Assembly (NCBI GenBank): GCA_027314515.1
Contig: DAHVAR010000082.1
Location: forward strand, 1 to 64,000
From: Actinomycetota bacterium
GTDB lineage: Bacteria; Actinomycetota; Actinomycetes; Streptosporangiales; Streptosporangiaceae
Reading direction: 5' to 3'
DNA length: 64,000 nt
The notes under the pieces were generated by a model. It did no database searches and was not told where the DNA came from. It was given only the letters and a program-made list of their open reading frames with translations. The first letter of the stretch is position 1. Every line of letters starts with the position of its first letter. Positions 1-64,000 of the stretch are shown here, one piece after another. The translations under genes and the position numbers were made by a program.

Positions 1-198
1 GCGCAGCGTGGAGGACCGGGCGCCGGGCTGCCTGCCGGGCCTGCGCCCGGACTTGCCGCGCAGCGACCGGTCCCGGGGCTTCTTGCTGTACGGGCTGTCC
101 GATGACGGAGGCTTACCTGAGGTCGAGGAGTCCTTGCCCAGCTGCCGCCGCAGTTCCCCGATCTGCTGGCCCAGCACCGCCAGCACTCGGTATTCAAC
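1..198 (-). pseudogene. IS66-family transposase, N-terminal fragment
   Basis: Read leftwards, this stretch encodes the start region of an IS66-type transposase. A short coiled-coil-like segment (GQQIGELRRQLGKDSSTS) leads into the hallmark PPSSDSPY, then a basic stretch GRRPGRQPGA and STLR. In intact IS66 transposases this comes just before the zinc-binding and catalytic DDE regions, which would lie beyond the left edge of the window. Upstream, the same frame meets a TGA around 227 with no start codon between, so the 5' end has been lost at the junction with the next remnant. It is non-functional as seen. The part outside the window could be intact. Confidence 0.7.
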
Positions 199-485
199 GC
201 GACACGCTGGGCCGGCTCTCAGCAGTCACACTCGCTCCGCTGCTCGCCGCGAGCATCGCCGGCTGGCTGCACCAGCTCACCTCCGTCACCCGCGGCAGGG
301 ACATCGAGGCCGGTCACGGCACCCGCGGCGGCAGGGCCATGATCGAAACCCTGCGCTGGCGGCTGATCGCCGTCCCCGGCCGGCTGACCCGCCACGCCGG
401 GCAGCTCATCCTCCGGCTCCCGCCCGGCCAGCACCTGCTCGCCGAGATCCTCGCCCGGCTGCGCGCTCTGCCCGCGGCGTCCTGA
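199..485 (+). pseudogene. IS1380-type (DDE) transposase, C-terminal fragment
   Basis: The frame ending at 485 reads as the tail of an IS1380-like DDE transposase: a helical segment LAASIAGWLHQLTS, then ETLRWRLIAVPGRLTRHAGQLI, then a terminal LAEILARLRALPAA. Families of this type end with a similar TLRYRLLHVPARLVR...WPWA-like block. The catalytic domain is absent. The fragment abuts the oppositely oriented IS66 remnant near 190-200, so one element probably inserted into, or recombined with, the other before both decayed. No terminal inverted repeat or target duplication could be identified. Confidence 0.5.
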
Positions 486-674
486 CCACCCGGCCCGCCA
501 AGCCCCGACCCGGAAACCCGGAAAACGCGTACCCGGTGCGACACCCGGATTGTCCGCATGGCCGCGCACCGGAATCGACACCAGTAAAGATCATCTTCGC
601 GGCCTCAGATCAACTCCACGCGCTGCTCGCGGACTCGGGTCTGACGCATGTTTGCGGTGCGGCAGAATGGCCGG

Positions 675-1337
675 ATGCGATTCGTTAACGGCATAGTCGC
701 CGCGGGCATGGCAATTTCGCTGGCGGCGGTGCCGATGCGCGCGATCGCCGCGGACCAGGTGCACGCAAACTACCGTCGCGACGTACGGCAGATCATCATC
801 GTCACGGCGGCCTCGCGGTCGGCCACGTACGCCAGGCTCGTGGCGTACCGGCTGTCCGGCGACCGCAGGGTCCGCGTTTTCGGGCCGTGGACAGCGCGGG
901 TCGGGTATAACGGCATCGCTCCGCCGCACCGGAAACGCGAAGGCGACGGCCGCACGCCGTCGGGCACCTTCGGCTTCAGCTTCTTCTTCGGCGTCCGGCC
1001 GGACCCAGGCTTCTCGTTCCCCTTCCGGCATGCCTACCGTTACGACTTCTGGGACGACGACCCGGCAAGCCCGCGGTACAACGAGTGGGTCAATGCGCGA
1101 AAGCACAACCCCGGCGCGGCGCCTGAACCAATGGACCAGGTCCCGGCGTACGACTACGCCGCGGTGATCGCCTACAACACCCGCCGCACTCCGGGCCTCG
1201 GCAGCGCGATCTTCCTGCATGTCGGGACCGGCACCGCGACAGCCGGCTGCGTCTCGCTACCGCGATCCGAGCTGCTGAAAGTGCTCCACTGGCTACGGCC
1301 GCGCGACAATCCGAGGATCACCATCTCGGCACGCTGA
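675..1337 (+). CDS. Secreted L,D-transpeptidase (YkuD family)
   Basis: A 220-residue exported protein. The start at 675 gives a classic signal peptide: MRF, a hydrophobic stretch to about residue 22, and a likely cleavage after AIAA. The YkuD catalytic signature lies near the C-terminus as HVGTGTATAGCVSL, with the nucleophilic Cys in the SxGC-like position and the conserved His. DGRTPSGTFGF in the middle is the usual substrate-side motif. Family members form 3-3 peptidoglycan cross-links or attach proteins to the wall. There is no LysM or Ig-like domain, so this is a minimal catalytic type. Serine of the usual SxGC is replaced by T-A-G-C, a common variation. It stands alone, with no operon partner. 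Confidence 0.82.
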   Translation: MRFVNGIVAAGMAISLAAVPMRAIAADQVHANYRRDVRQIIIVTAASRSATYARLVAYRLSGDRRVRVFGPWTARVGYNGIAPPHRKREGDGRTPSGTFGFSFFFGVRPDPGFSFPFRHAYRYDFWDDDPASPRYNEWVNARKHNPGAAPEPMDQVPAYDYAAVIAYNTRRTPGLGSAIFLHVGTGTATAGCVSLPRSELLKVLHWLRPRDNPRITISAR

Positions 1338-1367
1338 GCCCAGCCCGGCACGCTGAGCCCAGCCCGG
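1330..1367 (+). repeat. 19-bp tandem duplication at the L,D-transpeptidase stop codon
   Basis: CACGCTGAGCCCAGCCCGG occurs twice without a gap (1330-1348 and 1349-1367). The first copy contains the TGA stop of the transpeptidase gene. It looks like a replication-slippage duplication and does not change the protein. Confidence 0.8.
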
Positions 1368-1399
1368 CACGATCGCCGGGCAGCCTGGCTTATCGCCAG

Positions 1400-2182
1400 C
1401 TAGCTGGTACGGCCGCGCAGCCACTGCGGCTTGCGCTTCTCCAGGAACGCGCGCATGCCCTCACGGGCGTCCTGAAGCTGGCTTGTCGCGGCCATCACCT
1501 CGACCGCATAGTCATATGCTTTCGGCTGGTCAAGGTCGATTTGCGTGTACAGTGCCTGCTTGCCGATGCCCTTGCTGTCCGCAGATCCGCGCGTCACCCG
1601 CTCGAGCAGGTCCGTGGTCGCGCTGTCGAGTTGCGCAGCCGGGACGACCCGGTTGACCAGGCCCCAGTCCAGCGCGGTCCGGGCATCGATGACGTCACCG
1701 GACATCGCCATCTCCGCGGCCCGCTTGCGGCCGATGTTCCGCGCGATCGCGACCATGGGGGTGTGGCAGAACCACCCGCCGTTTCCGCCCGGCGCGGCGA
1801 AGCCGGCGTTCTCGCTGGCCACCGCGAGGTCCGCGGTGGCGACTAGCTGGCAGCCGGCCGCCGTCGCGAGGCCGTGCACCTTCGCCACCACGGGCTGGGG
1901 CACCTGCTGCATGAGGGCCATCAGGTCGGTGCAGATCCGCAGCAGCGAGCGGACCTCCGGCAGGCTGGCGTCGGCTACGTCGGCGAAATCGTGCCCGGCG
2001 CTGAACACCGGGCCGTTGCCGGCCAGCACGATGCCGAGCGCATCGCTATCGCCTGCCTGCCCGAACGCGCTGATCAGCTCCTGCATGTGGGCTCGGGACA
2101 GGGCGTTGCGCCGCTGCGGCCGGTTCATCGTGATCGTGATGAACTCACCGGATCGCTCGACCAGAATGTGCTCATAGCTCAT
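1400..2182 (-). CDS. Enoyl-CoA hydratase/isomerase family protein
   Basis: A 260-residue crotonase-fold protein. The oxyanion-hole segments are visible: FSAGHDF near residue 63 and GLATAAGCQLVATADLAVA near 105-123, followed by FAAPGGNGGWFCHTPMVAI. The last block resembles the ECHDC3 / enoyl-CoA-hydratase-domain 3 subgroup, where the two catalytic glutamates of classical hydratases are not both kept, so the exact reaction is uncertain. The ATG at 2182 is preferred over the one six bases upstream because GAGGAG sits at the right distance from it. Acyl-CoA metabolism is the likely setting, as with several other genes in the window. Confidence 0.85.
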   Translation of the reverse strand: MSYEHILVERSGEFITITMNRPQRRNALSRAHMQELISAFGQAGDSDALGIVLAGNGPVFSAGHDFADVADASLPEVRSLLRICTDLMALMQQVPQPVVAKVHGLATAAGCQLVATADLAVASENAGFAAPGGNGGWFCHTPMVAIARNIGRKRAAEMAMSGDVIDARTALDWGLVNRVVPAAQLDSATTDLLERVTRGSADSKGIGKQALYTQIDLDQPKAYDYAVEVMAATSQLQDAREGMRAFLEKRKPQWLRGRTS

Positions 2183-2300
2183 CGGCATCTCCTCGCTTGC
2201 TCTCAGCCTACGACGGTGGTCGCCGCCTACCGCTCCTGCGCAGCAGGCCCGCAGCAGGCCTGATGAGGATCCGGTCGGCCCGACTGTCGACTCAATGGAT

Positions 2301-2336
2301 GTGAGTTCTCTGTTGCCATGGCAACAGAGAACTCAC
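2301..2336. terminator. Perfect 36-bp palindrome
   Basis: GTGAGTTCTCTGTTGCCA is followed immediately by its exact reverse complement, giving an 18-bp stem with no obvious loop. It lies downstream of the leftward methyltransferase gene (ends 2439) and upstream of the leftward hydratase gene. A transcription terminator or mRNA-stabilising hairpin is the simplest role. The flank ATGGATGTGA at 2293-2302 is shared with the palindrome at 22738. Confidence 0.6.
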
Positions 2337-2438
2337 TTTCACTTGCGGTGAACACGGCCAAACAGAACAAAGCGGCGCCGCGCTAACGCCCGCCGGCCTG
2401 CGCGGGCGCAGGTGCGGCGCGGGCCTACGACGCAGGTC

Positions 2439-3269
2439 TCAGGGCTTGCGGGCAAGGCCCGCATAGGCGGTCATCTCGTCCCCCATGGGCGGGGCTTCCG
2501 TGCCAGGAAGCCACCGGTGGACCTGCACAAGCCCCGGGTCCAGGAGCGCGAGCCCGCCGAAGAACTGCAGGATCTCGTCTTTGCTGCGCAGCGTGGTCGG
2601 GGTGGCGTTGTTCTGGTTGACCTCGCCCAATACCCGGCGGGCGACATCGGCTTTTATGTCGCTTGCGGGATGGGCGATCGCTAGCCAACTCGCGGTGGGT
2701 ACTGCCTCGACCAGGCGGGCGACGATCGCGGCCGGATTGTCCCGGTCCGGGATAAGCTGCAGGATGCCGATGAGCAAGACGGCGATCGGCTGGCGGAAGT
2801 CCAGCAGCGTGGCAGCATCGGCCAGGATCTTGTCGGTATTGCGCAGGTCCGCGTCCAGGTAGCTGGTCGTGCCGGCGCGGGCTCCGGTCAGCAGGGCGCG
2901 GGCGTGAGCCAGCACGACGGGGTCGTTGTCCACATAGACGACCCGAGCGTCCGGGTCGACTGCCTGGGCAACTTCGTGCGTGTTGTTGGCTGTGGGGATT
3001 CCGGTGCCGATGTCGAGGAACTGCCGGATGCCCTCGGTGCGCGCCAGGTAGCCGACGGCGTTGGCGAGAAACGCCCGCTGGGCTCGCACACCGCGGCGCA
3101 GGTCCGGCATGATGGCCAGCGCTCGCTCGGCCGCGTCGCGGTCGACGGCGAAGTTGTCCTTGCCGCCAAGCCAGTAGTTATATATCCGTGCCTGAACCGG
3201 CCGGCTCGTATCGATCCCGGGCGGGACCTCCGCTTGCTGCTCTGCCGCGCCCGCCAATTCGTCTGCCAC
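2439..3269 (-). CDS. SAM-dependent methyltransferase, Methyltransf_19 (DUF574) family
   Basis: A 276-residue protein matching the PF04672 family, which is expanded in Streptomyces and relatives. The N-terminal signature IDTSRPVQARIYNYWLGGKDNF is present near residues 19-40, followed by the SAM-binding loop FLDIGTGIPTANNTHEVAQ and the acidic end of strand 2, VVYVDNDPVV. LLIGILQLIPD is the family's strand-4 region. The GTG start at 3269 has GAGGGG six bases upstream. Substrates of this family are largely unknown. No neighbour suggests one here. Confidence 0.88.
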   Translation of the reverse strand: MADELAGAAEQQAEVPPGIDTSRPVQARIYNYWLGGKDNFAVDRDAAERALAIMPDLRRGVRAQRAFLANAVGYLARTEGIRQFLDIGTGIPTANNTHEVAQAVDPDARVVYVDNDPVVLAHARALLTGARAGTTSYLDADLRNTDKILADAATLLDFRQPIAVLLIGILQLIPDRDNPAAIVARLVEAVPTASWLAIAHPASDIKADVARRVLGEVNQNNATPTTLRSKDEILQFFGGLALLDPGLVQVHRWLPGTEAPPMGDEMTAYAGLARKP

Positions 3270-3432
3270 GAAGACCCCTCAGATCGCACCGCGTGGCAAT
3301 AGCCTAAACGGGCGTTGTCACAAGGGCGACATTGCACCCTAGCGCTGCAGATGTCGCCATTCGCTGGCAATCGACTGTCGTACCGGTGCGTGCGGGCTAG
3401 CCAGCCGTGAGCGCCGCCTTGGCGGTCACTGG

Positions 3433-4110
3433 CTACACCGGGACCGTCGCGCCGTTCACCAGGTGAGCGTCCGGGCTCGTCAGATAGACGTAGCTAGCAG
3501 CGATGTCGCGCGGCTTCGGCCAGGAGTCATGATCGGCCGTTGGCATGGCTGCCCGGTTCGCCGGGGTGTCGATGATGCTGGGCACCACGCAGTTGACCGT
3601 GATGCCGGTGCCGCGGGTTTCATCGGCGGCCATCCGCACCAGGTGCAGCACGCCGAGCTTGCTGACCGAGTAGGCGAACCCGTTGCCCGCGGTCACCGTC
3701 GCAGCGCGGCTGGCGGTGTGCACGATCCGGCCCTCGCCGGCCACCTGCATGACCCGCAGCGCGTGCTTGGTGATCAGCGCCGCCGACACCAGGTTGAGCT
3801 CGAACTGGCGGGTCAGCTCGGCGGGATCCAGCTCGGCCAGCGGTCGCTGCGGCGCGTAACCGCCGACCGTGTTGATCACGGCCCACGGTGCCCGACGGGC
3901 ATCGAAGAACGCGCGCAGGGCGTCATCGTCGAGCGCGTCGATGCTTTCGTACTGCACGTCGGCCAGCCGGCGATCGGCGCCGGGAAACTGCTGGTCCGCT
4001 CCCCTGACGACGGCCCCGAGATCGGCGAACGTTCCCGCCACCGCGGCGCCAAGCGCGCCGGTCGCGCCGAAGACGAGCACGTCACGGCCAGCGAGTCCGG
4101 TCTCAACCAC
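3433..4110 (-). CDS. Short-chain dehydrogenase/reductase (SDR)
   Basis: A Rossmann-fold SDR with the cofactor loop GATGALGAA near residue 16, a NTVGGYAP segment in place of the usual NNAG, and the catalytic YSVSK motif near residue 150, preceded by the family Ser in HTASRAA. The GTG start at 4110 is favoured because AGGGAGG lies just upstream and the start overlaps the stop of the preceding gene by 8 bases. An ATG at 4140 has no ribosome site. It is the last gene of the gpgS-folP2-LigB-like-SDR run. About 225 residues is slightly short for an SDR but complete. Substrate unknown. Confidence 0.85.
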   Translation of the reverse strand: MVETGLAGRDVLVFGATGALGAAVAGTFADLGAVVRGADQQFPGADRRLADVQYESIDALDDDALRAFFDARRAPWAVINTVGGYAPQRPLAELDPAELTRQFELNLVSAALITKHALRVMQVAGEGRIVHTASRAATVTAGNGFAYSVSKLGVLHLVRMAADETRGTGITVNCVVPSIIDTPANRAAMPTADHDSWPKPRDIAASYVYLTSPDAHLVNGATVPV

Positions 4111-4849
4111 GTTCCCTCCCTGATGTTGTCGTCGGCTCATGCGCCGGCGAGATCGTCGCGACGAGGTACGCCACGCCGAACGGGTCGTCGCGGTACCTGA
4201 TCAGCCCGGCCGCTCGCTGCCCGGCCAGCGCGCCGGCCAGCACCTGCCAGCCCGGCCGCCCGGTGGCCATCAGCTCCCTGGCAAGGCCGGCATCCAGCGC
4301 CAGCAGCGCCGCCATGTCCCCGTCCCGGATGGCGTCGGTGACCTGGGTGTCGAACGCGAAGCTCCGCTCGTCCAGGTAGCCGGGCGCTTTCAGGCTGCGC
4401 CGCGCGCTGCCGTCAGCCATCACCAGCAGTGCTACCCGGCTCGCGGCGTCGGCCAGGCTCGCGCCAAGTGCGGCGCACTCTGCCGCGCTGGCCTGCTCAC
4501 TGACTGCCTGCAGCACGAACTGGCCGACATAACCCGCCTGGTCGAGCAGCCGGCAGCCGAGACCGAGCGGGAGCGGTAGCGGGTCGGCGCTCCGGGGGGG
4601 AGCAGCTCCGTCACGGCCGCCGCGGCCCAGGGCGGGCGCGTACGCCGCCAGGTCAAGTGTGCCGCGGGCGCCGAACGCGCGGGTCTGGTCGGCGGTTCCG
4701 ACGACGGCGACCACGTCCGGAGCGGACCGCACCAGCTCGGTGGCTGCGTCGAGGCAGGCCTGCCGCAGCTCAGGCACCACCGGATCGGCGCCGGTCAGCT
4801 CGCGGGCGAGCAGCGGCGGCGCCGGGCACAGGGCGGCTGCGGTCAGCAT
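4103..4849 (-). CDS. Class III extradiol dioxygenase subunit B-like protein (LigB-like)
   Basis: A 248-residue protein resembling actinobacterial proteins annotated as class III extradiol dioxygenase subunit B-like. It begins with AALCPAPPLL (the position where true LigB proteins have the first metal histidine) and contains VVAVVGTADQ and LLVMADGSARRSLKAPGYLDERSFAFD. The His residues that bind iron in genuine LigB/MEMO enzymes are mostly absent (SARRSLKAPG replaces the usual S-H dyad), so ring-cleavage activity is doubtful. It is sandwiched between folP2 (2 bases apart) and an overlapping SDR gene, so it is translated as part of that operon. Confidence 0.72.
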   Translation of the reverse strand: MLTAAALCPAPPLLARELTGADPVVPELRQACLDAATELVRSAPDVVAVVGTADQTRAFGARGTLDLAAYAPALGRGGRDGAAPPRSADPLPLPLGLGCRLLDQAGYVGQFVLQAVSEQASAAECAALGASLADAASRVALLVMADGSARRSLKAPGYLDERSFAFDTQVTDAIRDGDMAALLALDAGLARELMATGRPGWQVLAGALAGQRAAGLIRYRDDPFGVAYLVATISPAHEPTTTSGRERG

Positions 4850-4851
4850 GG

Positions 4852-5769
4852 CTAAGCCAGTCCTCGCACCGCACGGGCCGGCGGCCGGTCGCCGCGTATG
4901 GCGCTGACCATGTCGATGACCTGCCGCGACTCCGCAACCTGGTGCACGCGGAAGATGCGCGCTCCGTGCCAGGCGCAGATGGCGGTCGCTGCGAGCGTGC
5001 CGGGCAGGCGCTGCTCGGGCGGCAGGCCGAGGGTCTCGCCAACGAAGTCCTTGTTGGACACCGATACCAGGACCGGAAATCCGGTCTGCGTCATCTCGGC
5101 GAGTCGCCGGGTGACCTCCAGTGAGTGCCAGGTGTTCTTGCCGAAGTCATGCGCCGCGTCGATCACGATGCGGTCGCGCTGCACGCCGGCCGCGAGCGCG
5201 CGCTCGGCCAGTCGTTGCACCTGGTCCAGCACATCCGCCATGACGTCGGCATACGCGACGCGGAACGGCCGGGTCCTGGGCTGCTGCCTGCCCGCGTGCG
5301 CGCACACCAGGCCGGCCCCGAACTCGGCGGCGACCTCGGCGAGGCGCGGGTCGTACCCGCCCCAGCTGTCATTGAGGAGATCGGCGCCGGCCTCGCACAC
5401 GGCGCGGCCGGTCTCGTGCCGCCAGGTGTCGGCGCTGATCACGATCTGCGGGTAGCGTGCCCGGATAGCGCTGATGAACCCGGCCGTGCGCCGGATCTCC
5501 TCGGCCACGTCGACCTCGGCACCCGGCGCCGCCGGGATGCCGCCGACGTCGACGATGTCCGCACCATCGGCGATGACCCGGTGGACCCGCTCCATCGCCT
5601 CTGCCTCGTCCCAGGTCACCGCTGGCCGGAAGAACGAATCCGGGGTCCTGTTCACGATCCCCATGACCAGCGGCTGTCCGGGCGGGAACGCGCGGTTGCC
5701 AAGTCGCAGCACCTCTTGCGCGCGCGGCTGGCGGGCGCCAGTGCTGTCACTCACCGGGCTGTCACTCAC
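4852..5769 (-). CDS. folP2: Dihydropteroate synthase homologue FolP2
   Basis: A TIM-barrel protein of 305 residues that strongly resembles mycobacterial FolP2 (Rv1207). Shared features are VMGIVNRTPDSFF (true synthases have GVLNVTPDSFSDGG), DGADIVDVGG, ISADTWR, LLNDSWGGYDP, AHDFGKNT and SNKDFVGETLG. In mycobacteria the FolP2 paralogue does not replace FolP1 as a folate enzyme and sits next to glucosyl-3-phosphoglycerate synthase, exactly as here. The changed pterin loop (R for V, F for D) fits a non-folate role. The GTG start overlaps the gpgS stop (GTGAGTGA). A 14-bp CCGGTGAGTGACAG duplication at the start gives a second in-frame GTG five codons later. Confidence 0.85.
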   Translation of the reverse strand: MSDSPVSDSTGARQPRAQEVLRLGNRAFPPGQPLVMGIVNRTPDSFFRPAVTWDEAEAMERVHRVIADGADIVDVGGIPAAPGAEVDVAEEIRRTAGFISAIRARYPQIVISADTWRHETGRAVCEAGADLLNDSWGGYDPRLAEVAAEFGAGLVCAHAGRQQPRTRPFRVAYADVMADVLDQVQRLAERALAAGVQRDRIVIDAAHDFGKNTWHSLEVTRRLAEMTQTGFPVLVSVSNKDFVGETLGLPPEQRLPGTLAATAICAWHGARIFRVHQVAESRQVIDMVSAIRGDRPPARAVRGLA

Positions 5770-6739
5770 CGGCGCGGACCGAGGCCGCCGGCGGTCGCTC
5801 CGCCACCGGGACCGGCCTCCAGACCTGCCGCGCCTGCCCGTCCTCGTCGCGGACGAACTGGTGCAAGCGGACCGCGGCGGGCGCCAGCTCGCCCGCCTGC
5901 CCGCCCGGTCGCCGCCGCTGCGCCACCATCATCAGTTCCGCTGCCATCACCGCGAGGTCGTGGTTGGCCTGGTGCCGGTGCGCGCGGCTGCCGAGATCGA
6001 CCTGGGCTACCGCATCGAGGCCGAACCCGGCGACCGTGTCCATGAGCGTGGCGAGCTCGACTCCGTAGCCGACCGGTATGCTCAGCGACTCCATCAGGCT
6101 GCGCCGGGCCGCCCATTCCCCGGCCAGCGGCTGCACTACCGCGGCGAGCTGCGGCCACCACAGGCTGATCAGGGGTCTCGCGACCAGTTCCGTGACGCGG
6201 CCGCCCTCGGTCGAGGTCGATCCGTCCGACTCGGTGCGCACCCGGGTGTAAAAGCCCTTGACCAGGCGGACCTGCTCGTCGGCGAGCAACGGTCCGAGCA
6301 GGCCGGAAACGAAGTGCGGCCCCCACTGGGTCAGGTCGGCGTCGACGAAGACCAGCAGGTCGCCGCGGGTGACCAGGAGCGACTTCCACAGCGCCTCGCC
6401 CTTGCCGGGGAAGCTGCCCGCATCGGGAGCTACCTCGCTGGCCCGGTACACCACCGCTCCGGCGCGGGCGGCCACCGCCGCGGTGGCGTCGGTGGAGTCG
6501 GAGTCCATCACCACGAGTTCGTCCACCAGCGGGACCTCGTCGACCAGCGAGCGGGCGATCGCCGTCACCACGCCGGCCACGGTCCGCTGCTCGTTCCTGG
6601 CCGGGATGACGACGCTGATCGTGACGCCGAGCCGCTGCTTGGCCGCCAGCAGCCGGCCGGCCGGCCAGTCCTGCCAGCGCGACGTGCGGCGGCCGAACCA
6701 GGCTCCGGTGCCGTCGTCGGCAAGTAGGCCAGCTTCCAT
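5762..6739 (-). CDS. gpgS: Glucosyl-3-phosphoglycerate synthase
   Basis: A 325-residue GT81-type glycosyltransferase that transfers glucose from an NDP-sugar to 3-phosphoglycerate, the first step toward methylglucose lipopolysaccharide or glucosylglycerate. The GT-A motifs are all visible: SVVIPARNEQRTVAGVV (donor-site start), ELVVMDSDSTDAT, the metal-binding VFVDADLTQWGPHFV, RLVKGFYTR (acceptor side), GYGVELATLMDT and the H-R-H-Q block near residue 265. It heads the four-gene leftward operon with folP2 directly downstream. Cytosolic. Confidence 0.9.
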   Translation of the reverse strand: MEAGLLADDGTGAWFGRRTSRWQDWPAGRLLAAKQRLGVTISVVIPARNEQRTVAGVVTAIARSLVDEVPLVDELVVMDSDSTDATAAVAARAGAVVYRASEVAPDAGSFPGKGEALWKSLLVTRGDLLVFVDADLTQWGPHFVSGLLGPLLADEQVRLVKGFYTRVRTESDGSTSTEGGRVTELVARPLISLWWPQLAAVVQPLAGEWAARRSLMESLSIPVGYGVELATLMDTVAGFGLDAVAQVDLGSRAHRHQANHDLAVMAAELMMVAQRRRPGGQAGELAPAAVRLHQFVRDEDGQARQVWRPVPVAERPPAASVRAGE

Positions 6740-6864
6740 GACCTGGCCAGCCTAATCGGGTCCGCGGGCGGCGCCGGCAGCTACCCGGCCGCTACCCCGG
6801 CGCGGCCGGCCGTGCACCGGCGGTGCGCCTCCAGTGCACCTCCCGCGCACCGGCCGCGTGCCGG

Positions 6865-9321
6865 TCAGGCGACCGTGATGGTCGTGCTGGCGCGGACGTC
6901 ATCGAGGCTGTGCGCGGCCTCGATGCGATACTCCCCCGGCACCGTCGTCCAGCCATCGGCCCAGACCTGGAATGCGCGCTCAGGCAACGGGATCGTGACG
7001 GTCACGGCCTGGCCCGGCTCGGCCGCCACGGTGGCGAAGCCGGCCAGCCAGCGCCGCGGCCGGGTGCTGTCCGGCGTCATCGGCCTGGCATAGACCTGGA
7101 CGACCTCGCGGCCGGCCCGGCTGCCGGTGTTGCGAACCGTTACGGTGACCGCGCCGTCGCCTGCCGACGGTTCCTGGTAGTCCCAGCTGGCGTAGCCGAG
7201 TCCGTGGCCGAATGCGAACCGCGGCGCGATCCCGGACCGCTCGAAGGCCCGGTAGCCGATGAACACGCCCTCGTCGTAATGCAGCTCGCCGTCGGCTGGC
7301 GTGACGGACAGCACCGGGCAGTCCGACTCGGTGACCGGCCAGGTTGTCGGCAGCCGGCCGCCCGGCTCCACGGTGCCCAGCAGCACGTCGGCGATGGCGT
7401 GGCCGGCTTCCTGGCCGGGGAACCAGACCAGCAGCACTGCAGCCACCTCGTCGGCCCACGGCAACTCGACCGGTGAGCCCGCGTTGACCACCACGATGGT
7501 GCGCCGGCTGGCCGCCGCGACGCGGCGGACAAGCTCGTCCTGGCGGCCCGGCAGCGCGAGGCTGGCGCGGTCGAAGCCCTCAGACTCCACCTCGTCGGTC
7601 GTGCCGACCACCACGATGGCGACGTCGGTGCTGGCGGCGACGGTTTCGGCCGCGGCAAGGAGATCGTCCGCTGTGGCCGCCGGGGCGCCGTAACCGAGCG
7701 TCAGCGCCAGCAGCGGGAATCCGAGTACCGGCCGCACGCGCAGGACCAGCGATACCTCCAGCGTCTCACCCGCGGCCAGCGGCACCGGGACACGGCGCTC
7801 TGGCGGTGCCAGGAAGGTCACCGCGAGGTCATCCGAGTCCGGCTCAACCAGACCGTCGAACAGCGCCGCGCCGCCGGCCCTCAGGGTGAACCACCCGATC
7901 CCGCGAATGCCAAGCTCATGCGTGCCGCTCTGCGCCGCGGTCAGCCGCCCGGAAATCTGCACCGCATCCAGCGCATCCCCGTCCACTCCGCTGGGCAGCT
8001 GCATCCACCGGCCGGCGCCGGTAGCCAGCGGGGCCTGGTAGACAACCGCGCCTGCCTTGTCGCTGAAGGTCGCCCGCAGCCCGGTCCGCCGCGGCGCGGC
8101 GGCAGGCTGCAGCTTGCCAGATCGCGGGTCGCAGCCGATCGCGTAGCTCAGTTCGACGGTCTCCGGCAGAGCTGCGGCCAGGCCGTCCAGCGGCGAGACG
8201 ATGCGCTCGGGGAAGACAGTAGCGCTGCCGCCGCCGAGGACCCTGGCGTCCCGCCCGAGTGCGCCGATCAGCGCGATGCTGCGGAGCCCGGAAAGGTCGA
8301 GCGGCAGCACCTCATCGCGATTGACGGCCAGCACGAACGACCGCGTCGCGATCTCTCGCGCGAGCGCCGCGCCGTCGATGACGGCGGGGCGGTTCTCCGG
8401 CGGCGCTGACTCCGGAGCGCCCGCTAGCGCGCCGACCCGGGCAGCGAGGAGGAGCACCCGGCGAACCTGCTCGTCGATGATCTCGAGCGGCACGTCGCCG
8501 GCCCGCACCGCGGCAACCAGCCGGGCGCCCCACGGATTGCCGGCCGCCGGCATCGCGATGTCCAGGCCGGCGTTGGCCGTCTCCGCGGTGGCACGGGCGG
8601 CCAGCCAGTCGGAAACAATGACGCCGTCGAATCCCCACTCCCCCTTCAGCACGCCGCGCTGCAACGCCGCGTGCTGTGTCATCGACACGCCGTTGACCGC
8701 GTTGTACGCCGACATCACGCCCCAGGCCGCCGCCTTCGCGATGATCGCCTCGAACGGCGCCAGGTAGACCTCCCTGAGCGCCCGCTCGCTGACGACGGCG
8801 GTCGCGGTGAACCGCTGCGTCTCGAAGTCGTTGGCAACGAAGTGCTTGACGGTGGTCGCGACGCCCTGATCCTGCACGCCGGCCACATAGCCGGCGCCGA
8901 TTTCCCCGGTCAGCAGCGGATCCTCGGAGTAGCACTCGAAGTGCCGGCCGCCGAGCGGGCTGCGGTGCAGGTTGACCGTCGGCGCCAGCAGCACGTGCAC
9001 GCCCTTGCGCCTGGCCTCCTGGCCGAGCAATTGCCCGGCCCGGCGGGCGAGACCGGTGTCCCAGGTCGCCGCGAGCGCGGTCGGGCTCGGCAGCGCGATC
9101 GACGGGTCCTGCGCGCTCCAGGTGACGCCGCGCACGCCCACCGGGCCGTCCGACATGACGACGGACGCCAGCCCTATCTCGGCCAGCCCCGGCAGCGTCC
9201 AGGTGTCCTGGCCGGACAGGATCGCCACCTTCGCCGCTAGATCCAGGCAGCCGAGGGCGGCTTCGACAGCAGCCTCCTGCTTGCCTCGCACGGCGTCGTG
9301 AGCCGCGATCGGCTCGGACAT
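6865..9321 (-). CDS. Beta-glucosidase, glycoside hydrolase family 3
   Basis: 818 residues with full GH3 architecture: an N-terminal (beta/alpha)8 domain with the KHF motif at about 159-161, the predicted nucleophile Asp238 in VIVSDWL, then an alpha/beta sandwich domain containing VVVGTTDEVESEGFDR. A PA14-like insert lies between them (SGTHELGIRGIGWFTLRAGG). It ends with a fibronectin-III-like domain (EYRIEAAHSLDDVR). There is no signal peptide, so it should act on imported oligosaccharides or glycosides inside the cell. GGAGG lies 8 bases before the ATG. The gene is 14 bases downstream of the acyl-CoA dehydrogenase gene and probably co-transcribed, though the functional link is unclear. Confidence 0.9.
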   Translation of the reverse strand: MSEPIAAHDAVRGKQEAAVEAALGCLDLAAKVAILSGQDTWTLPGLAEIGLASVVMSDGPVGVRGVTWSAQDPSIALPSPTALAATWDTGLARRAGQLLGQEARRKGVHVLLAPTVNLHRSPLGGRHFECYSEDPLLTGEIGAGYVAGVQDQGVATTVKHFVANDFETQRFTATAVVSERALREVYLAPFEAIIAKAAAWGVMSAYNAVNGVSMTQHAALQRGVLKGEWGFDGVIVSDWLAARATAETANAGLDIAMPAAGNPWGARLVAAVRAGDVPLEIIDEQVRRVLLLAARVGALAGAPESAPPENRPAVIDGAALAREIATRSFVLAVNRDEVLPLDLSGLRSIALIGALGRDARVLGGGSATVFPERIVSPLDGLAAALPETVELSYAIGCDPRSGKLQPAAAPRRTGLRATFSDKAGAVVYQAPLATGAGRWMQLPSGVDGDALDAVQISGRLTAAQSGTHELGIRGIGWFTLRAGGAALFDGLVEPDSDDLAVTFLAPPERRVPVPLAAGETLEVSLVLRVRPVLGFPLLALTLGYGAPAATADDLLAAAETVAASTDVAIVVVGTTDEVESEGFDRASLALPGRQDELVRRVAAASRRTIVVVNAGSPVELPWADEVAAVLLVWFPGQEAGHAIADVLLGTVEPGGRLPTTWPVTESDCPVLSVTPADGELHYDEGVFIGYRAFERSGIAPRFAFGHGLGYASWDYQEPSAGDGAVTVTVRNTGSRAGREVVQVYARPMTPDSTRPRRWLAGFATVAAEPGQAVTVTIPLPERAFQVWADGWTTVPGEYRIEAAHSLDDVRASTTITVA

Positions 9322-9335
9322 CGGGCGCCCTCCGG

Positions 9336-10478
9336 TCAGTTACCGTCCCGGACGAGCGCCCGGCCGATAATCAGCTTCTGGATCTCGCTGGTGCCCTCGT
9401 AGATGCGGAACAGCCTGGCGTCCCGGTACATCCGCTCGACCGGGATGCCGTGCATGTAGCCAAGCCCGCCGTGGACCTGGACTGCCAGGTCGGCGGCGCG
9501 GCCGACCATCTCGGAGCAGAACAGCTTGGCGGCCGACGGGCCGATCCGCCGGTCCGCGCCGGAGTCGTAGTTGCGCGCCGCCTCCGTTACCATCGCCCGG
9601 CCGGCGTACGCCCCGGTCTGGATCTCCGCGAGCATCGCCTGCACGAGCTGGAACTCACCGATCGGATGCCCGCCCTGGCGGGCCGACGTCGCGTGCGAGA
9701 CCGACTCGGCCAGCAGCCGGTCGGCCATGCCGACGCAGATCGCCGCGATGTGCACCCGGCCGCGGACCAGCGAGCGCATCGCGGCCGCGAAACCGGCTCC
9801 TTCCTGCTCGCCGACCAGCGCCGTCGACGGGACCCTGACCTGGTCGAGGAGCACCTCAGCGGTCCACGCCCCGGCTTGCCCCATCTTGCGGTCCCGCGGC
9901 CCGACCCGGACGCCGTGCAGCCCTGCGTCGACCAGGAAGACCGAGATCCCCCGCGTCCCCCGCGCCGCCGGATCGGTGCGCGCGAACACCACGAACAGGT
10001 CCGCGATCGGCGCGTTGGTGATGAACCGCTTGGCCCCGGACAGCACGTAGCCGTCGCCATCCCTGATGGCTTTCGTTGTCAGCCCGGACGGGTCGGATCC
10101 CGCCTCCGCCTCGGTCAGCGCGAACGACGCGATCGCGCCCTCGGCGAGCCTGGGCAGCCAGCGCTGCTTCTGCTCGTCAGTGCCGGAGCTGACGAGCAGC
10201 TGGCCCGCGATCCCGTTATTGGTGCCGAACAGCGAGCGGAAGGCCGGCGTGGTGTACCCGAACTCGAACGCCAGCCGCACGTCCTGCGACAGGGTGGCGC
10301 CGAGGCCGCCATAGTCAGCCGGCAGCGTGTAACCGAACAGGCCCAGCTGCGTCGCCGCCCGGCGGATGTCGGCCGGGATCGCGTCGGCCTCCTCGATCTC
10401 GTCCTCGCGCGGCACGACCTTCGTCCGCACGAAGCGGCGGACGGCATCGAGCACATCGGCGAACTCAGCGTCCTGCAT
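9336..10478 (-). CDS. Acyl-CoA dehydrogenase
   Basis: A 380-residue flavoprotein of the medium/short-chain type. Signature 1 is ALTEAEAGSDPSG near residue 133, the FAD/substrate segment is YVLSGAKRFITNA, and signature 2 near the C-terminus is QVHGGLGYMHGIPVERMYRDARLFRIYEGTSEIQKLIIGR. The catalytic base is expected at the Glu of IYEGTSE. It oxidises an acyl-CoA to the 2-enoyl-CoA with electrons passing to ETF. The exact chain or branch specificity cannot be assigned. Confidence 0.92.
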   Translation of the reverse strand: MQDAEFADVLDAVRRFVRTKVVPREDEIEEADAIPADIRRAATQLGLFGYTLPADYGGLGATLSQDVRLAFEFGYTTPAFRSLFGTNNGIAGQLLVSSGTDEQKQRWLPRLAEGAIASFALTEAEAGSDPSGLTTKAIRDGDGYVLSGAKRFITNAPIADLFVVFARTDPAARGTRGISVFLVDAGLHGVRVGPRDRKMGQAGAWTAEVLLDQVRVPSTALVGEQEGAGFAAAMRSLVRGRVHIAAICVGMADRLLAESVSHATSARQGGHPIGEFQLVQAMLAEIQTGAYAGRAMVTEAARNYDSGADRRIGPSAAKLFCSEMVGRAADLAVQVHGGLGYMHGIPVERMYRDARLFRIYEGTSEIQKLIIGRALVRDGN

Positions 10479-10672
10479 GCCCGAAGACTAGCGGTCGCGC
10501 CCTCCATCACGGCGGGAACGCGCAGTGCCGGGCTGGCCGGAGGAGGCACGCGCATGCCGGGTCAGCCGGCCCGTCCGATCGGGACTGTCTGCTCTAGCAG
10601 CGGGCCGGCCGGCGGGCGACAGTCGGGCAGGCGGGTGGCACAGCGCGTACCCGCTGCGGTGAGGAGGGCCTG

Positions 10673-11368
10673 ATGCTGACAGGAGTGCGCGCCGCGGCGC
10701 TCGTTACCGTTGCCGTCGTGACCACGGCTGTGGCCGCCGTCGCCGGATGCGGGTCCGGCGGCGGAGGAGGTGCCGTGCCGCGGAGCGCCCCGGTCACGTC
10801 GGCATCGGCAGCCACGCCGGGCAGCCCCGCGCCGGCTGCCACGGCGCCGGCTACCCCGTCGGGCGCCACCGGGTCGAGTGGCACGGGGTCGAGTGGCACC
10901 GGGTCGAGTGGCACGGCGGCAGGCTGTGACGTCGGACCATGGCGATCCGCGCCGGTGACCGTCACCCACAAGGTGCCGGTGCCGCCCGTGCCGGTGATCA
11001 CCGCGGTCCGGACGGCCCAGCATCCGGAATGCGGCTACGACCGCATCGTCCTGGACGTGAGCGGGCCGCTCCCCGGCTACTCCGTCCGGTACGTGACGCA
11101 AGCCAAGGCCGACGCGTCCGGTGCGACGATCGTGCTGCCAGGCAAGCGGTACCTGCTGATCACCCTGCGGCCGGCCCAGGCCCACACTCTCGCCGGAGCT
11201 GCGACCGTCGCCAGCGGAATCCAGCGCCCCGGCTACCCGGCACTGACCAGCTGGGCGCTCGCTGGCGACTTCGAGGGCGTCGTCACGCTGGCCGCCGGCC
11301 TGCCGGGCCAGCTCAGCATCCGCACCGGCGAGCTGCCCGGCCGGATCTACATCGACATCAGGGAGTAG
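10673..11368 (+). CDS. Lipoprotein with C-terminal AMIN-like domain
   Basis: A 231-residue predicted lipoprotein. A short N-terminus and hydrophobic segment end in the lipobox AVAAVAGC, followed by a low-complexity Ala/Ser/Thr/Pro/Gly linker to about residue 85. The C-terminal 140 residues read as the actinobacterial AMIN-like beta domain: HPECGYDRIVLDVSGPLPGYSVRYV, LLITLRPAQAH, FEGVVTLAAGL and a final GRIYIDIRE. Proteins of this kind are surface-anchored and of unknown function. The domain resembles the localisation (AMIN) domain of amidases without an enzyme attached. Confidence 0.8.
   Translation: MLTGVRAAALVTVAVVTTAVAAVAGCGSGGGGGAVPRSAPVTSASAATPGSPAPAATAPATPSGATGSSGTGSSGTGSSGTAAGCDVGPWRSAPVTVTHKVPVPPVPVITAVRTAQHPECGYDRIVLDVSGPLPGYSVRYVTQAKADASGATIVLPGKRYLLITLRPAQAHTLAGAATVASGIQRPGYPALTSWALAGDFEGVVTLAAGLPGQLSIRTGELPGRIYIDIRE
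10871..10915 (+). repeat. Three 15-bp tandem repeats in the lipoprotein linker
   Basis: GGGTCGAGTGGCACG/C is repeated three times in frame, encoding three GSSGT units of the flexible linker between the lipid anchor and the folded domain. Copy number could vary without breaking the frame. Confidence 0.85.
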
Positions 11369-11484
11369 CCGCCGCGCTGGCGGGCCGGCTCTGCTAACGG
11401 CAGATTGGCTTGGCTGGCGCCAGCGGCCTGGCCGATTGTTGATGGCGTAGGAGGGACCAGGCAGCAGCGGAAGGCAGGCTGATC

Positions 11485-12099
11485 ATGCAAGCGGCAGTGG
11501 CAGAACAGGTGCCGGGCGCACTCGAGGACCAGCTCATCACGCGATTGCTCTACCAGCGCATCATCGTCCTCGGCACCGAGGTCGACGACCGGGTGGCGAA
11601 CCGGCTGTGCGCCCAGCTGCTGCTGCTGTCGGCCGAGGATCCGCGCGGTGACATCAGCCTGTACATCAACTCCCCGGGCGGCTCGGTCAGCGCCGGGCTG
11701 GCGATCTACGACACTATGCAGCTGATCCCCAATGACGTGAGCACGCTGGCGATGGGCCTGGCCGGGAGCATGGCTCAGTTCCTGTTGTGCGCCGGAACGC
11801 ACGGCAAGCGGTTCAGCCTGCCGCACGCGCAGGTGCTGATGCACCAGGGCTCGGCCGGCTTCGGCGGCACCGCCGCGGACGTCGAGATCTACGCAGCGCA
11901 GCTGGACCGGATCGGCACCCTGATGACCAAGCTGACTGCGAAGCACACCGGCCAGCCGGCCGAGCAGGTGGCAGCCGACAGCGGCCGGGACCGGTGGTTC
12001 AGCGCTGCCGAAGCGCTCGAGTACGGGATGATCGACCACATCCTGGAACGGGTCGATGACATCCGACCTGCGGTCGTCGGCCGGCTGGCGGGCCTGTGA
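11485..12099 (+). CDS. clpP: ATP-dependent Clp protease proteolytic subunit (first of pair)
   Basis: A 204-residue ClpP with the full catalytic triad in context: Ser in [12 protein letters not shown], His in [12 protein letters not shown], and Asp in [22 protein letters not shown] is the oxyanion/handle-proximal segment. It is the proteolytic barrel that degrades proteins delivered by ClpX/ClpC ATPases. There is no clpX alongside, so this pair resembles the additional clpP3-clpP4-type operons of streptomycetes rather than the housekeeping clpP1P2-clpX locus. It overlaps the next clpP by GTGA, implying equal production of two heteromer subunits. Confidence 0.93.
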
Positions 12100-12755
12100 C
12101 GATGAGCGCACTGACCATGAGCCAGTACACGATCCCCACCGTCATCGAGCGCACCCCCCTCGGCGAGCGGGCCTACGACGTCTACTCCCGGCTGCTGGCC
12201 GAGCGGATTATCTTCCTGGGCACCGAGATCGACGACGGCGTGGCCAACGTCGTCATGGCTCAGCTGTTTCATCTCGAGGCAGCAAGCCCTGACCTGGAGA
12301 TCAGCCTGTACATCAACTCGCCGGGCGGCTCGTTCAGCGCGCTGACCGCGATCTACGACACGATGCAGTACATCCGCCCTGACGTCGCCACGGTCTGCGT
12401 GGGGCACGCGGCATCGGCGGCGGCCGTCCTGCTCGCTGCTGGGACGCCGGGCAAGCGGGCAGTGCTGCGGCACGCGAAAGTGGCCCTGCACCAGCCGTCG
12501 GGCCAGGCTCAGGGAACCCTGCCGGACCTGGCCGTCCAGGCCGAGGAACTGGCCAAGGTCAGGGCCGAGGTGGACGAGATCCTCAGCCAGCACACTGGTC
12601 ACCCGCTCGCCAAGATCAGGGCCGATACTGACCGGAACAAGACGTTCAGCGCCCGCGAGGCCGTCGGCTACGGCCTCGCCGACGAGGTGATCACCACGAG
12701 GAAGGCGGTACCGGCGAGCATCACACGGCCCGCTGCCCGGGCTGGCGCTGGCTAA
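12096..12755 (+). CDS. clpP: ATP-dependent Clp protease proteolytic subunit (second of pair)
   Basis: A ClpP paralogue of about 219 residues starting at GTG 12096 (an ATG follows at 12102). The triad is intact: Ser in [12 protein letters not shown], His in KVALHQPSG, Asp in [11 protein letters not shown]. Its N-terminus and the [17 protein letters not shown] block match the ClpP2-like branch, whereas the upstream gene is of the other branch, as expected for a two-ring heterotetradecamer. The gene converges on the regulator at 12796 with 40 bases between the stops. Confidence 0.93.
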
Positions 12756-12795
12756 CCGGCCTGGCCGGCCGCGGCGCGGGCCGGACGGTCGCCGA

Positions 12796-13203
12796 TCAGG
12801 CAGCCAGCAAGCCGACCACGTCGCTGTGGCCGTGCGGGCCCGGCTGGCGGGATGCGGGCAGCCCGGACGCAGCCAGCCGGTCCGGGGCGCTGCCCAGCCT
12901 GACCACGACTGCGTTCTGACGCAAGGCCCCCGCCAGTTCGCGGCCCACCTCGGCCAGCACGTCGGGCAGCTCGTGCTCGAGTGCGTCGCAAATCGCCGCC
13001 AGCACCTCAGAGGAAGCTTCCTTGCGGCCGCGCTCGACTTCGGATAGGTACTGCACCGACACATTGGCTGCGCCCGCCACGTCGGCCAGTGTCCGGCCCT
13101 GCTCCTGGCGGGTCCGCCGGAGCACCTCCCCGAGCGTCGTCCGCAGCAGCGGCCTGGCTCGCCGACTGCCATCGTCGTGGCCAGTCGCCAGCGGGCGGAG
13201 CAT
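12796..13203 (-). CDS. clgR: XRE-family regulator of the ClgR type
   Basis: A 135-residue DNA-binding protein with one helix-turn-helix in residues 22-80. The motif [48 protein letters not shown], split here for description, is the ClgR signature ([15 protein letters not shown]). ClgR activates clp protease genes in Streptomyces, Corynebacterium and Mycobacterium and is itself a Clp substrate through its C-terminus. The tail here ends VVGLLAA, and the terminal Leu-Ala-Ala is a typical ClpX recognition end. It sits convergent to the clpP pair, which supports a local circuit. A 12-bp palindrome (CCTCGCGCGAGG) lies at 13214-13225, over its ribosome site. Confidence 0.85.
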
Positions 13204-13403
13204 GGGCTGCCCTCCTCGCGCGAGGGTGTCGGTTAGTGGGATAGCGCTGAGGTCAGGCTAGTCAGTGCTGCCACGGGCAAGAAGAGATTTCGCATTCGGC
13301 GTACTAGGCAAGCTCGGCTGCCGCGGCCCGCGGCTCGCCGGGCGCTCGAAGACGGCTCCTACTTCACGGTCGGCTGACCGGCCTCAGCCGCTGCCTGGCA
13401 GCC

Positions 13404-14609
13404 TCAGCGCGCTGACTCGAAGATGGCGGCAATTCCCTGCCCGCCGCCGACGCACATGGTCTCCAGCAGGTAGCGGCCATCGCGCCGGCGCAGCTCGCGC
13501 AGGCCGGTGGCGAGGATGCGCGCGCCGGTCGCGCCGATCGGGTGGCCGAGCGAGATGCCCGAGCCGTTGACGTTCAGCTTGTCCGGGTCGTTCCACCCCC
13601 AGCCGGCCAGCACGCCCAGCACCTGAGCGGCGAACGCCTCGTTGAGCTCGACGAGGTCCATCGAGCCGAAGTCGAGCCCGGTCCTGGCAAACAGCCGGGC
13701 CACGGCAGGGACCGGCCCGATGCCCATGGTGGCGGGCTCGCAACCGGCCGCGGCCCAGCCGGCCAGGTAGCCGAGCGGCTCCAGCCCGAGCTCGGCCAGC
13801 TTGTCCTCGGCGACGACGAGGCAGGCCGCGGCGGCGTCGTTCTGCTGGCTGGCGTTGCCGGCGGTCACCGTGCCGCCCGGCATGATCGCGCGGAGCTTGC
13901 TGAGCGTCTCCGGAGTGGAGTCCGGCCTGACGCCCTCGTCCGTGCTGACGGTGACCGGATCCCCGCGCCGCTGCGGTACTGAAACGGGCACTACCTCGTC
14001 ATCGAACGTCCCGGCCGCCCGGGCGGCCGCTGCCCGCTGGTGACTGCGCGCGGCGTAGGCGTCCGCCTCTTCCCTGGTGATGCCGAACTGCCCGGCCACG
14101 TTCTCGGCGGTCTCGATCATCCCGGAGATTTTGCCAAACCGCCATTCCGGCTGGGAGCGCTCCCGGCCCCGGTCGAGCCGGTCGTACAGGAACTGATTCC
14201 CCGCCCTCGCGCCCCAGCGCATCGAGGTCGTGTAGTGCTCGACCCTGCTCATGCTCTCGACCCCGCCGGCCAGCACCACGTCCGCTGCCCCGGTCTGCAC
14301 GATCATCGACGCGGTGATGATCGCCTGCAGCCCGCCACCGCAGCGCCGGTCCAGCTGGAAGCCCGGCACGCTGACCGGAAGGCCTGCCTGCAGGGCCGCC
14401 CACCGGCCGATGCACGGCGTCTCGCCGCTGGCGTAGGACTGGGCAATGCAGACATCCTCGATCCGCTCGGGCTCGATCCCGGTCCGTGCCAGCACCGCCT
14501 TGATCACCGTGGCGGCGAGATCCTCGACGGGCACGTCGCGAAGGCTCCCGCCGAACGTGCCCACGGGCGTGCGCACCGGCGCGACGATTGCCGCTCGGCG
14601 GTCGGTCAT
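13404..14609 (-). CDS. Acetyl-CoA acetyltransferase (thiolase)
   Basis: A 401-residue thiolase. The acyl-accepting Cys is in QLDRRCGGGLQAI near residue 90, the catalytic His in SLGHPIGATGARI near 353, and the second Cys in ETMCVGGGQGIAA near 385. NEAFAAQ is conserved. It performs reversible Claisen cleavage of 3-oxoacyl-CoA. The start ATG overlaps the stop of the CoA-hydrolase/transferase gene (ATGA), so the two are translationally coupled, a pairing often used to dispose of or activate short 3-oxo or hydroxy acids. Confidence 0.92.
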   Translation of the reverse strand: MTDRRAAIVAPVRTPVGTFGGSLRDVPVEDLAATVIKAVLARTGIEPERIEDVCIAQSYASGETPCIGRWAALQAGLPVSVPGFQLDRRCGGGLQAIITASMIVQTGAADVVLAGGVESMSRVEHYTTSMRWGARAGNQFLYDRLDRGRERSQPEWRFGKISGMIETAENVAGQFGITREEADAYAARSHQRAAAARAAGTFDDEVVPVSVPQRRGDPVTVSTDEGVRPDSTPETLSKLRAIMPGGTVTAGNASQQNDAAAACLVVAEDKLAELGLEPLGYLAGWAAAGCEPATMGIGPVPAVARLFARTGLDFGSMDLVELNEAFAAQVLGVLAGWGWNDPDKLNVNGSGISLGHPIGATGARILATGLRELRRRDGRYLLETMCVGGGQGIAAIFESAR

Positions 14610-15862
14610 GGCGTTCTTCCTCTCTCCAGTGCTTCGACGTGATCGGGATGCGCGATGGCAAGCATCCGCTCGCGCCGTTGCGCCAACGTCAGGCCGCGCA
14701 GGTCGGCAACTCCATACTCGGTCACGATCACGCCCGCGTCAGCACGAGCCTGGCTCGCCGGGCCGCTGAGGCCGGCGACGATCCGGCTCGCGCTGCCGGC
14801 TGTCGACGGAAGGGCGACAATCGGAACTCCCCCCGCTGACCTGGCCGCGGCGCGCAGGAAGTCGGTAGCACCGCCAACCGCGCCCACATAACGGCCCGCC
14901 GCCGTCTCGCAATTCACTGCTCCGGTGAGATCGACTTCGATCGCCGAATTGAGCGCGACGAACCGGTGCTGCGCGGCCAGCACTGCCGGGTCGTGGGTGT
15001 AGCTGGTGTCCCGCAGCTGAATCGCCGGGTCGGCGGCGGCGCGGGCCATCAGCCGCCGGGTGCCCATCAAGAAGCCGGTCACCACGAGCCTTGCGTCGAG
15101 ACTCTTGCGGCCTCCGGTCACCACGCCCGCCTCGATCAGCTCGGCGACTGCGTCAGTAACGACGCCGGAATGGATGCCGAGATCGCGATGGTCGCGCAGG
15201 CGGCCGGCGATCGCGGATGGGATGGCGCCGATGCCGAGCTGGAGGGTGGCACCGTCGGGGATCAGCCCCGCGACATGCGCGGCGATCGCGTCCTCCACGC
15301 CACGCCCTGCGGGCTGGGGATACTCGGCCGGCGGGCGCGAGACGTGCACGAGCACGTCGATCTCGTCCCGGCTGAGCCTGCGAGCACAGCCCACCTCCGG
15401 CACCTGATCGTTGACCTCGGCGATGACAGTCCGCGCCCGCCCGATCAGGGTGGCTGCGTAGTCCGCGCCCAGGCCGAGCCCGTAGCTGCCGTCCGCGGCG
15501 GCTGGCGGCAGGGACAGGAGCAGCACATCGGCCCGGAACGGCCCGTTACCCAGGATCGCCGGCAGCTCGGAATAGTGCGCCGGCACGATGTCCAGGACGC
15601 CCGCCGCCGCCAGGGCGCGGTTGGCCCCGGCACCGGTGTAGGACGTGAACGACAGCTGATCGCGGTACTCGGCGCGCACCGCCGCCGTGCTGGAGATGCC
15701 GGTGAAGCACCGCACTCCGCCGAGTTGCGCGCGCTGCCCGGCCAGTGACTCGGTCAGGCTCAGCGGCTCGGCATTGCCCTGTCCCCAGACGATCAGATCG
15801 CCGGGACGGACGTAGTCCGCCAGGGTCAGCCCGCCGATCTCGCCGATTTCGGTGGTTATCAG
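14606..15862 (-). CDS. Acetyl-CoA hydrolase / CoA-transferase family protein with no standard start codon
   Basis: Homologous to acetyl-CoA hydrolase and 4-hydroxybutyrate CoA-transferase. The C-terminal domain shows GATLQLGIGAIPSAIAGRL, the catalytic Glu region NSAIEVDLTGAVNCE, and a late VTEYGVADLRGLTLAQRRERML. The first ATG/GTG in frame is GTG 15715, but homologous sequence continues upstream (LADYVRPGDLIVWGQGNAEPLSLTESL is the family's N-terminal CoA-transferase strand-helix) to a TAA near 15898. No ATG, GTG or TTG exists in that stretch. CTG at 15862, with AAGGG eight bases upstream, is the best start candidate. Co-transcribed with the thiolase; divergent from the monooxygenase. Confidence 0.8.
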   Translation of the reverse strand: MITTEIGEIGGLTLADYVRPGDLIVWGQGNAEPLSLTESLAGQRAQLGGVRCFTGISSTAAVRAEYRDQLSFTSYTGAGANRALAAAGVLDIVPAHYSELPAILGNGPFRADVLLLSLPPAAADGSYGLGLGADYAATLIGRARTVIAEVNDQVPEVGCARRLSRDEIDVLVHVSRPPAEYPQPAGRGVEDAIAAHVAGLIPDGATLQLGIGAIPSAIAGRLRDHRDLGIHSGVVTDAVAELIEAGVVTGGRKSLDARLVVTGFLMGTRRLMARAAADPAIQLRDTSYTHDPAVLAAQHRFVALNSAIEVDLTGAVNCETAAGRYVGAVGGATDFLRAAARSAGGVPIVALPSTAGSASRIVAGLSGPASQARADAGVIVTEYGVADLRGLTLAQRRERMLAIAHPDHVEALERGRTP

Positions 15863-15939
15863 TGACTCGGCCCTTCGTGACTCGGTCCCAGATGCAGCTT
15901 AGAATCACAGGCATCACCGCGCGGCCCGGAGGTCCAGGC

Positions 15940-17460
15940 ATGACGTCGATTGCAGCTACGACGGCCACCCCGAACGGCACGCGAGAGGTCAGCGACGCTG
16001 GTCACGTCGACGTCCTCATCGTCGGCGCGGGCGTGTCCGGCATCGGCGCAGCGCACCATCTGCGTGAGCAGTTCCCCGGCCAGACCTTCGTCATCCTGGA
16101 CGCCCAGGACAACCGGGGCGGAACCTGGTGGACCCACCGCTACCCGGGCGTGCGCTCCGACAGCGACCTGTTCACGTACGGCTACCGGTTCAAGCCATGG
16201 CGCGGCCCGTCGATCGCGGCAGGCCAGGAGATCCTCGCCTACCTCGACGAGGTGATCGACGAGGACAATCTCGGCCAGCACATCCGCTACCGGCACCGGG
16301 TCACCGCCGCCAGCTGGTCCACGCAGGACCGCCGGTGGACCGTCGACGTAACCAGGGACGACACCGGACAGCAGGTGCGGTTCACGGCCCGTTTCCTCTG
16401 GATGTGCCAGGGTTATTACAACCACGCCAAGCCCTACCAGCCCCGATGGGAGGGCATGGACCGGTTCCAGGGCGTGGTGGTGCACCCCCAGCAATGGCCA
16501 GCGGATCTCGACCTGGCGGGCAAGCGCGTCGTCGTGATCGGCTCCGGCGCCACGGCCGCGACGCTGATCCCAGCGATAGCCGGCACCGCGAAGCACGTGA
16601 CGATGCTGCAGCGCTCTCCCACGTACTTCTTTGCCCCGCCGACGACGCACGAGCTTGCCGTGACGCTGCGGGCCCTGGACATCCCCGAGGAATGGACGCA
16701 CGAGATCCTGCGCCGCCAGTACATCGCGCAGACCGACTTGCTGGCCCAGACGGCCAGGGATGCGCCGGGCGACCTGCATGCGCTCCTCATCGAGTCGATG
16801 CGCCCGCTGCTGCCCGAGGGCTTTGATATCGAGAAGCACTTCACTCCCCGCTACCGGCCCTGGCAGCAGCGCATCGCGATCGTGCCGGACGGCGATCTGT
16901 TCGCGGCCCTGCGCGAGGGGACGGCCTCGATCGTCACCGACACGATCGACACTTTCACCGAGCATGGCATCCGGGTCAGTAGTTCCGGTGCGGAACTCCC
17001 GGCCGACGTCGTGGTCACCGCCACCGGCTTCAACATGTCGGTGCTCGGCGACGTCGCGTTCACCGTCGACGGGGAAGCGGTCGACTTCACCGAGCGGGTC
17101 ACCTGGCGCGGCATCATGCTCAGCGGCGTGCCGAACATGGCCTACGTGTTCGGCTACTTCCGGCACAGCTGGACGCTGCGTGTCGACCTGGTCAGCGACC
17201 TGGTGGTCCGGCTGCTGGCGCACATGCGGGACAACGGCGCCACGATGGTCGTGCCGACCCTGCGCCCGGAGGACTCCGGCATGCCGCTGCTGCCGTGGGC
17301 CGACCCGGAGAATTTCAACCCCGGCTACGTCATGCGCTCCCAGCACATCCTGTTCAAGCGGGGTGACCGCGAGCCGTGGACCCACCTCCTGGAGCACGAC
17401 GAGGAACGGGAGGCTCTGCCGGCGGCGGACCTCGATGACGGGACGCTCGTCTACCGCTGA
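15940..17460 (+). CDS. Baeyer-Villiger flavin monooxygenase (EthA-like)
   Basis: A 506-residue FAD/NADPH monooxygenase. Two Rossmann motifs are visible: VLIVGAGVSGIGAAHHL near residue 25 and KRVVVIGSGATAATLIPAI near 195. Between them lies FQGVVVHPQQWP, the FxGxxxHxxxW fingerprint of Baeyer-Villiger enzymes. YRPWQQRIAIVPDGDLF and VVTATGFNM complete the EthA/long-chain-ketone type pattern. It inserts oxygen next to a ketone to give an ester or lactone. The ATG at 15940 is preceded by GGAGG at 8 bases. A longer open frame upstream has no ribosome site. Divergent from the CoA-hydrolase/thiolase pair, which could process the resulting acids. Confidence 0.9.
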   Translation: MTSIAATTATPNGTREVSDAGHVDVLIVGAGVSGIGAAHHLREQFPGQTFVILDAQDNRGGTWWTHRYPGVRSDSDLFTYGYRFKPWRGPSIAAGQEILAYLDEVIDEDNLGQHIRYRHRVTAASWSTQDRRWTVDVTRDDTGQQVRFTARFLWMCQGYYNHAKPYQPRWEGMDRFQGVVVHPQQWPADLDLAGKRVVVIGSGATAATLIPAIAGTAKHVTMLQRSPTYFFAPPTTHELAVTLRALDIPEEWTHEILRRQYIAQTDLLAQTARDAPGDLHALLIESMRPLLPEGFDIEKHFTPRYRPWQQRIAIVPDGDLFAALREGTASIVTDTIDTFTEHGIRVSSSGAELPADVVVTATGFNMSVLGDVAFTVDGEAVDFTERVTWRGIMLSGVPNMAYVFGYFRHSWTLRVDLVSDLVVRLLAHMRDNGATMVVPTLRPEDSGMPLLPWADPENFNPGYVMRSQHILFKRGDREPWTHLLEHDEEREALPAADLDDGTLVYR

Positions 17461-17495
17461 GACTGGCTCGGCCGGGGCCGCGCTACGCTCTGCGC

Positions 17496-18044
17496 ATGAC
17501 CGGAGTCCAGGATGCGTACCGGCAGGTGTCGACAGGATTCGGCGCTGCCGTCAGGGCCGTCACCCCTGATAAGTGGGACGCACAGTCCCCATGTGAGCAG
17601 TGGAAGGCCCGCGACGTGGTGGCCCACATAGTGGCGGGTCATCGGCGCGTGATCGCGGGCGTCAGGGGCGGGCAGCCGGAGCCGCTGGCAGGCGACGAGG
17701 ACCTGGCGCGGGCCTGGGATGACGCCTCCCGGGGGATCGATGAGATCACCGCAGACCCGCAGGCGCTCGCCACGGAGGTCGATGGCCCGGTCGGCAAGAT
17801 GCCCGCCGGCCAGCTGATCGGCCGGTTCGTGGCCGTGGACCTGCTCGTGCACACCTGGGACCTCGCCCGCGCCGTCGGCGCGGATGAGCGGCTCGACGAG
17901 GACGCCGTGCGCATCGCCTACGAAGCTCTCAAGCCGATGGACGCCATGATGCGCCAGCCCGGCGCTTTCGGGCCCAGGCTGGACCCGCCGCCGGGCGCGG
18001 ACCTGCAGACGGAATTCCTCTACTTCCTGGGACGCCGGGCGTGA
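17496..18044 (+). CDS. TIGR03086-type DinB-like / mycothiol-dependent maleylpyruvate isomerase N-domain protein
   Basis: A 182-residue protein with the four-helix DinB-like metal-binding fold: WDAQSPCEQWKARDVVAHIVAGHRRVI carries the first His pair, and VAVDLLVHTWDLARAVG near residue 115 supplies the third. The pattern (P-C-x-x-W-x-x-x-x-V-x-x-H, then H-x-W-D-L-A) defines the actinobacterial TIGR03086 group, likely mycothiol-linked transferases. It lies 35 bases after the monooxygenase in the same direction and may be co-transcribed. Confidence 0.85.
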   Translation: MTGVQDAYRQVSTGFGAAVRAVTPDKWDAQSPCEQWKARDVVAHIVAGHRRVIAGVRGGQPEPLAGDEDLARAWDDASRGIDEITADPQALATEVDGPVGKMPAGQLIGRFVAVDLLVHTWDLARAVGADERLDEDAVRIAYEALKPMDAMMRQPGAFGPRLDPPPGADLQTEFLYFLGRRA

Positions 18045-18112
18045 CAGCAGCCTCCGCGCAGCTGAGCCTCGTGAAGCGGCCACGGCGGCCGCCGCCCTGT
18101 TCCGCTGCACGC

Positions 18113-18865
18113 TCAGGCCAGCAGGCTGTGCGCTAGCAACACGACCGCGGACGCCGCCGATACCGTCAGCACGGCTGTGCGGGTCCATCCGTGGTCCAGG
18201 AACTGGCGCAGGCGGCTGGCGCAGGCAAAGCCCGCGGCCGCGCAGGCGGCGAACATTAGCCCGGTGGCGACATCGCGGGCAGGCAGGTGGCCCGAGACCG
18301 CCAGCGCCGCCAGCGCGATGCAGCTGCCGATCATGAAGAACAGTGACAACGTCGCCCGCACGGCAGGGCCCTGCTCCCGCTGGTAGAGCAGCGCTAGCGG
18401 TGGCCCGCCGATGGAAGTGGATGTCGCGGTGCCGCCGGAGATCAGCCCGGCGGTCAGCAGCGTCCAGCGGTTGCGCGGGATCGCAGTGCGCGCGCTGGTG
18501 AGGGCGACGGCTGTCAGCACCACGCCGGCGACGACGAATCCGAGAACGCGCTCCGACACGGTGGCCACTACCCAGACGCCGACCGCCGTGCCGCAGAGGC
18601 GGCCCGCCATCGCCCAGGACACGCCTCGCCAGTCGGCGTGCCGCACCTCCCTGGAAAGGATCAGCGCGGGCAGGGCCGCACCGGCCACGAGCAGCGCCCC
18701 CGGCATGACTGCCGGATCCAGCAGGGTGATCACCGGGGCCGCGACCAGGCCAAGGCCAAGGCCGACACCGCTTTGCACGAGGCCGCCCACGGCAACCGCC
18801 AGCCCGGCAGCGAGAGCGACCAGCAGGTCCGGCACGCCGGTAACCCTAACGGCCGCGCCATGCAC
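18113..18865 (-). CDS. TauE/SafE family membrane exporter
   Basis: A 250-residue integral membrane protein with seven to eight hydrophobic segments and the TauE duplicated half pattern. GGLVQSGVGLGLGLVAAPVITLLDP and PGALLVAGA form the first half, and GGTATSTSIGGPPLALLYQREQG the second, with the typical GGPP turn. Family members move sulfite, sulfonates or other organic anions across the membrane. It stands alone. A second, distinct TauE/SafE gene lies at 25299-26234. Confidence 0.85.
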   Translation of the reverse strand: MHGAAVRVTGVPDLLVALAAGLAVAVGGLVQSGVGLGLGLVAAPVITLLDPAVMPGALLVAGAALPALILSREVRHADWRGVSWAMAGRLCGTAVGVWVVATVSERVLGFVVAGVVLTAVALTSARTAIPRNRWTLLTAGLISGGTATSTSIGGPPLALLYQREQGPAVRATLSLFFMIGSCIALAALAVSGHLPARDVATGLMFAACAAAGFACASRLRQFLDHGWTRTAVLTVSAASAVVLLAHSLLA

Positions 18866-18969
18866 CGCGCCATGCGAGATTGCTCACCCGGGCCCGCGAG
18901 CGGGTTTTGCGCGCTGCAACTGGTAACGGAAATCCCGTCCAGAGCATCAGATCCGAGCCCCGACTTTGG

Positions 18970-19371
18970 TCATCCCGGTGACTCAACTGGCAGGCCGTAG
19001 GCCTGTGCAGCGGCTTGGAGCCTGATGTCGTAGGCAATCATCACGCCCAGGTCCTGGCTAAGCGCAAGAGCGGATGCCAGGTGAATAGCGTCAAGCGTGC
19101 GCAGCTCGCCCGGCTCTAGATCGGCGGCACGGTCGAGGAGTGGTTCGTCGATGCGGAGCAAGCTAACCCCGCGCAGCAGCCGTCTGGCGGCCGGAACGTG
19201 CTCCGCATTTCCTGAACGCCGCAGCGCCCTGATCGTCTCGACACGCAGCAGGCTCGATGACGCGCGTTGCGGCCACCGGCTGATCGCTCGGCGCAGGGCG
19301 GTCGACTCTGGCTCGGCGACGAGCAGCTTCAAGAATGCCGAAGTGTCGAGGTAGGCGACAGAGCCGGCCAA
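18970..19371 (-). CDS. vapC: VapC-type PIN-domain toxin
   Basis: A 133-residue PIN ribonuclease. The acidic active-site residues are placed as expected: Asp near residue 9 in AYLDTSAFLKLL, Glu in LLRVETIRAL, Asp in LRTLDAIHLASAL and Asp in MIAYDIRLQAAA. It begins with TTG two bases after the antitoxin stop, so translation is coupled. VapC toxins usually cut specific tRNAs or rRNA. The element lies between a TauE gene and a methyltransferase gene without transposon remnants. Confidence 0.88.
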   Translation of the reverse strand: MAGSVAYLDTSAFLKLLVAEPESTALRRAISRWPQRASSSLLRVETIRALRRSGNAEHVPAARRLLRGVSLLRIDEPLLDRAADLEPGELRTLDAIHLASALALSQDLGVMIAYDIRLQAAAQAYGLPVESPG

Positions 19372-19373
19372 GG

Positions 19374-19655
19374 CTATTCCTCGGCCCTCAGCTCAGCCAG
19401 CGCGGCAGAAGGCAGTATCCGGCCTGCAGGAGCAGCAGGCAGCGACAGCTCGTCCAGCAGATCTAGCAGGTCCGCTGCCGCCTCCGTTGCGCGGCCCTCA
19501 GCCGTCAGCTGATCGAGCGCACTGAGCCGCCGGGGGACGATCCGCGCGATTGGATGACCGTGGTCGGTCACTTCCACGATCTCGCCTGCGACGACGCGTT
19601 TCAGCACACGGCTCGTCTGCTGGCGCAGTTCTCTTATGCCTACAGAGTTACTCAT
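19374..19655 (-). CDS. vapB: VapB/Phd-type antitoxin
   Basis: A 93-residue antitoxin. MSNSVGIRELRQQTSRVLKRVVAGEIVEVTDHGHPIARIVP, described in two halves, is the Phd/YefM-like DNA-binding domain (NSVGIRELRQQ then VEVTDHGHPIARI). The remaining part (AADLLDLLDEL) is the flexible toxin-wrapping tail. The ATG at 19655 is chosen because the DNA-binding fold begins there, with an AT-richer stretch upstream (19640-19680) that probably holds the autoregulated promoter. It precedes vapC as usual. Confidence 0.87.
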   Translation of the reverse strand: MSNSVGIRELRQQTSRVLKRVVAGEIVEVTDHGHPIARIVPRRLSALDQLTAEGRATEAAADLLDLLDELSLPAAPAGRILPSAALAELRAEE

Positions 19656-19745
19656 GATGTCTACACAGTAGCACTTAACCTCGATGCCTTGCCGCAGTGC
19701 CGCAGGCAGGTCAGCAACTCCGCGGAACACGGCAGAATGGAGTTC

Positions 19746-20357
19746 ATGAGCGACTCCTGGGACGACAGCTACACCAGGCCCGACCCGGCGCCGTGGGATA
19801 TCGGCAGGCCGCAGCCCGCGTTTGCCCGGCTCGCCGAGGCTGGCCTGCTGCGCGGCCGGCTGCTGGACTCGGGCTGCGGGACCGGTGAGCACACCCTGCT
19901 CGCCGCCGATCACGGCGCAGACGCCACCGGCGTCGACATCTCGCCGTCGGCCATCGCGACGGCTCGCGCGAAGGCGGCTGCCAGGGCCGAGGAGTCAGGA
20001 GGGCCGGCGCCGGCCCGGTTCGAGGTCGCCGACGTGCTCGACCTGCCGGGCCTTCTGGACACCTTCGACACCGTCATCGACAGCGGGGTGTTCCACGTCT
20101 TCAGCGACGTGGACCGGCCCCGGTACGTCGCCAGCCTGGCCTCGGTGCTGCGGCCGGGCGGCACCTGTTACCTGGCCTGCTTCAGCGACCGCCAGCCAGG
20201 GACGTGGGGCCCCCGCCGGGTTACGCGGCAGGAACTCCGGGCCGCATTCGCGGTCGGCTGGACCGTCGAGTCGATCGCCGCGGAAGCCTTCCACGTCAAC
20301 CCCGTGCAGGGCACGACGCAGGTGCAGGCCTGGCTTGCCGCGATCCGCCGCGACTGA
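19746..20357 (+). CDS. Class I SAM-dependent methyltransferase
   Basis: A 203-residue Rossmann methyltransferase. Motif I is LLDSGCGTGEHTLLAADHG near residue 40, the acidic residue of strand 2 is in ATGVDISPSAIATAR, the post-II block is FEVADVLDLP, and motif IV-like TVIDSGVFHVFSD leads to VLRPGGTCYLACFSD. This resembles thiol/tellurite-type small-molecule methyltransferases. ATG 19746 is chosen, and an ATG nine bases upstream is also possible. Substrate unknown. The promoter region is shared with the divergent vapBC. Confidence 0.85.
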   Translation: MSDSWDDSYTRPDPAPWDIGRPQPAFARLAEAGLLRGRLLDSGCGTGEHTLLAADHGADATGVDISPSAIATARAKAAARAEESGGPAPARFEVADVLDLPGLLDTFDTVIDSGVFHVFSDVDRPRYVASLASVLRPGGTCYLACFSDRQPGTWGPRRVTRQELRAAFAVGWTVESIAAEAFHVNPVQGTTQVQAWLAAIRRD

Positions 20358-20424
20358 CCGGCCGCCCGGCGGCTCCGGCGCTCCCGGCGAAGGCCGCGTA
20401 GCGGGGCACGCTCGCTGGCGGCAT

Positions 20425-21489
20425 TCAGGCAAGCAGCGCGATGTAGCGCCAGTCCAGCACGTCGCGCTGCGGCGGCCCGTCGGCGCGGACGAGCGAGCGC
20501 AGGTGCACGAGCCCGGCGCCGCCGGGCAGGTGGTCGACGTGCTCCACCACGATCGTGCTGCGCAGGGTGTCACCTTCGGCTACCGGGGCGAGATGGTCGC
20601 AGCTGTGCCAGCCTGCCACGGTGGCCAGCGCCGGCAGCGTCCTGGCTGCCTGCGAGAGCGCGAGACCGATGGCATGACCGCCGTACACCAAACGCCCGTT
20701 CCCGCCCGCCCGGGCGTCATGGTGCACCGCCGCGATGTTGAGGGTGAGGCGGGCCAGTTCCGGCGCCGCGGACACGACGTCACCGCCGGCCACAGCGAAG
20801 CTCTGCCCGGCGCGCAAGTCGGCCGGATGCGGGCCGCCTGCCCGGTCGGCCAGCAGCCCAAGCTGCCAGCCACGGCCGGGCGCGCTCAGCTCGCCGGCTG
20901 TCACGTCGCGGCCGATCAGGTCGAGGTCGTCGGCGTGGCCGGTCTGGCGGTCCGGATCGCGCAGCGGCAGCATCGCGCAGCGCCAGAAGTCCAGCACCGG
21001 ACGGTCGTGCTGATCGGTCGTGGTGATCCGCAGGGCCGCCAGCCCGGTCGGAGCGCGGCCCTCCCGCGGGCGGTTCTGCCGGAGTGCTGCTACCTGCGTC
21101 GACGTCCGCAGCGTGTCGCCGATCCGGGGTGCCCGCCGGAACGCCAGGCCGCGGTAGAACAAGTTGGCCTTGACGAGCTGAGTGACCACCGTGGACTGCC
21201 CAATCGCGATGTCCCAGGCCAGCGCTGGCGGCGCGAGCGGCTCCCCGCCGGTGACAGCCCGGCACAGCTCGTGGTCAAGCCCGAGCGCGAGCCTGTCCCC
21301 CGTGATCGCCTGATGCGCGGCGACCAGGCCGGCGGTCAGCGTGATGGCGGGCGCGGCGGTGAATTGCTGACCCACGACCAGCTCGTCAAAGTACGGGCCG
21401 CGCACAGTGCCAGGCTGCCCGGTGCCGGGCAGCTCAGCATCGGCTCGCGCGGTGTCGGATGGCACCTTTGTCCTCTCCGGCCTCGGCAT
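20425..21489 (-). CDS. MaoC-like hotdog-fold protein (double hotdog)
   Basis: About 354 residues with two hotdog-like halves. The first contains YFDELVVGQQF and LTAGLVAAHQAITGD, where MaoC hydratases have the Asp/His dyad. The second ends with VYGGHAIGLALSQAARTLPALATVAGWHSCDHLAPVAEGDTL, the usual MaoC/NodN terminal block. It probably hydrates or otherwise acts on enoyl-CoA thioesters. ATG 21489 is preceded by GAGGAGG at nine bases, so the GTG six codons earlier is rejected. It is divergent from an acyl-CoA dehydrogenase gene across a 66-base promoter, a natural dehydrogenase/hydratase pairing. Confidence 0.82.
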   Translation of the reverse strand: MPRPERTKVPSDTARADAELPGTGQPGTVRGPYFDELVVGQQFTAAPAITLTAGLVAAHQAITGDRLALGLDHELCRAVTGGEPLAPPALAWDIAIGQSTVVTQLVKANLFYRGLAFRRAPRIGDTLRTSTQVAALRQNRPREGRAPTGLAALRITTTDQHDRPVLDFWRCAMLPLRDPDRQTGHADDLDLIGRDVTAGELSAPGRGWQLGLLADRAGGPHPADLRAGQSFAVAGGDVVSAAPELARLTLNIAAVHHDARAGGNGRLVYGGHAIGLALSQAARTLPALATVAGWHSCDHLAPVAEGDTLRSTIVVEHVDHLPGGAGLVHLRSLVRADGPPQRDVLDWRYIALLA

Positions 21490-21555
21490 CGCGGTGGACC
21501 TCCTCACTACTATTTAGCCGAACGTTGTGGTCGGGCCATCGGCAAGGGGGCGCGT

Positions 21556-22713
21556 GTGACCGGTCTGTCGGCGGAAGAGCGGGCGGTCGTCGAGACGGTG
21601 ACGGTATTCGTCGACCGCGAGGTCCGGCCGGTGGCGCGCGAGATGGAGCACGCCAACGAGTATCCCGAGAAGCTGATCGGGCAGATGAAGTCCCTCGGGA
21701 TTTACGGGCTGGCGATCCCGGAGGCGTACGGCGGCGCGCCAGTCTCGACGCCGTGCTATGCGGATGTCACCGCCGAGCTGGCCCGCGGCTGGATGAGCCT
21801 GGCCGGCGCGATGGGCGGCCACACGGTGGTGGCCAAGCTGCTGCTCGAGTTCGGCACAGACGAGCAGAAGCAGCGGTACCTGCCGCGGATGGCGACCGGG
21901 GAGGTGCGCGCGGCGATGGCGCTCACCGAGCCCGGCGGCGGCTCTGACCTGCAGGCCATGACGACGGCGGCACGCCGGGATGGCGACCTCTACCGGATCA
22001 ACGGCACCAAGACGTGGATCACCAACGCGCGCCGGTCCCAGCTCATCGCGCTGCTGTGCAAGACCGACCCGGCCGCGATGCCGCGGCACGCCGGGATCAG
22101 CATCCTGCTGGTCGAGCACGGGCCGGGCCTGGTGGTGTCACGTGATCTGCCCAAGCTCGGGTACAAGGGGGTCGAGAGCTGCGAACTGTCGTTCACCGAC
22201 TACCAAGCGCCCGCTGACGCGGTGCTCGGCGGGGCGCCGGGCCACGGGTTCGCGCAGATGATGAAAGGCCTGGAGATCGGCCGCATCCAGGTCGCGTCGC
22301 GTGCGGTAGGCGTCGGCCAGGCCGCGTTCGACGACGCGTTCAGATACGCAAGGGAACGGGCAAGCTTCGGCCAGCCGATCTGGAAGCACCAGCAGATCGG
22401 GGCGTACCTGGCGGACATGGCAACGAAGCTGACCGCCGCGCGCCAGCTCGTGCGGTTCGCGGCCGAGCGGTACGACGCGGGCCAGCGGTGCGACATGGAG
22501 GCCGGGATGGCCAAGCTGTTCGCCTCCGAGGCCGCGATGGAGATCGCGCTCAATGCGGTCCGCATCCATGGCGGTTACGGCTACTCGACTGAGTTCGACG
22601 TGGAGCGGTACTTCCGGGACGCGCCGCTGATGATTGTCGGCGAGGGTACCAACGAGATCCAGCGCAATGTGATCGCGCAGCAACTGGTGTCCCGCGGCGG
22701 GCTTGACCGCTGA
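21556..22713 (+). CDS. Acyl-CoA dehydrogenase
   Basis: A 385-residue acyl-CoA dehydrogenase starting at GTG 21556 with AAGGGGG just upstream. Signature 1 is AMALTEPGGGSDLQAMTT near residue 120, the FAD-proximal INGTKTWITNAR follows, and the C-terminal signature is RIHGGYGYSTEFDVERYFRDAPLMIVGEGTNEIQRNVIAQQL with the putative catalytic Glu in GEGTNE. It is distinct from the paralogue at 9336. The open frame extends far upstream through the methyltransferase and MaoC region, but that part is out-of-frame shadow. Confidence 0.92.
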   Translation: MTGLSAEERAVVETVTVFVDREVRPVAREMEHANEYPEKLIGQMKSLGIYGLAIPEAYGGAPVSTPCYADVTAELARGWMSLAGAMGGHTVVAKLLLEFGTDEQKQRYLPRMATGEVRAAMALTEPGGGSDLQAMTTAARRDGDLYRINGTKTWITNARRSQLIALLCKTDPAAMPRHAGISILLVEHGPGLVVSRDLPKLGYKGVESCELSFTDYQAPADAVLGGAPGHGFAQMMKGLEIGRIQVASRAVGVGQAAFDDAFRYARERASFGQPIWKHQQIGAYLADMATKLTAARQLVRFAAERYDAGQRCDMEAGMAKLFASEAAMEIALNAVRIHGGYGYSTEFDVERYFRDAPLMIVGEGTNEIQRNVIAQQLVSRGGLDR

Positions 22714-22737
22714 TCGCCATCCGGTGAGCCGTTCAGC

Positions 22738-22785
22738 ATGGATGTGAATCTGTTGTCGCTATAGCCGCAGCAGATTCACATCCAT
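22738..22785. terminator. Long imperfect palindrome between convergent genes
   Basis: Arms ATGGATGTGAATCTG (22738-22752) and CAGATTCACATCCAT (22771-22785) are exact reverse complements, and the 18-base centre continues pairing with two G:U-type positions around GCTATAGC. It lies between the convergent stops at 22713 and 22874, as expected for a bidirectional terminator. The left edge ATGGATGTGA and the CTGTTG stretch are shared with the 36-bp palindrome at 2301. Confidence 0.7.
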
Positions 22786-22873
22786 TCAAGATTATCGGAC
22801 CGTTGATCAGAAACCTGCAGGGATAAATCCCCCGGATCGGGGCACTCACCGCTCGGTGGCTAGCCTGGGCCCG

Positions 22874-24013
22874 TCAGTGCGGGCCGGCCGGGACCCGCTC
22901 CGGCGGCCCCGCGGCGAGTTCGGGGAACTCGGCTAGCTCGTCCCACGCGGGGAAGCGCAGGTCGTCAAAGTCGAGCGCCCAGTCTGCCGCAGGGAACAGG
23001 CTCCGGCCGCCGCCGGACGGCCCTGGCGGCTGCGGACCCGGGTCACGCGGCCCGCCGCCGCCCCCGCCGCCACCTGGCGCGCGGCCGGATCCGCCTGCGG
23101 CGAAGACCCCGCCCCAGGCACCGAGCCCGGCCCCGACCACCGGGAAGCTGATCAGGACGAGCAGGAACCCTGCCGCGGCCTGGCTGAAGCTCACCTGAAA
23201 GTCGGTCACGAACTCGGGCGCGAGCGAATGGCCGCGGCCGGGCTGCAGGAGCCGGTCGGGCAGCGTCCACTGAATGCTGCCCGCCGCGTGCGGCACGAGC
23301 GCGATCGTGGTAATGCCGAGGACCGATACGACCAGCGCGGCGGCGACTCCGACGCACACCCCGGCGGCCAGGCCCTGGCGGACGCGTGCGTCGGTGAGCG
23401 CGAGCGGGCTGTCCCGCCGCGAGGTGCGCCGCGCGGCCGCGATTGAGGCCCGGATGGCGATGTAGAGCACCAGCAGCACCACGGCGATCTTGCCCAGGTC
23501 ATACAGGCACGCCAGCAGCCGGTTCGCGATATGCACCTGGTTGGCCAGCGGCCGGAGTACGAATATGGCCAGGCCGAGCAGGAGCCCGACGCCGGTTCCG
23601 ATGGCGAGCGTGGCCGGCCGGGCTGGCGGACGCTGTGCCGTGACGGCGAGGAGTGCCGCCACGTAACCGGTGATCACGATGAGGAACACGATCTCGCCGA
23701 ACCACACTCCCGCCAGCGAGGCACCGGTCAGCCGCGCTAGCTCGGACTGCTCGACGTCAGCCTTCACGAGCATGAGCGCGAGAATCGATGCGTAGCCGGC
23801 GATGCGCAGCATCCGGAGCAGCGGCTGACTGCTGACGTGCCCGAACTTGCGGCGGACAAGCACCGGCAGGCAGGCCAGGATGAGCACGGCCGCAACTACG
23901 TCGACCCGGCCGATCAACGTTGCGGGATTTGCCGCCGTGCCCGGCCAGCCAGCCCAGCCCAGCGCCGCTACCGCAGCGGCCGATGTCAGCCAGTACCCGA
24001 CCGCGGCTGCCAT
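22874..24013 (-). CDS. Multi-pass membrane protein of unknown function
   Basis: About 379 residues. Hydrophobic segments lie near residues 5-25, 40-56, 70-85, 100-124, 135-152, 170-190, 213-240 and 275-300, so roughly eight membrane helices. A Gly-rich linker and a Pro/Gly/acidic cytoplasmic tail (DWALDFDDLRFPAWDELAEFPEL) follow. No enzymatic motif is recognised. ATG 24013 is preferred because AGGAGG lies four bases before it; an ATG eight codons upstream has none. It converges on the acyl-CoA dehydrogenase gene across the palindrome at 22738. Confidence 0.75.
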   Translation of the reverse strand: MAAAVGYWLTSAAAVAALGWAGWPGTAANPATLIGRVDVVAAVLILACLPVLVRRKFGHVSSQPLLRMLRIAGYASILALMLVKADVEQSELARLTGASLAGVWFGEIVFLIVITGYVAALLAVTAQRPPARPATLAIGTGVGLLLGLAIFVLRPLANQVHIANRLLACLYDLGKIAVVLLVLYIAIRASIAAARRTSRRDSPLALTDARVRQGLAAGVCVGVAAALVVSVLGITTIALVPHAAGSIQWTLPDRLLQPGRGHSLAPEFVTDFQVSFSQAAAGFLLVLISFPVVGAGLGAWGGVFAAGGSGRAPGGGGGGGGPRDPGPQPPGPSGGGRSLFPAADWALDFDDLRFPAWDELAEFPELAAGPPERVPAGPH

Positions 24014-24182
24014 CCGGCCTCCTAACGTCAGCCACATGCTCTCAGGTTCCAGGCTAAAGCAGGCTGGCCGCTTAGTGAACGTCGGCGTAAGGAACGCTGA
24101 GTGCCCGGCAGCGGGTCGCTGCCCTTCGGGTCTGCCGTTTCACGCCAATGACATGTGGTTTCGCACTGACCGATGCCGGGTA

Positions 24183-24198
24183 TCGAATGAACGTTCGA
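24183..24198. promoter_or_regulatory. LexA/SOS-box-like operator
   Basis: TCGAATGAACGTTCGA matches the actinobacterial SOS box TCGAAC-N4-GTTCGA at 11 of 12 fixed positions, and its outer arms ATCGAA/TTCGAT are perfectly inverted. It ends nine bases before the GTG of a small gene, where LexA binding would block transcription or initiation. Confidence 0.6.
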
Positions 24199-24206
24199 TC
24201 TGTGGG

Positions 24207-24446
24207 GTGAGTGCAGTGAAGGGTGACCGCATCGAGATCGTGGTCGACGTGGGTGATGGCACCCGTTCCTATGAGGTGACGGCGACCAGGGCAGGGCGGC
24301 GCGTAGAGGTCGCCAACCGCCGTGGTGTGGTGGAGGTCAGCGAGGTGACGCGGACCGGCAGTCCGGTGCGCACCGCACGCTTCATGGCCAGCCGGATCGT
24401 CTCGCTGGTCGAGTACCCGGCAGCCGACCGGGCTCCCGAACGCTAG
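24207..24446 (+). CDS. Small beta-rich hypothetical protein under an SOS-like box
   Basis: About 79 residues from GTG 24207 (an alternative GTG is at 24216). The sequence alternates charged and beta-branched residues: DRIEIVVDVGDGTRSYEVTA, then RRVEVANRRGVVEVSEVTRT and a last FMASRIVSLVEYP. That suggests a small beta barrel or sheet with many Arg and Glu. No family is recognised. Codon use has the strong G/C third-position bias of neighbouring genes, and the short length with a LexA-like operator directly upstream argues for a real, damage-inducible gene. Convergent with the PHP gene, 10 bases between stops. Confidence 0.6.
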   Translation: MSAVKGDRIEIVVDVGDGTRSYEVTATRAGRRVEVANRRGVVEVSEVTRTGSPVRTARFMASRIVSLVEYPAADRAPER

Positions 24447-24456
24447 CGATCAGACG

Positions 24457-25452
24457 CTAACGATCAGACGCGGTCAGCGCTCGCCATGTCCTGGCGTTGA
24501 TGACCCGGTCGGCGCCGATGCCGAATCGCTCCGCTCGCTCGCAGCCACTGCCGATCCAGTCGAGCTGACCAGGCGCGTGCGCGTCGGTGTCGATGGCGAA
24601 CAGGCAGCCGGTCCGCGCTGCCAGGCCCAGTAGCTGGTCCGGCGGATCCTGCCGGTCCGGCCGGCAATTGATCTCCACCGCGACGTCGTGGTCGCGGCAG
24701 GCCGCGAACACGGCGTCCGCATCGAACTGCGACTCCGGCCTGGCGCGGCCGACTACTCTGCGGCCGGTGCAGTGCCCGAGCACGTCGACGTGCGGGCTGG
24801 CGATCGCCGTGACCATGCGGCTGGTCATCGCTGGCGCCGGCATCCGCAATTCGGAGTGAACGCTCGCGACCACCATGTCGAGCTCGGCGAGCAGGTCGTC
24901 GCGCTGATCGAGGCTCCCGTCCGCAAGGATGTCGACTTCGATGCCGGTCAGGATGCGGAACGGGGCAAGCTCGCTGTTGAGCCGGGCGACGAGGTCAAGC
25001 TGCTCCTCCAGGCGCTGCGCCGACAGCCCATTCGCCACCGTGAGCCGCGGCGAGTGGTCAGTCAGCGCGAGCCATTCGTGACCGAGTTCGCGCGCGGCCT
25101 CAGCCATCTCCGCTGGCGGGCTGCCGCCGTCAGACCAGTCGGAATGGGAATGGCAGTCACCGCGCAGCGCAGCCCGCAGCCCGGTCCGCTCTGGCGGCGG
25201 GGACTCGAGCAGCAACCGCTCCAGGTAGGCAGGGTCCTCCCCGGCCATTGCCTGGCGGACCGCCTCCGCGGTAGCCGGCCCGATTCCGCTGAGCTCAGTC
25301 AGCGTGCCGGCCCTGGTCCGCTGCTCGAGTTCGCCGGGCGGCAGGCCGGACACCACCTGAGCAGCCCGGCGGAAGGCCCGCACCCGGTAGGTCGGCGCGC
25401 TTGTGCGCTCAAGCTGGAAGGCAATCTGCCGCAGTGCCCTTGCCGGGTCCAT
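24457..25452 (-). CDS. PHP-domain phosphoesterase with N-terminal helix-hairpin-helix region
   Basis: 331 residues. Residues 1-75 resemble the DNA polymerase X-like 8-kDa/HhH region (LRQIAFQLERTSAPTYRVRAFRRAA and LTELSGIGPATAEAVRQAM). The rest is a PHP domain with the metal motifs GDCHSHSDWSDGG near 98, LALTDHSPRL, GIEVDILADGSLD, VASVHSELRM, LGHCTGRR and AIDTDAHAPGQLDW. This is the PolX C-terminal arrangement without the polymerase palm, so a stand-alone 3' exonuclease or phosphatase is likely. It lies beside a gene with an SOS-like box, consistent with DNA repair. The upstream TauE frame overlaps its start by 154 bases. Confidence 0.85.
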   Translation of the reverse strand: MDPARALRQIAFQLERTSAPTYRVRAFRRAAQVVSGLPPGELEQRTRAGTLTELSGIGPATAEAVRQAMAGEDPAYLERLLLESPPPERTGLRAALRGDCHSHSDWSDGGSPPAEMAEAARELGHEWLALTDHSPRLTVANGLSAQRLEEQLDLVARLNSELAPFRILTGIEVDILADGSLDQRDDLLAELDMVVASVHSELRMPAPAMTSRMVTAIASPHVDVLGHCTGRRVVGRARPESQFDADAVFAACRDHDVAVEINCRPDRQDPPDQLLGLAARTGCLFAIDTDAHAPGQLDWIGSGCERAERFGIGADRVINARTWRALTASDR

Positions 25453-26234
25453 TCGCCACCTCCCCTGCGCGTCCGATCACGGCCCGCATCGTGCAGGACC
25501 GGGCCCGCCGCGCGGTCACATAGCACCCAGGAACGCATGATGGCGCACCCGCCGACCACTGCGAGGATCGCACGATGCAGGAACCGCTTGCTCACCCTGC
25601 CGAGCAGCAGCCTCCCGGCACCGAAGCCTGCAACGACCGGTACCGTCAGGAGCGCCGCCAGCCAAAGATCGGTCGTATCGATCCGACGGGCGATCAGGAG
25701 CGCACCGATCGAAAGGATGGAGCCGATTCCGTAGATCACGCCCAGCGTCGACCGGACGGCCGGCCCGTGCTCATGGGCGAAGACAACAGCTAGCGGCGGG
25801 CCGCTCATCCCGGTCGCGGTTCCCATGAACCCCGAAGCCAGGCCGACGGCGAAGGAGCGTCGCGGCGTCCGCGCCACCCCGCTGCGCATCACTGTCAGGG
25901 AAACCAGCGCGGCCAGGCTGGCGAACCCGAACAGCAGCCGCAGCGGACGGCCGGACACCAGGTCCAGGACCGGGATCGCCAGGAGTGTGCCGAATATCAG
26001 GCCGGAGGACACCTGGACCGCGGCCGGAGCGTCGATGTAGGTCCTCTCGATGCCCACCATCAGGACTACCAGCGGCGTCCCGAGCAAGATCAGCAACGCT
26101 GGCATGTGCGATGGGAAGGCCAGTTCCATCACCGGCAGCGCCACCACCGCAGACCCGTAGCCGGTGGCCGCCTCAACCGCGCAGCCGAACAGCAGGGCCA
26201 GCCCGGAAGCAAGCAGCGGCACGAGGTACGGCAT
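25299..26234 (-). CDS. TauE/SafE family membrane exporter (second copy) with anomalous tail
   Basis: The first 245 residues form a typical TauE/SafE transporter: CAVEAATGYGSAVVALPVMEL, a GTP-containing early helix, then FMGTATGMSGPPLAVVFAHEHG as the second-half motif, and eight hydrophobic segments in all. After about residue 245 the frame does not stop. It runs another 65 residues with no membrane character, 51 of them out of frame within the PHP gene. The tail is therefore likely a shadow, either a natural read-through overlap or the result of a lost stop or frameshift near 25500. It is not closely similar to the TauE at 18113. Confidence 0.8.
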   Translation of the reverse strand: MPYLVPLLASGLALLFGCAVEAATGYGSAVVALPVMELAFPSHMPALLILLGTPLVVLMVGIERTYIDAPAAVQVSSGLIFGTLLAIPVLDLVSGRPLRLLFGFASLAALVSLTVMRSGVARTPRRSFAVGLASGFMGTATGMSGPPLAVVFAHEHGPAVRSTLGVIYGIGSILSIGALLIARRIDTTDLWLAALLTVPVVAGFGAGRLLLGRVSKRFLHRAILAVVGGCAIMRSWVLCDRAAGPVLHDAGRDRTRRGGGEWTRQGHCGRLPSSLSAQARRPTGCGPSAGLLRWCPACRPANSSSGPGPAR

Positions 26235-26352
26235 CGGGCCAGGCTAGCGCCTTCCAGCCGCACGCATGTCGCGGCCGTGCTGGTGGGGCCGACTGTCGGT
26301 GCTTGGCGCTAGCCTGCCGAGATGCAGGCTGCTCGGCTTAACCGGGGGTGCG

Positions 26353-26742
26353 ATGGCTGACGCTGACGAGGTGCGTCGCCTAGCGCTCGGCCTGCCGCAT
26401 GTGGAGGAGGTCGACTGCGATGGCTTCGACTTTCGGGTCGGCGGCAGGGGCTTCGCATGGTCCTATCCGGAACGGGCGCCGGGCAAGCCGCGGGTCATCC
26501 GGACAGACATAGCCGTGTTGTTCGTCGGTGACGAGGCGGAGAAGCAGGCGTTGCTGCTGGGTGAGCCGGCCCTCTTCTTCACCACGCCGGCTTACGACGG
26601 CTGGCCGCTGGTCATGCTGCGGCTGGCCGAGGTAGACACCCGGCGGCTGGCGGAGCTGGTGACCGATGCATGGCGGATGCGCGCCCCGGCCAGCATCGCC
26701 AGCGAGCTTGATGACGGCGAAGACCGGCCGGCCGCGCTCTAG
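26353..26742 (+). CDS. MmcQ/YjbR-family protein
   Basis: A 129-residue protein of the YjbR/MmcQ DNA-binding-like fold. It begins EVRRLALGLPHVEEV, where the family has a conserved LPG/E region, followed by FDFRVGGRGFAWSYPE, AVLFVGDEAEKQALLLGEPALFFTTPAYDGWPLVMLRL and AELVTDAWRMRAP. That is the usual order of the small alpha/beta CyaY-like domain. ATG 26353 is preceded by a GGGGGTG ribosome site. Molecular function is not established for the family. Confidence 0.82.
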   Translation: MADADEVRRLALGLPHVEEVDCDGFDFRVGGRGFAWSYPERAPGKPRVIRTDIAVLFVGDEAEKQALLLGEPALFFTTPAYDGWPLVMLRLAEVDTRRLAELVTDAWRMRAPASIASELDDGEDRPAAL

Positions 26743-26790
26743 TTCCATTCGCGGCCGATGGGGCATGGTCGGCGAGGTGGATCAGCAACA

Positions 26791-27687
26791 TCAGCCGGCC
26801 GCCGGCTGGCCTCCCGATGCCGTCGACCGGCGCTGCTCGATCGCCTTGTGGTGGTCGTAGAGTTCCGCGGGCGGTGCCTGCTGGCGCAGCTCGCCCACCA
26901 GCGCCGCGACCTCACGCATGATGTCCGCAGTCGCGGCGTGCAGCGTCGGCGCTGTCAGCGGCTCGCCCGCATAACGGCTGAGATCCACCGGCGGACCCGC
27001 GAGGACCTGGGCGTTCTTGCGCGGGAACGGGTGAAATCCGGGCTTGAGCGCGCTGGCCAGGCCGCCCTTCTCGCCCTTGGGGTAGGGCAGCAGTTCATGT
27101 GCGCCCCACGACGCCATCGGCACCACGGGGGTCCCGGTGGCCAGCGCCAGCCGCGCCGCCCCGGTCTGCCCGGTCATCGGCCACAGGTCAGGATCGCGAG
27201 TGCAGGTGCCCTCGGGGTAGACGATAAGGCACTGCCCGGCGGCGAGCGCATCCTCGGCGGGCTTCAGCGCCGCGGCGGCGCTGGCCGCGTCGCGGTTGAC
27301 AGGTATCTGCCCGGTACCGCGCACGACCTGGCCCACGAGCCGGCTGTCGAAGAGCGACGATTTCGCCAGGAAGACCGGGTAGCGGCCGGCCACGTGCAGG
27401 TAGTGACACAGCACGAGCGGATCGGCCTCGGAGATGTGATTCGCGGCGACGATCAGCCCGCCCTGCCGCGGCACATTCTGCATGCCCTGCCATTGCCGCC
27501 GGAAGAGCAAGCGCATGATCGGCGGCACGACCACGATCGTCAGAGCGCGCCACCCGTTCGAGTAGTGATAACCCATGGTCGGCATCATCCACCAGAACGT
27601 CGCACTGCGGAACGCGGCAGGATCAGCCACCGCGTTCCGCTGCCCTTTACTCGGGCTGGTCGCGCCCGGGGAGCGGCCGCTCTGCAT
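26791..27687 (-). CDS. Lysophospholipid/1-acyl-glycerol-3-phosphate acyltransferase (PlsC family)
   Basis: A PlsC-type acyltransferase. Motif I is the catalytic NHISEADP near residue 85, motif II FLAKSSLFDSRLVGQV, motif III VYPEGTCTRDPD near 160 and motif IV the Pro-containing VVPMASWGAHELLP. A hydrophobic segment (LTIVVVPPIMRLLF) near residue 55 anchors it to the membrane. It esterifies lysophosphatidate or a related lipid from acyl-CoA or acyl-ACP. The start is uncertain: ATG 27687 is used, while TTG 27711 and GTG 27627 are alternatives and none has a strong ribosome site. Confidence 0.85.
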   Translation of the reverse strand: MQSGRSPGATSPSKGQRNAVADPAAFRSATFWWMMPTMGYHYSNGWRALTIVVVPPIMRLLFRRQWQGMQNVPRQGGLIVAANHISEADPLVLCHYLHVAGRYPVFLAKSSLFDSRLVGQVVRGTGQIPVNRDAASAAAALKPAEDALAAGQCLIVYPEGTCTRDPDLWPMTGQTGAARLALATGTPVVPMASWGAHELLPYPKGEKGGLASALKPGFHPFPRKNAQVLAGPPVDLSRYAGEPLTAPTLHAATADIMREVAALVGELRQQAPPAELYDHHKAIEQRRSTASGGQPAAG

Positions 27688-27730
27688 GGCAATTCCGGTC
27701 GAACTGCGCAATGATGGCCTTGGTCTTGGT

Positions 27731-27752
27731 GCCCGGCCACGAACGGCCGGGC
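27731..27752. other. Hairpin just upstream of a small open reading frame
   Basis: GCCCGGCC (27731-27738) and GGCCGGGC (27745-27752) are exact inverted repeats with a six-base loop. The hairpin ends three bases before the GGGAGGGG ribosome site of the 52-codon frame at 27769, so it may shape its leader, or end leftward transcription in this 327-base stretch between the acyltransferase and the cyclase pseudogene. Confidence 0.45.
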
Positions 27753-27768
27753 ACGGGAGGGGTGATCC

Positions 27769-27927
27769 GTGTCAGAAATAGACTCCGGCTTCGTGCCCGA
27801 GGTGCATCTCGAGAGCGCCGACCTTCAGGCAGCGCCGGAACTTGGCGGCGCAGAACTGGAATGCCTGGACGCTGGCGGTTCGGAAACGGCAGGCCCGGAG
27901 ACCGCTGACGCGGCACTTGAGCCGTAA
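27769..27927 (+). CDS. Possible small acidic peptide, 52 residues
   Basis: The frame starts with GTG, preceded by GGGAGGGG at a good distance, and ends TAA at 27925. The product begins MSEIDSGFVPEVHLESADLQ and contains one Cys (ELECLDAG) and about 13 acidic residues against no Lys or Arg. It is not recognised. The strong ribosome site and third-base G/C preference support a gene. Against it are its short length and the absence of a known homologue. No maturation enzyme is nearby to support a peptide natural product. Confidence 0.35.
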   Translation: MSEIDSGFVPEVHLESADLQAAPELGGAELECLDAGGSETAGPETADAALEP

Positions 27928-28014
27928 CCACCTAGTCACCTAACGGCTCGCGGCGGCTCTGACGTGCCGCCGAGTCGAGCGGTGGTGGTCTTGCGGGTCC
28001 CGCTGGGTTGAGAT

Positions 28015-29966
28015 CTACCGGCAGGAGCGTTGTCGTCGGATCAGATCGCTGAAGCGGGGGTCGTTTCGGCCGGTCTCGTAGAGCGGGGAGTACAGCAGTT
28101 CCAGCAGCGGTAGCTGCCGCAGTTCGAGAGCACGCGCCAGGCAGTGGAAGAACGCGTCCCGGTCATCCAGGGCAAAGTGGATGAAGCCGGCGAAAAAGCT
28201 CGTCAGCACTCCATGGTGCTCGAGCTCGGCGAGAGCATGGATGCATCCCCGGGCGGTCTCGCGGTCTCCTCGCTGCGCGGCTAGGGTTCCGCGGTAGGTG
28301 AGCACCCAGACGCTGTCGGGGCGCAGGCGCTCCATGTGGCGCAGGCTCGCCGCAGCATTCGGGTAATCCCGGCAGCTGAGGTAGTACTCAGTCCGGTGCT
28401 GATGGGTGCGGAAGCCGACCAGCGACTCAGTACGTGCCCAGTGGCTGAGAGCCTCGGCCTCGCGCCCCGCATAGAAATATGCCCGGCCGAGGAAGGCGAG
28501 GACGTTGACATCCAGCGGATCGATTCGGTAGGCGCCTCAAGTAGCCGCACGGTCTCGCCGATGTTGCCATCGCCTGCTTCGATCTGCGCGAGCCAGCGGT
28601 AAGGGTCGGACAGGCTCGGGCTCAGCTCGATGGCTCGCCGCGCTTCCCTGGCGGCAGCGGCGGTTTCGTCCTCGCTGAGGAGAATTCCCGACAGCACCGA
28701 GTGGGCTTCCGCGAGATCGTCGTTCGTGGCCAGCGCCTTCTCAAGCTGCTCCCTGGCTCTGCTCGTCGAGTCGGCAAATGGCAGCGAACCTTCGCCGCCC
28801 AGCCAGATGTAACAGTCGGCGGCGCCCACGCGGGCGCGGGCAAAGCCGGGATCGCGGTCGATAGCCTTCTCGAACAGCGCGAGCGCCTGGCGGACCGTGG
28901 CCTCCGAGACCTTGTCCCGCAGCAGCTTCCGGCCCTGGAGAAACTCGGTGTAAGCGGCCATGTCTGCGGTGTCCGGCTCGGCGGGGTCGGCGGACAGCGA
29001 CACTGCCAGGCCCAGCCCGGCGACGTGAGCCGACACCGCCGCTGCGATCTGGCTGGCGAGGTCGTCCTGGATGGCGAAAACGTCGTCCAGCTCACGGTCG
29101 TAGCGCGATGCCCAGAGGTGCTCTTCTGAGCGTGTATCGACGAGCTGGGCGGTGACGCGGAGCTGGCTTCCCGACTTCCGCACGCTGCACTCCAGGGCCA
29201 TGCCAACACGAAGAGCGCGGCCGATCTCGAGGGCTGTCTCCTGACTGCCCTTGTAGCGCATCGCGGTTGTGCGCGCGATGACCCGGAGGTTCTGGACGTG
29301 GGCGAGCTTCTCGATCAGCTCTTCGGTCATCCCGTCGGCAAAGTACCCATCACTCGGATCGGGGCTGATATTGGCGAACGGGAGAACAACTATGCGCAGG
29401 CTCTCCTCTGAAGGAGCGGGCGAAGCTGCGGGCCGGTGCGGTTCGCGGCCAGACCGGGTGATCTTGTACAGCTCTATCGGGGTCTCGATGTTCTTCAGCT
29501 TCGGGGTCCCGATGGACTCGAAGCTGACGTCGAGCTTGTTGTGTACCTGGTCGTAGACCTGGCGAGACACGCACACTCCGCCGTGATCAGACTGCGGCTC
29601 GATGCGGGCGACGATGTTCACGGTGTCGCCGAACACATCCTCACCCCGGTATTCGACATCGCCGAGGTGAATGCCGATCCGGAGCAAGATTCGCTCACCT
29701 TCGGCGGCCGAGTTGCGCTCTGCCAGCGCTTCCTGCAGCCGGACTGCGGATCTCACCGCACTGAGCGCATTGGCGAACTCGGCCAGGACACCGTCGCCCA
29801 GCGACTTCACCACGCGACCGCCGAACTGGGCCACGATCTCCCGGACGATCTGGTCTTGCTCCTGCGCCAGGTCGAGGGCGAGCTTCTCGTCCCGCTGTGC
29901 CAGCCTCGAGTACCCGACCATGTCCGTGAGCATCACAGCGGCCAGCCGGCGACGATCACCCTCCAT
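28015..29966 (-). pseudogene. Class III adenylate/guanylate cyclase with TolB-like and TPR region, frameshifted
   Basis: Residues 1-165 are a class III cyclase catalytic domain (LAAVMLTDMVGYSRLAQRDE, VKSLGDGVLAEF, GEDVFGDTVNIVARIE). A TolB-like N-domain segment follows (VVLPFANISPDPSDGYFADGMTEELIEKLA), and then tetratricopeptide repeats. The frame is lost at about 28531-28538: the codons for LLEAAYRIDPLDVN are present only if one base is added in GAGGCGCCTAC. Downstream, homology continues in the next frame to 28015 (MERLRPDSVWVLTYRGTLAAQRGD). Both parts are otherwise intact, so this is a single-base deletion: a recent mutation or a sequencing error. Domain order matches the widespread cyclase-TolB-TPR proteins. 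Confidence 0.82.
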
Positions 29967-30035
29967 AGCCCGAATGTATCTGCTAGGGAGTCGCCTAGCG
30001 TCCGCCTGGCGACCCGGGGCAGGTCACGGTGTGCG

Positions 30036-30611
30036 TCATTGCGCCGCCTGCGGCTGCGTGGCCGGCCGTTCGATGCGCTTCTGCCCGAGTCGCGTCGTCC
30101 CGTCGAGCAATTCCCTGCCGATGTCCAGGTGACCGCAATGCCGCGCGATCTCCTCGATCATGTGCAAGACAACCCATCGCACGTTGGGCGGCTCGGCAAC
30201 CTCCGAGTCGCCGTGCTTGCCCCGCGGCGCCGCCGACAGCGGCGTTGCCGCCAGGATCGCGTCCGAGCGAGCGCAGATCTCCCGGTACTCGGCGATGATG
30301 TCCGCAGACGACCACTCGGTGACGAACGGTGCCATCGGGTCATAGGGCTCGACCTCTGCGTCAGCGGGCGGCGAGGTGTCCTCGCCGGCCACGACTCCGA
30401 TGAACCAGTGAAACTCCGCACCGCTCAGATGCTCGACCAGTCCGGCCGGCGTCCATCCCGACGGCACGACCGACCGGTGCCACGCTCCTTCATCCAGGCC
30501 CGCCACGATATCCAGGGCGGACGCTCGCTGGGCCGCCAGAAAGTCCAGCAACATCTGCTCCTCGGCGAGATGGCTAACCGTCACGCGGTCGTGAGCTGTG
30601 GCTTCAGTCAT
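30036..30611 (-). CDS. DinB-family (DUF664-like) protein
   Basis: 191 residues with the DinB/DUF664 four-helix pattern. Metal-site positions are in WTPAGLVEHLSGAEFHWFIGV near residue 58 and LHMIEEIARHCGHLDIGRELLDG near 158. The latter (HxxEExARHxGHxDxxRE) is the defining motif of the actinobacterial mini-DinB group. ATG 30611 has AGGAGG upstream. Upstream, at 30631-30657, a GGCCGGTC unit is repeated in tandem and could fold into the leader. Likely a thiol-linked transferase; substrate unknown. Confidence 0.85.
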   Translation of the reverse strand: MTEATAHDRVTVSHLAEEQMLLDFLAAQRASALDIVAGLDEGAWHRSVVPSGWTPAGLVEHLSGAEFHWFIGVVAGEDTSPPADAEVEPYDPMAPFVTEWSSADIIAEYREICARSDAILAATPLSAAPRGKHGDSEVAEPPNVRWVVLHMIEEIARHCGHLDIGRELLDGTTRLGQKRIERPATQPQAAQ

Positions 30612-30717
30612 GTCCGTTCCTCCTGGGTTCTCGGCCGGTCGGCCGGTCGGCCGGCCGACGTCACAAGGACGACGATCTGGCTGATGCCCAAAGGACACCG
30701 CCCGTACGCTCTCACTC

Positions 30718-31464
30718 GTGAGCACTGAAAGACGTCAAGTTTTCGCCTTCTCCGGGATCCTGAAGCCTCAGCCGGGCGGGCCGCCGCCAGGTGCACTGCT
30801 CGACTTCGCGATCAGCCTCACCGCAACCACCGGGGGCAGCCGGCGGCTCTGCTACATCGCGACCGCAGTGGGTGACCGGCAGGAGGCCATCGACCACTAC
30901 GCGACACGGTTCGCTGAGCGCGACGACGTCGAGTTCAGCTTCCTGCGGCTGTTCACCCAGCCGAACGTGCCCGACGTCCGCGAGCACCTGCTCAGCCAGG
31001 ACGTGATCGTGGTCGAGGGCGGCAGCGTGGTGAACCTCATCGCTGTGTGGCGCGCGCATGGCCTGCCGGAGATCCTGGGCGAGTGCTGGGAGGCAGGCGT
31101 CGTGCTCACCGGCGCGAGCGCGGGCAGCCTGTGCTGGCATGTCGGCGGCCCGACCGACTCCTTCAGCGACAAGCTCGACCCGTTCACCGGCGGACTCGCC
31201 TTCCTCCCCTACAGCAACGGCGTCCACGACGACCTTGACGACCAGCCCCGCCGGGCCGCGTTCCGGGAACTCGTCGCGAGCGGGAAGCTGCCCGCCGGGT
31301 ACGCGACCGAAGATGGCGTCGGACTGCTCTACGCTGGCACGGAGCTCCGCCAAGCCGTCACCATCCTGCCCGGCAGGCACGCCTGGCACATCACTCCCGA
31401 CGGCAACGGCGGCTACACGGAGCACGCCATCGTGCCCCGCCTGATCGCCGCTGACCGAGGCTAG
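30718..31464 (+). CDS. Peptidase E (S51 family, glutamine-amidotransferase-like)
   Basis: A 248-residue serine peptidase-like protein. The nucleophile elbow LTGASAGSLCW near residue 137 carries the catalytic Ser. EGGSVVNLIAVWRAHGL corresponds to the S51 loop before it, and LDPFTGGLAFLPYSNGVHDD holds the His-containing region. GYATEDGVGLLYAG is the late conserved strand. Family members cleave Asp-X dipeptides. It is divergent from the DinB-family gene with about 100 bases between the starts. Confidence 0.85.
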   Translation: MSTERRQVFAFSGILKPQPGGPPPGALLDFAISLTATTGGSRRLCYIATAVGDRQEAIDHYATRFAERDDVEFSFLRLFTQPNVPDVREHLLSQDVIVVEGGSVVNLIAVWRAHGLPEILGECWEAGVVLTGASAGSLCWHVGGPTDSFSDKLDPFTGGLAFLPYSNGVHDDLDDQPRRAAFRELVASGKLPAGYATEDGVGLLYAGTELRQAVTILPGRHAWHITPDGNGGYTEHAIVPRLIAADRG

Positions 31465-31551
31465 GCAGCCGCCGCGCTGCGAGTTCAACTGTTCGCTACT
31501 CTGGCGATCATGACCCTGATCGGCAGCGGCTCGGCCTGACTCGGAGATCTG

Positions 31552-32409
31552 ATGCGACCGCAAGCGCGTTTCGGCGTCCGCTCGATGACGGCGCCGCTCC
31601 GCCGGGTGCTCGTCCGGAGCCCGGCGACGACGGGAGACTTCGCCGGTGCGGACTGGCGGGCGCCGGATCCTGAGCTGCTCGCCCGGCAGCATGACCAGTT
31701 CTGCGAGGTGCTGACCGACCTCGGCTGCGAGGTCGAGGTGGCCGCGGTGGCCGACGAGATGGTGGATGCAACCTACGTGCGCGACCCTGGCGTGGTCACC
31801 ACTCGCGGCGCTGTGCTGTTCCAGATGACCAAGCCGGCCAGGACCGCGGAGCCGCCGTTGCTCGGCATCGCGCTCGAGGCCGCCGGAGTACCGGTGATAG
31901 CGGAGCTGGCAGGACCAGCCAGGGCCGACGGCGGCGACATCATCTGGCTGGACGAAGGCACCCTGCTTGTCGGCCGTAGTTATCGCACCAACGCCGTCGG
32001 CGTGCGTCAGTTGCGGGAGATCATGGCCGCGGAGGACGTCGTCGTCAGTTCTGCCCACATGCCGCACGACCGCGGTCCCGATCATGTGCTGCACTTGATG
32101 TCGGTCATCTCGCCGGTGGCTGACGACCTGGCCGTGGTGTACCCGCCGCTGGCCCCGGTTCCGCTGATGGAGGAGCTGACAGCGCGGAGCATACGCGTCA
32201 TTGCGGTACCGGCCGAGGAGTATCAGACCATGGCGTGCAACGTGCTAGCTATTCAGCCCGGCGTGGTGGTCATGCTCGACGGCAACCCTCAGACCCGGGC
32301 AGCACTGACTAAGGCAGGTTGCGAGGTCCGCGTTTACGACGGCTCTGAGATATCGATCAAGGGCGACGGCGGCCCGACGTGCCTGACCGCGCCCATCCTG
32401 CGCGGCTGA
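31552..32409 (+). CDS. Dimethylarginine dimethylaminohydrolase-like amidinotransferase-fold enzyme
   Basis: 285 residues of the guanidino-modifying fold. Substrate-side motifs include TYVRDPGVVTTRGAVL (the family's Asp-Pro signature) and ADGGDIIWLDEGTLLVGRSYRTN. The catalytic His is in DHVLHLMSVISPV near residue 180 and the nucleophilic Cys in GDGGPTCLTAPILR near 276. The pattern fits DDAH/arginine deiminase-type hydrolysis of a guanidino compound such as a methylated arginine. It follows peptidase E in the same direction with an 87-base gap, which may mean joint use of peptide-derived arginines. Confidence 0.85.
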   Translation: MRPQARFGVRSMTAPLRRVLVRSPATTGDFAGADWRAPDPELLARQHDQFCEVLTDLGCEVEVAAVADEMVDATYVRDPGVVTTRGAVLFQMTKPARTAEPPLLGIALEAAGVPVIAELAGPARADGGDIIWLDEGTLLVGRSYRTNAVGVRQLREIMAAEDVVVSSAHMPHDRGPDHVLHLMSVISPVADDLAVVYPPLAPVPLMEELTARSIRVIAVPAEEYQTMACNVLAIQPGVVVMLDGNPQTRAALTKAGCEVRVYDGSEISIKGDGGPTCLTAPILRG

Positions 32410-32435
32410 GCCTGACGGTCCGCTAGCCTATGGTG

Positions 32436-32891
32436 CTAGTTCGCCGCCTGACCAGCGACCAGGCTGACCTGCTCCGGGAACGCGGCAGCTAGCTGGTCGA
32501 GTTCGGCCCGCCAGAACCGGTGGACGTTGATCCGGCTCCGCTTGCCCGTGCCGGGCAGCGCCACGTAGAACTTGCTCCACACCGCACCGCGCTCGTACCG
32601 CTCCGCCGGGAACTCCGAACGCGGGAATACGGCGACGATCTCGCCGGGGCGGTTGGTGAACCGGTTGGCCGAGTTCACGATTACCGACGTGCTGGTCAGC
32701 GTGAAGAAGTAGAACCGGCGTGTCAGCGCCACGACCAAGCCGAGGAACGGGACCTGGTCGAACAGCGCGTTCAGCCACGGACTCGGCCCGGTCTCGCCAT
32801 GAACGGAGGCGATGAAGGTCTCGCCAGGCGGCGCGCTGGCCGACAGCTTCGCGATGACCTGAGCCTTCTGCGTGGCCCGTCGAATTGCCAT
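32436..32891 (-). CDS. Conserved-looking hypothetical protein
   Basis: About 151 residues. A basic N-terminus is followed by a Gly/Thr stretch, a hydrophobic LFDQVPFLGLVVALTRRFYFFTLTSTSVIVNSANRF, and a C-terminal half with FPRSEFPAERYERGAVWSKFYVALPGTGKRSRINVHRFW, given in two parts here for description only. The pattern of alternating strands resembles a PH-like domain but no family can be named. ATG 32891 is preferred because GGGAG precedes it; ATG 32903 lacks a ribosome site. Convergent with the DDAH-like gene. Confidence 0.65.
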   Translation of the reverse strand: MAIRRATQKAQVIAKLSASAPPGETFIASVHGETGPSPWLNALFDQVPFLGLVVALTRRFYFFTLTSTSVIVNSANRFTNRPGEIVAVFPRSEFPAERYERGAVWSKFYVALPGTGKRSRINVHRFWRAELDQLAAAFPEQVSLVAGQAAN

Positions 32892-33042
32892 CCTGGCTCC
32901 CATGTTTGCGCTGATTTATCGCTAATGGCGCTGGCTGAAAACTAGCATGTTCCCATCCGGTCGAGTGCTTATCCGGCCAGCGGCCGATGCCGCCGTGCCC
33001 GGCGCACCGCGACAGGATTGGCACGCACCAAACCGCGACCGC

Positions 33043-34251
33043 CTAGAAGCGGACCGGCATGTGCTTGATGCCGTTGATGAAGTTGGACCGCAGCCTGCTC
33101 GGCTCACCGTCGAGCCGGATGCCGGGCAGGCGCTCAGTCAGCGCTTGCAGCAGCACCCGAAGTTCCAGGGCGGCAAGGTGCCGCCCGAGGCAGAAGTGCG
33201 GGCCACCACCCCCGAACCCGATATGCGGGTTCGGATCGCGACCGACGTCGAACTGATCAGGCTCGGCGAACACTGCCTCGTCCCGGTTTGCTGAGGCATA
33301 GAACACCACGACCTTGTCGCCCGCTGCGATCGGCTGCCCGCCGAGCTCGGTATCCCGCATCGCTGTGCGGCGGAACATGTTCACCGGGCACACGAAGCGG
33401 ACGATCTCCTCGGCCGCCGTCGGTATCAGGCCCGGGTCATCGAGCAGTCGCTGCCACTGCTCGGGGTGCTAGAAGAGCGCGAGCATGCCGCCGGCGGCCG
33501 CGTTCCGCGTCGTCTCGTTCCCGGCCACGGTCAGCAGCAGGAAGAACAAGTCGAACTCGTCGCTGGTGAGGGCCTCGCCGTTGCTGTCGGGACGCAACAG
33601 CCGGGTGATGATGTCGTCGGCCGGCGCTGCCCGGCGGCGCTCGGCCAGTGCCGCGCCGTAGGCATAGATCTCCGCTGCCGCGTCCTGCTGCGCCTTCGGC
33701 CGGATCTGGAACTCCGGGTCCGCGGAGCCGATCAGCAGGTTCGACAACTCGAAGAGCCGATGTCGGTCTTCGACGGGCGCGCCGACCAGTTCGCAGATCA
33801 CCCATAGCGGCAGCGGCGCGGCGATCTCGGTAACGAAATCCGCGCGGCCGGCTTCTCGCACCTCGTCGAGCAGCGCGTGGCAGATCTGCGCGATGTGCTC
33901 CTCGAGACGCCCGATCATGCGCGGCGTGAATCCGCGGTTGACGAACGCGCGCTGCCTGGTGTGCTGCGGCGGGTCCATGTTCAGCATCATCAGGCGCTGC
34001 AGTTCGATCTGCGGCTCGGGGATCTCGCCGAACAAGCACAGCCGCTCGGCCGAGGAGAACAGCTCCGCATGCCGGGACACCCGTGCCACGTCGGCGTGCC
34101 TGGTGACCGCCCAGAAGCCGGGCCAGCCAGGTTCACCACCAATGGCGTGCCAGAACACCGGATCGTGGCCGCGCAGCCAGGCGAACGCCTCATACGGCGG
34201 CCCGCCGCGCTGGTAGGCATCTGGGTCGATGAGATTGATCTCTGGCGCCAT
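33043..34251 (-). pseudogene. Cytochrome P450 interrupted by one in-frame TAG
   Basis: A full-length bacterial P450 (403 codons) in a single frame apart from a TAG at 33469-33471. Upstream of the stop are the distal-side helices and the I-helix AGNETTRNAAAGG. Downstream are EEIVRF (ExxR), the Pro/Arg meander, and the heme-ligand loop FGGGGPHFCLGRHLA. The stop falls in MLALF-stop-HPEQW, where relatives have Glu (GAG), so a single G-to-T change explains it. Without suppression the product lacks the heme cysteine and is inactive. No other damage is visible, so the loss is recent or a sequencing error. Confidence 0.87.
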
Positions 34252-34339
34252 TCGCTCCGCCCTTCGCCGATCCGAATCGCTCGCCGTGCCGCGGGCATTC
34301 CGGGCCGAGACGGATTAGCCTGGACCCGGAGGCTCGCCG

Positions 34340-36001
34340 ATGAACCCACTGTCCCGCATCGCAGGCCTGGCAGTCGACCGGGCGATCGGACTGTCAGGGC
34401 CGGCTGAGTCGTTCACCGTGCGGCGCGACGTCGCGGTGCCGATGCCCGACGGCGTCGTGCTGCTCGGCGACCACTACCGTCCGGCCCGCAACAATGCCCC
34501 GATGGCCGTGGTACTGATCAGGTCGCCGTACGGCCGGGCGGGCGGAGCCGGCCTGGTGTTCGCGGCGCCGCTGGCCCGCCGTGGTTTCCAGGTATTCATC
34601 CAGAGCACGCGCGGCACGTTCGGCTCCGGCGGTCAGTTCCGGCCCTTCGTGCATGAGAAGGCGGACGGGCTGGCAACCCTCGCGTGGCTGCGCGAGCGGC
34701 CATGGTGCGACGGCCGGGTGTCCATGACCGGCGCTAGCTATCTCGGCCACACGCAGTGGGCCATCGCGCCGTACGCGGAGCCGCCGCTGGAGTCGATCTC
34801 GCTGAACATCACCGCGGCGAAGATCACCGCTGCGTTCTACGAGCACGGCGCGCCCGGCCTGCGTAACGCGCTGAACTGGACCGGGCAGATCGGCCGCCAG
34901 GAGCGCAGTCCGCTCGGCCCGCTGCCAAATCCCGTGCAGATTGCCCGCATGCGCAAGGCGCTGCGTAAGCTTCCGCTGCAAGCCGCGGATGTCGACGTGG
35001 CGGGTGCCCCGGTCGCGTTCTGGCGCGACTTCGTCGACCATGCTGGCGCCGGTGACGACTTCTGGGCACCGGTAGATCACGATCGCAGTGACCTGGCCAG
35101 GCTGCCACCGGTGAGCATGGTGACCGGATGGTGGGACCTGTTCCTGCCGGAACAGCTACGCGACTACGCGGCGATCCGGGCAGCGGGCGTGACGGCCGCC
35201 CTCGTCGTCGGCCCGTGGCTGCACGGCGAGCCCGGTGAGATACGGGCGATCAGCCAGCAGGATGTCGCCTGGCTCCGCAGGCACCTCGACGGCGGCCCGG
35301 CGCCGGCCGGCCCGCCGGTCCGGGCATACCTTCAGCAGGCTGGCAGCTGGCTGGAGCTCGACCAGTGGCCGCCGCCCGCGACGGTCCTGACCACCTATTA
35401 CCTGCGCACGGCCGGCCGGCTGGCGCCGGAAACCGAGCCGGGTGATCCGATGCCTGCCTGGTTCGTCTACGACCCGGCCGATCCGACGCCGTCGGCCGGC
35501 GGTCCGGTGCTGCAGCCGCCGGGCAAGCAAGTCGACAACGGCCCGGTCGAGTCCCGGTCCGACGTGCTCACCTATACATCCGCCCCGTTCGCGGCCGACC
35601 AGGACCTGGTCGGACCGGTAAGGGCGCGCATCTTCGTGCGTACCCAGACTGAGCATGCTGACCTCTTCGTCCGGTTGTGTGACGTCGATCAGAAGGCCGT
35701 CTCGCGCAACATCGTCGACGGGATTCGCCGCCTCAGCCCGGACACGGTTCCCGCCGCCGACGTGCGGGCGGGACCGGATGGCGTGCTGGCGGTAGACGTC
35801 GAGCTCTTCCCGACCGCGTACCGGGTGCTGGCCGGCCACCGGCTCAGGCTGCAGGTGTGCGGCGGCGCGTTCCCGCGGTATGCCCGCAACTTCGGCATCG
35901 CCCAGCCGTTCGGCACCGGGCATGCCGGGCGCCGGTGCCGGTTCGAGATCTTCGCGGACGCGCAGCGCCCCTCGTGCGTGACGCTGCCCTTCTGGCGGTA
36001 G
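34340..36001 (+). CDS. CocE/NonD family hydrolase (X-Pro dipeptidyl-peptidase S15 type)
   Basis: A 553-residue alpha/beta hydrolase. The N-terminal catalytic domain has VPMPDGVVLLGDHYRP, the oxyanion region RSPYGR, FIQSTRGTFGSGG, and the nucleophile elbow SMTGASYLGHTQW with Ser near residue 133. The Asp and His of the triad are expected in MVTGWWDLFLPE and VVGPWLHG. The C-terminal jelly-roll domain contains FVYDPADPTPSAGGP and DVLTYTSAPFAADQDLVGPV. Enzymes of this family hydrolyse esters, amides or X-Pro dipeptides. There is no signal peptide. GGAGG precedes the ATG. Confidence 0.88.
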   Translation: MNPLSRIAGLAVDRAIGLSGPAESFTVRRDVAVPMPDGVVLLGDHYRPARNNAPMAVVLIRSPYGRAGGAGLVFAAPLARRGFQVFIQSTRGTFGSGGQFRPFVHEKADGLATLAWLRERPWCDGRVSMTGASYLGHTQWAIAPYAEPPLESISLNITAAKITAAFYEHGAPGLRNALNWTGQIGRQERSPLGPLPNPVQIARMRKALRKLPLQAADVDVAGAPVAFWRDFVDHAGAGDDFWAPVDHDRSDLARLPPVSMVTGWWDLFLPEQLRDYAAIRAAGVTAALVVGPWLHGEPGEIRAISQQDVAWLRRHLDGGPAPAGPPVRAYLQQAGSWLELDQWPPPATVLTTYYLRTAGRLAPETEPGDPMPAWFVYDPADPTPSAGGPVLQPPGKQVDNGPVESRSDVLTYTSAPFAADQDLVGPVRARIFVRTQTEHADLFVRLCDVDQKAVSRNIVDGIRRLSPDTVPAADVRAGPDGVLAVDVELFPTAYRVLAGHRLRLQVCGGAFPRYARNFGIAQPFGTGHAGRRCRFEIFADAQRPSCVTLPFWR

Positions 36002-36082
36002 CTCGGCCCGCCTCTGCCAGGCCCAAAGTCCCGGTCGGTGGCCGCCCTTAGGCCATGGACGGCAGGCGCCAGGGAACGCAAC

Positions 36083-38431
36083 GTGGGTATCGTGAGGATG
36101 CCTGCACGGCTGAGCGCATTGACCCGGAATCCGGCAATGATCCTGCTGGCCGTCACGGTCGCGGGACTGGCGCTCGGCGGTGCACTGCACCTGGCTGGCC
36201 AGGCGGCAACTGGCGACGCGAGCTGGCTCGCCGTGAGCGCCTGCGGGCTGGCGTACGCGTTCTGGACGGTGGTCGGCAGCCTGCGCAGGCGCCGGATCGG
36301 GGTTGACATCATCGCCCTGCTGGCGCTGGCAGGCGCAGTCGCCGTCGGCGAACTGCTGGCCGGCGCGGTCATCAGCGTGATGCTCGCTAGCGGGCGCGCC
36401 CTGGAGGGATGGGCAGCGGGACGAGCCCAGCGCGACCTGACCGCGCTCCTCGAGCGCACGCCGCGGGGCGCCCGCCGGTACCGCGATGGCGCGCTGGAGC
36501 AAGTGCCACTGGACGAGATCATCGTCGGCGACAAGCTGCTGGTGGCCAAGGGTGACCTCGTCCCGGTCGACGGCGTGGTCGCCACCGGGCGCGCGGTGCT
36601 GGATGAGTCAGCACTGACAGGCGAGCCGGTCCCGGTCGAGCGACAGGCAGGCGACCCGGTTCGCAGCGGCGTCGTGAATGCCGGTGCGCCGTTCGACCTG
36701 ATTGCTACGGTGACGGCGAGCGAGACCACCTATGCCGGAATTGTCAGGATGGTTGCGCGAGCGCAGCAAGAGCAGCCGCCATTCGTCCGCATGGCAGATC
36801 AGTACGCGATCTGGTTCCTGCTGGTCAGCCTTGCCGCCGCCGCCCTGGCCTGGGTGCTGGCTGGCGCTGACCGGGCTGTCGCGGTACTTGTCGTCGCCAC
36901 GCCCTGCCCGCTGATCCTGGCCGCGCCAGTAGCGCTGGTGTCGGGAATGTCGGCAGCGGCTCGCCGTGGTGTCGTAGTCAAAGGCGGCGGCGTGCTGGAA
37001 CGGCTCGCCAGGTGCACCACCCTGCTGCTGGACAAAACGGGAACCCTGACCAGCGGGCAGCCCGCGGTTGCGTCGGTCGTCCTCGCAGGGCGCTATGCCC
37101 CGGACCGGCTGCTCGCCCTGGCGGCTTCGCTGGACCAGGCGTCTGGCCACGTGCTGGCGGCCGCAGTCGTCAAGGCCGCCCGAGATCGCGGGTGCCTGCT
37201 GTTCACCCCGGATCAGGTTGACGAGGCGCCAGGTCTTGGCATCCGCGGCGTAGTCGACGGTCACCAGGTCGCAGTCGGGCAGGCGGAGTGGTGCGGCCTG
37301 ACCGGCGCAGCCGAGACGCCCGACTGGGCGAAGACGGCCCGGCGCAGGGCACGCCTGGACGGCGCGCTGACGGTTTTCGTGGCCATCGATGGCACCCCGG
37401 CGGGCGTGCTCATCCTGGACGACCCGGTCCGGCCAGATGCGGGCAGGACGCTGCGGGCGCTGCGAGGCAGCGGCATCCAGCGGATCGTCATGGTAACCGG
37501 CGACCGCGGCGAGGTCGCGGAGACGGTCGGCTCGATCATCGGCGTGGACGCCGTCCTTGCCGAGCGCAGCCCGGCGGAGAAGCTGGACGCGGTGCGGGCA
37601 GAGCGGGACCGCGGCTCGGTTCTGATGGTGGGAGACGGCATCAACGACGCGCCCGCGCTGGCCCTGGCCGACGTCGGCGTCGCGATGGGAGCGCGCGGCG
37701 CCGGCGCCTCGTCCCAGGCCGCCGACGCGGTGCTGACCGTCGATCGCCTGGACCGGCTCGGCGAGGTTCTCTCCGTGGCCCGCAGGACTCGCTCGATCGC
37801 GCTGCAAAGCGTGCTGGCCGGCATGGGAATGTCACTGGCGGCCATGGCAGCAGCAGGAGTCGGCCTGCTGCCTGCCGTGTGGGGCGCACTGCTGCAAGAG
37901 GGCATCGACGTCGCGGTGATCCTCAACGCCCTCCGGGCCTTGCGGCCGCCCGCCGCGGCTGCCCGGCTGCGCGCCGGTGATGCGGAGCTGACCAGGCGTT
38001 ACGCCGGCGAGCACGCGATGATCAAAGCTGACCTGGAGGAATTGCGCTCGGCGGCGGACTCGCTCGGCCTCACGCCGCCGGACGCCGCGCTAGCCCGGGT
38101 TCAGCACGTCTACCAGCTGCTTGTCACACAGGTCATCCCGCACGAAAGCGCGGAAGAGCACGAGCTGTACCCCGCGCTGGTCAGGATGTTCGGGTCGCCA
38201 GAAGCCACCGCCACCATGAGCCGCGGCCACGCGGAAATCGCCCACCAGGTCCGGCGGCTTGGCCAGCTGCTCGATGACATCGGCGCCGGCCCGCCCGACG
38301 ACGCCGACCTGGCGGATCTGCGTGCCCTGCTGTACGGCCTGCACGCCATACTCCGCCTGCACACCATGCAGGAAGACGAGAGTTACCTCAGCCTGGCCGA
38401 CGACACCGGCCGGGCGACGCCTGCGGCCTAG
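36083..38431 (+). CDS. P1B-type metal-transporting ATPase fused to a C-terminal hemerythrin-like domain
   Basis: 782 residues. Helices near 20-110 lead into the actuator domain (LDESALTGEPVPVE), the transmembrane metal site TPCPLILAAPVAL (residues about 272-284), the phosphorylated Asp317 in LLDKTGTLTSG, the SGHVLAAAVV nucleotide-site His and the hinge MVGDGINDAPALALADVGVAMG. There is no N-terminal metal-binding domain. After two last helices (about 570-610) a soluble hemerythrin-like HHE domain follows: HAMIKADLEEL near 644, HESAEEHELYP, RGHAEIAHQV and HAILRLHTMQEDE, giving the His/Glu ligands of a di-iron site. The fusion suggests iron- or oxygen-linked control of metal export. GTG 36083 is chosen because AGGG lies eight bases upstream. 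Confidence 0.87.
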   Translation: MGIVRMPARLSALTRNPAMILLAVTVAGLALGGALHLAGQAATGDASWLAVSACGLAYAFWTVVGSLRRRRIGVDIIALLALAGAVAVGELLAGAVISVMLASGRALEGWAAGRAQRDLTALLERTPRGARRYRDGALEQVPLDEIIVGDKLLVAKGDLVPVDGVVATGRAVLDESALTGEPVPVERQAGDPVRSGVVNAGAPFDLIATVTASETTYAGIVRMVARAQQEQPPFVRMADQYAIWFLLVSLAAAALAWVLAGADRAVAVLVVATPCPLILAAPVALVSGMSAAARRGVVVKGGGVLERLARCTTLLLDKTGTLTSGQPAVASVVLAGRYAPDRLLALAASLDQASGHVLAAAVVKAARDRGCLLFTPDQVDEAPGLGIRGVVDGHQVAVGQAEWCGLTGAAETPDWAKTARRRARLDGALTVFVAIDGTPAGVLILDDPVRPDAGRTLRALRGSGIQRIVMVTGDRGEVAETVGSIIGVDAVLAERSPAEKLDAVRAERDRGSVLMVGDGINDAPALALADVGVAMGARGAGASSQAADAVLTVDRLDRLGEVLSVARRTRSIALQSVLAGMGMSLAAMAAAGVGLLPAVWGALLQEGIDVAVILNALRALRPPAAAARLRAGDAELTRRYAGEHAMIKADLEELRSAADSLGLTPPDAALARVQHVYQLLVTQVIPHESAEEHELYPALVRMFGSPEATATMSRGHAEIAHQVRRLGQLLDDIGAGPPDDADLADLRALLYGLHAILRLHTMQEDESYLSLADDTGRATPAA

Positions 38432-39798
38432 GCCGGTGGCCCCGGCAACCGCGCGCCGGGAAACTGCAGCTGCACCATCGCACCACCCTCGGGCCGGTTG
38501 CCGGCCATCGCGGTTCCGCCGTGCGCCCTGGCGATGGCATCGACGATCGCGAGGCCGAGGCCGGCCCCGCCGTTCGTGCGCGCCCGGCCGTCGTCCGGCC
38601 GGCTGAACCGCTCGAATGCATGCGGCAGGAAGCCGGGCTCAAAGCCGGGTCCGGCATCGGCCACCGTGATCGTGATATCGGAGCCTGTCCCGGCCGCGGA
38701 AACGGCAACGTCGCTGCCCGGCGGCGCGAACCGCAGCGCGTTGTCGATCAGGTTGTCAGCGGCCTGCCTGACGCGGTCCGCGTCGATCAGTGCTGTCAGC
38801 CCGTCCGGCACGCTCAGCCGCAGGGTGACGCCGCGTTCGGCAGCGCGACGGCGAGCCTGTTCGGTGCTGCGGGCGAGCAGGCCGCCGACATCGGCCGGCT
38901 CGGCCCTGATCTCCAGCTGCCGTTCGTCGCTACTGGCCAGGGTGAGCAGGTCATCGGTGATGCGGGCCAGGCGGCCGGCCTCTTCAGCCGCGTTCCCGAC
39001 CGCTTCGGCAAGCTCGGCGCGGCTGCGACCAGGCCGAGCGGCGAGTTCCAGCTCTGCTGACAGGACCGCGAACGGGGTTCGCAGCTCATGACTGGCGTCA
39101 GCGACCAGCGATCGCTGCCGGGCCAGCGTGGCGTGCAAGCGTTCGAGCAGGTCGTTCATGGTGCCGGCGAGCGCGGCGATCTCGTCGCGGGTGGCCGGCA
39201 CCGGCAGCCGCGCCGCAGCGTCCCGCTCGGACATCGCGGCAGCTTCCCGCCGGAGCCGTTCGACCGGGGCAAGCGCTGCGCGGGCGAGCAGGTAGGCGCC
39301 GATACCGAAGGCGACCACGAAGACGGACCCGCCGATGGCCAGCCGGGCGACGAGTGCCGAGACCGTGCCGTCTGCCGCCTCGAGCGAGACCGCCGCGGCG
39401 GCCGTCCAGCCTGGCCGCCCGGGGACGGGCTCGGCCATCACGCGCTGGCTCTCGCCGTCGATCGTCTCAGTCAGGGTGATCCGGCCTTGTCGTGCCTCGC
39501 GCTGCTGGCTCGGGGTCAGCAGCGGAACGGTGGGGGTGTCAGGCCCGGCCCGGCGCACCCGCCCGGCCGGATCGATCAGCTGGATGAGATAGTCGCCGGG
39601 CACTGGCGATGGCGCCGGCCCGGCCGGGCCAGGCGACGGCAGCAGCCGGCTGGCCTGATTGAGCTGGATCGTCAGCCCTGAGTCGACAGCGGCCACGACA
39701 ACTCCGTTGAGCTGACTAGCCAGCAGCCAGCTGCCGAGCACGAAGGCAATGGCAAGCGCCAGCGTGAAGACGGCTGCGACGCGGAGTCGGATCGACAT
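38428..39798 (-). CDS. Two-component sensor histidine kinase
   Basis: 456 residues. The N-terminal membrane helix is VAAVFTLALAIAFVLGSWLLA, followed by an extracytoplasmic sensor of about 130 residues, and a second helix near 165-190 (GGSVFVVAFGIGAYLLA). Then come a HAMP linker, the phospho-accepting His in LVADASHELRTPFAVL near residue 250, the N box DNLIDNALRF, and DAGPGFEPGF with GGAGLGLAIVDAIARAHGG. ATG 39798 has GAGG upstream. It lies seven bases after the response regulator gene. Its stop overlaps the ATPase stop on the other strand as CTAG. Confidence 0.92.
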   Translation of the reverse strand: MSIRLRVAAVFTLALAIAFVLGSWLLASQLNGVVVAAVDSGLTIQLNQASRLLPSPGPAGPAPSPVPGDYLIQLIDPAGRVRRAGPDTPTVPLLTPSQQREARQGRITLTETIDGESQRVMAEPVPGRPGWTAAAAVSLEAADGTVSALVARLAIGGSVFVVAFGIGAYLLARAALAPVERLRREAAAMSERDAAARLPVPATRDEIAALAGTMNDLLERLHATLARQRSLVADASHELRTPFAVLSAELELAARPGRSRAELAEAVGNAAEEAGRLARITDDLLTLASSDERQLEIRAEPADVGGLLARSTEQARRRAAERGVTLRLSVPDGLTALIDADRVRQAADNLIDNALRFAPPGSDVAVSAAGTGSDITITVADAGPGFEPGFLPHAFERFSRPDDGRARTNGGAGLGLAIVDAIARAHGGTAMAGNRPEGGAMVQLQFPGARLPGPPA

Positions 39799-39805
39799 GG
39801 GATCC

Positions 39806-40486
39806 TCAGGCTGGCTCGGGCTGTCGCAGCCGGTAGCCCATCCCGCGGACCGTCTCGATGTCATGGCGGCCGTATGGCACGTCGACCTTGCGCCGCAGGT
39901 ACGCCACGTACTGGTCGACTACGTTCGAGCTGGCGTCGTAGGCGAAATCCCAGACCGCCTCGACTATCTGGGACCTCGTCAGCACGGTGCCGGGGTGGCG
40001 CAGGAAGAACTCGAGCAGCGAGAACTCCTTCGGCGACAGCTGCAGCTCCGCTCGCCCGCGCCAGGCCTGCTTCGTCGCGGGGTCCAGGCTCAGGTCGCCC
40101 GCAGCGAGCACAGCAGGCCTGGCCCGGTCGTCGCGGCGAGCAAGCGCGCGCAGCCGCGCCGCGAGTTCCAGCAGGCTGAACGGCTTAACCAGGTAGTCGT
40201 CGGCGCCCGCGTCAAGTCCGCGAACCCGGTCACCGACGGCGTCCCTGGCCGTCAGCATCAGGACCGGCACCCAGAGGCCCCGGGTTCGCAGCCGGCGGCA
40301 GAGCTCAACGCCGTCGAAACCGGGGAGCATCAGGTCCAGCACGATCGCGGCATAGCCGTTCTCCGTGGCCATCCAGAGCCCGTCGGGCCCGTCTGAGGCC
40401 ACGTCGACAGCGTGGCCCTCCTCCTCCAGGCCGCGCTTGATCAGCCGGGCCATCCTGGCTTCGTCCTCGACGACCAGCACGCGCAT
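39806..40486 (-). CDS. OmpR/PhoB-family response regulator
   Basis: A 226-residue regulator. The receiver domain has the acidic pocket VVEDEAR, phosphorylated Asp51 in AIVLDLMLPGFDG, the switch Thr in LMLTARD and Lys in YLVKPFS. The winged-helix DNA-binding domain reads LSPKEFSLLEFFLRHPGTVLTRSQIVEAVW and VDQYVAYLRRKVD with a final GMGYRL. It is first in the two-gene operon with the kinase and divergent from the redox operon, whose promoter region holds an 11-bp-spaced triple repeat. Confidence 0.93.
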   Translation of the reverse strand: MRVLVVEDEARMARLIKRGLEEEGHAVDVASDGPDGLWMATENGYAAIVLDLMLPGFDGVELCRRLRTRGLWVPVLMLTARDAVGDRVRGLDAGADDYLVKPFSLLELAARLRALARRDDRARPAVLAAGDLSLDPATKQAWRGRAELQLSPKEFSLLEFFLRHPGTVLTRSQIVEAVWDFAYDASSNVVDQYVAYLRRKVDVPYGRHDIETVRGMGYRLRQPEPA

Positions 40487-40540
40487 ACGTCGAGGCTACG
40501 CAGCGTGAGATGTGCTTGTCGTGTGAGGTCCATGTGAGCC

Positions 40541-40570
40541 CCTCACACCTGCGCCACACGGTCCTCACAC
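40541..40570. promoter_or_regulatory. Direct-repeat box for the adjacent OmpR-family regulator
   Basis: TCACAC (40543), CCACAC (40554) and TCACAC (40565) recur at exactly 11-base steps, each followed by five variable bases. CCTCACAC is exact at 40541 and 40563, and an inverted GTGTGAGG lies at 40521-40528. Tandem sites one helical turn apart are the usual target of OmpR/PhoB regulators. The box lies between the divergent regulator gene and the redox operon, 53 bases before the operon's first ATG. Confidence 0.6.
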
Positions 40571-40622
40571 GGCGCCCGCCGCATCGTGGTGATCTGGACA
40601 CCCTGGCGGAGAGGACAAGGCG

Positions 40623-41033
40623 ATGCACGGATACGACGACGCCGGGCTCCGGCGGCTCAGCCCGCCAGCTACCGACGACCTGGCAGACAGCGACGACACG
40701 GCGGCCAGCGCCCTCCGGCGGCAGGCCGCCGGGCGCCGCGACGCGGGCGTGCGGCAGATCGGGCGCATCTCTGGCTGGACGGCGGCCGGGCTGGTCGCGG
40801 GCGTGGCTGCGGGCGCTGGCTACTTCGCGCATGCGGTGCCGCCGACGGCAGTTCCGGCGAGCGCGACGGCAGTTCAGGGCACAGTCGGCAGCACCGGGCA
40901 GAAGCCGAGCCTCACGCATCCCGTCGTGACATCCGGCGGCTCCGGAGTCACGGCCGGCACCGCGGGAGGCTCGTCAGCTACCGGCGGCGCGGCAGCTTCC
41001 GGCAACGCGACAGCGCAGTGGCGGGACAACTGA
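40623..41033 (+). CDS. Small single-pass membrane protein of the redox operon
   Basis: 136 residues. A charged cytoplasmic N-terminus (about 45 residues, Asp/Arg rich) is followed by one membrane helix (GWTAAGLVAGVAAGAGYFAHAV) and an external Ser/Gly/Thr/Ala-rich tail (SGGSGVTAGTAGGSS). GAGAGGACAAGG precedes the ATG. It overlaps apbE as TGATG. In comparable actinobacterial operons this position holds an FMN-binding protein flavinylated by ApbE. Here no FMN-binding domain and no clear D-x-x-[ST]-G-A-[ST] site are visible, although the tail is rich in Ser and Thr. Confidence 0.75.
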   Translation: MHGYDDAGLRRLSPPATDDLADSDDTAASALRRQAAGRRDAGVRQIGRISGWTAAGLVAGVAAGAGYFAHAVPPTAVPASATAVQGTVGSTGQKPSLTHPVVTSGGSGVTAGTAGGSSATGGAAASGNATAQWRDN

Positions 41034-42118
41034 TGCCTGCCAGTGCCGTCGCTGTCCGGCCGGATCGCTGCCAGTGGCGGCTCGCCCGATCCGATGTCGT
41101 CGCCGTGGCTGAGCGTGACGCCCTCGGCACCACGGCGCGGCTGGCAGTCTGGCCCGCTAGCGCGCTTCCGGCTGCCGTCGGCGCGGTGGACCGCGAACTG
41201 GACCGGCTTGACCGGGCCGCGAGCAGATTCCGGCCCGACTCGGAGATCTGCCGGGTGCATGCTGCCCGCGGGCAGCCGGCTGACGTGAGCGACGCGCTGG
41301 CCGAGGCGATCGGCGTTGCCCTCGCTGCTGCGCGGTGGTCTGGCGGCCTGGCGGACCCGACGGTCGGCGCCGCGCTCGTCGCGCTCGGCTACGACCGTGA
41401 CTTCGCCGAGCTGCAGCTGGCCGGGCTGGACGAGCAGATCGGCCTTCGGCCGGAGCCTCCGGCGGCGTCCTGGCGGTCGGTCCGCCTGGCCGGGCACCGG
41501 GTGCAGATACCGGCCGGCGTGCTGCTGGACCTCGGCGCGACTGCCAAGGGCCTCGGCGCCGACTGGTCTGCTGCCGCGGCGCTGCGAGCCAGCCGGTGCG
41601 GTGGTGTCGTCGTCAGCCTGGGCGGGGATGTAGCCGTGGCTGGCGACAGTCCCCGGCACGGCTGGCCGGTCCTGGTGGCCGACGATCACCGGATGCGGGT
41701 GCGCTCGGCGCATAGCTGGCCGGTGACTCAGCTCGTCCTGTTGTCCCGCGGCGGCCTGGCCACGTCTTCCATCTCCTGCCGCCAGTGGCGGCGCTCCGGC
41801 CAGAGACTGCATCACATCATCGATCCGAGGACCGGGCTGCCGGCCGACGGCCCGTGGCGCACCGTCAGCGTGGCAGCGGCGAGGTGCGCTGACGCGAATG
41901 CGGCATCGACTGCCGCGATTGTCTGCGGCAGCGCCGCGCCGCAGTGGCTGGCTGAGCGCGACATCCCTGCTCGCCTCGTTGGCCGAGACGGCAGCGTCGT
42001 GCGCGTCGGCGGATGGCCGGACAGCGACGGGGCCGTCCTCACACCGCCCGAGCGGCCCTGGCTGCACCTGCCGGGCAGCCTGCCGCGGCGGATCCACGGC
42101 TCACCGGACCGGTCATGA
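41033..42118 (+). CDS. apbE: FAD:protein FMN transferase (ApbE)
   Basis: 361 residues of the ApbE family, which attaches FMN from FAD to a Ser/Thr of a target flavoprotein using Mg. Motifs in order: DRLDRAASRFRPDSEI (family DRxxSxfrpdSEl), PADVSDAL, DPTVGAALVALGYDRDF, the key LLDLGATAKGLGAD (canonically DLGGIAKGYAVD), VVVSLGGDVAVAG, GGLATSS and HHIIDPRTGLPADGP. No lipoprotein or Tat signal is obvious at the chosen ATG, so it may act in the cytosol or need an unrecognised signal. Overlaps both neighbours. Confidence 0.9.
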   Translation: MPASAVAVRPDRCQWRLARSDVVAVAERDALGTTARLAVWPASALPAAVGAVDRELDRLDRAASRFRPDSEICRVHAARGQPADVSDALAEAIGVALAAARWSGGLADPTVGAALVALGYDRDFAELQLAGLDEQIGLRPEPPAASWRSVRLAGHRVQIPAGVLLDLGATAKGLGADWSAAAALRASRCGGVVVSLGGDVAVAGDSPRHGWPVLVADDHRMRVRSAHSWPVTQLVLLSRGGLATSSISCRQWRRSGQRLHHIIDPRTGLPADGPWRTVSVAAARCADANAASTAAIVCGSAAPQWLAERDIPARLVGRDGSVVRVGGWPDSDGAVLTPPERPWLHLPGSLPRRIHGSPDRS

Positions 42119-42726
42119 GCAGCGCCCTCGCCGCCAGCCAGGCCGGCGCCCAGTACCTGTGGTTCCTGTCCCGCAGCAGCGGCGTCGTGCTTCTTGTCCT
42201 GCTCAGCGTCGTGATCGTGCTCGGAGTGGCGACCAGGCTCGGCTCTGCGCCGCGCTGGCTCGCCAGGTTCGCGGTCGCGGAGTTGCACCGCACGCTGTCC
42301 CTGTTCGCAGTCGTGCTGCTGGTGCTGCATGTAGTCACCGCAGTCCTGGATCCGTACGTCACGATCGGCTGGGCGGCTACCGTGCTGCCGTTCGCGTCAC
42401 CGTACCGGACGCTGGCGATAGGGCTCGGCACCCTCGCCGTCGACCTGGCCGGAGCCGTCCTGGTGACCAGCCTGGTCCGCGCCCGGCTCGGCTATCGTGC
42501 CTGGCGATCCGTGCACTGGCTCGCCTACCTCGCCTGGCCGGCGGCGTTTGCGCACTCGCTGACGGCCGGAGGAGACCTTCGCATCTGGTGGGTCGCGCTG
42601 GCCGAGTGCGGCTGTGCGGCCCTGGTGGCCAGCGCGATTATCGTCAGATTGCTGACGCGCCGCGCGCCGGGCCAGCCGCCCGCTGCGCAGCCGCAACCCA
42701 AGCGCCAGATGGCGGCACGCTGGTGA
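42115..42726 (+). CDS. Ferric-reductase-like membrane cytochrome
   Basis: 203 residues with six hydrophobic segments and four His placed like b-heme ligands: LHRTLSLF and VLHVVTAV in the early helices, VHWLAYLAWP and AFAHSL in the later ones. This resembles the ferric reductase/MsrQ transmembrane domain, which carries electrons across the membrane. No FAD or NADPH domain is attached, so electrons probably come from the NuoF-like and ferredoxin proteins encoded next. It starts inside the apbE stop (ATGA). Confidence 0.85.
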   Translation: MSSALAASQAGAQYLWFLSRSSGVVLLVLLSVVIVLGVATRLGSAPRWLARFAVAELHRTLSLFAVVLLVLHVVTAVLDPYVTIGWAATVLPFASPYRTLAIGLGTLAVDLAGAVLVTSLVRARLGYRAWRSVHWLAYLAWPAAFAHSLTAGGDLRIWWVALAECGCAALVASAIIVRLLTRRAPGQPPAAQPQPKRQMAARW

Positions 42727-44039
42727 TCACGGCGAGCGAGCACGCCAGCCGAATCCGCGGCGCACCGCCCATAGCCGGTCCGGGCGGGCTGCCCCGGCTG
42801 CTGCCCGGATCCTTCGCCGGGCGGCCACTCGGCCTGGCCGGTCACCTGGCCCGGCACGGCGAGCTGCCCGCTGCCGAAGGGCAGGACGCTCGCGCCTGCG
42901 CCACGGGCTGGCTGGCCGAGATCGAGCGCGCTGGCCTGACGGGCCGAGGGGGCGCCGCGTTCCCGACGGCACGCAAGCTGGCTGCTGTCGCGGCCGCGGC
43001 TGGCCGGCCGGTCGTGGTCGTCAACGGCACCGAGGGCGAGCCCGCCAGCGCCAAGGACAAGGTCCTGATGGCAACCGAGCCGCACCTGGTTATCGACGGG
43101 GCAGTGCTGGCGGCCTGCATCACCGGCGCCACCGAGGTGATCATCGTGGCCGGCCCGGCGGTCACCGGGATCGTCGAGGAGGCCATCGCCGAGCGGCGGG
43201 CGCTGCGCCGCGACCCCGTTCCGGTCCGCGTGGTACCAGCCGCTGACCGGTTCGTGGCCGGTGAGGCCAGCGCCGTAGTGAACTGGCTGGCCAATGGCCG
43301 TCCGGTGCCGACGCCGGTGCCGCCCCGGCTCGCGCAGCACGGGCTGCATGGAAGGCCCACCCTCGTGCAGAACGCGGAGACGCTGGCGCATGTCGCACTC
43401 ATCGTGCGGCACGGTGCGGCCTGGTTCCGCACGGCAGGCACTCCTGCGGAGCCTGGCTCGATGCTGGTCACCGTCATCGGCGCGGTCCGTGCGCCCGGTG
43501 TGCGGGAGGTCGGCATCGGGACGCCGGTCAGCACGGTGCTCGACGCCGCGGGCGGACCGGCCCAGCGATTGCGCGCGCTGCTCATCGGCGGGTATTTCGG
43601 CACCTGGGTGCCGTGGCCGGAAGCGGCGGACCTGCCGTTCTCCGCGGCTGGCCTGGCTCCACTGCGCGCCGTCCCGGCCGCGGGCCTGGTAGCGGCCCTG
43701 CCGGCGGCTGCGTGCGGGCTGGCAGAGACTGCGCGGGTGGCTCGCTACCTGGCCGATGAATCGGCGGGCCAGTGCGGCCCCTGCGTCTTCGGCCTGGATG
43801 CCATCGCAACCGAACTCGGGCGCGTTGCGGCCGGCCGGCCAGCCAGCCTGGCACTGCTGCGCCGCTGGCTAAGCCAGGTCGACGGGCGTGGCGCATGCCG
43901 GCATCCCGACGGTGCGGTCCGCTTCATCCGCAGCGGCCTTGAGCTCTTCGGCCCCGAACTTGACCTGCATGCGCGAGGCTGGTGCAGCGGCACCACCGAC
44001 GATCCTGTGCTGCCCGTCCCGCGGCGGCTGACGCGATGA
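42723..44039 (+). CDS. NuoF-like NADH-dependent flavin/iron-sulfur oxidoreductase
   Basis: 438 residues resembling the NADH-binding 51-kDa subunit of complex I and RnfC-like proteins. GLTGRGGAAFPTARKL near residue 75 is the FMN/NADH glycine loop, VVVNGTEGEPASAKDK follows, then an SLBB domain (LVTVIGAVRAPGVREVGIGTPVSTVL). Near the end, SAGQCGPCVFGL and GACRHPDG provide four Cys for a [4Fe-4S] cluster. The start GTG overlaps the preceding stop (GTGA). It likely takes electrons from NADH and hands them to the ferredoxin or the membrane cytochrome. Confidence 0.87.
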   Translation: MITASEHASRIRGAPPIAGPGGLPRLLPGSFAGRPLGLAGHLARHGELPAAEGQDARACATGWLAEIERAGLTGRGGAAFPTARKLAAVAAAAGRPVVVVNGTEGEPASAKDKVLMATEPHLVIDGAVLAACITGATEVIIVAGPAVTGIVEEAIAERRALRRDPVPVRVVPAADRFVAGEASAVVNWLANGRPVPTPVPPRLAQHGLHGRPTLVQNAETLAHVALIVRHGAAWFRTAGTPAEPGSMLVTVIGAVRAPGVREVGIGTPVSTVLDAAGGPAQRLRALLIGGYFGTWVPWPEAADLPFSAAGLAPLRAVPAAGLVAALPAAACGLAETARVARYLADESAGQCGPCVFGLDAIATELGRVAAGRPASLALLRRWLSQVDGRGACRHPDGAVRFIRSGLELFGPELDLHARGWCSGTTDDPVLPVPRRLTR

Positions 44040-44254
44040 CCGCCGAGCGCGTTCTTCGCGTCAACCCGATCGCCTGCGCCGGCCGCGGGCTGTGCGCGGA
44101 AGTGGCCCCGGAGCTCATCACGCTCGACGACTGGGGCTTCCCTGTCATCGCGAAAGGGCCAGTCCCTCCGGGCCAGGCCGCCGAGGCCAGGGCTGCGGTA
44201 CGGATCTGCCCGCTGCTAGCCCTCCGGCTGGCAGCGCGCCGCACCGCCGGGTGA
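44036..44254 (+). CDS. [3Fe-4S]-type ferredoxin
   Basis: A 72-residue ferredoxin with Cys at C-x5-C (ACAGRGLCAEVAPELITLDDWG) and a last C-P in VRICPLLALRL, i.e. three ligands typical of actinobacterial [3Fe-4S] ferredoxins. It is the final gene of the five-gene run (ATGA overlap) and should be the soluble electron carrier of the module. Confidence 0.85.
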   Translation: MTAERVLRVNPIACAGRGLCAEVAPELITLDDWGFPVIAKGPVPPGQAAEARAAVRICPLLALRLAARRTAG

Positions 44255-44322
44255 CAGTCAGCTGACCGGCCGCCCGCCCTGAACCGGCCTTGCGCCACAG
44301 CCGTTGTCCGGCTTAGGTTATT

Positions 44323-44339
44323 AACTACTCTAGTTAGTT
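44323..44339. promoter_or_regulatory. Shared catabolic operator, site A
   Basis: AACTACTCTAGTTAGTT, 37 bases before the molybdenum-hydroxylase start. On the opposite strand it reads CTAGAGTAGTTA, matching site B (CTAGAGTAGGTA) at 11 of 12 positions. AACTA/TAGTT are inverted around a three-base centre. One of four related sites in this island. Confidence 0.6.
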
Positions 44340-44375
44340 GTGTTGTGCAGAGCGGAAGGAGCCGGAGGCCAGCTC

Positions 44376-46628
44376 ATGACTGCGGTCGGGTGGACTGGGC
44401 AGCCCGTGCGCCGGGTGGAGGACGCGGAGCTGCTGACCGGGGCCGGGCGCTACCTGGACGACATCCGGTTGCCGGGAATGCTACATCTCGCGGTGGTACG
44501 CAGCCCGGTGGCGCATGCGCTGCTCGGCGGCATCGACACCGCGGCGGCAGCCGCGTCACCCGGCGTGCGCCTGGTCCTGACCGGCGCGGATGTGGCCGGC
44601 CTTAGCCGGCTCCCGGTTGCCTCCGACAGTGGCGCGCAGGTGTTCGGCCCAGCCGTTCCCATCCTGGCCAGTGAGCGGGTTCGGTTCGCCGGCGAGCCGG
44701 TTGCGGTAGTCGTCGCCGAGAGCCGCGCCGCTGCTGTCGATGCCGCCGAGCTTGTCGACGTCGAATACCAGGAACTACCTGCCGTCACCGATCCCGCGGC
44801 GGCGCTGGCTGGCCAAGTAGTCCTGCACGGTGACGCAACTGACAACGTGATGTTCCGGTGGCACCAGGCAAGCGGCGACGTCGATGCGGCGTTCGCGAGT
44901 GCGGCGGCCATCGTCAGGGCCGATCTGGAGCTTCCCCGGCTGGCGGCTGCCCCGCTGGAGCCTCGCGGCTGCCTCGCGGCGTACGACGCGGCCGGCGACT
45001 ACCTGACGGTGCACGCGTCTGCGCAGGACCCGCACCGGCCGCGGAGACAGCTTGCCGCCGTCTTCGGACGGACGCCGGAGTCGATCCGGGTGATCGTGCC
45101 GAATGTAGGCGGCTCGTTCGGCAGCAAGAGCATGCTCGCGCCGGAGGCTTTCGCCACTGTGCTCGCGGCGCTCCGGCTTGGGCGTCCGGTCAAGTGGGTC
45201 GAGACCCGGTCGGAGAACTTCCTCGCCGCCTACCAAGGCCGGGGGCTGCGGGCCGACTGTGAGCTGGCAGTTGCAGCTGACGGACGCTTCCTCGCCTTGT
45301 GCGCGCGTCTGACCAGTGACGTCGGTGCCTACCTCTACCCGGTATCGCCAGTTCCGGCAGTGCACGCAGGGACGCTGGCGACCGGCTGCTATGACATCCC
45401 GGCTGCGTCGGTCGAGGTGACCGGGGTAGCGACCAACAAGGTTCCGACCGGCCCGTACCGGGGAGCCGGGCGGCCAGAGGGCGCGTTCATCGCCGAGCGG
45501 CTCGCCGACCTGACCGCCGCTGAACTCGGGCTCGACCGTGCCGAGATCCGAAGGCGCAACCTGATCGGCCCGGACGCGATGCCCTACCGCACGGCTGTCG
45601 GAACGACGATCGACTCGGGCGACTTCCCCCGGTTGCTGGACCGTGCCCTGGAGCTGCTGGACTACGATGCCGCGCTTGCCGAACAGCGGCAGGCCAGGGA
45701 CCGCGGCGAGATCTACGGCGTCGGTATGTCGGTTTTCCTGGAGCCCGGCGGCATGGGCCTGTGGGAGAGCGCCGCCGTCTCCGTGCGGCCCGGCGGTCAG
45801 GTGGTGGCAGCGGTCGGCTCAACCGCGCACGGGCAGGGCCACCAGACCGCGTTCGCGCAGCTGCTCGCCGACGAGCTAGGGGTGCCGCCCGCTGCGATCG
45901 AGATTCGCGCCGGCGACACGGCCACCGTCCCGGTCGGCCTTGGCACCTTCGGCAGCCGCTCCGCTATCACCGGCGGATCGGCGCTGATCCTCGCGGCCCG
46001 AGAGCTGAAGGCGACAGCGATCAAGCTGGCGTCGGAGCGGTCCGGAGTGCCGCCAGCAGAGCTAGCCTGGCGCCAGGGCAAGATCCATGGCGCCGGGCCG
46101 CCCATCGACCCGCCCGAGCTGAGCGTGACCGCCGGTGAGCTGTCTGCCTCGGCTGTCTTCCGCCTTGAGCAGCCGGTCTACTCGTCCGGCGCCTACGCGG
46201 CGATCGTCAGCATCGACGCGAGCACCGGCGTGCTGCGGGTCGACCGGCTGGTCGCCGCGCACGACGCGGGCAAAGTGCTGAACCCGCTCATCGCCGAAGG
46301 GCAGGTAACGGGCGGTACCTTGCAAGGATTCGGCGAGGCGGTCAGCGAGCAGGTCAGCTATGACGCTGACGGACAGCTGCTCACCGGAAGCTTCCTCAGC
46401 TACGGCATCTTGTCCGCCACCGAGGCGCCGGTGCTGCAGAGCGAATTCGTCGAGGTACCGTCGCCGCTGAACCCGCTTGGCGTTCGCGGGGTCGGCGAGA
46501 CTGGCGCCACCGGCGTGCCGGCCGTGATCGCCAGTGCCGTCACGGACGCGCTTTCGCCGCTGGGCGTGCGGCACCTCGATCCGCCTTACACTCCCGAGGT
46601 CCTGCACGCGGCGGTGGCAGTGACATGA
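44376..46628 (+). CDS. Molybdenum hydroxylase large subunit (CoxL form II-like)
   Basis: 750 residues of the xanthine oxidase/CO dehydrogenase family large chain binding the Mo-pterin. GQPVRRVEDAELLTGAGRYLDDI is the typical start. VGGSFGSKS and GPYRGAGRPEGAF follow near residues 248 and 365. The second is the form II loop, not the AYxCSFR of true CO dehydrogenase, so CO is not the expected substrate. HGQGHQTAFAQLLADELG and GVRGVGETGATGVP near 708 carry the catalytic Glu. It hydroxylates a carbon next to a ring nitrogen or a similar position using water. GGAGG precedes ATG 44376, with operator site A upstream. Heads the L-S-M operon. Confidence 0.9.
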   Translation: MTAVGWTGQPVRRVEDAELLTGAGRYLDDIRLPGMLHLAVVRSPVAHALLGGIDTAAAAASPGVRLVLTGADVAGLSRLPVASDSGAQVFGPAVPILASERVRFAGEPVAVVVAESRAAAVDAAELVDVEYQELPAVTDPAAALAGQVVLHGDATDNVMFRWHQASGDVDAAFASAAAIVRADLELPRLAAAPLEPRGCLAAYDAAGDYLTVHASAQDPHRPRRQLAAVFGRTPESIRVIVPNVGGSFGSKSMLAPEAFATVLAALRLGRPVKWVETRSENFLAAYQGRGLRADCELAVAADGRFLALCARLTSDVGAYLYPVSPVPAVHAGTLATGCYDIPAASVEVTGVATNKVPTGPYRGAGRPEGAFIAERLADLTAAELGLDRAEIRRRNLIGPDAMPYRTAVGTTIDSGDFPRLLDRALELLDYDAALAEQRQARDRGEIYGVGMSVFLEPGGMGLWESAAVSVRPGGQVVAAVGSTAHGQGHQTAFAQLLADELGVPPAAIEIRAGDTATVPVGLGTFGSRSAITGGSALILAARELKATAIKLASERSGVPPAELAWRQGKIHGAGPPIDPPELSVTAGELSASAVFRLEQPVYSSGAYAAIVSIDASTGVLRVDRLVAAHDAGKVLNPLIAEGQVTGGTLQGFGEAVSEQVSYDADGQLLTGSFLSYGILSATEAPVLQSEFVEVPSPLNPLGVRGVGETGATGVPAVIASAVTDALSPLGVRHLDPPYTPEVLHAAVAVT

Positions 46629-47110
46629 GCCTGACCGCGCGCGTCCGCATCCGGGTGAACGGGGAACTGCAGGTGACGGCGGTTCCGGCCAGGCAGCTGC
46701 TGGTCAGCTACCTGCGTGACGATCTGGGCCTCACCGGAACCAAGATCGGCTGTGACACGACGTCGTGCGGCGCCTGCACGGTACTGCTGAACGGCGAGGC
46801 CGTGAAGTCCTGCACGGTCTTCGCGGCGCAGGCCGATGGTGACGAGGTCATCACGATCGAGGGCCTGGCACCCGCGGGTAGCCTGCACCCGGTGCAGCGC
46901 GCGTTCCGCGACGAGCACGCGCTGCAGTGCGGCTACTGCACGCCGGGCATGGTGTTGGCGGTTGTCTCCCTGCTGCGCGAGCTGCCGGAAGCCAGTGACG
47001 CCGACATCCGGCGTGGCCTCGATGGCAACTTGTGCCGCTGTACCGGGTATACGCCGATCATCCGGGCCGTACGCAGCCTGGCCGCCGGGGCAGCGCATGA
47101 TCCCGGCTGA
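46625..47110 (+). CDS. Molybdenum hydroxylase [2Fe-2S] small subunit
   Basis: 161 residues carrying two [2Fe-2S] clusters. The plant-ferredoxin-like N-domain has GCDTTSCGACTVLLNG plus a later Cys (KSCTVFA), and the four-helix C-domain has LQCGYCTPGM and LCRCTGYTPII. All eight Cys are present. It passes electrons from the Mo centre to FAD. Overlaps the large-subunit stop (ATGA). Confidence 0.93.
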   Translation: MSLTARVRIRVNGELQVTAVPARQLLVSYLRDDLGLTGTKIGCDTTSCGACTVLLNGEAVKSCTVFAAQADGDEVITIEGLAPAGSLHPVQRAFRDEHALQCGYCTPGMVLAVVSLLRELPEASDADIRRGLDGNLCRCTGYTPIIRAVRSLAAGAAHDPG

Positions 47111-47945
47111 GTTCGGCTACCGGCGCGCAGCCAGCGTCGCCGAGGCCATCGGCATGCTGACGCAGGACGAGGACGCCAGGCTGCTGGCTGGCGGGCACTC
47201 GCTGATCCCGCTGATGAAACTGCGGCTTGCTGTCCCGTCGCTGCTGGTCGACATTGGCAAGGTGGCTGAGCTTCGGTACGTCAGCGAGGGCCCGGGCTAC
47301 CTCGCGATCGGCGCGCTCACCCGCCATCACACGCTCGCCACCAACCCGCTCGTCCGGGAGCAGGCCGGCCTGCTGGCGGCCGTCGCCACCGAGATCGGCG
47401 ACCCGCAAGTCCGTCATCGCGGGACTATCGGCGGGTCGCTTGCGCACGGCGACCCGGCCTCGGACCTGCCTGCTGCGCTGCTCGCGCTGGATGCCAGCTA
47501 CCTGGTCAGCAGCCCGGCCGGCAACCGGGTTATTTCCGCCGGCGTATTCCACCTGGGCTTCCTGCAGACCGCGCTGCAGCATGGAGAGGTGATCACCGAA
47601 ATCCGGGTTCCATCCGGCACCGGCAGCTACGGGTTCCGCAAGTTCCGGGCGAGATCGATGGACTGGGCGATGGCCGGCGTAGCCGCGGCCCGGACGCCGT
47701 CGGGCATCCGTGTCGCGCTGGTGAACATGGGCGCCGTCCCGCTCAGGGCCGCGGCGGTCGAGGCCGCCCTGTCGGCCGGCCGCCCGGCCGCCGAGGCTGC
47801 GGCGCTAGCGGCGGTAGACACCGCTCCCCCGGCTGATACCAGCGCGAGCGCCGGCTTCCGCCGCCACCTGGCCAGGGTTCTCACCGGCCAGGCCCTCGCC
47901 GATGTCGACGCGGCAGCGCCCGGCCGGGCCGGGAGTGTAGAGTGA
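47097..47945 (+). CDS. Molybdenum hydroxylase FAD-binding medium subunit
   Basis: 282 residues of the CoxM/CutM type. The FAD segments are RLLAGGHSLIPLMKLR near residue 30 and RGTIGGSLAHGDPASDLPAALLALD near 105, with YGFRKFRARSMDWAMAGVAA in the C-terminal CO-dehydrogenase flavoprotein domain. It completes the three-subunit enzyme and delivers electrons to an acceptor. It begins within the small-subunit gene (14-base overlap). Confidence 0.92.
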   Translation: MIPAEFGYRRAASVAEAIGMLTQDEDARLLAGGHSLIPLMKLRLAVPSLLVDIGKVAELRYVSEGPGYLAIGALTRHHTLATNPLVREQAGLLAAVATEIGDPQVRHRGTIGGSLAHGDPASDLPAALLALDASYLVSSPAGNRVISAGVFHLGFLQTALQHGEVITEIRVPSGTGSYGFRKFRARSMDWAMAGVAAARTPSGIRVALVNMGAVPLRAAAVEAALSAGRPAAEAAALAAVDTAPPADTSASAGFRRHLARVLTGQALADVDAAAPGRAGSVE

Positions 47946-47952
47946 GTTTATA

Positions 47953-47969
47953 AACTACTAGAGTAGGTA
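47953..47969. promoter_or_regulatory. Shared catabolic operator, site B
   Basis: AACTACTAGAGTAGGTA, with CTACT and AGTAG exactly inverted around AG. It lies 8 bases after the hydroxylase operon and 45 bases before the AMP-ligase ATG, so the second set of genes has its own regulated promoter. Confidence 0.65.
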
Positions 47970-48013
47970 TCTCCGCGGGCGAATGCGCCAGCCGATAGGA
48001 GGAGCAGCTATCG

Positions 48014-49708
48014 ATGACCCTAGCCGGGGTAACCGCGTTCCCGCCGGAGTTCGCCGCCCGCTACCGGGCCCGCGGATACTGGTCGGATCGCCCGCTGATC
48101 GCTCACTTTCTCGATGTGTTCGAAAAATACGCCGACCGTCTCGCCGTAGCGGACGACACCGGATCGTACAGCTACGCCGAGCTGGCGGAGGCGTCGGAGC
48201 GAGTCGCGCTCAACCTGCTTGACCTCGGGCTTCGGCCTGGCGACAGGATCGTGCTCCAGTTGCCGAACACCCGCCTGTTTGCCTCGCTGTACTTCGCGCT
48301 CCAGCGGATCGCCGCGATCCCGATCATGGCGCTGCCCTCGCACCGCTTCCGTGAGCTGCGCCAGTTCGTGGGGCTGTCCGGCGCGGTAGCGGCAGCGGGC
48401 CCGGCCGCAGCCGGTGACACCGACTTCGCCGAACTCCACCGCCGGGTCGGCGCTGAGCACCCTTCGCTGCGGCTGTCGGTCCTGCAGGGCGCTGGCCCGA
48501 CCACCGGCCCTGGCCAGGTCAGCCTGGAAGAACTGCACGAGCGCCGGCCTGCCAGGCACGCGCGCGCCGATCTGGAGCGCATCGCCGCCGCGATCGACCC
48601 GGCTGATCCAGCGCTGTTCCAGCTATCCGGCGGGACAACCGGAATCCCCAAGCTCATCCCGCGCACCCACAACGACTACGCCTACAACTCCCGGTTGGCG
48701 GTGTCAGTGTGCGATGTCAGGGACGGCGACACGCTGCTCGACGTGCTGCCGATCGCGCACAACCTGCCGCTGGCCTGCCCTGGCCTGCAGGGCTTCCTGC
48801 TGCACGGGGCGTCGGTGTGCCTGCTGCCGTCGGCCCGGGCGCTGGATGTGTTCGCGGCCATCGACCGCCACCGCATTACGCACATCCACGTCGTTCCCGC
48901 GCTGCTGATCCAGTGGATCAATCACCCGGCCGCCGCCGACTTCGACTTGGGCTCGGTCCGCGTCGTGCAAAGCGGCGGGCAGCGGCTGCAGCCAGAGACC
49001 AGGCAGCGGGCCGAGCGAGTGTTCCGGAACGTGACGGTGCAGGAGAACTTCGGCATGGCCGAAGGCCTGCTGATGTTCGTTCGGCTAGACGACCCGCCCG
49101 AGGTCCGGCTGGCGACAGTCGGGCGGCCGGTGTGCCCGGATGACGAGGTCAGGCTCGTCGGCGAGGACGGCACCGACGTCGCTGACGGTGAGATCGGCGA
49201 GTTGTGGGCACGCGGCCCATACACGCTGCGCGGCTACTACAACGCGCCGCACCACAACCAGCGAGCGTTCTCGCCGGATGGCTTCTACCGGTCGGGTGAC
49301 CTGATGTGGCGTCATCCGACCGGCAACTACGTGGTCGCCGGGCGCACCAAGGACCTGATCAACAGGGGCGGTGAGAAGATCTCCGCCGAGGAGGTCGAGA
49401 ACCTCATCCTCGGGCATCCGGCCGTGCTGAATGTGGCATGTGTTCCAGTGCCCGATCCGGTGCTGGGCGAGCGGATGTGCGCCTGCGTGATCCTGCGCGC
49501 GGGCCACCAGCTCACGCTGGCGGAGCTGACCTCGTTCCTGCTCGCCGAGGAGATCGCCAAGCACAAGCTGCCGGAGCAACTCGCGTTCGTGGGCTCGTTC
49601 CCGCTCTCGCCGGTGGGCAAGGTGGCCAAGGCCAGGCTGGCCGCCTCGATCGCCAACGGCACGATCACGGTCGCGCGCCGCGAGCCAGTACCCGGAGGCA
49701 GCCGGTGA
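48014..49708 (+). CDS. Aryl-acid AMP ligase / acyl-CoA synthetase (DhbE/EntE-like)
   Basis: 564 residues of the ANL superfamily. The P-loop is LFQLSGGTTGIPKLIPRTHND near residue 200. The aromatic-acid pocket block LPIAHNLPLACPGLQGFLLHG resembles the HNxPLxxPG of 2,3-dihydroxybenzoate and salicylate ligases. QENFGMAEGLLMFV (A5), YRSGDLMWRHPTGNYVVAGRTKDLINRGGEKISAEEVE (A7-A8, described only) and the terminal catalytic Lys in LSPVGKVAKARL complete it. It adenylates a carboxylic acid, probably aromatic, and very likely transfers it to CoA since no carrier protein is nearby and a thiolase follows with a GTGA overlap. AGGAGG precedes the ATG. Confidence 0.88.
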   Translation: MTLAGVTAFPPEFAARYRARGYWSDRPLIAHFLDVFEKYADRLAVADDTGSYSYAELAEASERVALNLLDLGLRPGDRIVLQLPNTRLFASLYFALQRIAAIPIMALPSHRFRELRQFVGLSGAVAAAGPAAAGDTDFAELHRRVGAEHPSLRLSVLQGAGPTTGPGQVSLEELHERRPARHARADLERIAAAIDPADPALFQLSGGTTGIPKLIPRTHNDYAYNSRLAVSVCDVRDGDTLLDVLPIAHNLPLACPGLQGFLLHGASVCLLPSARALDVFAAIDRHRITHIHVVPALLIQWINHPAAADFDLGSVRVVQSGGQRLQPETRQRAERVFRNVTVQENFGMAEGLLMFVRLDDPPEVRLATVGRPVCPDDEVRLVGEDGTDVADGEIGELWARGPYTLRGYYNAPHHNQRAFSPDGFYRSGDLMWRHPTGNYVVAGRTKDLINRGGEKISAEEVENLILGHPAVLNVACVPVPDPVLGERMCACVILRAGHQLTLAELTSFLLAEEIAKHKLPEQLAFVGSFPLSPVGKVAKARLAASIANGTITVARREPVPGGSR

Positions 49709-50877
49709 CCAGCGCCTTCGTTGTGGACTCGGTACGCACCTGGTTCGGCAGGTTCGGCGGCGGGCTGGCCGGAGCCCGGCCAGACGACCTGGCCGCCTGG
49801 GTCCTCCGTGACCTGACGAGCCGCCACCAGGGCGTGGCTGAGCGCCTTGACGATGTGTATTTCGGCAACGCCAACGGAGCCGGCGAGGAGAACCGGAACG
49901 TGGCCAGGATGGCCGTGCTGCTGGCGGGCCTGCCGGTATCGGTGCCCGGCGCAACCGTGAACCGGCTCTGCGCCTCGAGCCTGGAGGCGGTGATCCAGGG
50001 CAAGCGGGCGATCGAGGCCGGTGACGCCGACCTGGTAGTGGCCGGCGGCGTGGAATCAATGACCAGGGCGCCCTGGGTGGTGCCCAAGCCCGATCGCGCG
50101 TTCCCGCATGCGGAGCAGGCCATGTACTCCACCAGCATCGGTTGGCGGATGGTCAACCAGCGGATGCGCCCGGAGTGGACCGTGAGCATGGGCGAGGGAG
50201 CCGAGATCCTCGCTGGCAAGTACCAGATCAGCCGGGCGGAGCAAGACGAGTTCGCGCTGTGCAGCCACCGCAAGGCAGCGGCGGCGCACGCGGCTGGCCG
50301 GCTCAGCAGTGAGGTGTCGGCCGGGCACTGGGGCCTGGACGCCGACGAGTCCATCCGGACGGCCGCCAGTCTGGAGCGGATGGCCCAGCTGGCGCCTGCA
50401 TTCCGGGCGAACGGCTCGGTCACCGCCGGGAACTCCTCCCCGCTGAGCGACGGGGCCAGCGCAGTGCTGCTGGCCAGCGAGGCGGCGGTCAGCCAGCTGT
50501 CCTTGCCAGTGCTGGCCCGCGTCGCCGGCAGCGGCGGGGCAGGGGTAGAACCGCATCTGTTCGGGCTCGGGCCGGTCGAGGCCTCCCAGCGCGCGCTGAG
50601 CAGAGCTGGCCGGACCGCAGCCGACCTGACGGTCGCCGAGATCAACGAGGCATTCGCGGCCCAGGTGCTTGCCTGCCTGCGAGAGATGCCCGACATCGAT
50701 CCTGGCATCGTGAATCCCGACGGCGGGGCCATCGCGATCGGCCATCCGCTGGGTGCTACCGGAGCCCGGCTCGTGGGGACGCTGGCCCGGCAGCTGGCGG
50801 CGGCTGGCCGCGGTGTCGGCCTGGCTACAGCGTGCATTGGCGTTGGGCAGGGCCTTGCGGTCGTGCTGGAAGCATGA
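49705..50877 (+). CDS. Thiolase of the 3-oxoadipyl-CoA type
   Basis: 390 residues. The N-terminal half follows the beta-ketoadipyl-CoA thiolase (PcaF/PaaJ) pattern: VVDSVRTWFGRFGGGLAGARPDDLAA, VYFGNANGAGEENRNVARMAVLLAGLPVSVPG, Cys in VNRLCASSLEAV near 90. The second half has NEAFAAQ, His in AIGHPLGATGARL and Cys in TACIGVGQGLA. It should release acetyl-CoA from a 3-oxo-dicarboxylyl- or 3-oxoacyl-CoA, the last step of a ring-cleavage route. GTG start overlaps the ligase stop. Confidence 0.88.
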   Translation: MTSAFVVDSVRTWFGRFGGGLAGARPDDLAAWVLRDLTSRHQGVAERLDDVYFGNANGAGEENRNVARMAVLLAGLPVSVPGATVNRLCASSLEAVIQGKRAIEAGDADLVVAGGVESMTRAPWVVPKPDRAFPHAEQAMYSTSIGWRMVNQRMRPEWTVSMGEGAEILAGKYQISRAEQDEFALCSHRKAAAAHAAGRLSSEVSAGHWGLDADESIRTAASLERMAQLAPAFRANGSVTAGNSSPLSDGASAVLLASEAAVSQLSLPVLARVAGSGGAGVEPHLFGLGPVEASQRALSRAGRTAADLTVAEINEAFAAQVLACLREMPDIDPGIVNPDGGAIAIGHPLGATGARLVGTLARQLAAAGRGVGLATACIGVGQGLAVVLEA

Positions 50878-50894
50878 GTCAAGAAGGAGCACAG

Positions 50895-51845
50895 ATGAGA
50901 CGGGTCGACCTGCACGCCTACCCGGGCACGGCGGAGTGGATCGCCTCGCAAGGGCCGTACGCCGAGGCGCTCGGGAGGTACTGGAACAAACCGTGGACCC
51001 CGCAGGCCGAAGCGGACGTGGCCGCGGACTTCCGGGCCCACGGTATCGAGGCTGTCCTGGTCGCCTTCGACATCGAGTCGGTCACGGGCGCGCCACCATG
51101 CACGAGTTCCGCTGTGGCCGCGATGCGCGACCGCTATCCGGACGTGTTCATCCAGGCATGGGGCACCGTCGACCCGCTGCGCGGCGAACCGGCGATCGCC
51201 GAGGCGGCCCGCGCGGTAGCCGCGGACCACGTCCTCGGGTTCCATTTCCACCCGATCATCGGCCGCTACTCGGTTGACGATGCGCAGTTCGCGCCGTTGT
51301 TCGAGGTGATCGCTGGCCTCGGCGTGCCCGTGATGATCGATGTCGGCACTACCGGCATGGGCGCCGGCATGCCAGGCGGCAACGGAGCCCAGCTTCGCTG
51401 CGCGCATCCGATGGCGGTAGACCAGCTGGCGGCCGAGTTCCCGGACCTGACCATCATCGCCGCGCATCCGGGCTGGCCGTGGATCGAGGACATGACCGCA
51501 GTCGCGCTGCACAAGGGAAACGTCTACTGGGAAATGTCCGGCTGGGCGCCCAAGCACTTCCCGCCCAGCCTGCGCACCGACATCCGCGGCAGGCTGCAGG
51601 ACAAGATCATGTTCGGCTCTGACTACCCCAGCTTGCCGCTAAGCCGACTGTTGCGGGAATGGGACGAGCTCGGCTATAGCGAGGATGTCATGCACAAGGT
51701 GTTCCACGCAAACGCCGAGCGCGTCCTCGGCCTCGCGCCGCGCAATGCGGCCACTGTGACGGCCGCACGGCAGCCCGGAACGAGATCTGTGGTAGCCACG
51801 CCCACTTCCGCCGGGCCGCTGCCCGCTCAGCCGGGAGAGCAGTGA
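50895..51845 (+). CDS. Amidohydrolase-family protein (PF04909 type)
   Basis: 316 residues of the ACMSD/amidohydrolase-2 barrel. Motifs are RVDLHAYPG at the N-terminus (metal loops of this family are usually HxH; here the second His is Tyr), GFHFHPIIGRYSVDD near 115, IIAAHPGWPW with the loop-6 His near 190, and KIMFGSDYPSLP with the catalytic Asp near 240. Members decarboxylate or hydrolyse aromatic and ring-cleavage products. AAGGAG lies six bases before the ATG. The last 35 residues are a disordered tail. Confidence 0.82.
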   Translation: MRRVDLHAYPGTAEWIASQGPYAEALGRYWNKPWTPQAEADVAADFRAHGIEAVLVAFDIESVTGAPPCTSSAVAAMRDRYPDVFIQAWGTVDPLRGEPAIAEAARAVAADHVLGFHFHPIIGRYSVDDAQFAPLFEVIAGLGVPVMIDVGTTGMGAGMPGGNGAQLRCAHPMAVDQLAAEFPDLTIIAAHPGWPWIEDMTAVALHKGNVYWEMSGWAPKHFPPSLRTDIRGRLQDKIMFGSDYPSLPLSRLLREWDELGYSEDVMHKVFHANAERVLGLAPRNAATVTAARQPGTRSVVATPTSAGPLPAQPGEQ

Positions 51846-52603
51846 TGGAACGGCCGGTCGCATTGGTCACCGGCGCGGCGCGCGGCATCGGCCGGGCAAC
51901 CGCCCTCGCCCTCGCAGCGAAAGGCTACGACGTTGTGATCAACTACTCGGTGAGCGCGGACGCCGCCGCTGAGGTGGTCGGCCAGGCCCGTAAGCACGGT
52001 GGCAGGGCCGCGGTCGCGCAAGCCGACATCGCGGACGAAGCCGCCGTGGTGCGCATGGTGCGCGCGGTCACTGAGGAGTTCGGCCGGCTGGACGCGCTGG
52101 TCAACAATGCCGGGGTCACCATCGACGTGCCGCCGGCCGACTTGAACGGGCTCGCGATGTCCGATTGGGATCGGGTGTTCGCCGTCAACGTCCGGGGCCT
52201 GTTCCAGGTCACCAGGGCATGCGTGCCGCTGCTGCGGGAGGCACCAGGCGCCGCCATCGTGAACTGCGCCAGCATTGTCGGCCTCCGGCCCGGACCGCAG
52301 CCCTTCCCGTATGCCGCCTCAAAGGCAGCAGTCATTAACCTGACCAGGACGCTGGCAGGCGCGCTCGGTCCGCGCATCCGGGTGAACGCCGTCGCCCCCG
52401 GCTGGATGGAAGGCGAGTGGATGCAAGCCCGGCTGGGCGAGAATTATGACCGGCTGATGGAACGGCGGGCCAGGATGACTCCGCTGCGGCGCTGCGTCAC
52501 GGCGGAGGATGTCGCCGCCACGATTACCTCCCTGGTGACCTCGAACCCCTTCGTCACCGGCGAGGTCGTGGTCATCGACGGCGGCTACAGCGCAACCACC
52601 TGA
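51845..52603 (+). CDS. FabG-like short-chain dehydrogenase/reductase
   Basis: 252 residues with the classical SDR set: VTGAARGIGRATA cofactor loop near residue 8, NNAGVT near 85, Ser in IVNCASIVGLRP and the catalytic YAASKAAVINL near 155, plus VNAVAPGWMEG and a terminal VVVIDGGYSA. The dinucleotide region (INYSVSADAA) favours NADP(H). It probably oxidises or reduces a hydroxyacyl intermediate. TGATG overlap with the preceding amidohydrolase gene. Confidence 0.9.
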   Translation: MERPVALVTGAARGIGRATALALAAKGYDVVINYSVSADAAAEVVGQARKHGGRAAVAQADIADEAAVVRMVRAVTEEFGRLDALVNNAGVTIDVPPADLNGLAMSDWDRVFAVNVRGLFQVTRACVPLLREAPGAAIVNCASIVGLRPGPQPFPYAASKAAVINLTRTLAGALGPRIRVNAVAPGWMEGEWMQARLGENYDRLMERRARMTPLRRCVTAEDVAATITSLVTSNPFVTGEVVVIDGGYSATT

Positions 52604-52636
52604 TCAGCGCACCCATCGCGAAAGGACAGCCCTCCC

Positions 52637-53632
52637 GTGATCATCGACGCATACTCACACGCCTGTCCGTCCGGACTGCTTGAGGCCATCTTGGCAACAT
52701 CGCCGAGCGCGGAGGCGGGCGCGCTGAAGAACAGCTACCTCTGGGACCTCGACCGGCGCCTGCGGCTGATGGACACGCTCGGCATCGATAAACAGCTGCT
52801 GGTGCTCGTGCGGCCGCCGATGTGGTTGGGCATGGACCGGCCGACGATGCACCGGCTGACCCGGATCGCCAATGATGGTCTCGCCGCGATGGCGGCCGCG
52901 CACCCTGACCGGTTTGCCAGCGTCGGTGTGCTGCCTGCGATGGACGACGTGCTGCTGGACGAGCTGGTGCGGATCGACGAGGAGCTGCAGCTGTCCGGCG
53001 TGCTGATTTTCACCAACGTGGAGGGCAAGGCGCTCGATGATGAGTCCATGTGGCCGCTGTATGACGAGGCGGCCCGCCGCAAGCTGCCGATCTGGATCCA
53101 CCCGCAGCACGGCCTGTCCTACCCATGGCTGCGCAAGAACCTGCTCGACCGGCTGTTCGGCTGGCCGTTCGAGACCACGCTCGCCATGGCCAGGCTGGTT
53201 TTCGGCGGCGTCCTGGACAAGTACCCGGAGCTGGTATTCGTCACGCACCACCTGGGCGGCATGATTCCCTACTACGCCGGGCGCGCCGACGCGATGTCGG
53301 CCGAGAGCGCACGGCATGCCGGAGCCGAGCCCGAGGTCAATCCGGTCGAGCTCAGCGGCAAGCCATCCGACTACTTCCGGAAGTTCTATAACGACACGAT
53401 GGTCAGCGGCTCGCAGGCGGCACTGAAATGCGGCCTGGACTTCTTCGGCCCTGGCCACGTCATGTATGGCACGGATTTCCCGATGGGCCCGCAGCAGGGC
53501 GAGCGCTGGCCGGGCGAGATCCTGCAGTCGGTGCGCGCGCTTGACGTACCGCAGGCCGACCGGGAGCAGATACTCCACGGCAACATCGAGATGATCCTGC
53601 ATCGCGGTCACGAATCAATAACAGGCCGCTAA
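52637..53632 (+). CDS. Amidohydrolase-2 family protein, probable ACMSD-like decarboxylase
   Basis: 331 residues of the ACMSD/gamma-resorcylate decarboxylase barrel. Active-site segments are IIDAYSHACP at the start, LPIWIHPQHG near 155, VFVTHHLGGMIPYYAGRAD near 200 and VMYGTDFPMGPQQG near 275 with the essential Asp. The typical HxH after strand 1 is AYSH here. Enzymes of the group remove CO2 from aromatic or ring-opened acids without an organic cofactor. It is the last gene of the run from 48014, with operator site C immediately after its stop. Confidence 0.85.
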   Translation: MIIDAYSHACPSGLLEAILATSPSAEAGALKNSYLWDLDRRLRLMDTLGIDKQLLVLVRPPMWLGMDRPTMHRLTRIANDGLAAMAAAHPDRFASVGVLPAMDDVLLDELVRIDEELQLSGVLIFTNVEGKALDDESMWPLYDEAARRKLPIWIHPQHGLSYPWLRKNLLDRLFGWPFETTLAMARLVFGGVLDKYPELVFVTHHLGGMIPYYAGRADAMSAESARHAGAEPEVNPVELSGKPSDYFRKFYNDTMVSGSQAALKCGLDFFGPGHVMYGTDFPMGPQQGERWPGEILQSVRALDVPQADREQILHGNIEMILHRGHESITGR

Positions 53633-53633
53633 T

Positions 53634-53650
53634 ACCTACTCAAGTAGTAA
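53634..53650. promoter_or_regulatory. Shared catabolic operator, site C
   Basis: ACCTACTCAAGTAGTAA, with CTACT and AGTAG exactly inverted around CA, as in site B. It lies 74 bases before the start of the ABC importer binding protein. Confidence 0.62.
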
Positions 53651-53723
53651 CCCTCGCGTTAGGCTGAGTTCATTAGCAGCAGTACGCGCGTGCGCGGACG
53701 GCGTCATGGCTCAGGAGATGGCA

Positions 53724-55022
53724 ATGAATCGGAAAAGGCGCGTATCCGCAGTCGCGGGCCTGGCGCTGCTCAGCCTGCTGGGCGCTGCCTGTGGCTCAAG
53801 CGGCTCCGGAAGCGGCAGCAAGAGCACACTCAACGAGGCGATCATCATCGCCTACACAGGCACGAACTCATTCGAGGGCATCGGCACCGACGCCGCAATA
53901 CTGCCGGCGATCTACGAGATCAACAAGGCAGGCGGCATCCTCGGCCATCAGCTCGCCGATGTGCCTGTCGACACCCGCAGCGACCCGGCCGACGCATTGC
54001 CGGCGGTCGAGAAGATGCTCGCCACCACCAGCAACATCGTCGGCGCGGTCGGCATCGGCACCACCTCGGGCCCGACGATCATCCCGGTACTCAACCAGGC
54101 GCACATCACGATGATGGTGAACGCTGGCGAGCCCGCCTTCAACCACAACACCGATCCGTACTTCTGGCGGCTGGTCGCGCCCGACAGCGCGGCCGGCGTC
54201 GCCGAGGCGATCTGGGCCAAGCGCATGGGCTACACCCGGGTCGCAGCGGTTTTCGGCAACGACCCAGGCTCGCAGGGCGACCTGCCGGGGGTTATTGCGG
54301 CAGTGAAGGCGCTGCACCTTGACCTGGTCCAGAACATGACCCTGACCGAAGATCAGCCGACCTATAACGCTGAGGTTCAGCGGCTGATCAACTCGCACCC
54401 GCAGGCCATCTTTACCGAGGAGGACGGCGCCACGGCCGCCACCTTCTTCGGGGAACTCAAGCAGCAAGGGCACATGCTGCCGATCATCGCCAGCAACTCC
54501 TCACTGCAGTCCTCGTGGTACGGCCCCATGCGCGGCGCGGTCGGGCCGTCCGATGTGAGCAAGTACGTCACAGCCATCGCCCTGGGCAGCCCGACGGCAT
54601 CGGCTGGCCTGGCCGCCTTTGAGTACGGCGTCGAGCATGCCAAGGGAGTGCAAAAGCCTTTCTCGCAGTGGTTCACCAACCCCATCGGCTTCGCGCTCTA
54701 CGACGGCGTGATCATCCAGGCGCTCGCCATGGACGCCGCGCACAGCACGAGCCCGGCCAAGTACAACAAGTACATACTCGCGGTGACCGCACCCGGGCCC
54801 GGCAAAGTCATCGTGAACACCTATGCGCAAGGCAAGAAGGCGCTCGCCGAGGGCAAGAAGATCCAGTACATCGGCGCGAGCGGGCCGATCCTGTTCAACA
54901 AGTGGCATAACAGCTTCGGCAACTTCGCGGCAGCCCGGGTGTCGACCACCGGTCAGCCGGTCTACCTCGGCGTGATCACCGAGAAGCTGATTGCGACCTA
55001 CCACGGATGCGCGAGCTGCTAG
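53724..55022 (+). CDS. Branched-chain-amino-acid-type ABC transporter substrate-binding lipoprotein
   Basis: 432 residues. The signal peptide (MNRKRR then LALLSLLGAACGSS) has a clear lipobox with the lipidated Cys near residue 26, followed by a Ser/Gly linker. The mature part follows the LivJ/LivK type I periplasmic-binding fold: IAYTGTNSFEGIGTDAAILPAIYEINKAGGILGH, TTSGPTIIPVLNQAHI and FGNDPGSQGDLPGVIAAVKAL. This family also binds aromatic acids and amides. AGGAG precedes ATG 53724. First gene of the importer operon. Confidence 0.92.
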   Translation: MNRKRRVSAVAGLALLSLLGAACGSSGSGSGSKSTLNEAIIIAYTGTNSFEGIGTDAAILPAIYEINKAGGILGHQLADVPVDTRSDPADALPAVEKMLATTSNIVGAVGIGTTSGPTIIPVLNQAHITMMVNAGEPAFNHNTDPYFWRLVAPDSAAGVAEAIWAKRMGYTRVAAVFGNDPGSQGDLPGVIAAVKALHLDLVQNMTLTEDQPTYNAEVQRLINSHPQAIFTEEDGATAATFFGELKQQGHMLPIIASNSSLQSSWYGPMRGAVGPSDVSKYVTAIALGSPTASAGLAAFEYGVEHAKGVQKPFSQWFTNPIGFALYDGVIIQALAMDAAHSTSPAKYNKYILAVTAPGPGKVIVNTYAQGKKALAEGKKIQYIGASGPILFNKWHNSFGNFAAARVSTTGQPVYLGVITEKLIATYHGCASC

Positions 55023-55026
55023 CACC

Positions 55027-55914
55027 GTGACGATATTCCTGCAGTCGATCGGGTTCGGAGTCATCATCGCGTCGATCACCGCGATCGGCGCGATGGGCTT
55101 CACCCTCCAGTTCGGCGTCACGAACGTGTTCAACCTGAACTATGCGGCGGTGATGACCGTCTGCGCGTTCGTTGCCTACCTTCTGCAGAGCCATGGCGTC
55201 AGCATCTGGGTGGCCATGCTGGCCGGCGGGGCAGCCGGGGCGATCCTCACCTATCTCATCGGGCGAACGATTCTGCGTGCCTATGCCCGCCGTCGCGTGC
55301 AGATCTTCGAAGTCGTCATGGCCACGCTCGGGCTGTCCACCGTGCTGAGCTACATCGTCTATGTGATCTCGCGCGACAGCATCTACGAGTTCAGCTTCTC
55401 GGTCGGCCGGACGGTGCATCTCGGTCCGTTCCAGGCGACCACGACTCAGCTCATCCTGATAGTCCTCGCAGTGGTGGCACTACTGGCGGTGGAAGGGCTG
55501 CTGCGGTTGACCAGGTTCGGTACCGCCGTCCGGGCCATGTCGGCCGACCGTGACCTGGCGGTCGCGTGCGGTATAGCAGTCAACCGGGTGGTCGCCGCGG
55601 CTTGGCTGATCAGCGGCTTCTTGTGCGGGGTGGCCGGTGTGGCCTACGTCGCCAACAGCATGACGGTGAGCTACGTGACCGGGTCGCTCTTCCTGCCGCT
55701 CGTGCTGTCGGCCGCGATGCTCGGCGGGGTTGGCTCGCCGGTCGGCGCGTGTCTCGCCGCCCTGGTCATGGGCATCGTGACCGAAATTGTCGCCGCCTAC
55801 GGCGGGTCAGCGTACAGCACGACTGCAGCGTTCGGGATCCTCGTCCTGGTGCTGCTGTCGCGGCCGAGTTCGCTGCTGTCCGCCGGCGCGCTGCGCCAGA
55901 CCATCACCGTCTGA
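55027..55914 (+). CDS. ABC importer permease, LivH family
   Basis: 295 residues with about eight membrane helices. LivH features are QFGVTNVFNLNYAAVMTVCAFVAYLL near the start, RFGTAVRAMSADRDLAVACGIAVNRV (the cytoplasmic coupling loop) near residue 165, and AAMLGGVGSPVGACLAALVMGIVTEI toward the end. It starts at GTG five bases after the binding-protein stop. Confidence 0.9.
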   Translation: MTIFLQSIGFGVIIASITAIGAMGFTLQFGVTNVFNLNYAAVMTVCAFVAYLLQSHGVSIWVAMLAGGAAGAILTYLIGRTILRAYARRRVQIFEVVMATLGLSTVLSYIVYVISRDSIYEFSFSVGRTVHLGPFQATTTQLILIVLAVVALLAVEGLLRLTRFGTAVRAMSADRDLAVACGIAVNRVVAAAWLISGFLCGVAGVAYVANSMTVSYVTGSLFLPLVLSAAMLGGVGSPVGACLAALVMGIVTEIVAAYGGSAYSTTAAFGILVLVLLSRPSSLLSAGALRQTITV

Positions 55915-55933
55915 ACGGAGCCAGGAATCCACG

Positions 55934-57814
55934 ATGAGCTTCTACCTGTCGACGCTGGCGGTGTACTTCGCTATCTACGTCATGTCAGCGTGGTCGCTCA
56001 ACCTGCAATACGGTTATGGTGGCATCCTCAACTTCGGCTGGATCATGTACCAGGCCGCGGGTGCCTACGCGGCCGCGGTCGTCTCGCTCGGTGCCGACAC
56101 TGCGCCTGGCTCCTTCCAGCAGTACATTCTCGGGTCCCGGTTGCCGTTCCCGCTGCCGCTGCTGGTTGCGGCCGCGGCCGGCGCGCTCGTCTCCGCGGTG
56201 GTGGCGCTCGCCACGCTGCGCCGGATCCGGCGTGACTACCAGGCGGCAGTGATGCTCATGCTGTCGATCATCGCCCTGCAGGTGGTGTCGGCGGCTCCGG
56301 CGATCTTCAATGGCTCGATCGGCCTGACCGGGATAACGCGGCCGTTGTTCAGCGCGCTGGGGCTGTCGCTGACTGGCTACCAGTGGGTGTACGCGGCCTG
56401 GGTGGTCGTCTTGTGCGGCGTCCTGTACCTGCTGGTGGAGGGACTGACCCGGTCACCGTGGGGACGGGCGCTGCGGTCGGTGCGCGATCACGAGGACGCA
56501 GCCATCGCGATTGGCATCAACGGCACGATGATGCGGTTCGAGGCGTTCGTGATCGGCGGCGCCATCGCTGGCCTGAGCGGCGGCCTGCTCGTCGAGTTCA
56601 TCGGCGCCTGGTCGCCAGGCGCCTGGAGCTATGCCGAGACACTGGTCGTGTTCCTGGCCATCCTGGTCGGCGGGGTGGCGAACAACCGCGGCGTAGTGTT
56701 CGGCTCGCTCATCGTGCCAGTGCTGTTCCTGCAGCTCAGTCAGTTCCTGCCGCAGATTGCATATCCGGGCTTTATCGACGGCGTCGATTGGATCGTCATC
56801 GGCCTTGCGTTCATGCTGTCGATCCTGCTCCTGCCGCGCGGGATAATGCCAGAGCGCCGCCTGCGCGTCAGCCGTCCCGCAGCGGCTGCGGCCCCTGCGG
56901 TTGCCGCCGGCCCGGCAGCCGTACTCGTCACGCCCGCACTTCGGGTGGCTGGCAATGGCCCTGCCGGGCCGGTCAGCACTATCGGGCCGGTCAGCACTGC
57001 GGAGGCGGTCAGCGCCGGCCCGCGCGCTGACGCGAACGGGACCCGGGACGTAACCGAGCGGGCGCCAGTGCTGTCAGTCCGCGACCTCACCGTGCGCTAC
57101 GGCGGCGTAACTGCCGTCGACGCCGTCAGCTTCGACGTCATGCCGGGTGAGATCCTCGGCCTGATCGGGCCGAATGGCGCGGGCAAGTCGACGCTGCTGT
57201 CAGCGATCGCGGGCCAGCTGCGCCCGGCCGCGGGCTCGATCATGCTTTCCGGGGCCGAGGTGCGCCGGGCGTCGCCGCACTCGCGCGCTCGCCACGGCCT
57301 GGCCAGGACCTTCCAGCTCACCAGCGAGTTCGCCGGGCTCACGGTGTTCGAGAACCTGCTCGTTGCCGGGCGCGGAGCGCGCGGTGCCTCGCTCAGCGGG
57401 CTGTTGCGCAGCCCGGCGCGTAACAAGGCAGACGAGCAGGCCGCCGCCCGGCGTGCCTGGGCGCTCCTTGAGCAGCTTGGCCTGGAGTACGCGGCCAACT
57501 CTTACGGCCGGGAGCTGAGCGGCGGGGAGCGGCGCCTGGTGGAAATCATGCGATCGCTGATGCGCGATCCAGCGGTTCTCCTGCTCGATGAGCCCACCGT
57601 CGGCGTCGCGCCGCACCTGCTGCCCAAGATCGTGGCCGACCTACGCACGATCAGCCGCGGTGGCGTCGCGCTCGTGCTAGCCGAGCACTCCCTTGACGTC
57701 GTCGCTGAGCTGTCGGACCGCGTCGTGGTGATGGCCGGCGGCCACATCATTGCCCGCGGCAGCTATGGCGACGTCGTTGTGCAGCCCGACGTACGTGACG
57801 CCTACGTCGGCTGA
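55934..57814 (+). CDS. ABC importer LivM-LivG fusion: permease plus ATPase
   Basis: 626 residues. Residues 1 to about 315 are a LivM permease: WSLNLQYGYGGILNFGWIMYQAAGAY, the coupling loop RSPWGRALRSVRDHEDAAIAIGIN, AILVGGVANNRGVVFGSL and a closing LLPRGIMPERRL. An Ala/Pro/Gly/Val-rich linker of about 60 residues follows, and from about 375 a LivG ATPase: Walker A GLIGPNGAGKSTLL near 415, LARTFQLTSEFAGLTVFENLL, signature LSGGERRLVEIMRSL, Walker B VLLLDEPTVGVAP and switch LAEHSLD. The two are usually separate proteins. The second importer in this window has the same fusion. Confidence 0.9.
   Translation: MSFYLSTLAVYFAIYVMSAWSLNLQYGYGGILNFGWIMYQAAGAYAAAVVSLGADTAPGSFQQYILGSRLPFPLPLLVAAAAGALVSAVVALATLRRIRRDYQAAVMLMLSIIALQVVSAAPAIFNGSIGLTGITRPLFSALGLSLTGYQWVYAAWVVVLCGVLYLLVEGLTRSPWGRALRSVRDHEDAAIAIGINGTMMRFEAFVIGGAIAGLSGGLLVEFIGAWSPGAWSYAETLVVFLAILVGGVANNRGVVFGSLIVPVLFLQLSQFLPQIAYPGFIDGVDWIVIGLAFMLSILLLPRGIMPERRLRVSRPAAAAAPAVAAGPAAVLVTPALRVAGNGPAGPVSTIGPVSTAEAVSAGPRADANGTRDVTERAPVLSVRDLTVRYGGVTAVDAVSFDVMPGEILGLIGPNGAGKSTLLSAIAGQLRPAAGSIMLSGAEVRRASPHSRARHGLARTFQLTSEFAGLTVFENLLVAGRGARGASLSGLLRSPARNKADEQAAARRAWALLEQLGLEYAANSYGRELSGGERRLVEIMRSLMRDPAVLLLDEPTVGVAPHLLPKIVADLRTISRGGVALVLAEHSLDVVAELSDRVVVMAGGHIIARGSYGDVVVQPDVRDAYVG
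56965..56998 (+). repeat. Tandem duplication in the LivM-LivG linker
   Basis: CGGGCCGGTCAGCACT occurs at 56965 and 56983 (18-base period), in frame, encoding two GPVST units of the flexible linker. It marks the linker as freely variable. Confidence 0.75.
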
Positions 57815-57837
57815 TGAGAGCCGGGAAGGAGAAGTTG

Positions 57838-58611
57838 GTGCCCGCAGACGCGCGGCTGGCGCGGCCGGAGGCTTACCTGTCGGCCGAGCAGATCAGCACC
57901 GGCTACGGCCGCACCCCGGTCGTGCGTGACGCGACCATTCAGGTCGGCCGTGGTGAGGTGGCCCTCGTGATGGGGCCTAACGGGGCGGGTAAGAGCACGC
58001 TGATCAAGGCGGTCACCGGCCATCTGCCGCTGTTCAGCGGGCATGTCCGGCTGGCGGGCAGGGATATCTCGGCCGCCAGGCCGGAGGCGCGGGCGGCGCT
58101 CGGCGTGGGCTACGTCCCGCAGTCGCAGGATGTGTTCGGCCCGCTGACCGTCGCCGAGAACCTCGCGATGGGCGGCTACCGGGTGCCTAAGGCCACCGCT
58201 GCGGCCAGGATCTCCGCGCTGTACGAGCAGTTCCCCAAGCTGAGCGAGTTGCGCGCGCGGAAGGCCAGGACCCTCAGCGGCGGCGAGCGCAAGCTGGTGG
58301 CGATCGGCCGGGCACTAGTCGCGCAGCCCAGCCTGCTGGTCCTGGACGAGCCCACAGCTAGCCTGGCGCCGCTGGTGGCGACGCAGATTCTGGATGACGT
58401 CGTCAGGCCGGTGGCTGCCGGCGGCTGCGCGGTGCTGCTGATCGAGCAGCGCGTGCGGCTCGCGCTCGGCGTCGCGTCCTGGGGATATGTTCTGCGTGAA
58501 GGCAGCGTGGTCCTGAATGTACCGGCGAGCGACCTGCGCGCGATGCCCGACCTAAGCGCCCTGTTCCTCAGTGAGCGAGCGCCGAGCGCCGAGCGCCGAG
58601 CGCCGAGCTAG
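57838..58611 (+). CDS. ABC importer ATPase, LivF family
   Basis: 257 residues with the standard nucleotide-binding set: Walker A VMGPNGAGKSTLIKAV near 45, Q loop GYVPQSQDVFGPLTVAENLAMGG, signature LSGGERKLVAIGRAL near 145, Walker B LLVLDEPTASLAP and H-loop-like LIEQRVRLAL. GTG 57838 is preceded by AAGGAG, so it is preferred over ATG 57814, which overlaps the fusion gene's stop. A four-copy heptanucleotide repeat encodes the last dozen residues. Its stop shares CTAG with the TrmB-type regulator's stop. Confidence 0.9.
   Translation: MPADARLARPEAYLSAEQISTGYGRTPVVRDATIQVGRGEVALVMGPNGAGKSTLIKAVTGHLPLFSGHVRLAGRDISAARPEARAALGVGYVPQSQDVFGPLTVAENLAMGGYRVPKATAAARISALYEQFPKLSELRARKARTLSGGERKLVAIGRALVAQPSLLVLDEPTASLAPLVATQILDDVVRPVAAGGCAVLLIEQRVRLALGVASWGYVLREGSVVLNVPASDLRAMPDLSALFLSERAPSAERRAPS
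58577..58604 (+). repeat. Four-copy heptanucleotide repeat at the end of livF
   Basis: GAGCGCC occurs four times in direct tandem (28 bases) followed by a partial GAGC. Because the unit is not a multiple of three, a change in copy number would shift the frame of the last residues of the ATPase and could carry it past its stop. Confidence 0.85.
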
Positions 58612-59465
58612 CCAGCGGCCCGCCTGGCTGCCGCCGCGCCCGGCCGCTCCGGCGACACGTCCGCCAGCCGTAGCAAGCCCTTCCCGTACCGGATTTCAAG
58701 CTCGGCCGGCAGGTCGGCATAGATCCGCTGCACGAAGATGTCGTGCCTGATGTATCCCTTGACGACGCTCGCCTGCAACGGATCTTCGGAAAAGACCGCT
58801 TCCCAGGTACGGCCGTCCTTGGCCACCGCCCACAGCGATTCATGCGAGTCGGCAACGACCGCCAGGTGGTGTGCCTGGCGTGATGGGTAGAGCGCCGCGT
58901 CCGTGCTGGCGTGGCGGAACGTTCGCCCGCCAGGCGCGGTGAAGGGCAAGCGACCGAAATGCAGGATCGTGAACTCGACGCGGCGCGCAGCGGCCTTTGC
59001 CACTGCCTCGGCGAGTGGGCCCAGGTCGGACGCTCGCCCGGACAAGTAGACATGCGCTTCGGCGGCCCCGATCATTGCCCTCGCGCGGTCCGCGATCGCG
59101 GGCAGCCCGCTATACCGCCAGACCACTCGCGGCTCGGCGCTCGACTCGCCCGCAGTCACCGCCGCGAGCTCGTCGCGCGCCGCCTTAAGCCGCTCGGCGA
59201 ACTCTCCCTCGAGCCGCTCCAGCAAGGTGTCGGCCGGCAAGGCGGAGTAGCGGGCCGGCCGGTCCGAGGTCTGGATAACCGCACCACGGTCGGCCAGTCG
59301 CCGCAGTGTCTCGTACACCTTGGGCTGCGGGACCCCGGTTTCGTTGGAGACGCTGTAGCCGGTGGCCGTGCCGAGGCTGAGCAAGCCGACATACGTGCGC
59401 GACTCGTACACCGAGAAGCCCAGCCTCACGAGGCGGTCTACTACCGAGCTGACCGATTTCGTCAC
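58608..59465 (-). CDS. TrmB-family transcriptional regulator
   Basis: 285 residues. The N-terminal winged helix-turn-helix (LVRLGFSVYESRTYVGLLSLGTATGYSVSNETGVPQPKVYETLRRLADRGAV, residues 11-65) is the TrmB signature. Then comes a coiled-coil-like dimer segment (LERLEGEFAERLKAARDELAAV) and a phospholipase-D-like C-terminal fold (IGAAEAHVYLSGRASDLGPLAEAV). No sugar-binding extension as in archaeal sugar TrmB proteins is obvious. It converges on livF, with a CTAG stop overlap, and is divergent from the M24 gene across operator site D. This makes it the best candidate regulator of the four shared sites. Confidence 0.85.
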   Translation of the reverse strand: MTKSVSSVVDRLVRLGFSVYESRTYVGLLSLGTATGYSVSNETGVPQPKVYETLRRLADRGAVIQTSDRPARYSALPADTLLERLEGEFAERLKAARDELAAVTAGESSAEPRVVWRYSGLPAIADRARAMIGAAEAHVYLSGRASDLGPLAEAVAKAAARRVEFTILHFGRLPFTAPGGRTFRHASTDAALYPSRQAHHLAVVADSHESLWAVAKDGRTWEAVFSEDPLQASVVKGYIRHDIFVQRIYADLPAELEIRYGKGLLRLADVSPERPGAAAARRAAG

Positions 59466-59590
59466 TGCATTTCCCTGTCTGCCTGCGGCGCCGACTCTGC
59501 CGCTGCTGGCAATAGCAACTACGTCAGTAATAACGATACACTAAGACGCCCGCTTGCCCGTGGTGGCCGGTTGATGTGAAGCCTGCGTTA

Positions 59591-59607
59591 AACTATTCTA
59601 GTACCTA
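59591..59607. promoter_or_regulatory. Shared catabolic operator, site D
   Basis: AACTATTCTAGTACCTA. The opposite strand reads CTAGAATAGTTT, matching site A (CTAGAGTAGTTA) at 10 of 12 positions. A degenerate second half-site (CTACTAGGGAAG) follows. It lies 40 bases before the M24 gene and 126 bases upstream of the divergent TrmB-type regulator gene. Confidence 0.55.
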
Positions 59608-59646
59608 CTAGGGAAGGTAAGTATCACGTCCCCAAGGAGCCGCCCC

Positions 59647-60876
59647 GTGCCAGCTGCCGCAACTCCGACGCTTACGCTCGCCGACCGCGACCGCCGCTGG
59701 ACGCGGATACGCCAGTTCCTGGCAGCCGAGAATCTCGCTGCCGTGATCGTGGCCGGGCTGCGCGGCCGGGAGGGATTCGAGCCCTGGGTATCGAACGAGT
59801 CGATCCAGGGCGTGGTGATATTCCCGGCCGAAGGCGAGCCGGTCCACCTGACCTGGATCGCGTTCCGCGTCATCGGCCGGGACGATCCGCAGAACGACCG
59901 CCAGTACTGGATTGACGACCTGCGAGCCGGGCCTCTCGGTCCGGGCATCGTGTCGGTGCTCAAGGAGCGCGGCCTTGCTACCGAGCGCATCGGAATAGTC
60001 GGCCTCCGCAGCCGGGGCCCGATGGAGCTGGAAGGCTACATCCCGTACGCGCTGTGGTCGAAGGTCGTTGAGGACTTGCCCGGCGCGAGCTTTGCCGAGG
60101 TGTCCGTTCCGTTCTCCTACCTGATGGCGCAAAAAGGCGAGGACGAGCTTAAGCTCGCCCGGTTCGCCGCGAGCGTAGGCGAGCAGGCCTGCCAGCGCAT
60201 GCTGGAGGTGACCAGGCCAGGTGTCTCCGAGGCGGAGATCTACGCCGAGGTGACGGGTGCGATGTACCGGGCTGGCGCGGCGCTGACGCCGCCGTCTCTC
60301 ATCGTCAAGTCCGGCCGGGACAGCCTGTCGTGGGGCCCGCCGGATTGGGGCGCGGGCGCCGTAGCACCACGCGTCATAGGCCGCGGCGAGCTGGTATCGA
60401 GCGAGCTGATGCCGACGTATGCCGGTGTCGAGACGCAGCAGCAGATGATGATTGCCACCGAGCCGATCGACCCCCAGTGGCGGGACCTCGAGGATGTCGC
60501 CCGCCGGTCGTATGACGCGGGCATGGCAGTGCTGCGGCCGGGAACGACATTCACCGAGCTTTGCGACGCGATGGCAGTGCCGTTGCGCGAAGCGGGCTGC
60601 TGGCACCTTTCCCCGCTCGTCCATGGCGTCAGCCCGGCGTACCTGCTCGGCACCTTGCACGGTGGCGCGGAAGACTTCTTCGCGGCCCAGTACCCGTGGC
60701 TGCGCACGCTGCCGCCGGTCACCGACGCCGTGCTGGCCGAAGGCATGCTGTTCGCATTCGAGCCGAACGCGTGCCGCGGCCGGACCCGGGTGAATGTCGG
60801 CGGGACAGTCGTTGTCGGCAGCTCTGGGCCAGAGGAACTCAACAGCCTGCCGTGCCGGATGCACGTCGTCAGCTAA
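59647..60876 (+). CDS. Creatinase-like M24-family protein with altered metal site
   Basis: 409 residues of the pita-bread fold: an N-terminal creatinase domain (RDRRWTRIRQFLAAENLAAVIV) and a C-terminal M24 domain from about 160. Of the five metal ligands of prolidase-type enzymes, the His in LVHGVSP and one Glu in FAFEPNACR are kept. The two Asp are replaced in SSELMPTYAGVETQQQ (Glu and Gln), and the last Glu is missing in RVNVGGTVVV. Creatinases, which hydrolyse a C-N bond without metal, show similar losses. AAGGAG precedes GTG 59647. Under operator site D; probably a hydrolase of the island's substrate or an amide of it. Confidence 0.82.
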   Translation: MPAAATPTLTLADRDRRWTRIRQFLAAENLAAVIVAGLRGREGFEPWVSNESIQGVVIFPAEGEPVHLTWIAFRVIGRDDPQNDRQYWIDDLRAGPLGPGIVSVLKERGLATERIGIVGLRSRGPMELEGYIPYALWSKVVEDLPGASFAEVSVPFSYLMAQKGEDELKLARFAASVGEQACQRMLEVTRPGVSEAEIYAEVTGAMYRAGAALTPPSLIVKSGRDSLSWGPPDWGAGAVAPRVIGRGELVSSELMPTYAGVETQQQMMIATEPIDPQWRDLEDVARRSYDAGMAVLRPGTTFTELCDAMAVPLREAGCWHLSPLVHGVSPAYLLGTLHGGAEDFFAAQYPWLRTLPPVTDAVLAEGMLFAFEPNACRGRTRVNVGGTVVVGSSGPEELNSLPCRMHVVS

Positions 60877-60895
60877 CTGGCACGTCGTCAGCTCA

Positions 60896-60931
60896 CCGGC
60901 GAGGCGTGTCCGCGCGGGCACGCCTCGCCGG
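60896..60931. terminator. Bidirectional terminator hairpin
   Basis: CCGGCGAGGCGTG (60896-60908) and CACGCCTCGCCGG (60919-60931) are perfect 13-base inverted repeats with a 10-base loop. It sits exactly between the convergent M24 gene (stop 60876) and the leftward LivF gene (stop 60936). Confidence 0.75.
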
Positions 60932-60935
60932 AGCC

Positions 60936-61772
60936 TCACGCGATCCCGGTACTGTGGACGGTGCCATCGGTGCCAGCGCTGCCAGCGCTGCCAGCCCACA
61001 TGCTCTGCATCCAGCCTTTGCCTCGGCCCGCGCCACCCAGGAAGATCTCGCCGACGTCCTCGTTAGCCAGCACTTCCGCACCCGTGCCGGTGAGCGCGAT
61101 CTGACCATTGACCAGCACGGCAGCGTCATCGGCAACCGACAGCGCCGCCTCGGCCTTCTGCTCTACCAGCAGGACTGCCTTACCCAGGCCCGCCAGCAGC
61201 CGGACCTGCTCTTCGAGCACCATCCTGGTTAGCTCGGCGGCGAGGCCGGCGGTGGGCTCGTCGAGCAGGAGCACATCCGGGTCTGACATCAGCACCCTGG
61301 CCAGCGCCACCATCTTGCGCTCACCGCCGCTCAGCGTGCCGGCATAGCGGCGAGTCAGCCGGCGCAGCGCGGGGAAGATGTCCAGCACTGCGTCCATGCG
61401 TGCCTGGCGTTCCGCCCGGGACAAGATAAAGCCGCCCATGTCAAGATTCTCGGTGACCCGGAGGGTGTCGAAGACGTCTTCGCCCTGCGGGACGTAGCCG
61501 ATACCGCTGCGGGCAAGCTCCTCGAGCGGCTTGTTGGTGACATCCTTGCCGCCCAGAGTCACGGTTCCCTGACGCACCCGGACCAGTCCGAGCAGGGCGC
61601 GCAGCAGCGTGCTCTTGCCCGCGCCGTTCGGGCCCACCACGCAGAGGACCCGGCCGGGAGCCGCGGTCAGGCTGACTTCGCGCACGACGGGAGCATCACC
61701 GTAGCCCGCGACGACCCGGTCGCATTGCAAGGCCGGGCCGGCCGGCCTGTCCGCTCCCTTATCCGACGACAT
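60936..61772 (-). CDS. Second ABC importer ATPase, LivF family
   Basis: 278 residues. Walker A CVVGPNGAGKSTLLRAL near 45, Q loop GYVPQGEDVFDTLRVTENLDMGG, signature LSGGERKMVALARVL near 148, Walker B VLLLDEPTAGLAAE and H loop LVEQKAEAAL. Last gene of a leftward importer operon; ATG overlaps the preceding LivM-LivG stop by 14 bases. The C-terminal 25 residues are a Gly/Ser/Ala/Thr tail. It is clearly different from the LivF at 57838. Confidence 0.9.
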   Translation of the reverse strand: MSSDKGADRPAGPALQCDRVVAGYGDAPVVREVSLTAAPGRVLCVVGPNGAGKSTLLRALLGLVRVRQGTVTLGGKDVTNKPLEELARSGIGYVPQGEDVFDTLRVTENLDMGGFILSRAERQARMDAVLDIFPALRRLTRRYAGTLSGGERKMVALARVLMSDPDVLLLDEPTAGLAAELTRMVLEEQVRLLAGLGKAVLLVEQKAEAALSVADDAAVLVNGQIALTGTGAEVLANEDVGEIFLGGAGRGKGWMQSMWAGSAGSAGTDGTVHSTGIA

Positions 61773-63654
61773 AAGCCGCCTGCACCTCCCGCTGCGTGCG
61801 AAGCTCGGACATCGTGCCGGTAGTCAGCACCTGGCCGCGCGCCATCACGATTACTGTCTCGCACAGCCGCTCCACGATGCCAAGCTCGTGTTCTATCAGC
61901 AGGAACGTGAGGCCCTGCTGGCGCAGCAGTCCGACCGCGTCCTCGAACCGGCCAGACCAGCGCGGGCTCAGGCCTGCCAGCGGCTCGTCAAGTATCAGCA
62001 TCATCGGGTCAGTCATCAGTGCCCGCATCAGCTCGAGCATCCGCCGCTCCCCGCCGCTGAGGTTGGCGGCCGGCTCATCGGCCTTGTCCGACATCTCGAA
62101 CGTGGCCATCAGCGCACGCGCGCGCGCCACGTTCTCCTCCTCCGCCCGCCGCCAGTACGGTAGCCCGGCGACTATTCCTGCTGCGGACTCGGCAGGATGC
62201 CGTGCCCTGGCCACCAGCAGATTCTCGATCGCGGTGAGCCTGCCAAACTGCCGGGACAGCTGGAACGTGCGCACCAAACCGAGGCGGGCCCTGCGATGCG
62301 GCGACAGGCCGGTGATATCCGTGCCGTTAAACTTCACCCGGCCGGCCTCCGGCCGGGTGAAGCCGCTGACCGCGTTCACGAACGTTGACTTGCCCGCGCC
62401 ATTCGGTCCGATGAGTCCAGTCACGGTTCCGGCTGTGACCTCGAGGCTCACTGCGTCAAGCGCGGCCACGCCACCGTAATGGACGGCGAGACCGGAGGCG
62501 GCCAGCAGCGGCGCGCGAGCCGCCGCGCCGCTGGTCACTGGCGCATCCCTGACGTGCACAGTGAGAGCGGGGCCGGCTAGCTCAGTGGCTACTGCAGGGT
62601 CGCGGGCTGGGCCAGGGTCGCCGACCGGGCCATCGGCTCTCATGTCCGCTGCCGCGCTTGCCAGCCCGAGCGGTGCCATGCTGAACCGTGACCAGCGCCG
62701 CGCACCTGGACCATAGCGCGGCCGCCGGTCCGGCAGTATGCCTCGCGGCCGCCACCAGATGAAAACGATCGTGAGTACCGCTGTCACCATCCAGCCAACG
62801 TCACCGGCAAGCTGCGGGCGGGATGAGAGGCCGGGAACGTACTGAGTCGCCTGCTCGAAGATCACAGGTACCAGAAGCGCGCCCGCCACCACTCCCGGGT
62901 TGCTGGCCACGCCTCCGACGATGATCGCGGTCAGCAGGGAGAGCGTCTCGGCGAACTGCCAGCCTGACGGCGACCAGGCGCCGATGAAGGCGGCCAGCAA
63001 GGCCCCGCTCAGCGCCGCGAAGCCGCCGCCGACAACCTGGACCAGGATGCGCAGGCCGACGACGTTCTTGCCGATGGCGAGCGCGGCCCGATCGTCGTCC
63101 CGCACCGCGCGCAGCGACCGGCCGAGCGGGCCGTCGCTGAACCGCCGCAAGATGAGGTAGCCGACCACGCACACGGCGAATACGATCGCCACGTACAGCC
63201 AGCCATTCGGACTGGTCGGACCGGTCCCGCCGACGGGGTTGGGCAGCAGTGACAGGCCGGCGTTGCCGTTAAAGATCCCCGCATCCGCCTCGACGAGCGT
63301 CAGGGCGACGATGGCGACCACGAGCAGGACTATCGCCTGATAGTCCGGTCGCAGCCGCTTGACGCCGATCATGCCGACGAGCCCGCCGAAGGCGCAGCCC
63401 ACCAGCGCCGTGACGATAATGGCGAGGGCCGCTGGCAAGTGAAGCCCGATGATGTAGGTCTGGAAGCCGCCGTTGCCCGAACTAGGCCCGAGGGTCAGCA
63501 CGCCATAGAAGTACGCTCCGAGCGCCAGGTTGGCGATGTAGCCGAAGTTCAGCACGCCAGCCACGCCGTACTGCAGATTCAGCCCCCACGCGGCCAGGAC
63601 GTCGGTGCCGAAGTAGATAAGCAGGACGACTACGTAGAACTCGATGCCGGTAAC
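61759..63654 (-). CDS. Second LivM-LivG fusion, apparently without a standard start codon
   Basis: About 631 residues: a LivM permease (AAWGLNLQYGVAGVLNFGYIANLALGAY; SDGPLGRSLRAVRDDDRAALAIGKN; ITAIIVGGVASNPGVVAG-like block near 300), a 70-residue Ala/Pro/Asp linker, and a LivG ATPase (Walker A GLIGPNGAGKSTFVNAV near 415, LVRTFQLSRQFGRLTAIENLLVARARH, LSGGERRMLELMRAL, LILDEPLAGLSP, LIEHELG). The first LivM residues read VTGIEFYVVVLLIYF, but the first codon is GTT (63654-63652) at six bases from GAGAGGAG. No ATG, GTG or TTG lies between the LivH stop and the first helix. A mutated GTG start or use of a rare start is implied. Confidence 0.87.
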   Translation of the reverse strand, partial: VTGIEFYVVVLLIYFGTDVLAAWGLNLQYGVAGVLNFGYIANLALGAYFYGVLTLGPSSGNGGFQTYIIGLHLPAALAIIVTALVGCAFGGLVGMIGVKRLRPDYQAIVLLVVAIVALTLVEADAGIFNGNAGLSLLPNPVGGTGPTSPNGWLYVAIVFAVCVVGYLILRRFSDGPLGRSLRAVRDDDRAALAIGKNVVGLRILVQVVGGGFAALSGALLAAFIGAWSPSGWQFAETLSLLTAIIVGGVASNPGVVAGALLVPVIFEQATQYVPGLSSRPQLAGDVGWMVTAVLTIVFIWWRPRGILPDRRPRYGPGARRWSRFSMAPLGLASAAADMRADGPVGDPGPARDPAVATELAGPALTVHVRDAPVTSGAAARAPLLAASGLAVHYGGVAALDAVSLEVTAGTVTGLIGPNGAGKSTFVNAVSGFTRPEAGRVKFNGTDITGLSPHRRARLGLVRTFQLSRQFGRLTAIENLLVARARHPAESAAGIVAGLPYWRRAEEENVARARALMATFEMSDKADEPAANLSGGERRMLELMRALMTDPMMLILDEPLAGLSPRWSGRFEDAVGLLRQQGLTFLLIEHELGIVERLCETVIVMARGQVLTTGTMSELRTQREVQAAYVVG

Positions 63655-63668
63655 CGCTAGCTCCTCTC

Positions 63669-64000
63669 TCAGGTCGCGACGTGGCGGCGGCGCGCCTGAC
63701 CGCCGAGAATGCCCGTCGGCCGGATCAGCAGAATGACGATGAGCAGCAGGAAGGCAACGACATCGCTGTAAGCAGGGCTCCAGTAGGCGGCCGATAGCTC
63801 GGTGGTGATCCCGATCAGGAAGCCGCCCGCGACTGCGCCGTAAGGCTCGCCGATGCCGCCCACGACCGCTGCCGCAATGATCAGGATGAGGAAGGTAGAT
63901 CCCAGGTTGAAGTCGAATGCCTGCGTCGTCATCGCCAGCGCGACGCCTGCGGTGCCGCACAGCAGGCCCGAGATCAGCCAGGCAAGGCTCGTGACGCGCT
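63669..64000 (-). CDS. Second ABC importer permease, LivH family, cut by the window edge
   Basis: The C-terminal 110 residues of a LivH permease. AWLISGLLCGTAGVALAM, then FLILIIAAAVVGGIGEPYGAVAGGFLIGITTEL (the conserved GGIGxPxGAxxGG loop), and a last helix LLLIVILLIRPTGILGG. The 5' part and presumably a binding-protein gene lie beyond the right edge. Its stop is 14 bases before the LivM-LivG coding region. Confidence 0.88.
   Translation of the reverse strand, partial: RVTSLAWLISGLLCGTAGVALAMTTQAFDFNLGSTFLILIIAAAVVGGIGEPYGAVAGGFLIGITTELSAAYWSPAYSDVVAFLLLIVILLIRPTGILGGQARRRHVAT

Follow-up and report, generated by a model that had tools for sequence, protein, structure and literature searches.

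A conserved family of small actinobacterial proteins very likely under LexA control in some lineages

Introduction

Is a short actinobacterial gene that lies behind a LexA-type box truly controlled by LexA, and what might its product do? The question arises from the window, the 64,000-nucleotide stretch of DNA analyzed here (contig C127 of a 5.86 Mb genome in 280 contigs). A preliminary description proposed that the gene may encode an SOS-induced checkpoint or repair factor. The features that bear on this proposal are as follows.

24178..24183, plus strand: GGGTAT, counterpart of the -10-like GGGTATAA element of relatives (column counts, 41 boxed loci)
24183..24198, no strand assigned: LexA-type operator TCGAATGAACGTTCGA (from sequence; conserved in homologues, with the same form before imuA' and lexA)
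24204..24209, plus strand: GGGGTG, probable ribosome-binding stretch 6 nt before GTG 24216 (inferred from sequence)
24216..24446, plus strand: gene for a small predicted beta-barrel protein of 76 aa, or 79 aa from GTG 24207 (homologues; AlphaFold2 model)
24457..25452, minus strand: convergent gene for a PHP/HhH protein of the PRK07945 type, probably only a neighbor (domains; adjacency in 1 of 80 loci)

Results

The small gene and its family

The open frame runs from GTG 24207 to TAG 24446 and would code for 79 aa, the length first given for the protein. Because homologues begin M-K-G-D and the GGGGTG stretch overlaps the 24207 codon, GTG 24216 is the likely start and the protein is probably 76 aa long. 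That it is beta-rich and rich in Arg and Glu still stands, with an all-beta model (below) and 14 Lys/Arg plus 11 Asp/Glu among the 76 residues.

Homologues are encoded in 31 of 60 related genomes and, in a sample of 396 genomes of the phylum, in 34. A species-level collection contains at least 580 pattern-confirmed loci. Mean column identity is 76% over 40 homologues. Two wrong rows (L210 and L211) were taken out of alignment A4, which gave A5. The protein had been described as belonging to no known family, and our searches agree. Pfam returned only sub-cut-off matches, to PepSY and DUF3095, NCBIfam no family match, and PHROGs nothing below E 0.1; the best match among PDB sequences was a coatomer WD40 protein at E 0.1. 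Of the 40 members, 24 match DUF3095, with E 0.0007 at best; in the window protein the match covers one beta stretch and is below the cut-off, and we set it aside as chance. A literature search found no report of the gene. Judged by sequence, the small protein is a member of a strongly conserved, unnamed actinobacterial family.

Genes around the homologues

We compared gene order in 80 named loci, the best-matching 80 of more than 580; the set overlaps with that of the relatives and its fractions are not population frequencies. In the window, the small gene and the convergent gene meet stop to stop, at 24446 and 24457 respectively. The latter does code for a PHP/HhH protein as first described, with PHP and HHH_8 domains (NF005928/PRK07945). 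Its repair-type character had been used as an argument for the role of the small protein, an argument that fails since the PHP gene is beside a homologue in only one of the 80 loci, from a sister MAG. We therefore rejected it as a functional partner or as part of a repair operon.

Gene contexts vary by lineage. A TauE/SafE gene is upstream of the homologue in about 51 of the 80 loci. It is not closely related to the TauE of the window (blastp E 0.28), and tblastn at E 1e-3 found no gene of the upstream type elsewhere in the window. The divergent membrane-protein gene of the window (22874-24037, minus strand) has a homologue in two of the 80 loci. At a distance of about 146 nt (24037-24183), the operator is upstream of this gene too and could in principle control it as well.

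ImuA' does not track the small gene. It is encoded in 15 of 31 genomes with the small gene and in 11 of 29 that lack it (Fisher p 0.45), and in 6 of 9 genomes with a boxed homologue against 9 of 22 (p 0.25). These counts are of matches over the family cut-off, weaker ones being taken as RecA (checked by eye in the window's own genome only). Gene content points to no functional partner.

Conservation of the box

The site TCGAATGAACGTTCGA at 24183-24198 has a single mismatch to TCGAAC-N4-GTTCGA, as reported in the preliminary description. Alone it is not significant: the genome contains 27 sites with no more than one mismatch, and a reversed control pattern gives 29. With up to two mismatches, the window has three sites against 1.7 expected. 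It is the conservation of the box in homologues, and not the single site, that makes the case.

A box with at most one mismatch is found within 100 bp of the start in 42 of the 80 loci, themselves the best of more than 580. They include all 32 Actinomadura, both Actinoallomurus, the one Thermomonospora, the one Spirillospora, and 6 of 12 MAGs. By the same measure none was found in Nocardia (0 of 11), Nonomuraea (0 of 10), or Sphaerisporangium (0 of 6), nor in the single Streptomyces (L105), Streptosporangium, Microbispora, Phytoactinopolyspora, and Prauserella loci among the 80. The Streptomyces homologues in the phylum set are also without it. Among the relatives, 31 matches gave 30 scored loci (G032 had none). 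Seven of the 30, the window's own included, have a box with at most one mismatch and 23 do not; two more loci have one with two mismatches. Homologues sharing the upstream box, one of the checks first proposed, therefore exist, but several whole lineages lack it, and LexA control, though very likely, would be lineage-dependent.

In most homologues with the box, it falls between -27 and -37 relative to the start. With L070 omitted from the column counts, its box being 90 nt from the start, 41 boxed loci could be aligned. The half-sites TCGAA and GTTCGA are invariant in all 41 and most flanking columns are variable. Position 6 is T in 39 loci, whereas L114, an Actinomadura, keeps the canonical C, and the spacer ATA is partly fixed. 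Directly upstream of the box is a GGGTATAA element, the columns just before the box being GGG in 95-100%, T in 95%, and A in 90%. This element, GGGTAT in the window, is probably a -10-like part of the promoter. Invariant half-sites behind it have the appearance, in sequence, of a repressor site over a promoter. Nonomuraea and Sphaerisporangium have the same GGGTAT element about 10 nt before the ATG and no box, which suggests a leaderless transcript without the box in these genera.

In the phylum set, upstream regions of 26 of 29 loci were scored; L186, L193, and L209 could not be read. All three scored genomes of f60, a distant family in this set, have TGGAAC-N4-GTTCGA 35-36 nt before the start of the homologue. 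In place of the box, seven Nocardia loci (L085, L087, L091, L096, L099, L113, and L122) have in common another sequence before the gene, roughly gcggcgaaaa...tggaaaagcgga(c)aattg.

Because the Nocardia, Nonomuraea, Sphaerisporangium, and Streptomyces homologues and 23 of the 30 relatives lack the box, the basic job of the protein need not be SOS-related. It is a real possibility, one we take seriously while not favoring it, that the protein has a housekeeping function with no connection to DNA damage and that LexA control, with which this account is compatible, was merely gained in some lineages. Retention of the gene without a box in those four genera is consistent with such a role, as are the frequent upstream TauE/SafE gene and the failure to find a conserved repair neighbor in the 80 loci. 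Against it, the box recurs in the distant f60 family and is fixed in Actinomadura, suggesting that damage-linked expression of the gene is useful.

LexA as the regulator

We next consider which regulator the box would serve. In the window's own genome imuA' (NF058630, E 4.3e-42) is preceded by TCGAATACACGTTCGA, the box starting 26 nt before the start codon. Nocardia vulneris has TCGAATATACGTTCGA near imuA', between that gene and the start of a second one, and Thermomonospora echinospora has TCGAATGAAAGTTCGA 207 nt upstream of lexA (TIGR00498). The sole two TSGAAY-N4-GTTCGA sites in each of two genomes of the same genus, G002 and G003, are before the small gene and before imuA'. One-mismatch sites are also found 187 nt before the window genome's lexA and about 343-358 nt before its recA. 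LexA is the best candidate regulator because the variant box, with T as its sixth base, also precedes undisputed SOS genes.

As for membership in the LexA regulon, we found an operator in the promoter, the same form of operator at SOS genes, and genes for both LexA and RecA in the genome (the RecA frame was read by inspection). Control of the small gene by LexA, as originally proposed, is now well supported by comparison, through the box in homologues and the same variant before imuA' and lexA; on this sequence evidence it is very likely.

TCGAAYN4RTTCGA occurs five times in the genome, before the small gene, imuA', and three related DUF222-type loci, and its reversed control is absent. Two of the DUF222-type loci were scanned; one matches DUF222 (E 4.2e-14) and the other, truncated by a contig end, gives no such match. 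All three (L157, L158, and L159, on contigs C144, C254, and C107 of this genome, G000) have the identical box TCGAATCTGAGTTCGA. Rv3074 and Rv3776 of M. tuberculosis are presumably also of the DUF222 type. Both have LexA boxes, are induced by moxifloxacin, and have homology with HNH endonucleases (PMC7911356).

The LexA motif of S. venezuelae is tCGAAC-N4-GNNCGa (PMC9380542). The system described here shares with that LexA/SOS regulon a box of 16 bp close to the start codon and the presence of genes for LexA and RecA, and here too imuA'-type mutagenesis genes fall in the same set. The two systems differ in that position 6 is T here and C in the Streptomyces consensus, and the Streptomyces homologues of the small gene lack a box. 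Table 1 of that report has no obvious counterpart of the small gene, though homologues there are expected to be boxless anyway (PMC9380542).

The nearly fixed T at position 6 could instead be the mark of another, dedicated repressor with a LexA-like site, and the partly fixed ATA spacer would fit such a protein too. We think this unlikely. The TCGAAT form also precedes lexA in Thermomonospora and imuA' in the window's genome, G002, G003, and Nocardia vulneris. Moreover, the canonical C is found in Actinomadura L114 and the f60 genomes have TGGAAC...GTTCGA. That the box is a chance match, as the similar genome-wide counts of sites with at most one mismatch and of the reversed pattern might allow, is highly improbable and in practice refuted by its conservation among homologues, 42 of 80 loci having it compared with 3 of 16000 upstream regions after shuffling, and by the five TCGAAYN4RTTCGA sites against none in the control. 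Other, neighboring genes of the same loci had a box in 3 of 815 cases, counted within 200 bp, and over ten genomes TCGAAY-N4-RTTCGA gave 65 sites against 4 in the control.

Separately, LexA-type boxes were seen before other genes. Three Thermomonosporaceae-type genomes have exact boxes before a family of 129-132 aa proteins (L147, L154, and L168), for which no Pfam or NCBIfam match was found in the one member scanned. An AAA_16 ATPase family likewise has exact boxes in three Thermomonosporaceae-type genomes (L145, L152, and L171), AAA_16 being confirmed in the one member scanned. SAV_6107-like HEPN genes are behind exact boxes at L144, L150, and L164; one of the three is Pfam-confirmed and the others were judged by sequence. 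In Thermomonospora echinospora, boxes precede genes for two proteins of 80-83 aa (L165 and L170) for which no Pfam or NCBIfam match was found.

Predicted fold

The AlphaFold2 model of the small protein is all-beta with six strands (pLDDT 93.7, pTM 0.79). Read from strand order and structural matches, the strands are predicted to form a small barrel. Foldseek found no match in the PDB at E <= 0.001. VIA-align gave Z 4.8-6.0 for YgdR/DUF903-type barrels, 4.2-4.8 for many Hfq chains, and 4.7 for Rv3208A. Values of Z below 8 are middling and may reflect only the common arrangement of small barrels.

The Sm/Hfq and YgdR (DUF903) barrels are likewise small and five- to six-stranded, but the model has no N-terminal helix and there is no sequence match to them. 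Neither an Hfq nor an LSM family is among the Pfam matches up to E 1 for the 40 members. Rv3208A, which we take to be a DUF3107 protein, is also a small actinobacterial protein (rmsd 2.7 over 55 residues at Z 4.7). We rejected a relation to DUF3107, as the hhalign probability is at most 1% and the genome has a separate DUF3107 gene, and also one to the WYL domain (hhalign E 0.17 over 5 columns), the sensitivity of both comparisons being limited by low-diversity alignments (Neff 1.6-1.8). The 50 VIA-align matches shown include no WYL or PafBC chain, which excludes nothing.

In the damage regulator PafBC the WYL domains adopt Sm folds, and Hfq had not been found in actinobacteria (PMC6789036). 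For these two reasons an Sm-like reading of the model is of interest, and an Sm-like fold of the small protein is a lead only. It would be a long step further, and one we consider improbable, to see the family as a stand-alone Sm-like barrel, forming an RNA- or ssDNA-binding ring of the Hfq type, that is LexA-controlled in several lineages and acts beside ImuA'/DnaE2 in the damage response.

Discussion

We favor the reading that the promoter of the small gene is repressed by LexA and released upon damage; this is probably correct. What was computed here comprises the box with its conservation and position, its occurrence in the same form at imuA' and lexA, the protein family, and the fold prediction. 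Binding by LexA and induction are inferred, as is everything said of how the protein acts. LexA would occupy TCGAATGAACGTTCGA, located immediately past the -10 element, where it would cover the probable start of transcription and so block transcription of the gene. Upon damage, activated RecA would lead LexA to cleave itself. With LexA gone, the small gene would be induced alongside imuA' and further genes of the SOS response. Its product would be a compact six-stranded beta barrel, strongly conserved and Arg/Glu-rich. Our best guess is that in the damage response it would serve as a small adaptor that binds nucleic acid or protein; the checkpoint or repair role first suggested for it is a guess.

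SulA, YneA, DinI, ChiZ, and DivS are small SOS-controlled proteins. The protein described here resembles them in being the small product of a gene with a LexA-type box and is set apart by its all-beta predicted fold and the lack of a family match, in both respects by description only. A literature search on Actinomadura, LexA, and SOS found no study of this response. With LexA control of the small gene, the probable SOS regulon of Actinomadura and related bacteria would gain a widely kept, unnamed protein family.
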